From positions 16,559-55,667 of the forward strand of contig NZ_AOJG01000004.1 of the NCBI RefSeq assembly GCF_000337375.1: a stretch of 39,109 nt of DNA, written 5' to 3'. Below, one piece after another: positions 1 to 39,109 of the stretch (positions within the stretch are counted from its first letter, which is position 1; every line of letters begins with the position of its first letter). Made by a program: the position numbers and the translations under genes. The notes under the pieces are model-generated. The model was not told where the DNA came from. It saw nothing but the letters and a program-made list of their open reading frames with translations, and searched no databases. This stretch comes from Halorubrum lipolyticum DSM 21995. GTDB taxonomy: Archaea > Halobacteriota > Halobacteria > Halobacteriales > Haloferacaceae.

Positions 1-1096
1 CCGCGACGTCGTCGTCCTCCTCGACGACCCGCTGACCGAGGACGACACGGTGTTCGCGATGGCGCATCGAGACACGAACGACAACGAGGCGTACGACTTC
101 CCGAGCAGCGAGGGCAACGAGGACGGCCCGTACACGACCGATTCGTCCGACATCGTGATGGACGACGGGAACGTCACCGTCTCCGCGGGCGTGGCGTTCG
201 AGACGAGCGACTCGGACGGGGCGACGGTCACGGTCGACCGGGTCGACCTGAGCCAGGGCGGGTTCGTGACGATCCACGACGCCTCGATCGGCGGAGGCGC
301 CGTGTTCGACTCCGTTCGCGGCACCAGCGCGTACCTCGAGGCCGGCGTCCACGAGGACGTGACGATCGAGCTCGACGAGCCGCTGACGGACACGGAACAG
401 TTAGTCGCGATGCCGCACCGCGACACCAACGACAACGAGGCGTACGACTTCGTCGACAGCGACGGGGAGGCCGACGGCCCGTTCCTGACCGGTGACGACG
501 CCCCGGTGACGGCCGTCGCGAGCGCGCAGGTGACCGCGTTCGTCGACGCGACCGCGCAGGACACCGACGGCGAGACCGTCGTCGTCGATTCGGTGACGCT
601 CCACGACGGCGGGTTCGTGACGGTCCACGACTCCTCGCTCGCGGACGGCGCGGTGTTCGACTCCGTCCGCGGTACCAGCGCGTACCTCGGGCCGGGGACG
701 CACACCGACGTCGAGATCGCGCTCGACGACCCCCTGACCGAGGACGACACGGTGTTCGCGATGGCGCACCGCGACACCGACGGCAACGAGGCGTACGACT
801 TCCCCGCCACCGACGGCGCCGAGGACGGGCCGTACGCGGCCGCGGGAGCGCCGGTGATGTCCGCCGCCGATCTGACCGTCGAGAGCGGCGAGAACATGGG
901 CGACGAGATGGACGGGGAGGACGGTGAGGACGCCGTCGGCGACGCGTCCGACGGCGACGAGATGAACGGAGAGGACGGAAGCGACGGGGACGGAAGCGAC
1001 GAGGACGGGAGCGGCGACGAGGCGCCCGGCTTCGGTGTCGCTGTCGCGCTCGTCGCGCTGATCGCAGTCGCGCTCGTCGCGCGTCGTTACTCCTGA
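1..1096 (+). CDS. Cell-surface protein with DUF7282-type repeats and PGF-CTERM anchor (5' partial)
   Basis: The reading frame is open from the first full codon (position 2), so the gene starts upstream. The visible part holds the end of one repeat and two complete repeats of about 105 residues. Each carries GGFVT(I/V)HD, then GAVFDSVRGTSAYL, then a conserved HRDT(N/D)(D/G)NEAYDF motif near its end. After the repeats comes an acidic Asp/Glu/Gly/Ser linker, then APGFG, a hydrophobic segment of about 17 residues and Arg-Arg. That tail matches the PGF-CTERM signal, which archaeosortase A is known to process with lipid attachment of the protein. It is probably an exported S-layer-associated or surface protein; its function is unknown. 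The repeats are highly similar at DNA level, so copy number could vary by recombination. The DUF7282 assignment is from memory of the repeat pattern. Confidence 0.85.
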   Translation, partial: RDVVVLLDDPLTEDDTVFAMAHRDTNDNEAYDFPSSEGNEDGPYTTDSSDIVMDDGNVTVSAGVAFETSDSDGATVTVDRVDLSQGGFVTIHDASIGGGAVFDSVRGTSAYLEAGVHEDVTIELDEPLTDTEQLVAMPHRDTNDNEAYDFVDSDGEADGPFLTGDDAPVTAVASAQVTAFVDATAQDTDGETVVVDSVTLHDGGFVTVHDSSLADGAVFDSVRGTSAYLGPGTHTDVEIALDDPLTEDDTVFAMAHRDTDGNEAYDFPATDGAEDGPYAAAGAPVMSAADLTVESGENMGDEMDGEDGEDAVGDASDGDEMNGEDGSDGDGSDEDGSGDEAPGFGVAVALVALIAVALVARRYS

Positions 1097-1211
1097 GAAC
1101 GGGGACCGACGGCGACGAGCCGGCAGCAGTTCGAGCACCATTCTTTATGTACCTCGGTGATGTCGACTGCGACAGCTCAGTTACTCGGACGAGGGGCCAC
1201 AGATCGCCATA

Positions 1212-1226
1212 TCCGAATATATCGGA
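1212..1226. promoter_or_regulatory. Short inverted repeat upstream of the tfb promoter
   Basis: TCCGA (1212-1216) and TCGGA (1222-1226) flank an AT core about 50 bp before the tfb TATA box. It has the geometry of a small operator, but five-base arms can arise by chance, so this is only a candidate. Confidence 0.2.
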
Positions 1227-1270
1227 CAGATACGGCCAATTTACAGTATCATTACTGAGATAACGATACA

Positions 1271-1284
1271 AAACTTTATATACT
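1271..1284 (+). promoter_or_regulatory. TATA box and BRE region of tfb
   Basis: AAACTTTATATACT is the clearest TATA element in the 267-nt gap before tfb, with A-rich BRE-like bases upstream. The predicted start site is near 1303-1308, giving a leader of about 55-60 nt. That is unlike the leaderless pattern of most genes here. Confidence 0.55.
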
Positions 1285-1363
1285 CTCGAGACTTACTATT
1301 GGTTAACGAATCGGCGAGCCCGGCGCCAGTATTTCTGTCGGGAGTTCGATCGGGGAGAACACC

Positions 1364-2365
1364 ATGACTGAGACACACATACGCGGCTACGACGGTGAGA
1401 CGGAGCGAGACCGAACCACGGAGTCGACCGAGTCGACGGCGGACGAGACGGAGTCGACGGGCGACCGGACCACGACCTGCCCGGAGTGCGAGGGGAACCT
1501 CGTGACCGACACCGAACACGGCGAGACCGTCTGTAACGACTGCGGGCTCGTCGTCGAGCAGGACTCGGTCGACCGCGGGCCGGAGTGGCGCGCGTTCGAC
1601 TCCAGCGAACGCGACAGCAAGTCGCGCGTCGGCGCTCCGACGACGAACATGATGCACGACAAGGGGCTCTCGACGAACATCGGCTGGCAGGACAAGGACG
1701 CCTACGGGAAGTCGCTGTCCAGCCGCCAGCGCCAGCGGATGCAGCGGCTGCGCACCTGGAACGAGCGGTTCCGCACCCGCGACTCCAAGGACCGCAATCT
1801 CAAGCAGGCGCTCGGCGAGATCGACCGGATGGCCTCGGCGCTCGGCCTCCCGGACAACGTCCGCGAGACCGCCTCCGTCATCTACCGCCGCGCGCTGAGC
1901 GAGAACCTGCTACCCGGCCGCTCCATCGAGGGCGTCGCGACCGCGGCGCTGTACGCCGCCGCTCGACAGGACGGAAATCCGCGCAGCCTCGACGAATTCA
2001 CCGCCGTCTCGCGAGTGGACAAGATGGAGCTCACCCGGACGTACCGCTACGTGATCCGGGAGCTCAAGCTGGAGATTCAGCCCGCCGACCCCGAGAGCTA
2101 CGTCCCGCGGTTCGTCTCGCGGCTCGACCTCTCCGAGGAGACCCAGCGGCTCGCCCGCGAGCTGCTCGACGGCGCCAAGCGGGCCGGGATCACCAGCGGG
2201 AAGTCGCCGGTCGGGCTCGCCGCGTCCGCGGTGTACGCCGCCGCGCTCCTGTCGAACGAGAAGGTGACCCAGAGTCAGGTGTCGGCGGTCGCCGACATCT
2301 CCGAGGTCACCATCCGGAACCGGTACAAGGAGCTCCTCGACGCGAGCGAGGGGCTCGTCGCCTGA
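1364..2365 (+). CDS. tfb: Transcription initiation factor TFB (TFIIB homologue)
   Basis: TFB recruits RNA polymerase to TATA-bound TBP and helps open the promoter. The protein has 333 residues. An acidic, Thr/Glu-rich N-terminus of about 35 residues precedes a zinc ribbon with Cys39, Cys42, Cys57 and Cys60 (CPEC...CNDC). The B-reader/linker region follows (GPEWRAFDSSERDSKSRVGAP, read as two adjoining pieces GPEWRAF and SKSRVGAP), then two cyclin-fold repeats at roughly 140-225 and 235-325. The second repeat contains GKSPVGLAASAVYAAALL, typical of the family. The C-terminus includes a helix-turn-helix that contacts BRE. Length and order are those of a full TFB. Haloarchaea usually carry several tfb paralogues, and which one this is cannot be told from the window. 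Confidence 0.97.
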   Translation: MTETHIRGYDGETERDRTTESTESTADETESTGDRTTTCPECEGNLVTDTEHGETVCNDCGLVVEQDSVDRGPEWRAFDSSERDSKSRVGAPTTNMMHDKGLSTNIGWQDKDAYGKSLSSRQRQRMQRLRTWNERFRTRDSKDRNLKQALGEIDRMASALGLPDNVRETASVIYRRALSENLLPGRSIEGVATAALYAAARQDGNPRSLDEFTAVSRVDKMELTRTYRYVIRELKLEIQPADPESYVPRFVSRLDLSEETQRLARELLDGAKRAGITSGKSPVGLAASAVYAAALLSNEKVTQSQVSAVADISEVTIRNRYKELLDASEGLVA

Positions 2366-2431
2366 TTCCCGGTAACGACTCTCATCGGCGGCCCCGACCG
2401 GTGGAAAATGCGACCCGTTCCGCCACCTACG

Positions 2432-2438
2432 TTTTTAA
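2432..2438 (+). promoter_or_regulatory. TATA-like box of the zinc-ribbon gene at 2462
   Basis: TTTTTAA lies about 25 nt before the ATG at 2462. This fits a leaderless transcript and supports that ATG over the upstream in-frame ATG at 2408. Confidence 0.45.
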
Positions 2439-2461
2439 CCCGGCCACGTGTACGTCGGGCC

Positions 2462-2641
2462 ATGGTGGATGCGTTCGTCAGACTCGTCTGTCCGGAGTGC
2501 ACCAAGGAGTGGCAGGACAACCCCGCGGAGTTACAGAGCCTCCGCTCGAATTTTAGCTGTCCCGACTGTCACGCGACCCGGCGACTGACGGAGTTCATGC
2601 GGACCGAACGCGACCTCGAGGCGGTGAAACAGTTCCAGTAA
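2462..2641 (+). CDS. Small zinc-ribbon protein (haloarchaeal, function unknown)
   Basis: This 59-residue protein has two CxxC pairs, CPEC near residue 10 and CPDC near residue 33, the arrangement of a four-cysteine zinc ribbon. I chose the start MVDAFVRL because a TATA-like box sits 25 nt upstream. The longer in-frame version beginning at 2408 would place the promoter inside the gene and adds an arginine/proline-rich stretch unlike the rest. Small proteins of this type in archaea are often nucleic-acid-binding or transcription-related, but nothing in the sequence shows a specific role. It follows tfb by 96 nt with its own promoter. Confidence 0.7.
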   Translation: MVDAFVRLVCPECTKEWQDNPAELQSLRSNFSCPDCHATRRLTEFMRTERDLEAVKQFQ

Positions 2642-2674
2642 CGACGGGCGGTTCACAGCAACGACGGGCGGTTC
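2641..2674. repeat. Direct repeat of 14 bp downstream of the zinc-ribbon gene
   Basis: ACGACGGGCGGTTC occurs at 2641-2654 and again at 2661-2674, 20 bp apart, starting at the stop codon of the zinc-ribbon gene. It is probably a local duplication. Confidence 0.5.
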
Positions 2675-2676
2675 GG

Positions 2677-2847
2677 TCAGTCGTCGAGCGAGCGCTCGCG
2701 ACGGCGCCCGATCGGGAGCGGATCGGCCCGTGCGAACGTTCGGCATTCGCCGGTCGACGGTTCGGCGGAGATTTCGATAACCTTCCCGATCGATAACGCG
2801 AGAAGACGCGTCTCCGCCCCGGAAACGGGGAAACCCGGAGTAACCAT
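2677..2847 (-). CDS. Small hypothetical protein sharing a divergent promoter with the UPF0058 gene
   Basis: This 56-residue frame starts MVTPGFPVSG and ends RRRERSLDD. I do not recognise the family. Its centre (RLLALSIGKVIEISAE) reads like a folded protein rather than a shadow frame. The start is supported by a TATA sequence, read on the minus strand as GGTTTATATTATT, about 27 nt upstream. That same AT-rich box also lies about 29 nt upstream of the divergent UPF0058 start. A longer in-frame start at 2904 is unlikely because it would run through this promoter. The gene would otherwise be a 261-nt empty gap. Confidence is limited by the short length. Confidence 0.4.
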   Translation of the reverse strand: MVTPGFPVSGAETRLLALSIGKVIEISAEPSTGECRTFARADPLPIGRRRERSLDD

Positions 2848-2865
2848 GGTAACGTGACTCAGGAT

Positions 2866-2877
2866 AATAATATAAAC
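2866..2877. promoter_or_regulatory. Possible shared, bidirectional TATA box
   Basis: AATAATATAAAC reads as a TATA box on the plus strand, about 29 nt before the UPF0058 ATG at 2903. On the minus strand it reads GTTTATATTATT, about 27 nt before the small-protein ATG at 2847. Both distances suit leaderless starts. Confidence 0.45.
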
Positions 2878-2902
2878 CTCCGGTAGCAAAGGACTGGTAC
2901 TC

Positions 2903-3136
2903 ATGAAGAAGCAGGAGCTTATCCACCTTCACGGCCTCCTTGCGGAAGTACGAAAACAGTGCGAGTTCTGGGACGAGGACATCGACCTCGACGCGTACGA
3001 GGAACTCGGCGTCAAACCGACATCGATCCACAAGTCGAAGACCGACCACAAAGCCGCCGTTTTTAAGCTGACTGAGGGAATCACTGAGCCGATGGACGAG
3101 GCCGAGTCGGAGCCGCTGGCCCCGACCGCAGACTGA
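2903..3136 (+). CDS. UPF0058 family protein
   Basis: This 77-residue protein begins MKKQELIHLHGLLAEVR and contains LGVKPTSIHKSKTDHKAAVF, both characteristic of the archaeal UPF0058 family. The His-rich N-terminus (residues 8 and 10) and the IHKSKTDH segment suggest metal or nucleic-acid contact, but no function is established to my knowledge. The C-terminal 20 residues are acidic and variable. A strong TATA box about 29 nt upstream supports a leaderless ATG start. Confidence 0.88.
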   Translation: MKKQELIHLHGLLAEVRKQCEFWDEDIDLDAYEELGVKPTSIHKSKTDHKAAVFKLTEGITEPMDEAESEPLAPTAD

Positions 3137-3171
3137 ATCTTCGTCGCCGCTTGCCGACCGATTGGTACGTT

Positions 3172-3272
3172 CCTAGTGGGTAGGCCGTCGTTCGGGAGAA
3201 TCCTGAAAAGAGCGTCGCACCGAACGCGCGCCGAGCGTCGCCTGAGCCGGTCGAGAGACCGAGGAAGTCCTC
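3172..3272. ncRNA. Hairpin-rich non-coding stretch, possible structured RNA
   Basis: The gap between UPF0058 and DUF555 holds several short hairpins in a row. One is at 3191-3207 (TTCGGGA/TCCTGAA around GAA). One at 3248-3261 has CGGTC/GACCG arms closed by a GAGA tetraloop. One is at 3261-3272 (GAGG/CCTC). GAGCGTCGC also occurs twice. No clear C/D or ACA box set or convincing promoter was found, so an RNA gene is only a possibility; the hairpins could act in the 3' ends of the two convergent transcripts. Confidence 0.18.
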
Positions 3273-3281
3273 ACGAAGGGG

Positions 3282-3307
3282 CAGTCTCGCGCGTCAGTCT
3301 CGCGCGT
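3282..3307. repeat. Tandem 13-bp duplication at the 3' end of the DUF555 gene
   Basis: CAGTCTCGCGCGT is present twice head to tail (3282-3294 and 3295-3307). The stop codon of the DUF555 gene lies in the junction, so the duplication may have shaped the present C-terminus. Confidence 0.5.
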
Positions 3308-3710
3308 CGGGAGTCGAGCCGCCGCCTTCCGACTCGTCCGCGGGCGACCCCTCGGCGGAGTCGCTCTCGTTCTCGCTCGCGATCTCCTCGACCTGGAGCA
3401 CTTTCAGCGGGATGTTCCGGAGCCGCTGGCCGATCTCCTTGCGGGCGACGCGGCTCGCGTGTTCCTCGCGATCGACGTTGAACACGTCCATCCGGAGCCG
3501 GAGCGCGACGAGGGCCTCGTCGGCGGCGACGAACGCGGGCGGGAGCTCCTCCCCGCCGGGCGACGTGCGGCTTCCGGTCTCGATCTCGACGTAGTTGAGG
3601 TCCGGGTTGAGCATCTCACCGGTCTTCGAGATGGCGATCCGGACCGCTTCGTCGGCGGTCTCCACGTCGTACACCGGAACGGCGGCCTCGACGACGACTC
3701 GGCAGTCCAT
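3294..3710 (-). CDS. DUF555 / UPF0212 family protein
   Basis: This 138-residue archaeal protein of unknown function is recognised by its N-terminus MDCRVVVEAAVPVYDVET, then AVRIAISKTGEMLNPDLNYV, and RVARKEIGQRLRNIPLKVLQ towards the middle. Those blocks are the conserved core of DUF555/UPF0212. The last 30 residues are an acidic Ser/Glu/Asp tail, a common haloarchaeal addition. I start at MDCRVV (3710), not the ATG ten codons upstream, because the family begins there and an AT-rich box (GAACTTTCA on the minus strand) lies about 35 nt before it. It converges on UPF0058. Confidence 0.88.
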   Translation of the reverse strand: MDCRVVVEAAVPVYDVETADEAVRIAISKTGEMLNPDLNYVEIETGSRTSPGGEELPPAFVAADEALVALRLRMDVFNVDREEHASRVARKEIGQRLRNIPLKVLQVEEIASENESDSAEGSPADESEGGGSTPDARD

Positions 3711-3804
3711 CACGGCCCCCAGTACCACGCCGATCGGCATGAAAGTTCGGCCGACAGGTCACCCGAGCGAAACGACGCCGCCGGGAGAGACCGACCCGCG
3801 ACGG

Positions 3805-4731
3805 CTACTCGCCGCCCGCTCGGAGGTGATAAAACACGTACGTCTGCGCGTAGCCGGCGAACTCCCCGCCGAACCGCTCTCGGATCGCGCGCGAGGTCTC
3901 GGCGTAGTTCCCGCGCTCGCAGTCCGGGTAGTACTCCTCGATCGTCGTGCGGATCCACGTGTCGAGCGGGACCGCCTCGAGGAAGCCCAGCGAGAACAAC
4001 AGCACGCAGTCCGCGACCTTGTCGCCGACGCCGACGAACCGCGTCAGCGACTCGCGGGCCTCCTCGTACGGGAGCCCCGCCGCCTCCCGAGGGTGCGCCT
4101 CGCCGGACGCGATCATCTCCGCGGTCCGCTGCACGTAGGGAGCGCGGTACCCCAAGGAGAGGTCACGGAGCTCCGCCTCCGTCCGAGACGCGAGCTGCTC
4201 CGGAGTCGGGAAGGCGCGGTACTCCTCGCCGTCGAGCGCGAGGGCGTCGCCGTACGTCTCCCGAAGCCGGCGCTGCATCCCGTGGATCCGGGCGACGCGC
4301 ATCTGTGCCGAGCAGATAAAGGAGATCAGACACGGGAAGACGGGGTCGCGCGTGAGCCGCATCCCCTCGTAGGCCTCGTACGCCCGTTCGAGGAGCGGGA
4401 GGTCGGGCGTCGAGCCGAGGATCGCGTCGAGGTCGTCGTCGAGCCGGAACAGGTGTGTGAGGAGAGGGACCGCGTCCGCCGAGGACTCCCAGTGGAGGGT
4501 TCCGTCGTGAACACCGCCTTCCTGTCGCACCCGGACCGGGACGCGTTCGTCGACGACGCCGGGTATCGGGTCGACGATCGTTTCGTACCACGCGTCGCCG
4601 CCGTGAGCGTGGAGGTCCTCGTAGGTCCCGCCGTCGGCGCGGTTCCAGAGGTAGCTCTGTCCGCTCTCGACGGTCGCTTGGAGATCGAACGGGCCGGCCA
4701 GGTCCGCGACGTCGATCGCGCCTCGTTCCAT
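3805..4731 (-). CDS. OGG1-like DNA N-glycosylase / AP lyase (HhH-GPD superfamily)
   Basis: This 308-residue protein is predicted to remove 8-oxoguanine or related damaged bases and cut the abasic site. The N-terminal domain resembles OGG1 (DLQATVESGQSYLWNR, the strand containing the Gln-Ser-Tyr/Phe-x-Trp signature). The helix-hairpin-helix is FVGVGDKVADCVLLFSLGF; its Lys is in the position of the catalytic lysine of OGG1. The Asp in PLDTWIR is in the position of the catalytic aspartate. SFICSAQM corresponds to the family's helix containing the Asn/Ser-Gln contact. I start at MERGAIDV, because the further upstream in-frame codons (to 4890) are proline/arginine-rich and overlap the divergent SRPBCC gene. 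Substrate range is inferred from family only. Confidence 0.88.
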   Translation of the reverse strand: MERGAIDVADLAGPFDLQATVESGQSYLWNRADGGTYEDLHAHGGDAWYETIVDPIPGVVDERVPVRVRQEGGVHDGTLHWESSADAVPLLTHLFRLDDDLDAILGSTPDLPLLERAYEAYEGMRLTRDPVFPCLISFICSAQMRVARIHGMQRRLRETYGDALALDGEEYRAFPTPEQLASRTEAELRDLSLGYRAPYVQRTAEMIASGEAHPREAAGLPYEEARESLTRFVGVGDKVADCVLLFSLGFLEAVPLDTWIRTTIEEYYPDCERGNYAETSRAIRERFGGEFAGYAQTYVFYHLRAGGE

Positions 4732-4817
4732 TACCGATCCGACGGCGCCGCGGCCGTATCCGGGTTTCGGTCGGTCGGACGCGCCCGCGTCGGCCTCCCC
4801 AAATGGCCGCCGAGGAG

Positions 4818-4827
4818 GGGTTTTTGC
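4818..4827 (+). promoter_or_regulatory. TATA-like box of the SRPBCC gene at 4850
   Basis: A T-rich block GGGTTTTTGC sits about 27-30 nt before the ATG at 4850, consistent with leaderless transcription away from the glycosylase gene. Confidence 0.4.
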
Positions 4828-4849
4828 CCGTTGGCCCCGTAAAACCGAT

Positions 4850-5347
4850 ATGCCGACGTACCGACGGACGACCCGCGTGCCGGCCCCCATCGACGAGGTG
4901 TGGGCGTTTCACTCCACGATCGACGGGCTCCGCGAGCTCACTCCCGATTGGATGCACCTCCGGATCGAGGGCGTCGAAGGGCCGAACGGGGAGCCGGACC
5001 CGGACGTGCTCGTCGAAGGGGCCGAGATACGGATGTCGATGCGGCCGTTCGGTGTCGGACCGCGACAGCGGTGGACCTCCCGGATCACCGAACGGGAGCC
5101 CGACGACGGGGGCGACCCCGGCGACCGGGCACACTTCGTCGACGAGATGTCCGGCGGGCCGTTCCGGACGTGGGAGCACACGCACGCCTTCTACGCCGAC
5201 GGCGAGGAGACCCTGCTCGTGGACACCGTCGCGTACCGACTCCCGTTCGGTCCCCTCGGGGACGCGGCGGGACCGTTCGCGAAGGTCGGGTTCGAAGGGA
5301 TGTTTCGGGACCGACACCGCCGAACGATCGCTCGGTTCGAACCGTAG
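4850..5347 (+). CDS. SRPBCC (START-like) ligand-binding protein
   Basis: This 165-residue protein starts MPTYRRTTRVPAPIDEVWAF, the first strand and helix of the SRPBCC/polyketide-cyclase-like fold, where a basic strand is followed by P-A-x-x-x-V-W. Later blocks DEMSGGPFRTWEHTHAF and DTVAYRLPFGPLG are the typical central strands and loop. The C-terminal helix RTIARFEP closes the ligand cavity. Such proteins bind hydrophobic small molecules; no catalytic residues can be assigned. It has its own promoter and is divergent from the DNA glycosylase. Confidence 0.82.
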   Translation: MPTYRRTTRVPAPIDEVWAFHSTIDGLRELTPDWMHLRIEGVEGPNGEPDPDVLVEGAEIRMSMRPFGVGPRQRWTSRITEREPDDGGDPGDRAHFVDEMSGGPFRTWEHTHAFYADGEETLLVDTVAYRLPFGPLGDAAGPFAKVGFEGMFRDRHRRTIARFEP

Positions 5348-5412
5348 TTCGGCGGCGAGGGGTCGCGTCGAGTGCGTCAGTTGTTCGCACGCTCCCGCGT
5401 GCACAACACGTC

Positions 5413-5754
5413 TCAGTCGTCGTCGGCCGCGGCGCCGTCGGCGTCGCTCACGTCCGTCGCCGCGTCGTCCTCGATGCTCGGCGGGTACTTCCCTCGATCG
5501 AGTTTGAGGTCCGACTGCGGCCGGGCCATGCAGGTGAGCGCGTACGCCTCGGCCTCCTCGTCGGTGAGCCCGCGGGCCGCCGGCTGGGTCACCTCGCCCT
5601 CGACGACCTCCGCGGAGCAGGCGAGGCACATCCCGACGCGGCAGGAGTACTCCTGTGCGATCCCCTCGTCGATACAGGCGCTGAGGATCGTCTCCGTGTC
5701 GGCCACCTCGATCGTCTCGCCGGTGCCGACGAACTCGACGGTGTACTCGGTCAT
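5413..5754 (-). CDS. Plant-type [2Fe-2S] ferredoxin
   Basis: This is a 113-residue electron carrier. MTEYTVEFVGTGETIEV forms the first beta hairpin. The cluster loop is CRVGMCLACSAEV (C-x4-C-x2-C), and the fourth ligand is in YALTCMARP about 30 residues later, the standard plant-type spacing. The C-terminus is a 25-residue acidic tail. The start at 5754 is supported by family alignment and by a TATA-like box (CTTTTTGATT on the minus strand) about 28 nt upstream; the longer in-frame extension to 5862 is Arg/Pro-rich. It could donate electrons to a ferredoxin-dependent enzyme such as nirA in this window, but that pairing is speculative. Confidence 0.92.
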   Translation of the reverse strand: MTEYTVEFVGTGETIEVADTETILSACIDEGIAQEYSCRVGMCLACSAEVVEGEVTQPAARGLTDEEAEAYALTCMARPQSDLKLDRGKYPPSIEDDAATDVSDADGAAADDD

Positions 5755-5778
5755 AACGCGGAGTACCGGCCGACCAAT

Positions 5779-5788
5779 CAAAAAGGGT
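5779..5788 (-). promoter_or_regulatory. TATA-like box of the ferredoxin gene
   Basis: AATCAAAAAG on the plus strand (CTTTTTGATT on the coding strand) lies about 28 nt before the ferredoxin ATG. Confidence 0.4.
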
Positions 5789-5913
5789 TCCCCTCGATCG
5801 CGTCGGCGACGCGGGGACGGAACGGGAGGATAGAGAACGGCCGGGAGGACGCGTCGTCGCACTGCCGCGAAGCCGCGTCACTGGTCCCGCGGTGTTGGGC
5901 GAACGCTACACAA

Positions 5914-6003
5914 ACTACGGCTCCACGAGCATAAGTTGCCGTAGTACGGTACTCGAAAAAGGGAACAGCTGTGGGCCTCTTCCGTCGGCTCGGGCAACTA
6001 CGG
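5914..6003. promoter_or_regulatory. Three-copy repeat motif in the cydAB control region
   Basis: ACTACGG occurs at 5914-5920 (+), as its complement CCGTAGT at 5939-5945, and again at 5997-6003 (+), only a few bases before the cydA ATG. AGTTGCC (5934-5940) and its complement GGCAACT (5993-5999) overlap the last two copies, giving a larger inverted repeat. Such spacing suggests a regulator binding site, plausible for an oxygen- or redox-controlled oxidase operon. No regulator is assigned. Confidence 0.4.
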
Positions 6004-6008
6004 GACGT

Positions 6009-7449
<1,441 letters not shown>

Positions 7450-7457
<8 letters not shown>

Positions 7458-8451
7458 GTCGGTGCTCCCCGTCGACGCGTACCTCGTCGCGTCGCTACCG
7501 GAGGTCTGGTTCGGCGTCGTCGTGTTCGCGCTGGGGATGTACCTCGTCCTCGACGGGTTCGACTTCGGAATCGGCCTGCTGTACGCGACTCGGAACACCG
7601 AGCACGAGCGGGAGACGCTCCTGTCGGCGTTCGGCCCGGTGTGGGACGCCAACGAGGTGTGGCTGGTCGCCTTCGGAACCATGCTGATGGCGGCGTTCCC
7701 GCGGGTGTACTCGCGGCTGCTGGCCGACCACTACCTGCTCGCGATCGGATTCGTGCTCGCGCTGCTGTTCCGCGGGCTCGGCCCGGAACTGCGCGAACAG
7801 CGCAGCGACGAGCGGTGGAAGCGGTACTGCGACTACTCGTTCATCGGCGGCAGTTTCTCCGCGCCGCTGCTGTTCGGGACGCTCGCCGGTCGCTGGGTGT
7901 TCGACGCGGCGACGCTGTCGCTCCCGGCGCTGCTCACCGGCGTCGGCTTGGTCGCGGTCTCGGTCGTCACGGGGGCCGCGTTCCTCGCCGCCAAGGGCGA
8001 CCCGGCACTGGCGTCGGACCTGCGACCGTACGGGATCGGCGCCACGCTCGCCTACCTCGGCGGCGTCGTCGCCCTCCTGACGACCGTGGTTCTGACCGAC
8101 GCGGGCGGCGCCGCCGACACCGTCCGTTCGCTGCCCGCGGTCGCGGTGGTTGGCTCGTCGGCGATCGCGGGGGCTGGCGGGATCGCGCTCGCCAGACGCG
8201 GCGCGTACCGCGCATGGCTGGCGAGCGCGCTGGCGCTTCCGGCGCTGTTAACGGCGCTCATCGCGCTCCTGCTGTATCCGACGGTCTACCCGCCCACCGG
8301 GCTGACACTCAGAGCAGCGGTCGTTTCGCCGCTGGCGCTGAACCTCGTGACGGTCCTCGGACTCCCCGTGCTGTTCCTGGTGCTCGGGTACTTCACGTAC
8401 CTGTATCGCGTGTTCAGCGGGCCGATCGACGCGGAGGGGTACGGGAGCTGA
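7450..8451 (+). CDS. cydB: Cytochrome bd-type quinol oxidase subunit II
   Basis: CydB is the structural partner of CydA and stabilises the haem-containing subunit. The 333-residue protein has about eight hydrophobic segments. DGFDFGIGLLYA after the first helix and VWDANEVWLVAFGTMLMAAFP in the second (read as VWDANEVWLV and LMAAFP) are the CydB signatures. The start codon overlaps the end of cydA (ATGACTGAG inside the cydA 3' end), indicating translational coupling. No small third subunit (CydX-like) and no cydCD assembly genes follow within the window. Confidence 0.95.
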
Positions 8452-8554
8452 ACGCCGAACCGCCGGGTCCGCCGCGAGTTTGGGGTCGGGCCTCGCGCGT
8501 CGACTCGACCCGCCCGCCGGTCTCTGCCGCTCCGCTCCCTCCCGTCCATCGCAA

Positions 8555-8562
8555 CGACTAAT
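8555..8562 (+). promoter_or_regulatory. TATA-like box of the decarboxylase gene at 8587
   Basis: GACTAATC lies about 28 nt before the ATG at 8587, a weak but correctly spaced box in an otherwise GC-rich gap. Confidence 0.3.
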
Positions 8563-8586
8563 CCCCCGCCGGACGCTTCCCGAGGT

Positions 8587-9585
8587 ATGACCGAGAAGGC
8601 CACCGCGCGAGCCCACCCGATCCAGGGGCTCGTCAAGTACCACGGGATGCGCGACGAGCAGCTCCGGCTCCCGTACCACGACAGCATCAGCCTCTGTACC
8701 GCCCCGACCGCGACGACGACCACCGTCGAGTGGCAGCCCGACGCGAGCGAGGACGTCTACGTCATCGGCGACGAGGAAGTGGACGGACGCGCCGCCGAGC
8801 GCATCGACATGGTCGTCGACCACGTCCGCGAGCTGGCCGGCGTCGACGCCGCGGTGCGGCTGAAGAGCGAGAACTCCTTCCCGTCGAACATCGGCTTCGG
8901 CTCCTCGTCGTCGGGGTTCGCGGCCGCCGCGCTCGCGCTCACCGAGGCCGCGGGCCTCGACCTCTCCCTCCCCGAGGTCTCCACCGTCGCCCGCCGCGGC
9001 TCCTCCTCCGCGGCCCGGTCGGTGACGGGCGCGTACTCCCGGCTCGACGCCGGGCTCAACGACGAGGACTGCCGCTCGCACCGCCTCGACGTGGGGGTGA
9101 GCGGGGACGGGTTCGACCCCGAGGAGGACCTCCGGATCGTCGCCGCGCACGTCCCCGCTTATAAAGAGACGGAGGAGGCCCACCGCGAGGCCGCCGCGAG
9201 CCACATGATGCAGGCGCGGACCGCCCACGTGCAGGACCAGCTCGTTGAGATGACCGACGCGCTCCGCGAGGGAGAGTTCGACCGGATCTTCGAGACCGCC
9301 GAGCACGACTCGCTCTCCCTCACGGCCACGACGATGACCGGCCCCGCGGGCTGGGTGTACTGGCAGCCGGAGACGATCGCCGTCTTCAACGCGGTGCGCG
9401 AGCTCCGCGAGGCGGGCGTCCCCGTCTACTTCTCGACGGACACCGGCGCGTCGGTGTACGTGAACACGCTCGCCGACCACGCCGAGGAGGTCGAAGAGAG
9501 AATCGCCGAGATCGGCATCGACACCGACGTCTGGGAGGTCGGCGGCCCGGCGCGCGTCCTCGACGAGAGCGAGGCGCTCTTTTAA
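8587..9585 (+). CDS. mvaD: Phosphomevalonate decarboxylase (MVD-like GHMP enzyme)
   Basis: This 332-residue GHMP-superfamily enzyme acts in the mevalonate route to isopentenyl phosphate, the precursor of archaeal lipids. Family blocks are IQGLVKYHGMRDEQLRLPYH (the N-terminal MVD block), GFGSSSSGFAAAALAL (the nucleotide-binding GHMP motif 2) and GSSSAARSVTGAYSRLDAG (the active-site Ser/Arg region). STDTGASVYVNT contains the Asp corresponding to the catalytic base. In haloarchaea the MVD homologue has been shown, in Haloferax, to act on phosphomevalonate rather than the diphosphate, hence the product name; that is established for the group, not shown here. The following 256 nt hold no gene but a repeat element. 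Confidence 0.9.
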   Translation: MTEKATARAHPIQGLVKYHGMRDEQLRLPYHDSISLCTAPTATTTTVEWQPDASEDVYVIGDEEVDGRAAERIDMVVDHVRELAGVDAAVRLKSENSFPSNIGFGSSSSGFAAAALALTEAAGLDLSLPEVSTVARRGSSSAARSVTGAYSRLDAGLNDEDCRSHRLDVGVSGDGFDPEEDLRIVAAHVPAYKETEEAHREAAASHMMQARTAHVQDQLVEMTDALREGEFDRIFETAEHDSLSLTATTMTGPAGWVYWQPETIAVFNAVRELREAGVPVYFSTDTGASVYVNTLADHAEEVEERIAEIGIDTDVWEVGGPARVLDESEALF

Positions 9586-9589
9586 ATAT

Positions 9590-9790
9590 AAGCCGCGGTG
9601 CGGTGGCGCGTGCCTGTGAGCGGTCGCCGGCGGCGACCGCGAACAGCACCGCGCGAGGGACGCGGCGAACGCGAGCGGCGAAGCCGCGAGCCGTGAGCCG
9701 CGAGGCTGGGGCTTTGGAGGCGTTCGAAATCGATCTACAGGCGGTCATTTATAAGCGAGCGACTGGAGCTTTGGCAGCGTTCACCGTCGC
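9590..9790 (+). repeat. Decayed copy of the dispersed element found at 32583-33093
   Basis: This non-coding stretch matches the reverse complement of the larger element in the same order. GGTGCGGTGGCGCG at 9597-9610 equals the complement of 32988-33001. A TGAGCGG block follows in both. GGCTGGGGCTTTGGAGG at 9704-9720 equals the complement of 32659-32675. TCATTTATAA at 9745-9754 matches the complement of 32628-32637 with similar spacing. The CTGGAGCTTTGGCAGCGTTCAC block at about 9763-9784 is a further partial copy of the same terminal part. The copy lacks the terminal inverted repeat seen in the larger element. Together these fill the gap between the decarboxylase and photolyase genes. Confidence 0.6.
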
Positions 9791-9844
9791 AGCGACGACG
9801 TATCCCCTCACACGAACGACGATGCGTCTCCCAACGTTATCCGC

Positions 9845-11425
9845 TTATTCCTCCGGATCTTCGCCGCGCGCTCGCTTGTACATCGCTAACGCCTCCTCGC
9901 GCCGCTCCGAGTGGTCGACGATCGGTGACGGGTACTCGGGCGCCGCGTTCGCGCGCTGCGTGGGCGACAGCTCGTGCCACTCGTGGATGAGGTCGGCGTC
10001 GAGCCCGCGCAGCTCCGGCACGTATTCCGTTATATACTCCGCCTCGGGATCGTACCGCTCGCCCTGCGTCATCGGGTTGAAGATCCGGAAGTAGGGCTGC
10101 GCGTCGGTCCCCGTCGAGGCCGCCCACTGCCACCCGCCGTTGTCGTTGGCGGTGTCGTGGTCGGCCAGCGTCTCCCGGAAGTGCTCGTAGCCGTGTCGCC
10201 AGTCCGCGAGCAGGTCCTTCGTGAGGAAGGAGGCGACGATCATCCGCACGCGGTTGTGCATGAACGCCTCCTCCCGGAGCTGCCGCATCCCGGCGTCGAC
10301 GATCGGGTAGCCCGTCTCGCCGCGCTTCCACGCCGCGATCTCCTCGGCGTCGTCGCGCCACGCGATCCCCTCCTCGTACGTCTTGTAGTTCTCGGTGACC
10401 ACCTCGGGGTTGTGAAAGAGGACCTGCGCGTAGAACTCCCGCCACGCGAGCTGCTGTTGGTACTCCTCGACGGCGGCGACCGGTCCGCCCTCGTCGTCGT
10501 CACTGTCGGACCCACCGCCGTCTCCGTCCGCCGCCTCGTCGTCCTTCGCGGTCCGCTCCTCCGCGGCGGCCGTCGCGCGCTCCGTCGCCTCGTAGACCTC
10601 GCGCACGCCGATCTCGCCGTATTTTAAAAAGGCCGACATGCGGGAGGTCGCCTCGCGCGCCGGGTAGTCGCGCTCGGCGTCGTACGAGAACACCGCCTCC
10701 GAGAGGAACGCGTCGAGCCGGTCGCGAGCCGCTTCGGTGCCGGCCGCACCGATATCGGCGTCCGGCTCCGCGAACCCCAGATCGGCGGGAGACGGGAGGT
10801 CGCCGACGGCGACGCGGTCGGCTTCGACCCCGCCGTCAGGTCGCCCGCCGCCGTCCGCCAACGCGCCGCCGTCGCCCCCGACCGTCGTCGCCAGCGCGTC
10901 GGCGTCGACGAGGTCGCTCGCCTCGGGCGTCGGCGCCGGCGCGTCGGTCTCGCGGCCGGTCCACTTCTTCCAGTAGTAGGTGTAGACCGAGTACGGGTCC
11001 CCGGCGTTGGTCCGGATCGAGTCCGGCGTGTGCAACACCGCGTCGTGGTGCGCCTCGCGGTCGATCCCGGCGTCGTTGAGGGCCGTTCGAACGCTCGCGT
11101 CGCGCTCGCGGGCGAGCCCCGAGTAGTCCCGGTTCCAGACGACGCGGTCGGCGTCGAGCGCGCCGGCCAGCTCGGGGAGGACGGTCTCCGGGTCGCCGCG
11201 GGCGACGAGGAGGTCGCTCCCGCGGTCGCGGTAGTCGGCCCGCAGCGCCGCGAGCCCGTCGAGCAGACGGCGGACTCGCACGTCGCTCGCGTGGTCGAGC
11301 ACGTCCGGGTCGAAGACGAACACGGGGGCGGCCGGCCCTCGGTCGTCGTCGCGCGCGCCGGTCGCGGCCGCGAGGCCGACGTTGTCGGCGACTCTGAGGT
11401 CCCGCCGGTGCCAGAACAGCTCCAT
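9845..11425 (-). CDS. phr: Deoxyribodipyrimidine photolyase (class I, cryptochrome/photolyase family)
   Basis: This enzyme repairs UV-induced pyrimidine dimers using blue light and FAD. In the 526-residue protein the N-terminal photolyase domain begins MELFWHRRDLRVADN with the usual W-HRRDLR motif. The C-terminal FAD domain carries SRMSAFLKYGEIG, YPIVDAGMRQL, MHNRVRMIVASFLTKDL and NGGWQWAASTGTDAQPYFRI, the strongest photolyase signature, including the electron-transfer Trp region. Residues 289-315 form an Asp/Gly/Ser-rich insert between two FAD-domain helices, not found in typical family members; a second Gly/Asp-rich stretch lies at about 182-202. Both look like surface loops suited to high salt. 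The last residues are GEDPEE. Confidence 0.95.
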   Translation of the reverse strand: MELFWHRRDLRVADNVGLAAATGARDDDRGPAAPVFVFDPDVLDHASDVRVRRLLDGLAALRADYRDRGSDLLVARGDPETVLPELAGALDADRVVWNRDYSGLARERDASVRTALNDAGIDREAHHDAVLHTPDSIRTNAGDPYSVYTYYWKKWTGRETDAPAPTPEASDLVDADALATTVGGDGGALADGGGRPDGGVEADRVAVGDLPSPADLGFAEPDADIGAAGTEAARDRLDAFLSEAVFSYDAERDYPAREATSRMSAFLKYGEIGVREVYEATERATAAAEERTAKDDEAADGDGGGSDSDDDEGGPVAAVEEYQQQLAWREFYAQVLFHNPEVVTENYKTYEEGIAWRDDAEEIAAWKRGETGYPIVDAGMRQLREEAFMHNRVRMIVASFLTKDLLADWRHGYEHFRETLADHDTANDNGGWQWAASTGTDAQPYFRIFNPMTQGERYDPEAEYITEYVPELRGLDADLIHEWHELSPTQRANAAPEYPSPIVDHSERREEALAMYKRARGEDPEE

Positions 11426-11464
11426 GGGATCGACAGGGGTGCGATGACCGTGAAACCACCGGGT

Positions 11465-11911
11465 TCAAAGCTCGACGCGTCCCGGCACGCTCACGCGGTC
11501 GAGCAGGAAGTACGCGACCGTGAGCGCGAGCACCAGCGCGCCGATGGCGACCGCCGCGAGCAGCGCGTCCTCCGCGGTGGCGTAGTCGTCGAGTCGGTAG
11601 CTGATCACGCGCCGAGAGGCGGCGATGATCGCGGCGCTCACGACGATCCGGAGCACGGGCTGGCCCCGCGCGTACGCCACGAGCGTCCGGTGGACCTCGA
11701 CGATGACCAACAGCAGCAGCACGCTGTCGAGCAGCCCGACCACCGCGACGGGATCGGTGAAATCGCCCGCGACGAGCAGCCGGTACAGCGAGATGAACAG
11801 GTCGAACACGCCGATGAGAAACAGGATGAGCAGGAAGTACGCCGCCCCCAACACGAGCCACTCCATCGCCCGCGCGGCCGGATCCGCCGCGTCGTCGAGG
11901 TCGAACGCCAT
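11465..11911 (-). CDS. PsiE-like small membrane protein
   Basis: This 148-residue protein has four predicted membrane helices, at roughly 15-38, 52-72, 85-100 and 118-140. Its layout and the segment VIVEVHRTLVAYARGQPVL resemble the phosphate-starvation-inducible PsiE family, in which a similar acidic/His segment follows the second helix. Biochemical function of that family is not established. It lies 39 nt upstream of photolyase on the same strand and could be co-transcribed with it; the helicase gene is 64 nt further upstream. Confidence 0.7.
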   Translation of the reverse strand: MAFDLDDAADPAARAMEWLVLGAAYFLLILFLIGVFDLFISLYRLLVAGDFTDPVAVVGLLDSVLLLLVIVEVHRTLVAYARGQPVLRIVVSAAIIAASRRVISYRLDDYATAEDALLAAVAIGALVLALTVAYFLLDRVSVPGRVEL

Positions 11912-11975
11912 CGACGGACCGGACGGCGCCCGACAGCAAGTGGCTTGGGGTGGACGTGGTCAGGGAACGGCGTCG

Positions 11976-14399
11976 TCACCGCCCCGCGTCGCCGCCCGTC
12001 AGCGCCTCCAGCAGCCGCACCGCGGGCGCCTTCGCCAGCGGCTCGTTGGCGTTGCCGCAGTGGGGCGACTGGACGCAGGCCGGACAGCCGCCCTCGCAGT
12101 CGCAGGTGTCGATCAGGCGGGCCGTGCGGGCCATCAGCTCCTCGATCCGCTCGTGGCCCCGCCGCGTGAGCCCGACGCCGCCGGGGTGGCCGTCGTAAAC
12201 GAACACCGCCGGCGCGTCGGTGTGGGGGTGGTACGGTGTCGAGATGCCGCCCACGTCGGCGCGGTCACAGAGCAGGTGGAAGGGGAACAGCGAGATGATC
12301 CCGTGTTCGGCCGCGTGGATCCCGCCGTTGAAGGCGTGTTCGCCGCCCGGAAGGCTCTCTCCGCCGTCCGTTGCCGTCTCCGTGCCCTCCGTTCCCTCCG
12401 TGTCGCGGTCGGTCCCGTCACGGCCCCCGAGTGCGCGCATCTCGGACTCGACGTCCGCCGGCACCGGAAAGTACAGCGCCTTCGTCCGCAGCGTCGTCTC
12501 GGGGAGGTCAAGCGTCGACTCGCCGAGCGACTCGCCCGTCTTGGCGTCCTTCCGGACGAACCCCGTGATCCGCTCCGTCACCGTCACGTCCGCAAACCGG
12601 ACCGGTACGTCCGGGCGGGCCGACAGCTCGCGCTCGCCGAGGTCGGCGTTCACGGCGATGTCCTTCTCGGTGAGCGGCTGCGTGTAGTAGTCGGCCCACG
12701 AGGACTGGAGCTCGGCCACGTCGCGGTCGAGGTCGAGATTCGTCACCTCGTAGGTCCGGCCCTGCTGGTGGTAGATCGCCCCGGGGTGCGCGTCCCGGAG
12801 CGCGTCGCCGAAGCCGAGCGAGGCCACCGTCTCGTTCCGGGACGAGTCGATCAGGTCGACCTCGCGGTCGCCGGCGGTCCGCAGGCTCACCGACTGCTGC
12901 GGACTCGACGAGCCCGCGTGCGTCCACCGGATCCCGTCGGCGACCTCCCGTCTGTCCAAGGTCCCCTCGTCGGTCAGGTCCGCGACGACGCCGGGGAACG
13001 ACTCGCCGAAGAAGCGCTCGTCGCCGGGCGAGAGCCAGCTCTCGTCGGCCGCGCAGGCGACGTGACCCGGGAGCAGCTGGTCGTTCTCGGGGTCGCAGAT
13101 CGCGTCCTCCGGCGGCGCCTCGAAGAAGTCGCTCGGGTTGCGCATCAGGTACTGGTCGAGCTGGTCCTCGCCGCCGACCATTACCACGAGGGCCGGGTCG
13201 TCGCCGCGGCCGGCCCGCCCCGCGCGCTGGTACGCCGACATCCGCGTGCCGGGGTAGCCGTCCAAGATCACGGCGTCGAGCCCGCCCACGTCGACGCCGA
13301 GTTCGAGGGCGCTCGTCGACCAGACGCCCCGGAGGTCGCCGGCGTGGAGGTCCGCCTCGATCTCCCGGCGCCGGTCGTCGGTCAGGGCGGCCTGGTACGC
13401 GCCGACCTTCCCGGCGAGACCGCGCTCGCCCCGCTCTCGGAGGTCGCTCGCGCTGTCGGTCGCGTACTGCTCCGCGGTCTGCCTGGCCCGCGTGAACGCC
13501 AGCGTCTGCGCGCCCGCGGTCACGAGGTCACAGAAGAGCCGTTTGCTCTCCGCGTGGCTCGACTTCCGGCGGCCGCTGCCGCGCTCCTTCCAGTCGTCGT
13601 CGTACTCGGGCGGGTTCCACAACACCCAGTCGCGCGGGCCGCGGCCCGACGTGTCCTCGTCGACCAAGGCGATCCCCTCCGGGTCGCGCCCGGTCACGGT
13701 CGCGACGTGTTCGACCGGGTTGTTGATCGTCGCCGAACAGCAGACGAACTGCGGGTTCGACCCGAACCGCTCGCAGGTCCGCGCGAGGCGGCGTAAGGTC
13801 ATCGCGACCTGCGATCCGAACACGCCGCGGTAGCTGTGGACCTCGTCGATCACGACGTACTCCAGCGACGAGAAGAACCAGTCCCAGAGGCGCCCGGCGT
13901 ACGGTAACAGGGCGTAGTGGAGCATGTCCGGGTTCGACAGCAACACGGTCGGCTCGCGGTCGCGCACGTCGCGCTTCTCCGACCGCGAGAGGCGCCCCGT
14001 ATAGGACTCGACCGAGACGCCGCTCCCGAAGCCGAGCCCGTGCGCGAGGTCGCTCAGGCTCTCCTCCTGGTCCGCGATCAGCGCGTTCTGGGGACCGATA
14101 TACAGGGTCCGCCCCCCGCGGTCCATCGCGGCCTCGAACGCGGGGACGGTGTACGCGAGCGACTTCCCGCTCGCGGTCTCGGTGGCGAGCACGACGTCGT
14201 CGCCGCCGCGGACCGCCTCGATCGCCTCGGCCTGGTGGCGGTACAGCCGATCGATCCCGTCCTTCGCGAGCGCGTCGGCCATTCGGGGCGCGAGGTCGAC
14301 CTCGCGGTACGCCGGCTCGCGGGCGGGAAGTCGGCGGTGCTCCGCGATCTGTCCCTCGTAGAACGGTCGGTTCCGCAGCCACTCGATGGCGTCCTCCAC
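11976..14399 (-). CDS. DEAD/DEAH-box helicase with DUF1998-type Cys cluster (Hrq1/MrfA-like)
   Basis: This is an 807-residue superfamily 2 helicase. Walker A is ATETASGKS (72-80), the DEVH box is at 185-188, motif III SAT at 222-224, and motif VI QRAGRAGR at 391-398. The C-terminal third ends in a cysteine cluster, CDCEGGCPACVQSPHCGN (Cys766, 768, 772, 775, 781), the metal-binding DUF1998 signature of Hrq1 and the bacterial repair helicase MrfA. Those relatives unwind DNA and take part in repair of crosslinks or bulky lesions; a DNA-repair role here is inferred. It sits beside photolyase, also a repair gene. An acidic Thr/Glu/Asp-rich insert occurs near 660-690. Confidence 0.92.
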   Translation of the reverse strand: MEDAIEWLRNRPFYEGQIAEHRRLPAREPAYREVDLAPRMADALAKDGIDRLYRHQAEAIEAVRGGDDVVLATETASGKSLAYTVPAFEAAMDRGGRTLYIGPQNALIADQEESLSDLAHGLGFGSGVSVESYTGRLSRSEKRDVRDREPTVLLSNPDMLHYALLPYAGRLWDWFFSSLEYVVIDEVHSYRGVFGSQVAMTLRRLARTCERFGSNPQFVCCSATINNPVEHVATVTGRDPEGIALVDEDTSGRGPRDWVLWNPPEYDDDWKERGSGRRKSSHAESKRLFCDLVTAGAQTLAFTRARQTAEQYATDSASDLRERGERGLAGKVGAYQAALTDDRRREIEADLHAGDLRGVWSTSALELGVDVGGLDAVILDGYPGTRMSAYQRAGRAGRGDDPALVVMVGGEDQLDQYLMRNPSDFFEAPPEDAICDPENDQLLPGHVACAADESWLSPGDERFFGESFPGVVADLTDEGTLDRREVADGIRWTHAGSSSPQQSVSLRTAGDREVDLIDSSRNETVASLGFGDALRDAHPGAIYHQQGRTYEVTNLDLDRDVAELQSSWADYYTQPLTEKDIAVNADLGERELSARPDVPVRFADVTVTERITGFVRKDAKTGESLGESTLDLPETTLRTKALYFPVPADVESEMRALGGRDGTDRDTEGTEGTETATDGGESLPGGEHAFNGGIHAAEHGIISLFPFHLLCDRADVGGISTPYHPHTDAPAVFVYDGHPGGVGLTRRGHERIEELMARTARLIDTCDCEGGCPACVQSPHCGNANEPLAKAPAVRLLEALTGGDAGR

Positions 14400-14448
14400 G
14401 GCTACGGTATCGTGGGGTCGACCGGGCCTAATCGTTGCGGTCGGGTGA

Positions 14449-14462
14449 CCGTTTATAAACGG
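14449..14462. promoter_or_regulatory. Palindromic TATA element upstream of the helicase gene
   Basis: CCGTTTATAAACGG is a perfect 14-bp palindrome centred on a TATA box about 55 nt before the helicase ATG. It would give a leader of roughly 28 nt. The symmetry could also make it an operator. Confidence 0.4.
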
Positions 14463-14520
14463 AACGAGAGATGTTGCCGTCGCACCGCTTCGGCTATTTA
14501 TAAGCGTTCACGGCTGTCGC

Positions 14521-15576
14521 TCACGTCTCGAACCCGTTCTCCGCGACGAGCGTTCGGACGCCGACGTACGCGACCGCGGCGATACCGACGTAGGCGACCA
14601 CCAGCGCCGTCGTAGCCGCGTCGGCGCTGTCGATCGCGAGGCGCGCGACCGCGTTCGCGGGGCCGCCCGCCATCGCCGTGGCGCCGCCGAAGAGGACGAG
14701 CACGCCGATCGAGTAGAGGAACTGCGCCGCCCGCCGGTCGGGCGCGAGCGCGGAGATGGCGAGCGCGAGCGCGACGACAAGCGTCGTGAGCGCGGTCATG
14801 AGGACGAGGATCGAGGGGACGTTGGCGACCGGGGTCCCGTTCGCGCGGAGGAGGAGGAGCCATAGGAGCGCCTGTCCGGGGGCGATCGCGACCGCCGCCA
14901 GCGCCTTTCCGTCGACGATCTCCCCGAGCGTGACGGGCGCGACGCGCAGCAGCTCGAAGGTCCCCTCGTCGATCTCCTCGGTGATCGAGTCGACCACGAG
15001 CGACCCCGAGATGAAGACGGGGAGGAACACGAGGACCGGAATCAACACGGTGTACGTGAACGTGAAGTACGGGCTGGTGCCGGTGCGCTCCGGGAGGGGG
15101 AGCGGCGACTCGCTCAGGGACGCGGTCCGGTCCGCGCGCTCCTGTCGCTCGTAGGTCCGGAGCAGGTCGCGGAGCTGGACGACGATCACGGTGGTCTCCA
15201 CCGTGGCGTCCGGGGCGGTCACGGTGGCCGAGATCCGCCCGTCGTCGTGCCGGTTCGCGACCACCACCGCGTCGGCGGCGCTGCGGTCGAAGGCGAGCCG
15301 CGCCGCGCCGGCGTCCTCGTAGCGCGTGACCGAGGCGCCCTCGACCTCGTTCGCGGCGCGCTCGAGGTCGCTCACGGCGTCGCCGGCGCCCGCCACCTCG
15401 ACCTCCGCGCCGCCGAGCGAGCCGGGGTCGTACATCGAGACGAGCCCGACGACGAGGAACGACGAGAACGCGGCGATGAACAGCTGGATCCCGATCGCGA
15501 GCAGGATCGTCTTCTCGGCGCGCAGCCCCGACAGCTCTCTCCCGGCGATCGTCAGACGGCCGTCTCGGCTACGCAT
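14521..15576 (-). CDS. ABC-2 type transporter permease
   Basis: This 351-residue membrane protein is the first of two permeases in a three-gene exporter operon. There is one membrane helix near the N-terminus (ILLAIGIQLFIAAFSSFLVV), then a large extracytoplasmic domain of about 130 residues, then about five clustered helices with the ABC-2 signature stretch VLVFLPVFISGSLVVDSITE followed by an EIDEGTFELLRVAPVTLGEI block. That block, with Glu and a short amphipathic helix, is typical of NatB/YhaP-type permeases. It starts 8 nt inside the end of the upstream permease gene, indicating coupled translation. The substrate is unknown. Confidence 0.88.
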   Translation of the reverse strand: MRSRDGRLTIAGRELSGLRAEKTILLAIGIQLFIAAFSSFLVVGLVSMYDPGSLGGAEVEVAGAGDAVSDLERAANEVEGASVTRYEDAGAARLAFDRSAADAVVVANRHDDGRISATVTAPDATVETTVIVVQLRDLLRTYERQERADRTASLSESPLPLPERTGTSPYFTFTYTVLIPVLVFLPVFISGSLVVDSITEEIDEGTFELLRVAPVTLGEIVDGKALAAVAIAPGQALLWLLLLRANGTPVANVPSILVLMTALTTLVVALALAISALAPDRRAAQFLYSIGVLVLFGGATAMAGGPANAVARLAIDSADAATTALVVAYVGIAAVAYVGVRTLVAENGFET

Positions 15577-17515
15577 AGACGCGCATCACCCCGAAGTTGT
15601 ACGCGGCGTGGATCAGCGTCGCCAGCGCCAGCGTCAGGACGTAGTACGTCCGGCTCCGGCTCGCGCCCACCGCGGCGACCGCCGTCGCGAACCCGTGGAG
15701 CGCGAGGGGCGCGAAGAACAGCCCCACAACCGCGAGGGGTGGGAGCCCCTCCAGTCCCGCCACGCTCCCGAACGCGGCGCGGCCGACGTACAGCTCCGTG
15801 AGCCCGACCGCCTGCACGACCGCGGTGGCCTTCTCCGCGAGGAAGAACCCGACCGCGGAGGCGACGCCGACCGCGACGGCGACCCGATCGGTCCGGGCGA
15901 AGGCGTCGCGCTCGAACCCCGCGTAGAGGTGGACGCTCTTGGCGAGCTCCTCGATGAACGCGATGGTCACTAAGAGCACGGGGATCGACACCGTCACCGG
16001 CAGCGCGAACAGCAGCGCGACCGCCAGCAGTTCCGCGACGAACACGAAGGGGATCGTGCAGGCCGTGAGGAACGCGACCGGCGCGAGCGCGCGGAGCCGC
16101 TCTCGGAGCGACCTGCTGGTCGAGTCCGACTCGCCGACGGCGGTCGACTCGCCGACCGCCGCGAGCCGCACCGCCAGCGCGTCAAGGAACTTCCGCCCGA
16201 CGGGTTTCTGGGTGAACATGTCCTCCTCGCGGTACACCCCGAGCCCGAGTCCGAACAGGAGCGCGGCCCCGACCGTCATCGGCCCGGTCGAGAAGAGGAC
16301 CTCACCCAATCCGACCGCCTCGCCCTGCAGGTCGAAGACGACGAGCGTGAGCGGCGAGACGAGCGCCACGGGCGTGACGTTCGTGAAGATCGCCGGCACG
16401 AACGCGTACGTCGTGAGGAGGACGCTCACGCCCACCGTGACGAAGGTGAGCTCCTTGAACGACCGCGCGAACATCGCGCCGACGAAGGTGGCCGCGAGGA
16501 AGGTCAGCGCCACCGGGAGCACGGCGACGACCGACAGCGCCCCGCCGCCGACGGCGACCGCGATGAGCGTCGTGACGAGCGCCGCGGCCGCGACGTACGG
16601 GAGCGTCTTTCCCGCGACGATGTCGACCGGCGACAGCGGCGTGACGAGCAGGGGCTCCCCGCGACGGTTCGTGCGCTCGTCGAGCACCGACGAGCCGTAC
16701 GCCTGGATGAGGAAGTTCATCGGCACGAGGAAGACGAACGCGAGGAGGAGCGAGACGAACGGGAACGGCGGCGCGATCGACCCCGGCGAGCCGACCGTGT
16801 CGGCACCGAACGCCGCGCCGCCGACCGAGGGGACCGCGAAGCCGCCGTCGTCCCCCTCGGCGTCTTCGTCCGCAGTGTCGCTGCCGGTTCCTCCGCTCTC
16901 GTCGCCGGAGCCGCCATCGCTCCCGCCGGAACCGTCGCCGTCGGCGTCTCCGGAGCCGGCGCCGCTTTCCCCGTCCCCGTCTCCGCCCTCCTCCCCGCCG
17001 AGCGTCGAGCCCTCGTCGAGCCCGCTCGTCCGCCCGATATACTGGAGGGTGACGGTGATCGGGAACGCGGCGGTCCGGTTCTCCTCGGCGGCCATCAGCC
17101 GCTCGTTGTGCGCCTCGACGGCCTCGCGGAACTCGGCGGCCGCGGCCTCGCCCTTCCGCGTGTCGCTGGCGCGAACGGCGACGGTCTCGACTGCCCCGGT
17201 CTCTGTCTGCCCCCCGTCGAACACGACGAGGTCGGCCGTGTCGCCGAGCGCGGCGCCGTCGACGGGGACGGCCGTCAGCGCCGGCGCCTCCTCGACCGCG
17301 TCCGCGTACGGGGAGTCGCGGTCGACGGCGACGCGGTACACGTCGCGGTCGACGTCGAGCCCGACGACGCCGGCCGCGAGCCCCCCGCCGAGGACCCCGC
17401 CGGCGACGAGCAGGAGCGCGAGCGCCGCGAGCAGGGTCCGACGGTCGACGCCCCCGCCCGCGCGGGCGGTCTCCCAGCGGGCGACCCGGAGGACCCGTCG
17501 GAGTCGGTCGATCAC
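15569..17515 (-). CDS. ABC-2 permease fused to a PrsW-like intramembrane protease domain
   Basis: This 648-residue protein has two parts. Residues 1-430 are an ABC-2/NatB-like permease: one N-terminal helix, a large outer domain with a Gly/Asp/Ser-rich low-complexity stretch (about 173-224), then about six helices including YGSSVLDERTNRRGEPLLVT and the VTPLSPVDIVAGK block. Residues 475-648 are a second membrane domain carrying the PrsW protease motifs in order: IEELAK (521-526), GFFLAEK with Glu561, LHGFATA with His607, and IHAAYNF with His636. Between them is a short soluble linker (about 430-475). The fusion suggests that proteolysis is tied to the exporter, for instance cleaving or releasing a membrane peptide, but the substrate is unknown. 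It overlaps the ATPase gene by 4 nt upstream and the second permease by 8 nt downstream. Confidence 0.85.
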   Translation of the reverse strand: MIDRLRRVLRVARWETARAGGGVDRRTLLAALALLLVAGGVLGGGLAAGVVGLDVDRDVYRVAVDRDSPYADAVEEAPALTAVPVDGAALGDTADLVVFDGGQTETGAVETVAVRASDTRKGEAAAAEFREAVEAHNERLMAAEENRTAAFPITVTLQYIGRTSGLDEGSTLGGEEGGDGDGESGAGSGDADGDGSGGSDGGSGDESGGTGSDTADEDAEGDDGGFAVPSVGGAAFGADTVGSPGSIAPPFPFVSLLLAFVFLVPMNFLIQAYGSSVLDERTNRRGEPLLVTPLSPVDIVAGKTLPYVAAAALVTTLIAVAVGGGALSVVAVLPVALTFLAATFVGAMFARSFKELTFVTVGVSVLLTTYAFVPAIFTNVTPVALVSPLTLVVFDLQGEAVGLGEVLFSTGPMTVGAALLFGLGLGVYREEDMFTQKPVGRKFLDALAVRLAAVGESTAVGESDSTSRSLRERLRALAPVAFLTACTIPFVFVAELLAVALLFALPVTVSIPVLLVTIAFIEELAKSVHLYAGFERDAFARTDRVAVAVGVASAVGFFLAEKATAVVQAVGLTELYVGRAAFGSVAGLEGLPPLAVVGLFFAPLALHGFATAVAAVGASRSRTYYVLTLALATLIHAAYNFGVMRVYA

Positions 17516-18579
17516 TCGGTCCCCTCCGGCGGCTCCGTCGGTCGCGTCGCGTCGCGTTCGCCCCCTTCCGGCGCGGGGTCTCCGCCGTCCGAGTCACCGG
17601 CGCCCCCGCCGCCCCCGGTGTACCGCCCCGGCATCGGCCGCCCGACGATGTCGAGGAACACGTCCTCGAGGTTCGGCTCTCGAGTGCGGATGTCGACGAC
17701 CTCGCCGTCCGCCGCCGCGGCGGCCTCGCGGACCGCCTCGACCGCGTCCATCGTCGGCACGGTCGTCCGGAACCGGTCGCCGATCTCCTCGGTCGCGGCG
17801 TCGAGGGAGGCTCGGTCGTCCGCGGGGTCGCCGAGGGCGTCGAGGTCGCCGAAAACCTCGGCCAGCGCGTCGGTTCGGGCAGGGAGTACGTCGGTGAACA
17901 CGTGGTACGTCGTCTCGCCGTGTCGCTCGCGGATCCCGTCGACGCTCCCGCGGGCGACGATCCGCCCCTCGTTCATCACCGCGACCCGGTCGCAGACGGA
18001 CTCGACGTGGTAGAGGTTGTGCGCGGAGAAGACGACGGTCTTGCCCGTCTCGCGCAGCTCGCGGGTGAACGCCAGCACGGAGTTCGTCGTCACCGGGTCG
18101 AGCCCGGAGGCCGGTTCGTCGTACACGAGCACGTCGGGGTCGTTGACGAGCGACCGGGCGATGGCGACCTTGCGTTTCATCCCCTTCGACATGTCGCCGA
18201 GCCGGCGCTCGCGGTGGTCCAGTTCGAGCCGGTCGAGCGCGGCCTCGATCCGCTCGTTCGCGGCCTCGCGCGGCACGTCGTACAGGTCGGCGAAGAAGCG
18301 CAGGTACGACAGCGGCGTCATCTCCTCGTACAGGGGCGACTCCTCGGGGAGGAACCCCAACTGCCGGCGCATCTCCGGGTCGTCCGAGGCGAAGCCGGCG
18401 ACCTCGACCTCGCCGTCGGTGGGGTCGACGAGCCCGGCGAGCACCTTCAGCGTGGTCGTCTTCCCGGCGCCGTTCGGGCCGACGATCCCGAACACCTCGC
18501 CCGCTTCGACGGAGAAGGTGCTGTCGACGACGGCGGCGAACTCCCCGTACGTCTTGCACAGCCCCTCCACTTCGATCAT
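17512..18579 (-). CDS. ABC exporter ATP-binding protein
   Basis: This 355-residue ATPase powers the exporter formed with the two downstream permeases. It carries Walker A GPNGAGKTT, the signature LGDMSKGMKRK (a variant with Met-Ser-Lys-Gly, as in NatA-like ATPases), Walker B VLVYDEPASGLDP, and the switch His in VFSAHNLYHVE. The region after about residue 215 is an extra domain typical of NatA/CcmA-like drug or Na+ exporters. It ends in a Gly/Pro/Glu-rich tail. It is the first gene of the operon, with a TATA-like box about 27 nt upstream. Confidence 0.93.
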   Translation of the reverse strand: MIEVEGLCKTYGEFAAVVDSTFSVEAGEVFGIVGPNGAGKTTTLKVLAGLVDPTDGEVEVAGFASDDPEMRRQLGFLPEESPLYEEMTPLSYLRFFADLYDVPREAANERIEAALDRLELDHRERRLGDMSKGMKRKVAIARSLVNDPDVLVYDEPASGLDPVTTNSVLAFTRELRETGKTVVFSAHNLYHVESVCDRVAVMNEGRIVARGSVDGIRERHGETTYHVFTDVLPARTDALAEVFGDLDALGDPADDRASLDAATEEIGDRFRTTVPTMDAVEAVREAAAAADGEVVDIRTREPNLEDVFLDIVGRPMPGRYTGGGGGAGDSDGGDPAPEGGERDATRPTEPPEGTE

Positions 18580-18601
18580 GCGCTCGGCTCCGCCGTCGGC
18601 C

Positions 18602-18611
18602 GGGTTAAAGC
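18602..18611 (-). promoter_or_regulatory. TATA-like box of the ABC exporter operon
   Basis: On the coding strand CTTTAACC lies about 27 nt before the ATPase ATG at 18579, fitting a leaderless operon transcript covering 18579 to 14521. Confidence 0.4.
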
Positions 18612-18677
18612 CACGCCCGCGGCTATCACCCGCGAGAACGCGGCGGACGGGACGGTGGACGGGGACTCAGAGTTCCG

Positions 18678-19790
18678 TCAGTCGTCGGCCCACGAGTCGC
18701 CGTGCGAGCGATACCCGTCGAACTCACCGATCTCGATCTCGCGTTCGATCTCCCGTCGCGTCTCCCCGTCGAGCTGGGCGATGTGACAGAGGGGGTGGCC
18801 AGGCGCGGCGACCGGGTTCTCCAGCGAGCCGAGGATCAGCCCGTCGAACGGCGCTTCGACCGCGTGCTCTGCCGTCTTGAAGTGGTTCGTGACGGTGCAG
18901 ATCGTCTCGCCTTCGTACACCAGCGGATAGGGTCCCCACTCCATCTCGACGAGGCCGCCGGTGTCGGCGCGGAGCCACCGCTTCGTGCTGTCGGCGGCGG
19001 TCGACTGGAACCAGCCCGGCCAGTGGACCGCCTCGCCGGGGGTGAGCTCGTACTCGGCGAGGACGCTCTCGACGCCCTCCAACGCCTTCTCGATGAGCAC
19101 CGGCTGGAACCGGTGGGCGCGCCCCATCTCGACCGTGACGGTCGGGATCCCGTCCGCGGTCGCCGTCGACCGGAGCGACCCCTGATCGCCGGCCCCGTAC
19201 AGGACCACGTTCGTCGCGAACGCCCGCGCGAGCCGCCGGACGCCGGGGTCGTCGAGGTCGGCGCGCGCGTGGTAGATGGTCGTCCGGTTGCGGGTCGACG
19301 TGTGGAAGTCTAAGCCGAGGTCGCACTGCGCGACGAACCGCCGGTAGATGCGGTTGGCCATCCGCTCGGTGGTGTTCGAGCGCTCCTTTCCCGGGAACGA
19401 TCGGTTCATGTCCTGGTCGTAGATGGGGGTGTCGCGGCGCTGCGCCTCGTAGGCCGGGACGTTACAGACGTGGAGACAGACCACCGTTCCGTGGATCTCG
19501 GCGGGCGAGTAGCGGTCCGCGACCTCCTGGACCACCTTGACCCCGTTGAGCTCGTCGCCGTGGATCCCGGCGCTTAAGAAGAGCGTCGGCCCGCCGGCCT
19601 CGCCGTTGACGATCGTCACCGGCATCTCGATCGGGTCGCCGAGGTACGTCTCGCCGACCTCGTACCGGATGTGTCGCTTCTCGCCCGGGTCGACGACGGC
19701 GTCGTAGCGGAACGGTTCGGGCTCGCGGCTCGCTTCGGACGGCGGCTCCGACTGCGAATCCGAACTCGACTCGGACTGCGGGTCGCTCAT
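18678..19790 (-). CDS. Succinylglutamate desuccinylase / aspartoacylase family zinc hydrolase
   Basis: This 370-residue M14-like zinc amidohydrolase is expected to remove an acyl group from an N-acylated amino acid or similar small molecule. Zinc ligands appear in SAGIHGDELNG (His and Glu) and in LDFHTST (His). RSFPG and the NRTTIYHAR block are further family marks. The C-terminal half, with beta-rich GLVEMEWGPYPLVYEGETI, matches the family's barrel domain. I start at MSDPQSES rather than six codons upstream, because a TATA box lies 27 nt before it. The first 30 residues are Ser/Glu-rich and probably disordered. The exact substrate cannot be told; no arginine-catabolism genes are nearby. Confidence 0.88.
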   Translation of the reverse strand: MSDPQSESSSDSQSEPPSEASREPEPFRYDAVVDPGEKRHIRYEVGETYLGDPIEMPVTIVNGEAGGPTLFLSAGIHGDELNGVKVVQEVADRYSPAEIHGTVVCLHVCNVPAYEAQRRDTPIYDQDMNRSFPGKERSNTTERMANRIYRRFVAQCDLGLDFHTSTRNRTTIYHARADLDDPGVRRLARAFATNVVLYGAGDQGSLRSTATADGIPTVTVEMGRAHRFQPVLIEKALEGVESVLAEYELTPGEAVHWPGWFQSTAADSTKRWLRADTGGLVEMEWGPYPLVYEGETICTVTNHFKTAEHAVEAPFDGLILGSLENPVAAPGHPLCHIAQLDGETRREIEREIEIGEFDGYRSHGDSWADD

Positions 19791-19791
19791 G

Positions 19792-19828
19792 GCCAGAGGT
19801 CGTAACACGGGGATAAAATCCCTCTGGC
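19792..19828 (-). promoter_or_regulatory. TATA box flanked by an 8-bp inverted repeat, promoter of the zinc hydrolase gene
   Basis: GCCAGAGG (19792-19799) and CCTCTGGC (19821-19828) are perfect complements. Between them the coding strand reads GATTTTATCCC, a TATA-like box at about 19813-19823, 27 nt before the start at 19790. The layout suggests a repressor or activator site overlapping the promoter. Confidence 0.45.
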
Positions 19829-19892
19829 GGCGGTGGCCGCGCGTCGAACGCGACGCCTCGAGGATCGAGCGGTCCCGACGATTCAGTCCCCG

Positions 19893-20408
19893 TCAGTCCG
19901 TGTACGGCTTCTCGATGTTCGCGTCGCCGCTGATGTACGCGTTCATCCGACGAGTGATCCCGTCGAACAGCGTGATCAGCGGCGAGAGGAGGCGCTCGAC
20001 CAGTCGGATCGGGGACGCGATCCGCAGCGACCACCGCTCGGCGTTCCCGAGACCGAACGCCTTGGGGACGATCTCACCGAACACGAGGACGAGAAAGCTC
20101 GTACAGACGGTCGTCACCGCGACCGCGCTGCCCGTGGGGAGGTAGCTGGCGACCAGCACGGTCACGATGCTCGAGATCGCGATGTTGACGACGTTGTTTC
20201 CGACCAGCAGCGTCACCAGCAGCCGGTGGGGATCGTCGTAGAGCTCCTTCAGAACGCGCGCTCGGGGATCGTTCGTGGCGGCCTGCTGCTCGAACCACTC
20301 GGCCGGCAGCGAGAAGATCGCGGTCTCCGAGCTCGAGAAGAACGCGCTGAGCGCTAGCAACACCATCACCGTCGCGATCCCGGCCAACCCGAGTGTGACT
20401 CCGACCAT
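19893..20408 (-). CDS. DUF21-only membrane protein (CNNM/CorC-like)
   Basis: This 171-residue protein contains the DUF21 transmembrane domain of CNNM/HlyC-CorC proteins: SAFFSSSETAIFSLP near residue 21, LLVGNNVVNIAISSI, and VFGEIVPKAFGLGNAERWSL. It has about three membrane helices plus a re-entrant segment. Full-length relatives continue with a CBS pair and a CorC/HlyC domain; here the protein stops right after the membrane domain (IEKPYTD, then a TGA stop). The stop is followed by unrelated sequence, so the protein may be naturally short or an old truncation. DUF21 proteins are linked to Mg2+ or other cation transport in several organisms. Confidence 0.85.
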   Translation of the reverse strand: MVGVTLGLAGIATVMVLLALSAFFSSSETAIFSLPAEWFEQQAATNDPRARVLKELYDDPHRLLVTLLVGNNVVNIAISSIVTVLVASYLPTGSAVAVTTVCTSFLVLVFGEIVPKAFGLGNAERWSLRIASPIRLVERLLSPLITLFDGITRRMNAYISGDANIEKPYTD

Positions 20409-20575
20409 GCGCTCTATTTAAATACAACGTCAAAGAGGGTGTCGGCCGGACACCGGCGATCGAAGCGGATGCGCTCCGCTCCCGCGTCGATGCGCGAAGC
20501 GCCGATACGTCGTGAAAACGACTGGTAAGTAGCGATAAGCGGTGACAAGCAGTACTCAGAAAACGGACTCTCTAG

Positions 20576-20695
20576 CTACTCCTCTTCTTCCTCTTCTTCG
20601 ACGGGCCCTCGTCCTCGTTCCCAGACGCCCTTCGCCGAGGTGTCGTTCGGTGCCGTGTGCGAGACGTCTTTCATGGTATCGCGGTCGTCTGCCAT
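20576..20695 (-). CDS. 39-residue acidic microprotein with a poly-glutamate tail
   Basis: The frame encodes MADDRDTMKDVSHTAPNDTS then AKGVWERGRGPV and ends in seven consecutive Glu codons. Composition is typical of haloarchaeal proteins, and the phrase AKGVWERG reads like a conserved motif. An AT-rich box (GGTTAATACG on the coding strand, 20721-20730) lies about 30 nt before the ATG, fitting leaderless transcription. The N-terminus, with many Asp/Arg and a Met at position 8, has no signal peptide. I do not recognise a family with certainty and assign no function. It is easy to miss because it is so short. Confidence 0.5.
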   Translation of the reverse strand: MADDRDTMKDVSHTAPNDTSAKGVWERGRGPVEEEEEEE

Positions 20696-20720
20696 CTTGA
20701 AGCTGGATAGCGAGGATCAC

Positions 20721-20730
20721 CGTATTAACC
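20721..20730 (-). promoter_or_regulatory. TATA-like box of the 39-residue microprotein
   Basis: CGTATTAACC on the plus strand (GGTTAATACG on the coding strand) is placed about 30 nt before the ATG at 20695. Confidence 0.35.
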
Positions 20731-20777
20731 CTTCGTGGAAAGAGATAATGAGTCCTGATACCATTTAAGGAATTAAT

Positions 20778-21332
20778 ATGTGTCGGCTTAACTACGACGA
20801 GACCGTTGGACGAACTGTGAATAATCAGCCTTGTCTCGGCGACGAATCGGACGGTCGTTTCGATCTCGGGGGCTGCGGCGAGGAGTCCGCGTCGACGGTC
20901 GTCCGCGAGGGAGCGACGCTCGCCGTGGGTCGCGACGTCGCGGTCGCGCCGGCGGTCGCCGCCGAGTACCTCCGCGACACCCGCAGGTGGCCCGACTGGG
21001 GACCGGCGATCGACGCGGTCGAGAGCGACGACCGATACGTGACCCGCGGGACGACGGGAGAGGTGCGCGTCGCCGGCTCGTGGCTCCCGTTCCGCGTGAC
21101 CGCCTGCAACGGTCGCCGCTGGGACTGGCGGATCTCCGGGATCCCGGCGACCGGCCACCGCGTCGACAGCTACGCCGGCGAACCCGACCGCAGCCGCGTC
21201 GTCGTCGAGGTGCCAGTCGTCGCGGCCTGGTACGTCCCCGTCTGTCGGCGCGCGCTCGACCGGTTCGCGGCGCTGGTCGAGGACCGGTCGGGCGAGAAAT
21301 CGACCGAGCGCGCGATCGACATCGACGCCTGA
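20778..21332 (+). CDS. SRPBCC-fold protein, second copy
   Basis: The frame encodes up to 184 residues. The core from about residue 50 (VGRDVAVAPAVAAEYLRDTR, then WPDWGPAIDAVES) is the N-terminal strand and helix of the SRPBCC fold, including the W-x-x-W-x-P/D-x-x block typical of polyketide-cyclase-like members. The C-terminal helix VPVCRRALDRFAALVED follows. The first 45 residues contain three cysteines and are not typical of the fold. The start is uncertain: ATG at 20778 or GTG at 20817, with an AT-rich sequence just upstream of the ATG that would place a promoter better for the later start. It probably binds a small hydrophobic ligand; no catalytic residue is evident. Confidence 0.7.
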   Translation: MCRLNYDETVGRTVNNQPCLGDESDGRFDLGGCGEESASTVVREGATLAVGRDVAVAPAVAAEYLRDTRRWPDWGPAIDAVESDDRYVTRGTTGEVRVAGSWLPFRVTACNGRRWDWRISGIPATGHRVDSYAGEPDRSRVVVEVPVVAAWYVPVCRRALDRFAALVEDRSGEKSTERAIDIDA

Positions 21333-21359
21333 CGGCCCCGATTCGCACCGTGGGGCCGA

Positions 21360-21842
21360 TCAGCTCTCGTAGCCTTCCTCGAACGGGTCGATCTCCTCGC
21401 TGCCGGGCTCCTCCTCGTCGCGGGTGAACCCCGGCCCCTGAGTCGCCAGCTCGAAGACGAGCCCGTCGGGGTCGCTGAAGTAGATGCTCTTGAAGTAGGT
21501 TCGGTCCTTCACCTCGGAGACGCGCACATCCTGCTCGCGGAGGTGGGCCTGCCACTCGCGGAGCGTCTCTTCATCCTCGACGCCGAACGCGAAGTGATGG
21601 CTCGCGCCGGGGCCGGGGGCGCCCTGCGAGCCCGGGTACTCGAAATAGGTGACGTTGGTCCCCGGCTCGCCCGTCGGCGTGGGCGAGAAGTAGTAATGCG
21701 GCGTCCCCGGGTCGTCGTAGTTCTGCGTCCGCTTGACGGTGTACCAGCCGAGCGCGTCCTCGTAGAACGCGACGGTCTCGTCCATGTCGGTGCAGATGTT
21801 CGTCACGTGGTGCAGTCCGGTGGTGGGCGGCGCGTCGGTCAT
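21360..21842 (-). CDS. VOC-family (glyoxalase/ring-cleaving dioxygenase-like) protein
   Basis: This is a 160-residue single VOC module. GLHHVTNICTDMDETVAFYE carries the first metal-binding His; HHFAFGV supplies the second at about residue 85; DPDGLVFELAT supplies the metal-binding Glu near 135. The N-terminal block resembles the first half of MhqO/LinE-type ring-cleaving dioxygenases, which contain two such modules; this protein has only one, plus a charged C-terminal tail ending GYES. I start at MTDAPPTTGL, where the VOC domain begins. It lies upstream of nothing on its strand and 95 nt downstream of doxX, with which it may be co-transcribed. Possible roles: glyoxal, quinone or electrophile detoxification. 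Confidence 0.85.
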   Translation of the reverse strand: MTDAPPTTGLHHVTNICTDMDETVAFYEDALGWYTVKRTQNYDDPGTPHYYFSPTPTGEPGTNVTYFEYPGSQGAPGPGASHHFAFGVEDEETLREWQAHLREQDVRVSEVKDRTYFKSIYFSDPDGLVFELATQGPGFTRDEEEPGSEEIDPFEEGYES

Positions 21843-21937
21843 AGCTGTGTGATAGGTCGTCGGGAAGACAGTTAGTCGTACTGGCGGCTCGAAAACGGTC
21901 GGGAGCGCGTCGTTTCGTTCGGGATCGGTCGGGTCGC

Positions 21938-22387
21938 TCAGAACAGCCCGAGGCTCACCGCGTAGGGCCACGCGGTGCCGCCGACGGCCAGCAGCGCGAG
22001 CGCGGCGCCGGCGCCGTAGACGTTCTTGAGGAAGCTCGTCATCTCGCTCTGCTTCTCCTCGGGGTCGTCGACCGACCAGAAGTCGTGCATCGTCACGGCC
22101 GAGACGAGCAGGAAGACGGCGAGCGCGCCGGCCGCGAGCACGGGGAACGCGCCGGCCGCGACGCCGACCCCGCCGAGGACCAGAACGAGCCCGGAGGCGA
22201 TCACCGAGAAGCGCGGCGCCGGGAGGCCCTTGAACTCGGCGTAGCCGGTCATGGTGTCGACGTCCATGAAGTGGTTCAGCCCCATGAACGCGAGCGTGAC
22301 ACCGAACAGGACCCGGCCGAGCAGGAAGATCTCGCCCGCGAGGGGAGTGTCGAGCTGTAGCGGTATCGTCGCGATTTCTGCTAACAT
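21938..22387 (-). CDS. DoxX-family membrane protein
   Basis: This 149-residue protein has four membrane helices: LLGRVLFGVTLAFMGLNHFM, SVIASGLVLVLGGVGVAAG, LAVFLLVSAVTMHDFW and ALALLAVGGTAWPYAVSL. FMGLNHF followed by MTGYAEFKGLPAP is the core of the DoxX family, whose members take part in thiosulfate oxidation or in membrane-bound oxidoreductase complexes with a redox partner. The gene is divergent from the HxlR-type regulator with only 69 nt between, and the VOC gene follows on the same strand. This grouping, found in several bacteria and archaea, suggests a regulated response to electrophiles or oxidants. Confidence 0.85.
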   Translation of the reverse strand: MLAEIATIPLQLDTPLAGEIFLLGRVLFGVTLAFMGLNHFMDVDTMTGYAEFKGLPAPRFSVIASGLVLVLGGVGVAAGAFPVLAAGALAVFLLVSAVTMHDFWSVDDPEEKQSEMTSFLKNVYGAGAALALLAVGGTAWPYAVSLGLF

Positions 22388-22456
22388 TGTGTAACCACAT
22401 ATACGGACGTAACCTATTTATCGCTTCCCGGACAATATGGTTAGTAGGTAACATCG
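22388..22456. promoter_or_regulatory. Divergent control region between doxX and the HxlR regulator
   Basis: This 69-nt region holds an AT-rich box CCTATTTATCG near 22413-22423, about 28 nt before the doxX start and 42 nt before the regulator start. GTAACC occurs at 22391-22396 and 22409-22414, and GGTTA at 22439-22443 and GGTAAC at 22447-22452 lie opposite, forming loose inverted repeats around the promoter. They are candidate binding sites for the HxlR protein. Confidence 0.4.
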
Positions 22457-22864
22457 ATGTCATCGCAGGACCTCGCCGGCGCCGAACCGGCGGACACGAC
22501 GGACTCAGAGCCCGACACGGACGCGTCCTCCGACCCGAGTGCGACTTCGGCCCCGGACACGCCGTGTCCGGTCGTCGACTCGCTCGAGCAGATCGGCTCG
22601 CGCTGGCGGCTCGTGGTCCTCCACGAGCTGTTGAACGGCGAGTCCCGTTTCAACGAGCTGAAACGCGAGACCGACGCGAACGCCCGGACGCTCTCGCGCG
22701 TGCTCGACGACCTCCAGGAGACCGGCTTCGTCGACCGCCGGCTGGAGGAGGACTCGCCCGTGGCGACGTACTACAGCCTCACGCCGAAGGGCGAATCGCT
22801 CGCGCCCGTCTTCGAGGAGATCGACGACTGGGCCCACGAGTGGCTCGCCGAGTGCAGCAACTGA
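22457..22864 (+). CDS. HxlR-family winged-helix transcriptional regulator
   Basis: This 135-residue DNA-binding regulator has a disordered acidic N-terminus of about 33 residues, then the HxlR core: CPVVDSLEQIGSRWRLVVLH, ELLNGESRFNELKRE, TLSRVLDDLQETGFVDRR and TYYSLTPKGESLAPVFEEID. The Cys at the start of the core (position 36) is conserved in many HxlR/YodB-type regulators that sense quinones or aldehydes by thiol chemistry. That makes it a candidate redox or electrophile sensor for the divergent doxX-VOC genes, an inference from context. It ends four bases from the end of the convergent membrane protein gene. Confidence 0.92.
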   Translation: MSSQDLAGAEPADTTDSEPDTDASSDPSATSAPDTPCPVVDSLEQIGSRWRLVVLHELLNGESRFNELKRETDANARTLSRVLDDLQETGFVDRRLEEDSPVATYYSLTPKGESLAPVFEEIDDWAHEWLAECSN

Positions 22865-22867
22865 CTG

Positions 22868-23089
22868 TCAATCTGGCCGCGCCGAGCCCGGAGCGGCCCG
22901 TCTGATCGCCGGCCAGAAGGGAACGAGAAGCGCCGCAGCGACGACCGCCAGCGTCGGCACGGCCCACTCGACCGGGAGCCACGCGGCCACGATGACGGCC
23001 GTGAGACCGAAGACGGCCACCAGATAGACGGCGACGAGGATCTCGACGGAGCGGAACCGGTCGGAGACGGGAGCGGGAATCGGAGCCAT
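22868..23089 (-). CDS. Small two-helix membrane protein
   Basis: This 73-residue protein starts MAPIPAPVSDRFRSVEILVA. There are two hydrophobic segments, at roughly 15-37 (VEILVAVYLVAVFGLTAVIV) and 41-60 (VEWAVPTLAVVAAALLVPFW), and a short basic C-terminus (RRAAPGSARPD). I do not recognise a family. A longer in-frame start at 23131 would extend into the palindrome at 23114-23129, so I prefer 23089. Its gene is convergent with the HxlR gene, leaving three bases between stops, and divergent from the Cys-containing protein gene. Confidence 0.6.
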   Translation of the reverse strand: MAPIPAPVSDRFRSVEILVAVYLVAVFGLTAVIVAAWLPVEWAVPTLAVVAAALLVPFWPAIRRAAPGSARPD

Positions 23090-23106
23090 GACAATGGGGC
23101 GAGTGT

Positions 23107-23670
23107 GTGGCGAGTCGAGTCCACTCGACATACGCTTTGTGCCCGCCCGGCCCCGGCGAGACCGATCCCACCGAAAGCGACACCCTCCTCCGACCCGTAC
23201 GGATCGGCGTGTACGCCGGACTGAAGAACACCCCCTGTTGCCTGTGCGGCCGCGACGACACCCACACCCGGATCGCGGTGCCGCCGCGGGCGATCCGGCT
23301 CATGGAGAACGGCGAACCGATCGCGTGGCGCGACGTGGTCGGGACGGTGACGCTCCGCTTCTGCGCCGACGACTGGGACCTCGTGAGCGATCTGGCCGTC
23401 GAGATGGACGCGCATCCCCTCTCGCGGTGTAACGCGGCCCACGTCTCGCTCGACCTCCGCGAGGACCACGAGGCGCTGCTGTCGGCGACGAAGGCCGAGA
23501 CCGACCAGACGGAGTTGGAGGCGCGAGTCGAGTCGGAGGCCGAGGCGACGCTCGACGCCGTCGGCGACCCCTACACCGAGGAGCGCGACGTGGTCGAGGC
23601 GATCGTCGCGTTACGCGCGCTGGAGGAGCTCGGCGTCCGCGACGTGTCGAGCGATCCGGTGGCGCCGTAG
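23107..23670 (+). CDS. Haloarchaeal protein with CxxC knuckles, function unknown
   Basis: The frame from GTG at 23107 encodes 187 residues. From about residue 33 (RIGVYAGLKNTPCCLCGRDD) it shows a CCLCG knuckle followed by a helix-rich acidic region; a second Cys lies in LRFCADDW and a third in SRCNAAH. This could be a metal site with C-C-x-C plus Cys. The N-terminal 30 residues, with Pro/Gly/Arg, are unlike the rest, so the true start may be later (the GTG at about 23209, before VYAGLKN, is possible). The C-terminal half is rich in Glu/Asp and predicted helical. I do not recognise the family. Confidence 0.6.
   Translation: MASRVHSTYALCPPGPGETDPTESDTLLRPVRIGVYAGLKNTPCCLCGRDDTHTRIAVPPRAIRLMENGEPIAWRDVVGTVTLRFCADDWDLVSDLAVEMDAHPLSRCNAAHVSLDLREDHEALLSATKAETDQTELEARVESEAEATLDAVGDPYTEERDVVEAIVALRALEELGVRDVSSDPVAP
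23114..23129. promoter_or_regulatory. Inverted repeat between two divergent genes
   Basis: GTCGAGT (23114-23120) and ACTCGAC (23123-23129) are perfect 7-base complements separated by two bases. They sit in the short region between the start of the small membrane protein (23089) and the Cys-containing protein, so they could be an operator if the latter starts downstream. Confidence 0.3.
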
Positions 23671-23708
23671 CGCGCCGTCGCGCGCCGGCGATATTTAAAT
23701 ACGCCCGC

Positions 23709-23987
23709 CTACCACCGAACCTCGAACCCGTCCAGTCCCTCCGGCTCCCCGTACGTCGCGTCGACGCCGTCGACGTCGGCCGCCTTGCTGCCCGTCTCGC
23801 ACCACGCGACCAGCTCCTCGACGGCCGCGTCGGGGCCCTCGAAGACGGCCTCGACGCGGCCGTCGTCGAGGTTGCGAACCCAGCCGTCGACGCCTTTCTC
23901 CCGGGCGGTGTCGCGGGTCGTCGCGCGGTAGTAGACGCCCTGTACGCGCCCCGAGACGTACACGTGTGCTCGCGTTCGGTCGGTCAT
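23709..23987 (-). CDS. acyP: Acylphosphatase
   Basis: This 92-residue enzyme hydrolyses acyl phosphates such as carbamoyl or acetyl phosphate. The signature VSGRVQGVYYR contains the catalytic Arg, and GWVRNLDDGRVEAVFEG contains the catalytic Asn, at their usual spacing. The length is normal for the family (about 90). It starts at ATG 23987; the coding strand has a TATA-like GATTTTTAACTC about 29 nt upstream. The following GlmM gene is divergent. Confidence 0.95.
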   Translation of the reverse strand: MTDRTRAHVYVSGRVQGVYYRATTRDTAREKGVDGWVRNLDDGRVEAVFEGPDAAVEELVAWCETGSKAADVDGVDATYGEPEGLDGFEVRW

Positions 23988-24011
23988 CGGTGACGGCTGC
24001 GTCCGCCGGAG

Positions 24012-24024
24012 AGTTAAAAATCGC
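24012..24024 (-). promoter_or_regulatory. TATA-like box of acyP
   Basis: AGTTAAAAATCGC on the plus strand (coding strand GATTTTTAACT) sits about 29 nt before the acylphosphatase ATG at 23987. Confidence 0.45.
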
Positions 24025-24069
24025 GGGGCCGTCGCGAGAGATCGATCCGGACGGCGACCCGCAACCGAC

Positions 24070-24080
24070 GACTTCTAACT
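24070..24080 (+). promoter_or_regulatory. TATA-like box of the phosphohexomutase gene
   Basis: ACTTCTAACTC lies about 28 nt before the ATG at 24103. It is weaker than the acyP box, but the spacing suits a leaderless start. Confidence 0.3.
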
Positions 24081-24102
24081 CCTCGCCGCCGAGACCGGAG
24101 GT

Positions 24103-25596
24103 ATGGACTTGTTCGGAACCGCGGGGATCCGCGGCGGCGCCGAGACCCGAGTGACGCCGGAGCTCGCGCTGGCCGTCGGTCGCGCGGTCGCGGCGGAGGT
24201 ACGGGAGGCCGCTGACGGAGACGCGCCCGCCGAGGTCGTGCTCGCTCGCGACGGGCGCGTGACCGGCCCGGCGCTCGCGGCCGCGATGGAATCGGGGCTC
24301 GCCTCGGGCGGCGTCCGGGTGCTTCGGGCCGGGCGGCTCCCCACCCCGGCGCTCGCGCACGCCTCGCAGGGGCGGTACGGCGTGATGCTCACGGCCTCGC
24401 ACAACCCGCCGACCGACAACGGGATCAAGCTGCTCCGGGACGGCAGCGAGTTCGACCGGGAGGCCGAGCGCGCCGTCGAGGAGCGCGTCGCGGGCGAGGA
24501 GCCGCCGGCGGCGTGGGACGAGTGGACCGAGGCGGAGCGCGTCGACACCCTCGGCGGCTACCTCGACGCGGTCCGCGCGTACGCGGAGGGGTTCGGCGAC
24601 GACCTCGACGGCCTCCGGGTCGCGGTCGACTGCGGAAACGGGATGTCCGCGCCCGCGACGCCGACCGTCCTGCGCGAGCTCGGCGCCGAGGTCGTCACGC
24701 TCAACGGGAACGTCGACGGGCACTTCCCCGGCCGCGGGAGCAAGCCGACCCCGGAGACGCTGCGCGACCTCCGGGCGTTCGTCGCCGACGCTAACGAGGG
24801 CGTGGCAAATCCCGGTCGCCCGGGCGGGAGCGGCGATGGAGGCGATGGAGGCGACGGAGACGACGGGGACGACACCGAGGGGTTCGCCTTCGGCATCGGC
24901 CACGACGGCGACTCGGACCGCATCGTGATCGTCGACGACGCCGGCGACGTGGTCCACGAGGACACCGTCCTCGCGCTGCTCGCGGAGCGGTACGCCCGCG
25001 AGAGCGACGCCGCCGACCCGGTGGTCGTGACGACCCCCAACGCCTCGGGCCGGATCGACGAGCGCGTCCGCGAGGCCGGCGGCCGGGTCGAGCGCGTCCG
25101 CCTCGGCGCGCTTCACGAGGGGATCGCGGCGGTGCGGGCGGAGGCCCAGTCGGCGGGGACGACCTCGGACACCCGCGTCGTCTTCGCCGCCGAGCCGTGG
25201 AAGCACATCCACGTCGGCTTCGGCGGGTGGATCGACGGGGTGGCCTCGGCGGCGGTGATCGCCCGGCTCGTCGCCGAGTCGGGGCTCGAGGCGCTCCGCG
25301 AGCCGATCGCGGAGCGCCCGTACCGCAAGGTCAGCGTCGACTGCCCGGACGACGCCAAGCCCGACGTAATGGACCGACTGGCGGCGGCTCTCCCGGACGC
25401 CTTCCCGGACGCGACCGTCGACACCGACCACGGGGTCCGGCTGGAGTTCCCGGACGCCTCGTGGACGCTGGTGCGCCCCTCGGGGACGGAGCCGTACGTG
25501 CGGGTGTACGCCGAGAGCGACGAGGTCGACGAGCTGATCGCGAGCGTCGAGGCGGTCGTCGAGGACGCGGTCGCCGCGGTCGACGGCGGCCAATAG
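24103..25596 (+). CDS. glmM: Phosphohexomutase, GlmM-like (phosphoglucosamine mutase type)
   Basis: This is a 497-residue alpha-D-phosphohexomutase. Its N-terminus MDLFGTAGIRGG is the family start. The phosphoserine loop is TASHNPPTDNGIK with catalytic Ser99 (97-102), the Mg2+ loop is GDSDR (268-273), and the phosphate-binding loop RPSGTEPYVRVY is at about 458-469. The sugar-specificity loop reads AEPWKHIH rather than the GEQSGH of bacterial GlmM, so the exact sugar (glucosamine, glucose or mannose phosphate) is not settled. Residues 236-261 form a Gly/Asp insert coded by a 9-bp-type repeat (GGCGATGGA and relatives at 24832-24864), longer than in most relatives and just before the Mg2+ loop. 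Role: precursors for cell-surface glycans. Confidence 0.92.
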   Translation: MDLFGTAGIRGGAETRVTPELALAVGRAVAAEVREAADGDAPAEVVLARDGRVTGPALAAAMESGLASGGVRVLRAGRLPTPALAHASQGRYGVMLTASHNPPTDNGIKLLRDGSEFDREAERAVEERVAGEEPPAAWDEWTEAERVDTLGGYLDAVRAYAEGFGDDLDGLRVAVDCGNGMSAPATPTVLRELGAEVVTLNGNVDGHFPGRGSKPTPETLRDLRAFVADANEGVANPGRPGGSGDGGDGGDGDDGDDTEGFAFGIGHDGDSDRIVIVDDAGDVVHEDTVLALLAERYARESDAADPVVVTTPNASGRIDERVREAGGRVERVRLGALHEGIAAVRAEAQSAGTTSDTRVVFAAEPWKHIHVGFGGWIDGVASAAVIARLVAESGLEALREPIAERPYRKVSVDCPDDAKPDVMDRLAAALPDAFPDATVDTDHGVRLEFPDASWTLVRPSGTEPYVRVYAESDEVDELIASVEAVVEDAVAAVDGGQ

Positions 25597-25652
25597 GCGA
25601 CGGCCGTTCTGCGGTATCGAGCGAACGCGCGACGCCGAGACGGGGAGAGCGA

Positions 25653-25663
25653 CGAATTTATGC
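25653..25663 (+). promoter_or_regulatory. TATA-like box of the BMP importer operon
   Basis: CGAATTTATGC lies about 30 nt before the ATG at 25690 and supports that start over the upstream in-frame ATG at 25660. Confidence 0.45.
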
Positions 25664-25689
25664 CGCGTACCCGCCCCGTTGTAGGTGAC

Positions 25690-26781
25690 ATGGCATCCGA
25701 CTTCGATCGGCGGCGGTTCCTCAAGGCGGCAAGCGCGGCGGGCCTCGTCGGCCTCGCCGGCTGTAGCGGCGGACCGAGCGGCGGTTCGGACGGTTCCGAC
25801 GGCTCTGACGACGTTTCCGCGACGGTCGGGATCGTCTACTCCGACGGCGGGCTCGGCGACAACTCGTTCAACGACGCGGCCCAGCAGGGCATCTTCCAGG
25901 CCGAAGAGGAGTTCGGCATCGCGTACGACGAGTCGGAGCCGGACGGCGCGGGCGAGTTCGAGCAGTTCCAACAGCAGTACGCCGGTTCGACGGACCCGGC
26001 GTACGACCTGGTCTGTACCATCGGCTTCAACCAGGGCGACGCGCTCACCGAGACCGCGCCCGAGTACGCCGACCAGAACTTCATGATCGTCGACACCGAG
26101 GTCGACGAGCCGAACGTCGCGAGCTACCTGTTCCGCGAGCACCAGGGCTCGTTCCTGATGGGCGTGCTCGCCGCGGAGCTGACGCAGATGGACTTCTCCG
26201 CGGGCGCGGGCTCCACCGACACCGACTCGACGGAGGTCGGGTTCGTCGGCGGCGTCGACAGCCCGGTCATCCGCCGGTTCCAGGCCGGCTTCGAGGCCGG
26301 CGTCGAGTACGTCTCCGAGGACGTCAGCGTCACCACGAGCTACGTCGGCAGCTACGCGGACCCCTCGGGCGGCCAGGAGGCCGCGCTCTCGATGTACCAG
26401 GGCGGGGCCGACATCGTCTACCACGCCTCGGGCGCGACGGGCGTCGGCGTGTTCCAGGCCGCGGAGGAGGAGGGGCGGTTCGCGTTCGGCGTCGACCAGG
26501 ACCAGTCGATCTCGGACGACTCGTTCGCGGACGTCATCCTGGCCTCGATGGTGAAACGCGTCGACACCGCGGTGTACGAGTCGATCTCGAACGTCATCGA
26601 CGACGCCCACCAGGGCGGCTCGACGGTCGCGCTCGGGCTGGAGTCGAACGGCGTCGAGTGCGTCTACGGCGACCAGATCGGCGACGACGTGCCCGACGAG
26701 GTCGTGACCGCCGTCTCGGACGCGCGCGACGAGATCATCGCCGGGAACATCGACGTGCCGGAGACGACCGACGGGAACTGA
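25690..26781 (+). CDS. BMP-family ABC transporter substrate-binding lipoprotein
   Basis: This is a 363-residue outer-surface binding protein of the BMP/PnrA family, which binds nucleosides in studied members. The Tat signal is DFDRRRFLKAASAAGLVGLA, with twin Arg, and the lipobox LAGC puts the lipid on Cys25. A Gly/Ser linker follows, then the mature domain from VSATVGIVYSDGGLGDNSFN, with the D-x-G-x-x-D-x-S-F-N motif characteristic of BMP. HQGSFLMGVLAAELT and VGFVGGVDSPVIRRFQAGFE are further family blocks. It is the first gene of the importer cluster; its ATPase starts 143 nt downstream. Nucleoside specificity is inferred from family. Confidence 0.93.
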   Translation: MASDFDRRRFLKAASAAGLVGLAGCSGGPSGGSDGSDGSDDVSATVGIVYSDGGLGDNSFNDAAQQGIFQAEEEFGIAYDESEPDGAGEFEQFQQQYAGSTDPAYDLVCTIGFNQGDALTETAPEYADQNFMIVDTEVDEPNVASYLFREHQGSFLMGVLAAELTQMDFSAGAGSTDTDSTEVGFVGGVDSPVIRRFQAGFEAGVEYVSEDVSVTTSYVGSYADPSGGQEAALSMYQGGADIVYHASGATGVGVFQAAEEEGRFAFGVDQDQSISDDSFADVILASMVKRVDTAVYESISNVIDDAHQGGSTVALGLESNGVECVYGDQIGDDVPDEVVTAVSDARDEIIAGNIDVPETTDGN

Positions 26782-26889
26782 GCCGGTCCGCCGGGAGCCG
26801 CTCCGATCGATCCGCCGATTTCACCACCCGCGTAGCCGCGGTGCCGCGGTCGGCACTCCGGCGCTCTCCGCGCCTCGCGGCCGAATCCG

Positions 26890-26900
26890 CGCTCTTTTAG
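26890..26900 (+). promoter_or_regulatory. Possible internal promoter before the importer ATPase
   Basis: GCTCTTTTAGG lies about 28 nt before the ATG at 26925, inside the 143-nt gap between the binding-protein and ATPase genes. It could give the membrane components their own transcript in addition to read-through. Confidence 0.3.
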
Positions 26901-26924
26901 GCTCCGGCGCGGAGTTACGGGTGA

Positions 26925-28523
26925 ATGAACCCGGCGGTCCACATGGACGGCATCACGAAGCGATTCCCCGGGGTCGTCGCGAACGACGACGTGGATCTCG
27001 CGGTGGAGCGCGGAAGCGTCCACGCTCTCCTCGGCGAGAACGGGGCCGGCAAGACCACGCTGATGAACGTGCTGTACGGCCTCTACGAGCCGACCGAGGG
27101 GACCGTCTTCCTCGACGGCGAGCCGCAGTCGTTCGACTCGCCGCGCGACGCGATCGACGCGGGCGTCGGCATGATCCACCAGCACTTCATGCTCGTCGAT
27201 CCGATGACGGTGTGGGAGAACGTCGTCCTGGGCAACGAGCCGAAGACGTGGGGCGGGCTCCGCGTCGACGAGGACGCCGCCCGCGAGGCGGTCGCCGACC
27301 TGAGCGAGCGCTACGGCTTCGACGTGGACCCCGACGCTCGGATCGAGGACGTGTCGGTGGGGGTCCAACAGCGCGTCGAGATCCTGAAGGCGCTGTACCG
27401 CGGCGCCGACGTGCTCATCCTCGACGAGCCGACCGCGGTGCTCACCCCGCAGGAGGTCGAGGACCTCTACGGCGTCTTCGAGGAGCTCACCGACCAGGGG
27501 AAGACGATCATCTTCATCTCGCACAAGCTCAGCGAGGCGCTGTCGGCCGCCGACGAGATCACGGTCCTCCGCGACGGCGTCAACGTCGGCACGGTCGCGT
27601 CCGGCGACGTGACCCGCGAGGACCTCGCGCAGATGATGGTCGGCCGCGAGGTGCTGATGGACCCGGCGACGACGCCGCAGGAGCCGGGCGAGCGAGTGCT
27701 GGAGGTGACCGACCTCCGCGCCGACGACGACCGCGGCGTCGAGGCGGTGTCGGGGATCTCCTTCGAGCTCCGCGCGGGCGAGGTGTTCGGCGTCGCGGGC
27801 GTGGACGGCAACGGCCAGTCGCAGCTCGTCGAGTCGATCACCGGGATGCGCGACCCGACCGAGGGGTCGATCACCTACCTCGGCGAGCCGATGGCCGGCG
27901 AGAGCCGACGCGAGCACATCGACCGCGGTATGGCCTTCATCCCCGAGGACCGCCAGGAACGGGGGCTGGTGATGTCGTACGACCTGACCGAGAACGGCAT
28001 TCTCGGGAGCCAGCACGACCCGCCGTTCGCCGAGAACGGCCGGCTCGACTGGCGCGCCTCCCGGGACCACGCGGAGTCCGTGATCGAGCAGTACGACGTG
28101 CGCCCGCCGAACGCCGACGCCGAGGCGGAGGACCTCTCCGGCGGCAACCAGCAGAAGTTCATCGTCGGCCGGGAGTTCGAGCGCGACCCGGAGCTCGTCG
28201 TCGCGATGCACCCGACGCGGGGGGTCGACATCGGCTCCACCGAGTTCCTCCACGACCGCCTGCTCGAACTGCGGGCCGAGGGGAAGGCGGTCCTGTTGAT
28301 CTCCTCGAAGCTGGACGAGGTGCAGGGGCTCTCCGACCGGCTCGCCGTGATCCACGAAGGGGAGTTCACTGGGGTCGTCGACCCCGGCACGGTGACCGAA
28401 GAGGAGATCGGCCTGCTGATGGCCGGCGAGCGACTCGACGACGACTCCGTCGAGGGAGCCGCGCTCCACGACGCCGCGACCGATCTCGCCGGCGATAGCG
28501 GGGACGAGGAGGTGGACGCGTGA
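26925..28523 (+). CDS. BMP-type importer ATPase (two ABC domains)
   Basis: This is a 532-residue tandem ATPase, like NupA/YufO and RbsA. The first half has GENGAGKTT (Walker A), the signature DVSVGVQQRVEILKAL, Walker B DVLILDEPTAVLTP, and His-loop FISHKLSEAL. The second half has a degenerate Walker A, GVDGNGQSQ, and a good signature LSGGNQQKF. This asymmetry is typical of the family, so hydrolysis is mainly at one site. It overlaps the next permease gene by 4 nt (GTGA), indicating coupled translation. It energises uptake of the ligand captured by the upstream lipoprotein. Confidence 0.95.
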   Translation: MNPAVHMDGITKRFPGVVANDDVDLAVERGSVHALLGENGAGKTTLMNVLYGLYEPTEGTVFLDGEPQSFDSPRDAIDAGVGMIHQHFMLVDPMTVWENVVLGNEPKTWGGLRVDEDAAREAVADLSERYGFDVDPDARIEDVSVGVQQRVEILKALYRGADVLILDEPTAVLTPQEVEDLYGVFEELTDQGKTIIFISHKLSEALSAADEITVLRDGVNVGTVASGDVTREDLAQMMVGREVLMDPATTPQEPGERVLEVTDLRADDDRGVEAVSGISFELRAGEVFGVAGVDGNGQSQLVESITGMRDPTEGSITYLGEPMAGESRREHIDRGMAFIPEDRQERGLVMSYDLTENGILGSQHDPPFAENGRLDWRASRDHAESVIEQYDVRPPNADAEAEDLSGGNQQKFIVGREFERDPELVVAMHPTRGVDIGSTEFLHDRLLELRAEGKAVLLISSKLDEVQGLSDRLAVIHEGEFTGVVDPGTVTEEEIGLLMAGERLDDDSVEGAALHDAATDLAGDSGDEEVDA

Positions 28524-29866
28524 GCCGCTCCGACGGCGGGTCCGCCGACGGCTCCGGCTCGGATCGGGTCCCCTCGATCGCCCGCCGCGTCGTGACGCCG
28601 TTCGTCGACCGCTCGGTCGCCGAGCGCCTCCTGATAAGCGTCGCCGCGATCCTGCTCTCGATCGCCGTCGGCTTCGCCATCGTGCTCGTCTCCGGGCGCG
28701 TCGCGCAGTGTAGCACCGCCGCGTGGACGATGCCGGTCACCGGGCTCGGCTTCTGTTACGACCCGTTCGAGGTGTATCTCGTCCTGTTCAACGGCGCGCT
28801 GGGCTACCCGTTCGCTATCGGCGAGCCGGGGCTGTTCGACCCGTCGTGGACACCGTTTAACCTCTCGTTCGGGCTGACGCTCTCGGAGACGACGCTCCTG
28901 ATCTTCACCGGGCTCTCCGTCGCGGTCGCGTTCCGCGCCGGGCTGTTCAACATCGGGACGCAGGGCCAGCTCGTCGTCGGCGCGCTGGCGACCGCGCTGA
29001 CCGTGCTCGCCGCGGCGCCGTTCCTCCCGGAAGGCCCGGTCGCGGGCGCGGTGCTGATCGTCGTCGGGACCCTCGCCGGCGCGGTCGGTGGGGGGCTCTG
29101 GGGCGCGATCCCCGGCGCGTTGAAGGCGTACGCCGACGCCAACGAGGTGATCACGACGATCATGCTCAACTTCGTCGCGGCGAACGTCGCGTACGTCCTC
29201 GTGTTGGAGGTGTTCCGCGCCGAGGGCTCGTCGGTCGTCGCCACCCGGTACGTCCCCGAGTACGCGCAGTTCCTCCCGTGGCTCTTCCCGCAGTCGAGCG
29301 ACTTCGCGCTGCTGGCGCTGCTGGTCGGGGTCGGCTTCATCGCCGGGCTCTACTACCTCGTCGAGCACACCTCATTCGGATACGACCTGCGCACCAGCGG
29401 GATGCAGGCGGCCGCGGCCGAGTACGGCGGCGTGAACGCGAAGCTCACGACCGTGCGGGCGATGACGCTGTCCGGCGCGATCGGCGGCGTCGGCGGGTCG
29501 CTGTGGGTGCTGATGTCGGAGGGCCGGTGGATGGCGTCGGTCCCCGACCTCGGCTTCGACGGGATCACCGTCTCCATCCTCGCCGGCAACAACCCGCTCG
29601 GGGTGTTGCCGGCGGCGTTCCTCTTCGGACTGTTGAAAGGCGGCGCCCTGGAGATCGGCTTTCGAACGGACGTGCCGACAGAGCTCGTCGGCGTGTTGCG
29701 CGGCCTGATCATCCTGTTCGTGGCCATGCCGGAGTTCTTCCGGATGTTCGGCCGGTACGCCGGGATAGGGTCGTCGGGGCCGGGCGGTTCCGGCGGGTCG
29801 GAGTCGAGCGCTGCGAACGCGGACGACGACGCGGCCGTCGCCGACGGAGGTGAGACCGATGCGTAA
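28520..29866 (+). CDS. BMP-type importer permease 1
   Basis: This is a 448-residue inner-membrane permease (BPD_transp_2 / NupP-like), GTG start. It has about ten membrane helices. The EAA-like cytoplasmic loop is in GAIPGALKAYADANEVITTI, and the N-terminus adds about 45 hydrophilic residues. TLLIFTGLSVAVAFRAGLFN is a typical first-core-helix sequence. The C-terminus has a Gly/Ser/Asp-rich, acidic tail of about 35 residues. The next permease starts at 29859, 8 nt before the end of this gene. Confidence 0.93.
   Translation: MSRSDGGSADGSGSDRVPSIARRVVTPFVDRSVAERLLISVAAILLSIAVGFAIVLVSGRVAQCSTAAWTMPVTGLGFCYDPFEVYLVLFNGALGYPFAIGEPGLFDPSWTPFNLSFGLTLSETTLLIFTGLSVAVAFRAGLFNIGTQGQLVVGALATALTVLAAAPFLPEGPVAGAVLIVVGTLAGAVGGGLWGAIPGALKAYADANEVITTIMLNFVAANVAYVLVLEVFRAEGSSVVATRYVPEYAQFLPWLFPQSSDFALLALLVGVGFIAGLYYLVEHTSFGYDLRTSGMQAAAAEYGGVNAKLTTVRAMTLSGAIGGVGGSLWVLMSEGRWMASVPDLGFDGITVSILAGNNPLGVLPAAFLFGLLKGGALEIGFRTDVPTELVGVLRGLIILFVAMPEFFRMFGRYAGIGSSGPGGSGGSESSAANADDDAAVADGGETDA
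29844..29852 (+). promoter_or_regulatory. Shine-Dalgarno-like sequence deciding the permease 2 start
   Basis: ACGGAGGTG lies inside the end of permease 1. Its GGAGGTG, complementary to the 16S rRNA 3' end, ends 6 nt before the ATG at 29859. It favours that ATG over the GTG at 29850, which lies within the motif itself. Confidence 0.5.
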
Positions 29867-30911
29867 CCCGCTCGCGGACCTCACGATCCCGGTCCTCGAC
29901 GACCTGATCGAGTCCGACTACGTGCGGTCGCTGATCGTGGGCACCGTCGGGGTGCTCGGCGTGCTGCTGGTGTTCGGGGCGCTGTTCCCCGAGACCGTCG
30001 TCGGCGACCTCTCGGGAATCGTCTTCTCGACGAGCACCGCGGCGTCGACGTCGCGGCTGGCGGCGCCCATCGTGCTCGCCGGGCTGGGCGGCATCTTCGC
30101 GGAGAAGTCCGGCGTCATCAACATCGGGCTGGAGGGGCTGCTGATCATCTCGGCGTTCGTCTCCGTCTACGTCGCCTCGGTCGTCGGTATCGGGAACACC
30201 GTGCTCGGCGTCCCCGCCATCTGGGTCGGCTTCCTCGGCGGCATCGCGGCGTCGACCGCGCTCGCGGGCGTGTTCGGCGTCGTCTGTATCGAGTTCAAGG
30301 CCGACCAGATCATCGCGGGACTGGCGGTCTGGCTCATCGCGCTCGGGCTCGCGCCGTTCATGTCGACGGTGTTCTTCGGCGGCGTCAACACGCCGAACCT
30401 CGGTGCGCGGATCGGGTGGCGGTACTCCGCGACCATGGTCGTCGTCGCGACGGTCGCGTCGTGGTGGGCGCTGAACCGCACCGCGTTCGGCAAGCACCTC
30501 CGGGCGGCGGGCGAGAACCCCAAGGCGCTCGACACGGTGGGGATATCCGTCTCGAAGGTGCGACACGCCGGCGTGCTGCTGTCGGGCGTGCTCTCCGGCA
30601 TCGGCGGCTCCGCGCTCGCGCTCTCGATCGGCCAGTTCATCGGCTCCGGCGAGACGATGGTGCAGGGCAAGGGGTTCATCGCCATCGTGGCGTACCTGTT
30701 CGGCAACTACAACCCGGTCGGCACGCTTGGGGCGGGCGTGCTGTTCGCCGGGCTCGACGCGACCCAGATCCGGCTCCAGCAGCTCGGCTACGCGGTCCCC
30801 GACACGCTGGTCCAGACGATCCCGTACGTGGTCGTCATCGTGGTGCTCGCGTTGGTCGGTCGCACCCGACTGCCCGAGGCCGCGGGCGAACACTACGAGA
30901 CCGAGGACTGA
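29859..30911 (+). CDS. BMP-type importer permease 2
   Basis: This 350-residue partner permease (NupQ-like, BPD_transp_2) has nine or ten membrane helices, with LGGIFAEKSGVINIGLEGLL as the strongest family signature and LRAAGENPKALDTVGISVSK as the cytoplasmic EAA-like loop. It starts at ATG 29859, chosen over GTG 29850 on the basis of a well-spaced ribosome-binding sequence. It is the last gene of the importer cluster; a tandemly duplicated GC-rich spacer follows. Confidence 0.93.
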   Translation: MRNPLADLTIPVLDDLIESDYVRSLIVGTVGVLGVLLVFGALFPETVVGDLSGIVFSTSTAASTSRLAAPIVLAGLGGIFAEKSGVINIGLEGLLIISAFVSVYVASVVGIGNTVLGVPAIWVGFLGGIAASTALAGVFGVVCIEFKADQIIAGLAVWLIALGLAPFMSTVFFGGVNTPNLGARIGWRYSATMVVVATVASWWALNRTAFGKHLRAAGENPKALDTVGISVSKVRHAGVLLSGVLSGIGGSALALSIGQFIGSGETMVQGKGFIAIVAYLFGNYNPVGTLGAGVLFAGLDATQIRLQQLGYAVPDTLVQTIPYVVVIVVLALVGRTRLPEAAGEHYETED

Positions 30912-30966
30912 GCGCAGACCTCGACCCGCGTCCGAGCGCGCTCGACGCGGTCGCGGTTTCGCGTGC

Positions 30967-31013
30967 TTCGGTCCGACTCCGACTCGCGTTCTTCCGTCCG
31001 ACTCCGGCTCGTG
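30967..31013. repeat. Imperfect 22-bp direct repeat before the geranylgeranyl reductase gene
   Basis: TTCGGTCCGACTCCGACTCG at 30967-30986 is followed 25 bp later by TTCCGTCCGACTCCGGCTCG (30992-31011). It lies just upstream of the promoter of the reductase and may be a local duplication. Confidence 0.5.
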
Positions 31014-31044
31014 TCGTCCCGCAGGCGACCGAATCGGGAACAAA

Positions 31045-31054
31045 GAGTTTTGCC
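31045..31054 (+). promoter_or_regulatory. TATA-like box of the geranylgeranyl reductase gene
   Basis: GAGTTTTGCC is located about 28 nt before the ATG at 31078, supporting this start over many upstream in-frame codons. Confidence 0.4.
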
Positions 31055-31077
31055 ACAGGGGCGACCACGCACGTGGT

Positions 31078-32448
31078 ATGAGCATCGACGAGTACGACGT
31101 CGTCGTGGCGGGCGCCGGGACCGCCGGCTGTTACGCGGCCGCGACGATCGCGAACGAGGGGCTCGACGTCGTCATCGTCGAGCGGAAGGACGCGGAGGAG
31201 GCCGGGCACATCGCCTGCGGCGACGCGCTGAAGGGCGCCGACGCCTTCCCGGAAGCGATCCCGAAAGACCGGCTGGAGCCGGCGTTCACCAACACCGGCG
31301 TCGACCACGGGCGCTTCGAGATCCCGCAGGAGGACACCGTCCTCGAGATCCCGGTCCCGGGCGAGCTCGCCGTCATCGACCGCTGGGAGTACGGCCGGCG
31401 GATCATCGCGGGTGCGGAGGACGCCGGGGTCGAGTTCCACTACGACACCGTCATCAACGACGTGGTCCAGACCGGCGACGGGCGGGTCACCGGGCTGCGC
31501 GCCAAGCGCGGGGGCGACCCGGTGACCTACGAGGCCGACCTCGTCATCGACGGCGCCGGGTCGCTGTCGCTGCTGCAGGACAAGGCGGACTTCGAGGGGA
31601 CGACGTTCGACACCAACGTGCGCTACTCGCAGTTCTGCTCGGCGTACCGCGAGATCGTCGAGGTCCCCGAGCCGGTCGAGTGGGACGACGCCCTCGTGTT
31701 CAAGGCGACCGACCGCGCCGCGGGCTACCTCTGGTACTTCCCGCGGACGAGCACGGAGATCAACGCCGGGCTCGGCTTCCAGATGAACGAGGAGCCGATG
31801 CAGCTCGTCGAGGCGCTGAAACGCGACCTCCGGGACCGCCCCGAGTTCGAGGGCGCGGAGGTCACGGACAAGCTCGGCGCGGCGCTCCCCACCCGCCGCC
31901 CGTACGACTCGGCGGTCGCGCCGGGGTACATGGCGGTCGGCGACGCCGCGGGCCACGTCAACCCGACGACCGGCGGCGGCATCGCCGGCGCGGCGTACGC
32001 GGGCAAGTACGCCGGCGAACAGGCGGTGAAGGCCGTCTCCGACGGCGACGTGAGCGAGGAGAACCTCTGGCGGTACAACACCCGCGTGATGGACCACTTC
32101 GGCGGCCGGTACGCCGGCCTCGACGTGTACAACGTGCTCGCGACCGCGGTGGACGTCGACGACCTGATGGGCCTGCTCGCGGCGCTGCCGGGCGAGAAGC
32201 TCGCTGAGGCGCTGTACGAGGGGTCGACCTCCATGTCCTTCGGGCTGAAGCTGAAGGCGGCGGTCAAGAGCTTCGGCTACTGGGGGACGATCCGGAACTT
32301 CTACCAGACGAAGTCGCTCGCCGACGAGCTGCTCGACCACTACGGGTCGTACCCCACCAGCCCCGCCGCGATGGCGAACTGGACGGGCGAGCGCGACGCG
32401 ATCATGGACCGGATCTACGAGACGACCGGCGCGGACGCGAAGTACTGA
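31078..32448 (+). CDS. Geranylgeranyl reductase family FAD enzyme (digeranylgeranylglycerophospholipid reductase)
   Basis: This 456-residue flavoprotein saturates the double bonds of the isoprenoid chains of archaeal membrane lipids. FAD-binding GAGTAGCYAAATIANEG (Rossmann) is at the N-terminus; the second FAD motif MAVGDAAGHVNPTTGGGI follows in the C-terminal third. The family-specific substrate-pocket motif is YLWYFPRTSTEINAGLGFQ. HIACGDALKG near residue 45 has the conserved Cys-Gly. The start MSIDEYDVVVAGAGT was chosen because the FAD motif must be near the N-terminus and a TATA-like box sits 28 nt before. Related enzymes may act on other isoprenoids such as menaquinone side chains. Confidence 0.93.
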   Translation: MSIDEYDVVVAGAGTAGCYAAATIANEGLDVVIVERKDAEEAGHIACGDALKGADAFPEAIPKDRLEPAFTNTGVDHGRFEIPQEDTVLEIPVPGELAVIDRWEYGRRIIAGAEDAGVEFHYDTVINDVVQTGDGRVTGLRAKRGGDPVTYEADLVIDGAGSLSLLQDKADFEGTTFDTNVRYSQFCSAYREIVEVPEPVEWDDALVFKATDRAAGYLWYFPRTSTEINAGLGFQMNEEPMQLVEALKRDLRDRPEFEGAEVTDKLGAALPTRRPYDSAVAPGYMAVGDAAGHVNPTTGGGIAGAAYAGKYAGEQAVKAVSDGDVSEENLWRYNTRVMDHFGGRYAGLDVYNVLATAVDVDDLMGLLAALPGEKLAEALYEGSTSMSFGLKLKAAVKSFGYWGTIRNFYQTKSLADELLDHYGSYPTSPAAMANWTGERDAIMDRIYETTGADAKY

Positions 32449-32582
32449 GTCGGGCGCCGATCGTCCCGCTGTTCGGTGCGATCGTCCGGATCTTCGATCT
32501 CCGCGTTCTCCGGTTCGAATCTGTCGAGTTCTTCAAAAATTGTAGGACTCTGACTGGGGTGCGGTCAGTGCAGCGACGGTGG
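32449..32582. other. Gap after the geranylgeranyl reductase gene, no gene seen
   Basis: This stretch of about 130 nt before the repeat element holds no convincing frame or promoter. It has a short A-rich run (CAAAAATTG) near 32534-32542. Confidence 0.5.
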
Positions 32583-33093
32583 TGAGCAATAGCGGGAGTA
32601 CGTGTATCAATTTGGCTGATCGGTTGTTTATAAATGATCGACGACTTTGCGGTGAACACCTCCAAAGCCCCAGCCGGTGAGGCGGGCACGCTCGCTGCGC
32701 TCCTCACTCGGTCGCTCACTTCGTTCGCTCACTCGTTGCGGTGCTTGTGTCGCCTGTGCCCGCCTCACCGGCTGCCCCTTTGAGTCCCACCCGCCCGCAA
32801 CTGCCCCGCACCTCACACCTCCCCAGCCTCGTCGCCGGACTGCGTCCGGCTGCAAGCGAGAGCTTCGCTCTCGCCCTGTCGCTGGCGGCGACGGCCGCCA
32901 GCGACTCCCTCGCACCGTCGTCGCCGCCGGCTGCCAGAGGGACCTTCGGTCCCTCGCGGTTCGCGGCCTGACGGCCGCTCACCAGGGCGCGCCACCGCAC
33001 CGTTTTTTATAAGTGATCCTCGGGACCGCTCAGTCTCAGTTAAATACCGTATCACCGTCACCGATCTGCGATACCTACTCCCGCTATCACTCA
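32583..33093. mobile_element. MITE-like non-coding element with terminal inverted repeats
   Basis: The two ends are inverted copies. Left TGAGCAATAGCGGGAGTA continues with CGTGTATC (32583-32608); the right end, read on the minus strand, is TGAGTGATAGCGGGAGTA then GGTATC. Inside are a perfect 18-bp inverted repeat (AGCCGGTGAGGCGGGCAC at 32672-32689 and its complement at 32756-32773) and several short hairpins, such as GCGAGAGC/GCTCTCGC near 32855-32873. There is no credible gene. TATA-like boxes lie near each end (TTTATAAATG at 32628 and TTTTTATAAG at 33004). The two ends with no protein between are what one expects of a non-autonomous transposed element. No target-site duplication is evident. 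The interior is related to the stretch at 9590-9790. Confidence 0.6.
32672..32773. repeat. Perfect 18-bp inverted repeat with 66-nt loop
   Basis: AGCCGGTGAGGCGGGCAC (32672-32689) pairs with GTGCCCGCCTCACCGGCT (32756-32773). The loop is rich in repeated CGCTCAC motifs. As RNA it would be a strong stem. Confidence 0.8.
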
Positions 33094-33134
33094 AAAAACG
33101 GGCTTCAGTGACCTGATATTCTATCTTTTTCGGC

Positions 33135-33143
33135 TTAAAAAAG
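33135..33143 (-). terminator. T-tract downstream of the M20 gene
   Basis: On the coding strand of the amidohydrolase, TTTTTTAAG lies about 46 nt after its TAA stop. Oligo-T tracts are typical archaeal terminators. Confidence 0.4.
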
Positions 33144-33188
33144 AATTCACCAACATCGGGTGTTCAGACTCCGCCGTTTTCACGCCTT

Positions 33189-34466
33189 TTACGGTCGCGT
33201 CTCGGCGACGCGTCGGATCGCCCCGGAGAGCACGTCGATTCCGACCGCGATGTCGCCTTCGACCACGTCGAACGTGCTCGTGTGGTGGCCGCCGGGGTGG
33301 TCGGTGCCGACGCCGACGTAGCAGGCGAGCCCGCCGCGCCGCTGGACCGACCGCATCAGGTAGGTGGCGTCCTCGGAACCGCCCAGATCGGCGCGGTCGA
33401 CGATCTCGGTGACGCCGTCGGTCTCGCCGGCGACCTCGCCGACGATCCCGGCGAGCGCGTCGTCGCTCGTCGCGCTCGGAGCCTCCCCCTTTGTCGAGAC
33501 CTCGACCTCGCAGTCGTGCATCCCCGCGGCCGACTCCAGGATCCGGTCGGCGTGGTCGGACATGTACTCCGCCAGCTCGGTCGTCGCGCCGCGGAGCTCC
33601 CCCTCGACGAGCGACTCCTCGGGGATGACGTTCGTCGCCGTGCCGCCGCCCACGAGCCCGGCGTTCACCCGGGTCGGCCCGTCCGCGTGGCGGGGGATCG
33701 CGTAGAGGTTCTGGACCGCGGCCGCCATCGCCTGCACCGCGTTCCGTCCCTGCTCGGGCCGCGCGCCGGCGTGCGAGGGCTCGCCGGTGAACTCGGCGAG
33801 GAAGTGGCGCACGGCGAGAAACCCCTCGACGCCGCAGACGACCTCGCCGGAGGGGTGATCGAGGCCAACGTGGACCGCGTAGAGGTAGTCCACGTCGTCG
33901 AGGTGGCCCGACTCCGCCATCGGTTTGCCGCCCGCGACCTGCTCTTCGCCCGGCTGGAAGAACACCTTGAGCGTGCCGGAGAAGTCGGAGTCGAGGACCG
34001 CGTCGAGGGCGCCGAGGCCCATCGTCGCGTGCGCGTCGTGGCCGCACGCGTGCATGTACCCGTCCCGCTCCGAGCGGAATCCCTCAGCGGCGGGAACGTG
34101 GTCGCCGTCCGCGGACTCGGTCACCGGGAGCGCGTCGATGTCGACCCGGAGCCCGACCACGGGACCGGGACCGCGCTCGGCGACGGCGACGCAGCCGGTG
34201 TACCCGCCCGAGAGCTCGTCGACGATCTCCGGGTCCGCGCCGGCGTCACGGGCGCGCCGTTCCCACTCGGCCAGCTCCTCGTCGTCGGGGACGTTCATGC
34301 GGTCGTCGGTCGCCAGCGCCTCCGGCCCGACGTGCAGCTCCGTGAGATCGCGCTCGCGGAGTTCAGTCACGATTCTGGCCGTGGTGTAGAACTCGCACCA
34401 CGCGGGCTCCGGGTGACGGTGCAGGTCGCGGCGGAACGCGCGGTACGCGTCGTCGAGAGCGCTCAT
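33189..34466 (-). CDS. M20-family amidohydrolase, AbgA-like
   Basis: This is a 425-residue metal-dependent amidohydrolase. It has the family's RRDLHRHPEPAWCEF start, then the metal motif HACGHDAHATMGLG, then FFQPGEEQVAGGKPMAESG, then the dimerisation domain with EFTGEPSHAGARPEQGRNA, and a C-terminal His in HPGGHHTSTFD. The long insert after HVGPEALATDDRMNVPDDEE, with the R-M-N-V-P pattern, resembles AbgA, the p-aminobenzoyl-glutamate hydrolase subunit, rather than hippurate hydrolases. The substrate is probably an N-acyl or N-aryl amino acid. Its start has a TATA-like box (CCTTTTAAGCTC on the coding strand) about 28 nt upstream, so it has a promoter separate from the uspA cluster. Confidence 0.88.
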   Translation of the reverse strand: MSALDDAYRAFRRDLHRHPEPAWCEFYTTARIVTELRERDLTELHVGPEALATDDRMNVPDDEELAEWERRARDAGADPEIVDELSGGYTGCVAVAERGPGPVVGLRVDIDALPVTESADGDHVPAAEGFRSERDGYMHACGHDAHATMGLGALDAVLDSDFSGTLKVFFQPGEEQVAGGKPMAESGHLDDVDYLYAVHVGLDHPSGEVVCGVEGFLAVRHFLAEFTGEPSHAGARPEQGRNAVQAMAAAVQNLYAIPRHADGPTRVNAGLVGGGTATNVIPEESLVEGELRGATTELAEYMSDHADRILESAAGMHDCEVEVSTKGEAPSATSDDALAGIVGEVAGETDGVTEIVDRADLGGSEDATYLMRSVQRRGGLACYVGVGTDHPGGHHTSTFDVVEGDIAVGIDVLSGAIRRVAETRP

Positions 34467-34488
34467 ACCGGCCGGAGGCCGCGATCGA

Positions 34489-34499
34489 GCTTAAAAGGC
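34489..34499 (-). promoter_or_regulatory. TATA-like box of the M20 amidohydrolase gene
   Basis: GCTTAAAAGG on the plus strand (coding strand CCTTTTAAGC) lies about 28 nt before the ATG at 34466. Confidence 0.45.
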
Positions 34500-34536
34500 C
34501 CCGTGTCGGCGCGGCTCGCTCCGGTTCGCCGTTCGG

Positions 34537-34821
34537 TCACGCCGACTCGTCGCCGTCGATCCGGTCCGCGTACCGCGTCAGCGCGGCCGCGACCGTTCTG
34601 GCCTGCTCGGGGGTGAGGTCGATCCGATCGGCGTGGTTCGGAAGCCGCTCGACGTCGAGGCCGTCGAGCTCGAACTGGAGTTCGACGCGGTCGGGCTCCT
34701 CGCCGGACGCGGTAACGTTCAACACGCCCGAACCCCCCTCGGTCCAGTCGTGACCGAGGGCCGCGCCGTCGACGAACTCCAGGGTGGTGTACGCGGTCAC
34801 CGACGTGATCCGTTCGTTCAT
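34537..34821 (-). CDS. DUF6360-like haloarchaeal protein
   Basis: This 94-residue acidic protein starts MNERITSVTAYTTLEFVDGA and ends with a helical segment LTPEQARTVAAALTRYADRI. The beta-rich first half (GVLNVTA then DRVELQFELDGLD) followed by a helix resembles haloarchaeal DUF6360 proteins as I remember them; the assignment is from pattern memory. Function is unknown. It starts 16 nt after the end of uspA and is likely co-transcribed with it. Confidence 0.65.
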   Translation of the reverse strand: MNERITSVTAYTTLEFVDGAALGHDWTEGGSGVLNVTASGEEPDRVELQFELDGLDVERLPNHADRIDLTPEQARTVAAALTRYADRIDGDESA

Positions 34822-34837
34822 CTCGCTCGGGAGCCGG

Positions 34838-35260
34838 TCATTCCGGAGTGCGGACCGTGAACACGGGCACGTCGGCCGTCCGGACGACCTTCTCGGTGAC
34901 GCTGCCGAGCAGGTACTTCTCGATCCCGCTCCGTCCCCGCGTGCCCATCACGATCATGTCGGCCTCGTCGGCGGCGTACTCCGTGATCTCCGCGTGGGGA
35001 TCTCCCTCTTCGATCCGCGAGACCGCGTCCACGTTCTCGTCGCGGACCCGCCGCTCGAACTCCTCGGTCACCTCCTCGCCCTCGGCCCGGAGGGAGTTGA
35101 CGTTCTTGCCGCCGCCGGCGCCGACGCCGGCGTACGTCGTGTCCACGACGTAGAGGACGTGAACCCGCGCGTCGAAGGCCTCCGCCTGACTCACCGCGTG
35201 CGGGAGCGTCCGTTTCGATGCCTCGCTGCCGTCGGTCGGGAACAGAATCTCGTCGTACAT
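34838..35260 (-). CDS. Universal stress protein UspA
   Basis: This 140-residue single-domain Usp has the N-terminal strand MYDEILFPTDGSEASKR and the ATP-binding pattern GTRGRSGIEKYLLGS (G-x2-G-x9-G-S), so it should be a nucleotide-binding type. An insert VDTTYAGVGAGGGKNVNS after strand 2 is common in haloarchaeal Usps. These proteins are induced by stress and starvation; the exact role is unknown. It lies 38 nt after the nirA-linked microprotein and ahead of the DUF6360-like gene, with no clear promoter, so it may belong to the nirA transcript. Confidence 0.92.
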   Translation of the reverse strand: MYDEILFPTDGSEASKRTLPHAVSQAEAFDARVHVLYVVDTTYAGVGAGGGKNVNSLRAEGEEVTEEFERRVRDENVDAVSRIEEGDPHAEITEYAADEADMIVMGTRGRSGIEKYLLGSVTEKVVRTADVPVFTVRTPE

Positions 35261-35298
35261 GTGTCGAGTGTGGATCGATCGGTCGCGTCAGTGCAGGG

Positions 35299-35418
35299 CT
35301 ACCAGCCGAAGAGCTCGGGCGCGACGTCGGCGGACGCGTGTTGTGCACGGTCGTCCGCGGACTCGTCGACGACAGTCCCGCCGTCGTCCGTCTTCGGACC
35401 GATCGTCCGGTCAGTCAT
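35299..35418 (-). CDS. 39-residue acidic microprotein overlapping the end of nirA
   Basis: The frame starts ATGACTGA inside the last codons of nirA, so it overlaps nirA by 8 nt, and encodes MTDRTIGPKTDDGGTVVDES, then ADDRAQHASADVAPELFGW. The composition (Asp-rich, few basic residues) is typical of haloarchaeal coding sequence, while the other frames of the 150-nt gap are Arg/Pro-rich. The overlap at the start codon is the usual sign of translational coupling in an operon. I do not recognise the family. It is too short for most gene callers. It could be a small partner or regulator of nitrite reductase, inferred from position only. Confidence 0.55.
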   Translation of the reverse strand: MTDRTIGPKTDDGGTVVDESADDRAQHASADVAPELFGW

Positions 35419-37216
35419 CCGACGAGGCCACCCCCGGGTTCGCGGCCGTCGTCCCCTCCTCGGCGAACGGGTACCACGACTGCTTCGCGTCGGTGAGCGA
35501 CGGATCGACGTAGTCCGTCTCCTCGGGCTCGCACAGCTCCGCGAGCGCCTCGTCGTCGGTCGCGTCCGCCCACTCGCGGAAGGTCTGGCCCGGCTCGCGG
35601 CGCGCCGCGAACGCCTCGATCAGGTTCCGGATCGCGCCGGGCGCCTCGTCCGCGGGCACCCGCTGTCGGACGTAGTCGACGAAGGAGGGCTCCTCGCCCA
35701 TCCCGCCGCCGACGCCGATGTCGACCGCCTCGACCATCTCGCCGTCCTTCCGCGCCCGCATCCCGAGCAGACCGATGTCGGCCGTGTTGGCCTGGCCGCA
35801 GTCGGCGGTGCAGCCGGAGAAGTGGATCTTCAGCTGTTCGACGTCGTCCGGCAGGGCGACGTTGTCGCGGAGCCAGCGGAGCATGGCGGCCGTCCGGGCC
35901 TTCGTCTCGACGAGCGCCAGCGAGCAGAACTCGGTGCCGGTACAGGCCATCGCGCCGCGGACGAACGGGTTCGGCTCCGGCCGGTGTTTCGCGAGCAGCG
36001 GCTCCGCGAGCAGCTCGTCCACCCGATCGGGGTCCACGTCGACGATGATCGGGTTTTGCCGGCGCGTGAGCCGGACTTCTCCGGAGCCGTACTCGTCCGC
36101 GAGGTCGGCGAGTTCGATGGCCTCGTCGGCCGGGAGCCGACCGACGGCGACGCTGAGGCCGACGTATCGCTTGCCGTCGCCCTGCTCGTGGACGCCGGTG
36201 TAGTCCTGCTTCCCGTCTTCGGGAGCCGACCCGGCGTTGTACGTGTACTCGTCGCGAATGTCCTCGCCGGCGGTCCGCAGGTCGGCGTCGACGTACTCCT
36301 CGTCGAGGAGGTCGCGGATCCACTCGGTGCCGTGCTCGTCGACGAAGAAGCGCGAGCGGTTCTTCGCACGGACCTGGCGGCCGCCGTGGTCGTGGTACAG
36401 CTCGACGAAGCCGCGGACGACGTCGTACGCCTCGTCCGGGGTCACGAACACGTCGAGGGGACGGGCGACCCGAGGCTCGCGGCCGCCGAGCCCGCCGCCG
36501 ACGCGCACGTTGAAGCCGAGCGTCTCCTCGCCGTCGCCGGACTCCGTCCGGCTGCCCGTCGAGGTTCCCTCGACGCTGTCGACCTCTTTGCTGGCGGGTT
36601 CGAGCCCGATGTCGTTGATCGCGTCCTGCGCGCCGCCCTCGGGAGTCCCGGAGATGCTGATGTTGAACTTCCGGGGCATGTTACAGAGATCGTCGTCGCC
36701 GCGGATCTCCTCTTGGAACCGTTCGAGCAGCGGGAGCGTGTCGATCACCTCGTCCGCGTCCTTGCCGGCGACCGGGCTGCCGGAGATGTTCCGCATCGTG
36801 TCGCCGCCCGACGACCGGGTGGTCACCCCGACCGACTCCAGCTTCTCCCATATCTCCGGGATGTCTTCGAGTTCGATCCAGTGGAGCTGGACCGACTGGC
36901 GGGTGGTCAGGTCGATCCAGCTGTCGCCGAACTCGGGGTTCGAGACGGGACCGGTGGCGTACTCGCGGGCGACCTCGCCGATCGCGCGGAGCTGATCGGG
37001 CTCCAAGATCCCGTTGGCGTTGGTCAGCCGCATCATGAAGTAGCCCTCCTGTCCCGAGCGCTGGTGGAACACCCCCCAGAACTTGAACCGGGTGAACCAC
37101 GCGTCCCGCTCGTCTTCGGGGATCGACTCGAACCCCTCCTCCGCGAACTCCAGTAGCTTCTCCCGCACCTCGTCGCCGTACAGCTCCGATTTCCACGTTT
37201 CCTTCTTGTTGGCCAT
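35411..37216 (-). CDS. nirA: Ferredoxin-type assimilatory nitrite reductase (sirohaem/4Fe-4S)
   Basis: This 601-residue enzyme reduces nitrite to ammonium with six electrons from ferredoxin. It has the two-fold repeat of nitrite/sulfite reductases: an N-terminal ferrodoxin-like domain with TRFKFWGVFHQRSGQEGYFM, then DLTTRQSVQLHWI, and a second half with LTRRQNPIIVDV. The 4Fe-4S/sirohaem ligands are in ACTGTEFCSLALVETK (Cys425, Cys431) and FSGCTADCGQ (Cys469, Cys473), spaced C-x5-C and C-x3-C. A sulfite-reductase role cannot be excluded by motifs alone, but the divergent nasA next door strongly supports nitrite (nasD in Haloferax naming). I take ATG 37216 (MANKKETW), not the preceding GTG. Confidence 0.93.
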   Translation of the reverse strand: MANKKETWKSELYGDEVREKLLEFAEEGFESIPEDERDAWFTRFKFWGVFHQRSGQEGYFMMRLTNANGILEPDQLRAIGEVAREYATGPVSNPEFGDSWIDLTTRQSVQLHWIELEDIPEIWEKLESVGVTTRSSGGDTMRNISGSPVAGKDADEVIDTLPLLERFQEEIRGDDDLCNMPRKFNISISGTPEGGAQDAINDIGLEPASKEVDSVEGTSTGSRTESGDGEETLGFNVRVGGGLGGREPRVARPLDVFVTPDEAYDVVRGFVELYHDHGGRQVRAKNRSRFFVDEHGTEWIRDLLDEEYVDADLRTAGEDIRDEYTYNAGSAPEDGKQDYTGVHEQGDGKRYVGLSVAVGRLPADEAIELADLADEYGSGEVRLTRRQNPIIVDVDPDRVDELLAEPLLAKHRPEPNPFVRGAMACTGTEFCSLALVETKARTAAMLRWLRDNVALPDDVEQLKIHFSGCTADCGQANTADIGLLGMRARKDGEMVEAVDIGVGGGMGEEPSFVDYVRQRVPADEAPGAIRNLIEAFAARREPGQTFREWADATDDEALAELCEPEETDYVDPSLTDAKQSWYPFAEEGTTAANPGVASSDD

Positions 37217-37506
37217 CACCGATCACCCTCGTCGTTGGTGCGCAACCGTTCCGAACCTATATTGGCCGAATAGTGGGTCATCTCGGATAGAAGTTTACAG
37301 GATGGAATAAAATACTTCGGCTTTTATAAAAACACAAAATAAGGGAGATAACGAGGCGATCGAAAACCCGTCCGCCAGTGCGAGATATAATTCATCTATT
37401 CAACAAGGAAATTATATATGCGGTACCGAAGCGAGACAGAAGTTCACAAATGCAAACGGACGGTTCCGAACCGGGGCGGGGTGCCGGTGCGATACGGGCG
37501 AGCGTG

Positions 37507-37650
37507 TCAGTCGTTGTGGTTGGTATCGTCGGGGTTGTCGGCGTCGTCGACGTCGTTGGTGCCGTCGGCGTCGTTGGCGTCGGGAGTCGTCGGTGAGGCT
37601 CCGCGTGTGCACGGGCGGCGTGCGCACGGGAGCGACGTGGGCGCCCCCAT
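37507..37650 (-). CDS. Candidate 47-residue acidic-tailed protein in the nirA-nasA gap
   Basis: The frame encodes a short Cys-containing head (MGAPTSLPCARRPCTRGA) and a strongly acidic Asp/Asn tail (DANDADGTNDVDDADNPDD). The tail composition is what haloarchaeal proteins show; the opposite strand encodes an unusual Val/Gly run. On the coding strand a TATA-like TTTCTAAATAAAC lies about 25-35 nt before the ATG, and a near-palindrome sits directly at the start. The head, with Arg and Cys, is not typical, so the start may be wrong or the frame spurious. No family recognised. Confidence 0.3.
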   Translation of the reverse strand: MGAPTSLPCARRPCTRGASPTTPDANDADGTNDVDDADNPDDTNHND

Positions 37651-37665
37651 GCACAAGCATGTGCG
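37646..37665. promoter_or_regulatory. Near-palindrome at the start of the small gene candidate
   Basis: CATGCACA and TGTGCGTG (complement CACGCACA, 7 of 8 matching) flank AGCA at 37648-37667. It overlaps the ATG of the 47-residue candidate, like an operator or RNA hairpin. Confidence 0.3.
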
Positions 37666-37725
37666 TGTTTATTTAGAAATATTCTGAATAACTAGACGTT
37701 CTTTTTCGAAATTCCGGAATCTCAT

Positions 37726-37743
37726 CTATACCAAAACAATTAT
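37726..37743 (+). promoter_or_regulatory. AT-rich promoter candidate upstream of nasA
   Basis: TCTATACCAAAACAATTAT is the nearest AT-rich stretch on the nasA side. It would start transcription near 37760-37770 and leave a leader of about 125-135 nt containing a short frame. Confidence 0.3.
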
Positions 37744-37893
37744 GCCGGTGATACGGTATGTGGTACTCAGAAATCAACTGATGCGACATCACGTGTACGG
37801 GCCACCCGTTTCGGACCGGTCGCGGATCGGAGCCGCCGGCGGATCGTCCGTTCCGGCGCGGCGAGGGGCCTCCACGGCGGAGCGGCACCGCAG

Positions 37894-39109
37894 ATGACCG
37901 AGTGGACGCCGACGACGTGTATGCGGTGTGCGGTCGGCTGTGGTCACCTCCAGCAGGGGTACACCAACCACTACGGGCTCGACACCGTCCGCGGCGACGC
38001 GTCGCACCCGGTCAACCGCGGGCTCGCCTGCCAACGCGGAATCGACGAGACCGCGAACCCCGACGGCAAGTGGCTGACGCGACCCCTCATCAGGGAGGAG
38101 GGGACCCTCGTCCCGACCAGCTGGGAGACGGCGATCGGCACCGTCGTCTCGTGCGTCGAGGACGCGCTCGCCGAGAGCTCGGACGGCGTCGCGGTGCTGG
38201 GGAGCGGACAGCAGACGAACGAGGCGGCGTACGCGCTGGGCAAGCTGGCCCGCGGCGGCTTCGGGACCCGGTACTACGACGCCAACACCACCCTCTGTAT
38301 GGCCTCGGCCGTCACCGCCTACTACCAGGCGTTCGGGAGCGACGCGCCGCCGCCGACGTACGAGGACATCCCCGACGCGCGGACCCACGTCGTCTGGGGC
38401 GCGAATCCCGCGGTGGCGCACCCGGTGATGTACCGGTGGATCGCGGACAGCGCGAGCGACGACGACGGCGAGCTGATCGTCGTCGATCCCGTCGAGAGCG
38501 AGACCGTCGACGACGCCGACCTGCACGCGCAGGTCGACCCCGGTACCGATCTGGCCTTCGCCCGGGCGGTGTTGGCGCAGATCGTCGCGGACGACGCCGT
38601 CGACCGGGAGTTCGTCGCCGAGGCGACGACCGGCTTCGAGGCGACGGTCGACTCGTTGCCCGCGGTCGAGGAGGCCACGGAGACCGCCGGCGTCCCGGTC
38701 GAGACGGTCGAGCGCGTCGCCGACGCCATGACCGACTCGACGCTCGTCTACTGGGGGATGGGCGTCAACCAGAGCGTGCAGGGGACCGCGACCTCGCGGG
38801 CGCTCATCGACCTCTGTCTGGCTACCGGGAACGTCCGGCCCGGGAGCGGCCCCTTCTCGCTGACCGGGCAGGCGAACTCGATGGGGACCCGCGTCTGCTC
38901 GTCGAAGGGGACGTGGCCCGGGCAACGCGAGTTCACCGACCCGGAGCAGCGCCGGACCGTCGCCGACGCGTGGGACGTTCCCCGAGACCGGCTCCCGGAC
39001 GACCCGGGGCCGGGACCGGTCGGCATCGTCGACGCCGTCGCGGACGGGCCGCCGGAGGTGTGCTGGACGGTGGCGACGAACCCGGTCGCGGGGATGCCGG
39101 ACGCGAGCC
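37894..39109 (+). CDS. nasA: Assimilatory nitrate reductase, catalytic subunit (3' partial)
   Basis: The gene runs off the window; 405 codons are visible of an expected 700 or so. It reduces nitrate to nitrite in the cytoplasm. The N-terminal 4Fe-4S site is CMRCAVGCGHLQ...GLACQRG (Cys9, Cys12, Cys16, Cys46). NTTLCMASAVTAYYQAFGSD carries Cys135, in the position of the molybdenum ligand of NapA/NasA enzymes. VVWGANPAVAHPV, PGTDLAFARAVL and YWGMGVNQSVQGT are standard molybdopterin-binding blocks. There is no Tat signal, consistent with assimilatory, cytoplasmic use. The start ATG overlaps the stop of a short upstream frame (ATGA). Together with nirA it forms the nitrate-to-ammonium route. Confidence 0.95.
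   Translation, partial: MTEWTPTTCMRCAVGCGHLQQGYTNHYGLDTVRGDASHPVNRGLACQRGIDETANPDGKWLTRPLIREEGTLVPTSWETAIGTVVSCVEDALAESSDGVAVLGSGQQTNEAAYALGKLARGGFGTRYYDANTTLCMASAVTAYYQAFGSDAPPPTYEDIPDARTHVVWGANPAVAHPVMYRWIADSASDDDGELIVVDPVESETVDDADLHAQVDPGTDLAFARAVLAQIVADDAVDREFVAEATTGFEATVDSLPAVEEATETAGVPVETVERVADAMTDSTLVYWGMGVNQSVQGTATSRALIDLCLATGNVRPGSGPFSLTGQANSMGTRVCSSKGTWPGQREFTDPEQRRTVADAWDVPRDRLPDDPGPGPVGIVDAVADGPPEVCWTVATNPVAGMPDAS

Follow-up and report, generated by a model that had tools for sequence, protein, structure and literature searches.

The activity of RasP, an intramembrane protease of Firmicutes, needs the exporter EcsAB, and a membrane 'cleaning function' has been proposed, with the Ecs substrate given as unknown (PMC2996298). 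Linear peptides derived from lipoprotein leaders require both Eep and EcsAB for their export (PMC7157817). Streptolysin S is served by SagE, a suspected protease, and by SagGHI, which form one ABC transporter (PMC4513790). Myxosortase, a protein with the CPBP fold, processes C-terminal sorting tags (PMC11980579). PrsW, CPBP and APH-1 proteins are distant relatives (PMC3482391, PMC4602095). In the published description of PrsW, helices 5 and 6 contribute a conserved His and an HxxxD motif, respectively, in addition to EExxK (PMC4602095).

In the family NF041647 (ABC_perm_CPBP), as in the protein that we describe here, an ABC-2 permease is followed by a protease of the CPBP/PrsW/APH-1 group within one polypeptide (636 model positions). 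Membership is decided by a score of more than 435 bits to the full-length model. We found no description of a fusion between an ABC-2 permease and PrsW in the open-licence literature that we searched. A paper on the Pyrococcus TFB-RF1 transporter describes no protease domain, and a survey of archaeal fusions mentions neither PrsW nor a protease.

The window, by which we mean the entire analysed stretch of 39,109 nucleotides from Halorubrum lipolyticum DSM 21995, contains three overlapping genes on the minus strand. The first encodes a DrrA-like ABC transporter ATPase of 355 amino acids (17512..18579; PF00005, E 3.4e-30; DrrA_C, 1.4e-5; TIGR01188, 245.6 bits). Its Walker A (GPNGAGKTTT) and Walker B (VLVYDEP) motifs, as read from the sequence, are both intact. 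The middle gene (15569..17515) has a GTG start and encodes the fusion of permease and protease, 648 amino acids long; our reading of the open reading frame returns the coordinates given by the preliminary description and places the frame on the minus strand. The last gene (14521..15576) encodes a second, unfused ABC-2 permease of 351 amino acids (PF12698, E 3.8e-15, 56.3 bits, above the cut-off). The TGA stop of the ATPase gene and the GTG start of the fusion gene overlap by four bases (GTGA), and the TAG stop of the fusion gene overlaps the ATG of the second permease gene by eight (ATGCGTAG).

The first half of the fusion (residues ~1-436) is an ABC-2 permease, identified by a weak PF12698 match at residues 254-388, by an AF2 model and by fold matches. 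The full-length model (pLDDT 78.7) has six ABC-2 helices and an extracellular domain, followed by five more helices. The nearest folds to residues 4-435 are those of ABCA4, ABCA1, ABCA7 and NosY (Z 17-18). The locus had been said to encode a full ABC-2 permease; the permease is indeed complete, with its six predicted helices, its extracellular domain and its likeness to ABCA and NosY. An ATPase with intact Walker motifs thus adjoins ABC-2 permeases, as in an ABC-2 exporter. In this species, a Gly/Ser/Asp/Glu-rich low-complexity stretch (16765..17035, minus strand, residues ~161-250; pLDDT <50 over most of it) is predicted to be a disordered, acidic part of the extracellular loop that joins helix 1 to helix 2. 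In more distant orthologues, the protein has mostly only ~530-640 amino acids. Foldseek searches of the PDB with the full-length and domain models returned nothing at E<=0.001, and a sequence search of solved structures returned low-complexity matches only.

The second half (15572..16108, minus strand, residues ~470-648) is a PrsW-type intramembrane protease domain. It comprises the last five helices and models well in isolation (pLDDT 92.4, pTM 0.86). Four motifs had been reported for it, and all are present in the reported order and places: IEELAK (E522, E523, K526), GFFLAEK (F557, E561, K562), LHGFATA (H607) and IHAAYNF (H636, Y639, N640). They are spaced as E522-E523-x-x-K526, G556-F-F-x-x-E561-K562, H607 and H636-x-x-Y639-N640, and lie at a relative depth of 0.54-0.63 in four consecutive predicted helices. 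The domain shows the published PrsW pattern (PMC4602095): EExxK, an intermediate His and HxxxD/N in the last helix, each in a separate predicted helix.

To describe conservation we use an alignment of 61 orthologous domains, some of them only ~25-30% identical to the domain in the window. The only invariant columns are E522, E523, K526, F557, E561, K562, H607, H636 and Y639, and all nine of these residues fall within the four motifs. Position 640 is either N or D, with N in more than 90% of the 61 sequences. The Glu and His residues, on whose presence in homologues the preliminary description had staked its reading, are invariant in 61 of 61 domains. The ordered pattern of motifs appeared in none of 200,000 shuffles of the domain and in none of 20,000 shuffles of the whole protein. 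It is found in 52 of the 5,017 open reading frames at 57 loci; 51 of these frames are longer than 400 amino acids, and the other is a shorter piece that overlaps a fusion gene.

Profile searches give a divided answer. The protein in the window has no Pfam or NCBIfam protease match on its C-terminal half, even when the domain is searched in isolation. Thus the PrsW profile check suggested earlier fails for this protein, but it succeeds for 31 of the 61 orthologous domains, which match PF13367 (PrsW) at E<=0.01 (best 1.8e-8). In genome scans, several orthologues score above the curated PF13367 cut-off of 23.5 bits (for example 35.1, 33.2 and 30.5 bits). PF02517 (CPBP/Rce1) matches 0 of the 61 domains at E<=0.01.

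Comparison of profiles with hhalign points the same way. Against 26 standalone haloarchaeal PrsW proteins, the profile of the domain aligns with a probability of 95.7 (E 1e-8), and the motif residues are aligned with each other. Against a CPBP alignment the probability is 0.3, a negative of little weight since this alignment was rough, with the EE pair in 22 of its 29 sequences. A reverse search with the domain recovers the standalone PrsW of the same genome (1.4e-7). This canonical protein is encoded separately (contig C20, 29250-29831) and scores 147 bits to PF13367; a PF13367 match occurs in 52 of the 59 genomes of the order that were scanned. Judged by sequence, the C-terminal domain belongs to the PrsW family and has diverged past Pfam detection in half of its members.

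We rejected membership of the fusion in NF041647: the protein in the window gives no match to the model at E<=1. Two of 50 orthologues match it weakly (best 2.9e-5), and its cut-off is passed in none of the 295 genomes of the phylum. Within the trio of ATPase, fusion and permease, only the unfused second permease matches the model, and weakly (E 5.7e-5). Elsewhere, standalone CPBP proteins of ~270 amino acids from one genus (loci L127-L132) match the protease half of NF041647 with 80-95 bits. A separate permease in these genomes matches the first half, and they possibly contain a split version of the NF041647 system.

Orthologues of the fusion occur in 203 of the 293 genomes of the order and in 147 of the 295 genomes of the phylum, including many non-haloarchaeal families. 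The fusion is not essential to the lineage, because about 90 of the 293 order genomes have no match. These searches covered the order, a sample of the phylum, viral contigs, and collections of plasmids and named controls, bacteria being represented by the last two collections. Across ~146 genomes, the protease domain sits within a frame of at least 444 amino acids in every strong match except one frame of 169 amino acids. Weaker extra matches to the domain exist, and those checked are canonical PrsW. The viral contigs searched hold no relatives of the fusion. Among the plasmids searched there is one carrier, a 540 kb plasmid of Haladaptatus salinisoli (NZ_CP085330.1) with a copy of the trio, whose fusion gene is annotated merely as 'ABC transporter permease subunit'. 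The plasmid trio has a 20S proteasome subunit A/B-like gene in its vicinity.

The order of the genes is as constant as the fusion itself within haloarchaea, where ATPase, fusion and second permease share one strand in 37 of 37 loci. Outside the order, the second permease follows the fusion in all 20 loci and the ATPase gene is found in 19 of them, divergently transcribed in all but one of the 19. Since the ATPase gene is mostly divergent outside the order and on the common strand in haloarchaea, it was inverted at some point. There is no fourth conserved gene near the trio; other recurrent clusters are mostly antisense open reading frames of the trio. Hence, the earlier remark that the window has no obvious small substrate gene extends to the 57 loci in related genomes. 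One lineage-specific neighbour recurs: in no more than 16 of the 37 haloarchaeal loci (e.g. L041 and L054), the second permease is followed by an aldo-keto reductase-like gene, which lies ~1.4-1.9 kb beyond the fusion on its downstream side.

From the observed architecture, operon, synteny and conservation of catalytic residues, we propose that the trio is a cut-and-export exporter. It would consist of the ATPase and two non-identical permeases, one of them carrying a catalytically competent PrsW domain that acts on membrane peptides. We assign this reading a probability of about 0.5. In such an exporter, the two permeases would sit as a heterodimer on a dimer of the ATPase. Single-span or hydrophobic peptides would be cut by the protease within the membrane, and the adjoining ATP-driven exporter would remove the fragments from the bilayer. 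Substrates could be what is left of signal peptides or membrane anchors, or else small membrane peptides that form a dispersed class. We favour a general class of membrane substrates over one dedicated peptide, because no conserved gene is linked to the trio. A single protein may then do what bacteria split between RasP/Eep and EcsAB/PptAB, or between SagE and SagGHI. A wider version of the proposal is more tentative, and we would bet against it rather than for it: that the fusion is an ancient archaeal polypeptide that cleaves membrane-resident peptides within the bilayer and, together with its ATPase and the second permease, expels the products, either for membrane clearance or as extracellular peptide signals.

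The preliminary description had suggested that exporter and protease share one membrane substrate. Its architectural part, an ABC-2 permease joined to a PrsW-like protease beside an ATPase, is supported by profile, conservation and fold, the last only suggestively for the protease half. The shared substrate is the best-supported guess, and no substrate was found. This guess draws on a protease domain that stays fused in nearly all of ~146 genomes, on fixed catalytic residues and on the analogy with the bacterial pairs. The role of Bacillus PrsW in cleaving an anti-sigma factor is not directly transferable, because archaea, to our knowledge, have no sigma factors.

Alternatively, an active protease could have its own transporter, or one of the transporter's partners, as its substrate. 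Such an enzyme might mature, gate or degrade the subunits or a membrane regulator, and the exporter would then carry an unrelated cargo such as a lipid, a drug or an ion. The permanent covalent fusion and the strict synteny of the trio fit this idea, as does the absence of a peptide gene nearby. The permease half fits as well, since its ABCA/NosY-like fold is one that handles lipids and other cargo; ABC-2 exporters of this fold also transport lipids and drugs. However, an unsystematic look at both permeases recognised no conserved cleavage-type segment in either, and the bacterial pairs of protease and exporter share a peptide substrate. We consider a protease that acts on its own transporter unlikely.

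The PrsW domain might also not cut at all, and instead be a membrane scaffold or a substrate-binding module. The best structural matches of the domain model are indeed non-proteolytic: the gamma-secretase component APH-1 (Z 10.9 over 165 residues, at 4.7 angstroms), a subunit of the BOS complex (Z 10.4) and, lower, SpdC (Z 5.5). Rce1 (4cad) follows at Z 4.9. Helical bundles can reach such scores without kinship. VIA-align, which supplied these neighbours, warns that the Z range near 10.9 can be generic for helical bundles, and as a sign of kinship the likeness of the model to APH-1 at Z near 11 is only suggestive. Non-catalytic members of the family are typified by the loss of catalytic residues. 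Here, in contrast, the orthologues keep the Glu pair of EExxK, the second Glu and the two His residues without exception, even at ~25-30% identity, and a non-cutting domain seems to us distinctly improbable.

Much the same small chance, if anything a smaller one, goes to a dedicated processing and export system for one unlinked secreted product, for example a surface glycoprotein, a C-terminally tagged protein or an antimicrobial peptide. Precedents exist in the CPBP-fold myxosortase with its C-terminal tags (PMC11980579) and in SagE and SagGHI, which handle a single peptide. Yet the trio has no conserved linked gene, and its distribution is not that of ArtA-based tag sorting: archaeosortase A is found in 286 of 295 genomes, the trio in about half of the phylum. 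At 286 of 295 genomes, the co-occurrence of ArtA cannot separate the rival explanations.

That the C-terminal half consists of extra permease helices with a chance resemblance to PrsW would agree with the missing Pfam and NCBIfam match of the protein in the window, but we reject it as having a negligible probability, given 0 of 200,000 shuffles, the invariant residues, orthologues above the PF13367 cut-off, matches in 31 of 61 domains and the hhalign profile match.

As a rule, an intramembrane protease is separate from the exporter that clears its products. A natural fusion links both activities in one testable complex, and this one has been kept across an archaeal phylum. It adds an archaeal intramembrane protease that is currently concealed under the annotation 'ABC transporter permease subunit'. 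Furthermore, the fusion is a concrete candidate for the handling of signal-peptide remnants in archaea.

How does the trio compare with known systems? EcsAB/PptAB with RasP/Eep would be like the trio in their way of working only, with an ABC exporter and an intramembrane protease acting together on membrane peptides. They differ from it in being separate proteins, with a site-2 metalloprotease and one permease. SagE and SagGHI from streptolysin S-type operons resemble the trio in combining a single ATPase with two permeases and a membrane protease, SagE being a suspected one of the CPBP clan. In contrast to the trio, their proteins are separate, and a precursor peptide and modifying enzymes are linked to them. 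The ABCA and NosY transmembrane domains have the fold of the permease half, and those structures carry no protease domain.

The PrsW family (PF13367, MEROPS M82), which includes PrsW of B. subtilis and HVO_0408 of Haloferax volcanii, shares with the fusion the EExxK motif, the second Glu motif, the His in the next-to-last helix, the HxxxN/D in the last helix and the profile match. Standalone haloarchaeal PrsW proteins are mostly ~350-420 amino acids long, whereas the core in the fusion is attached to an exporter. Finally, the protease of NF041647 is CPBP and that of the fusion is PrsW. The fusion is parallel to NF041647, yet distinct from it: the CPBP version was already known, and the PrsW version appears to be new.
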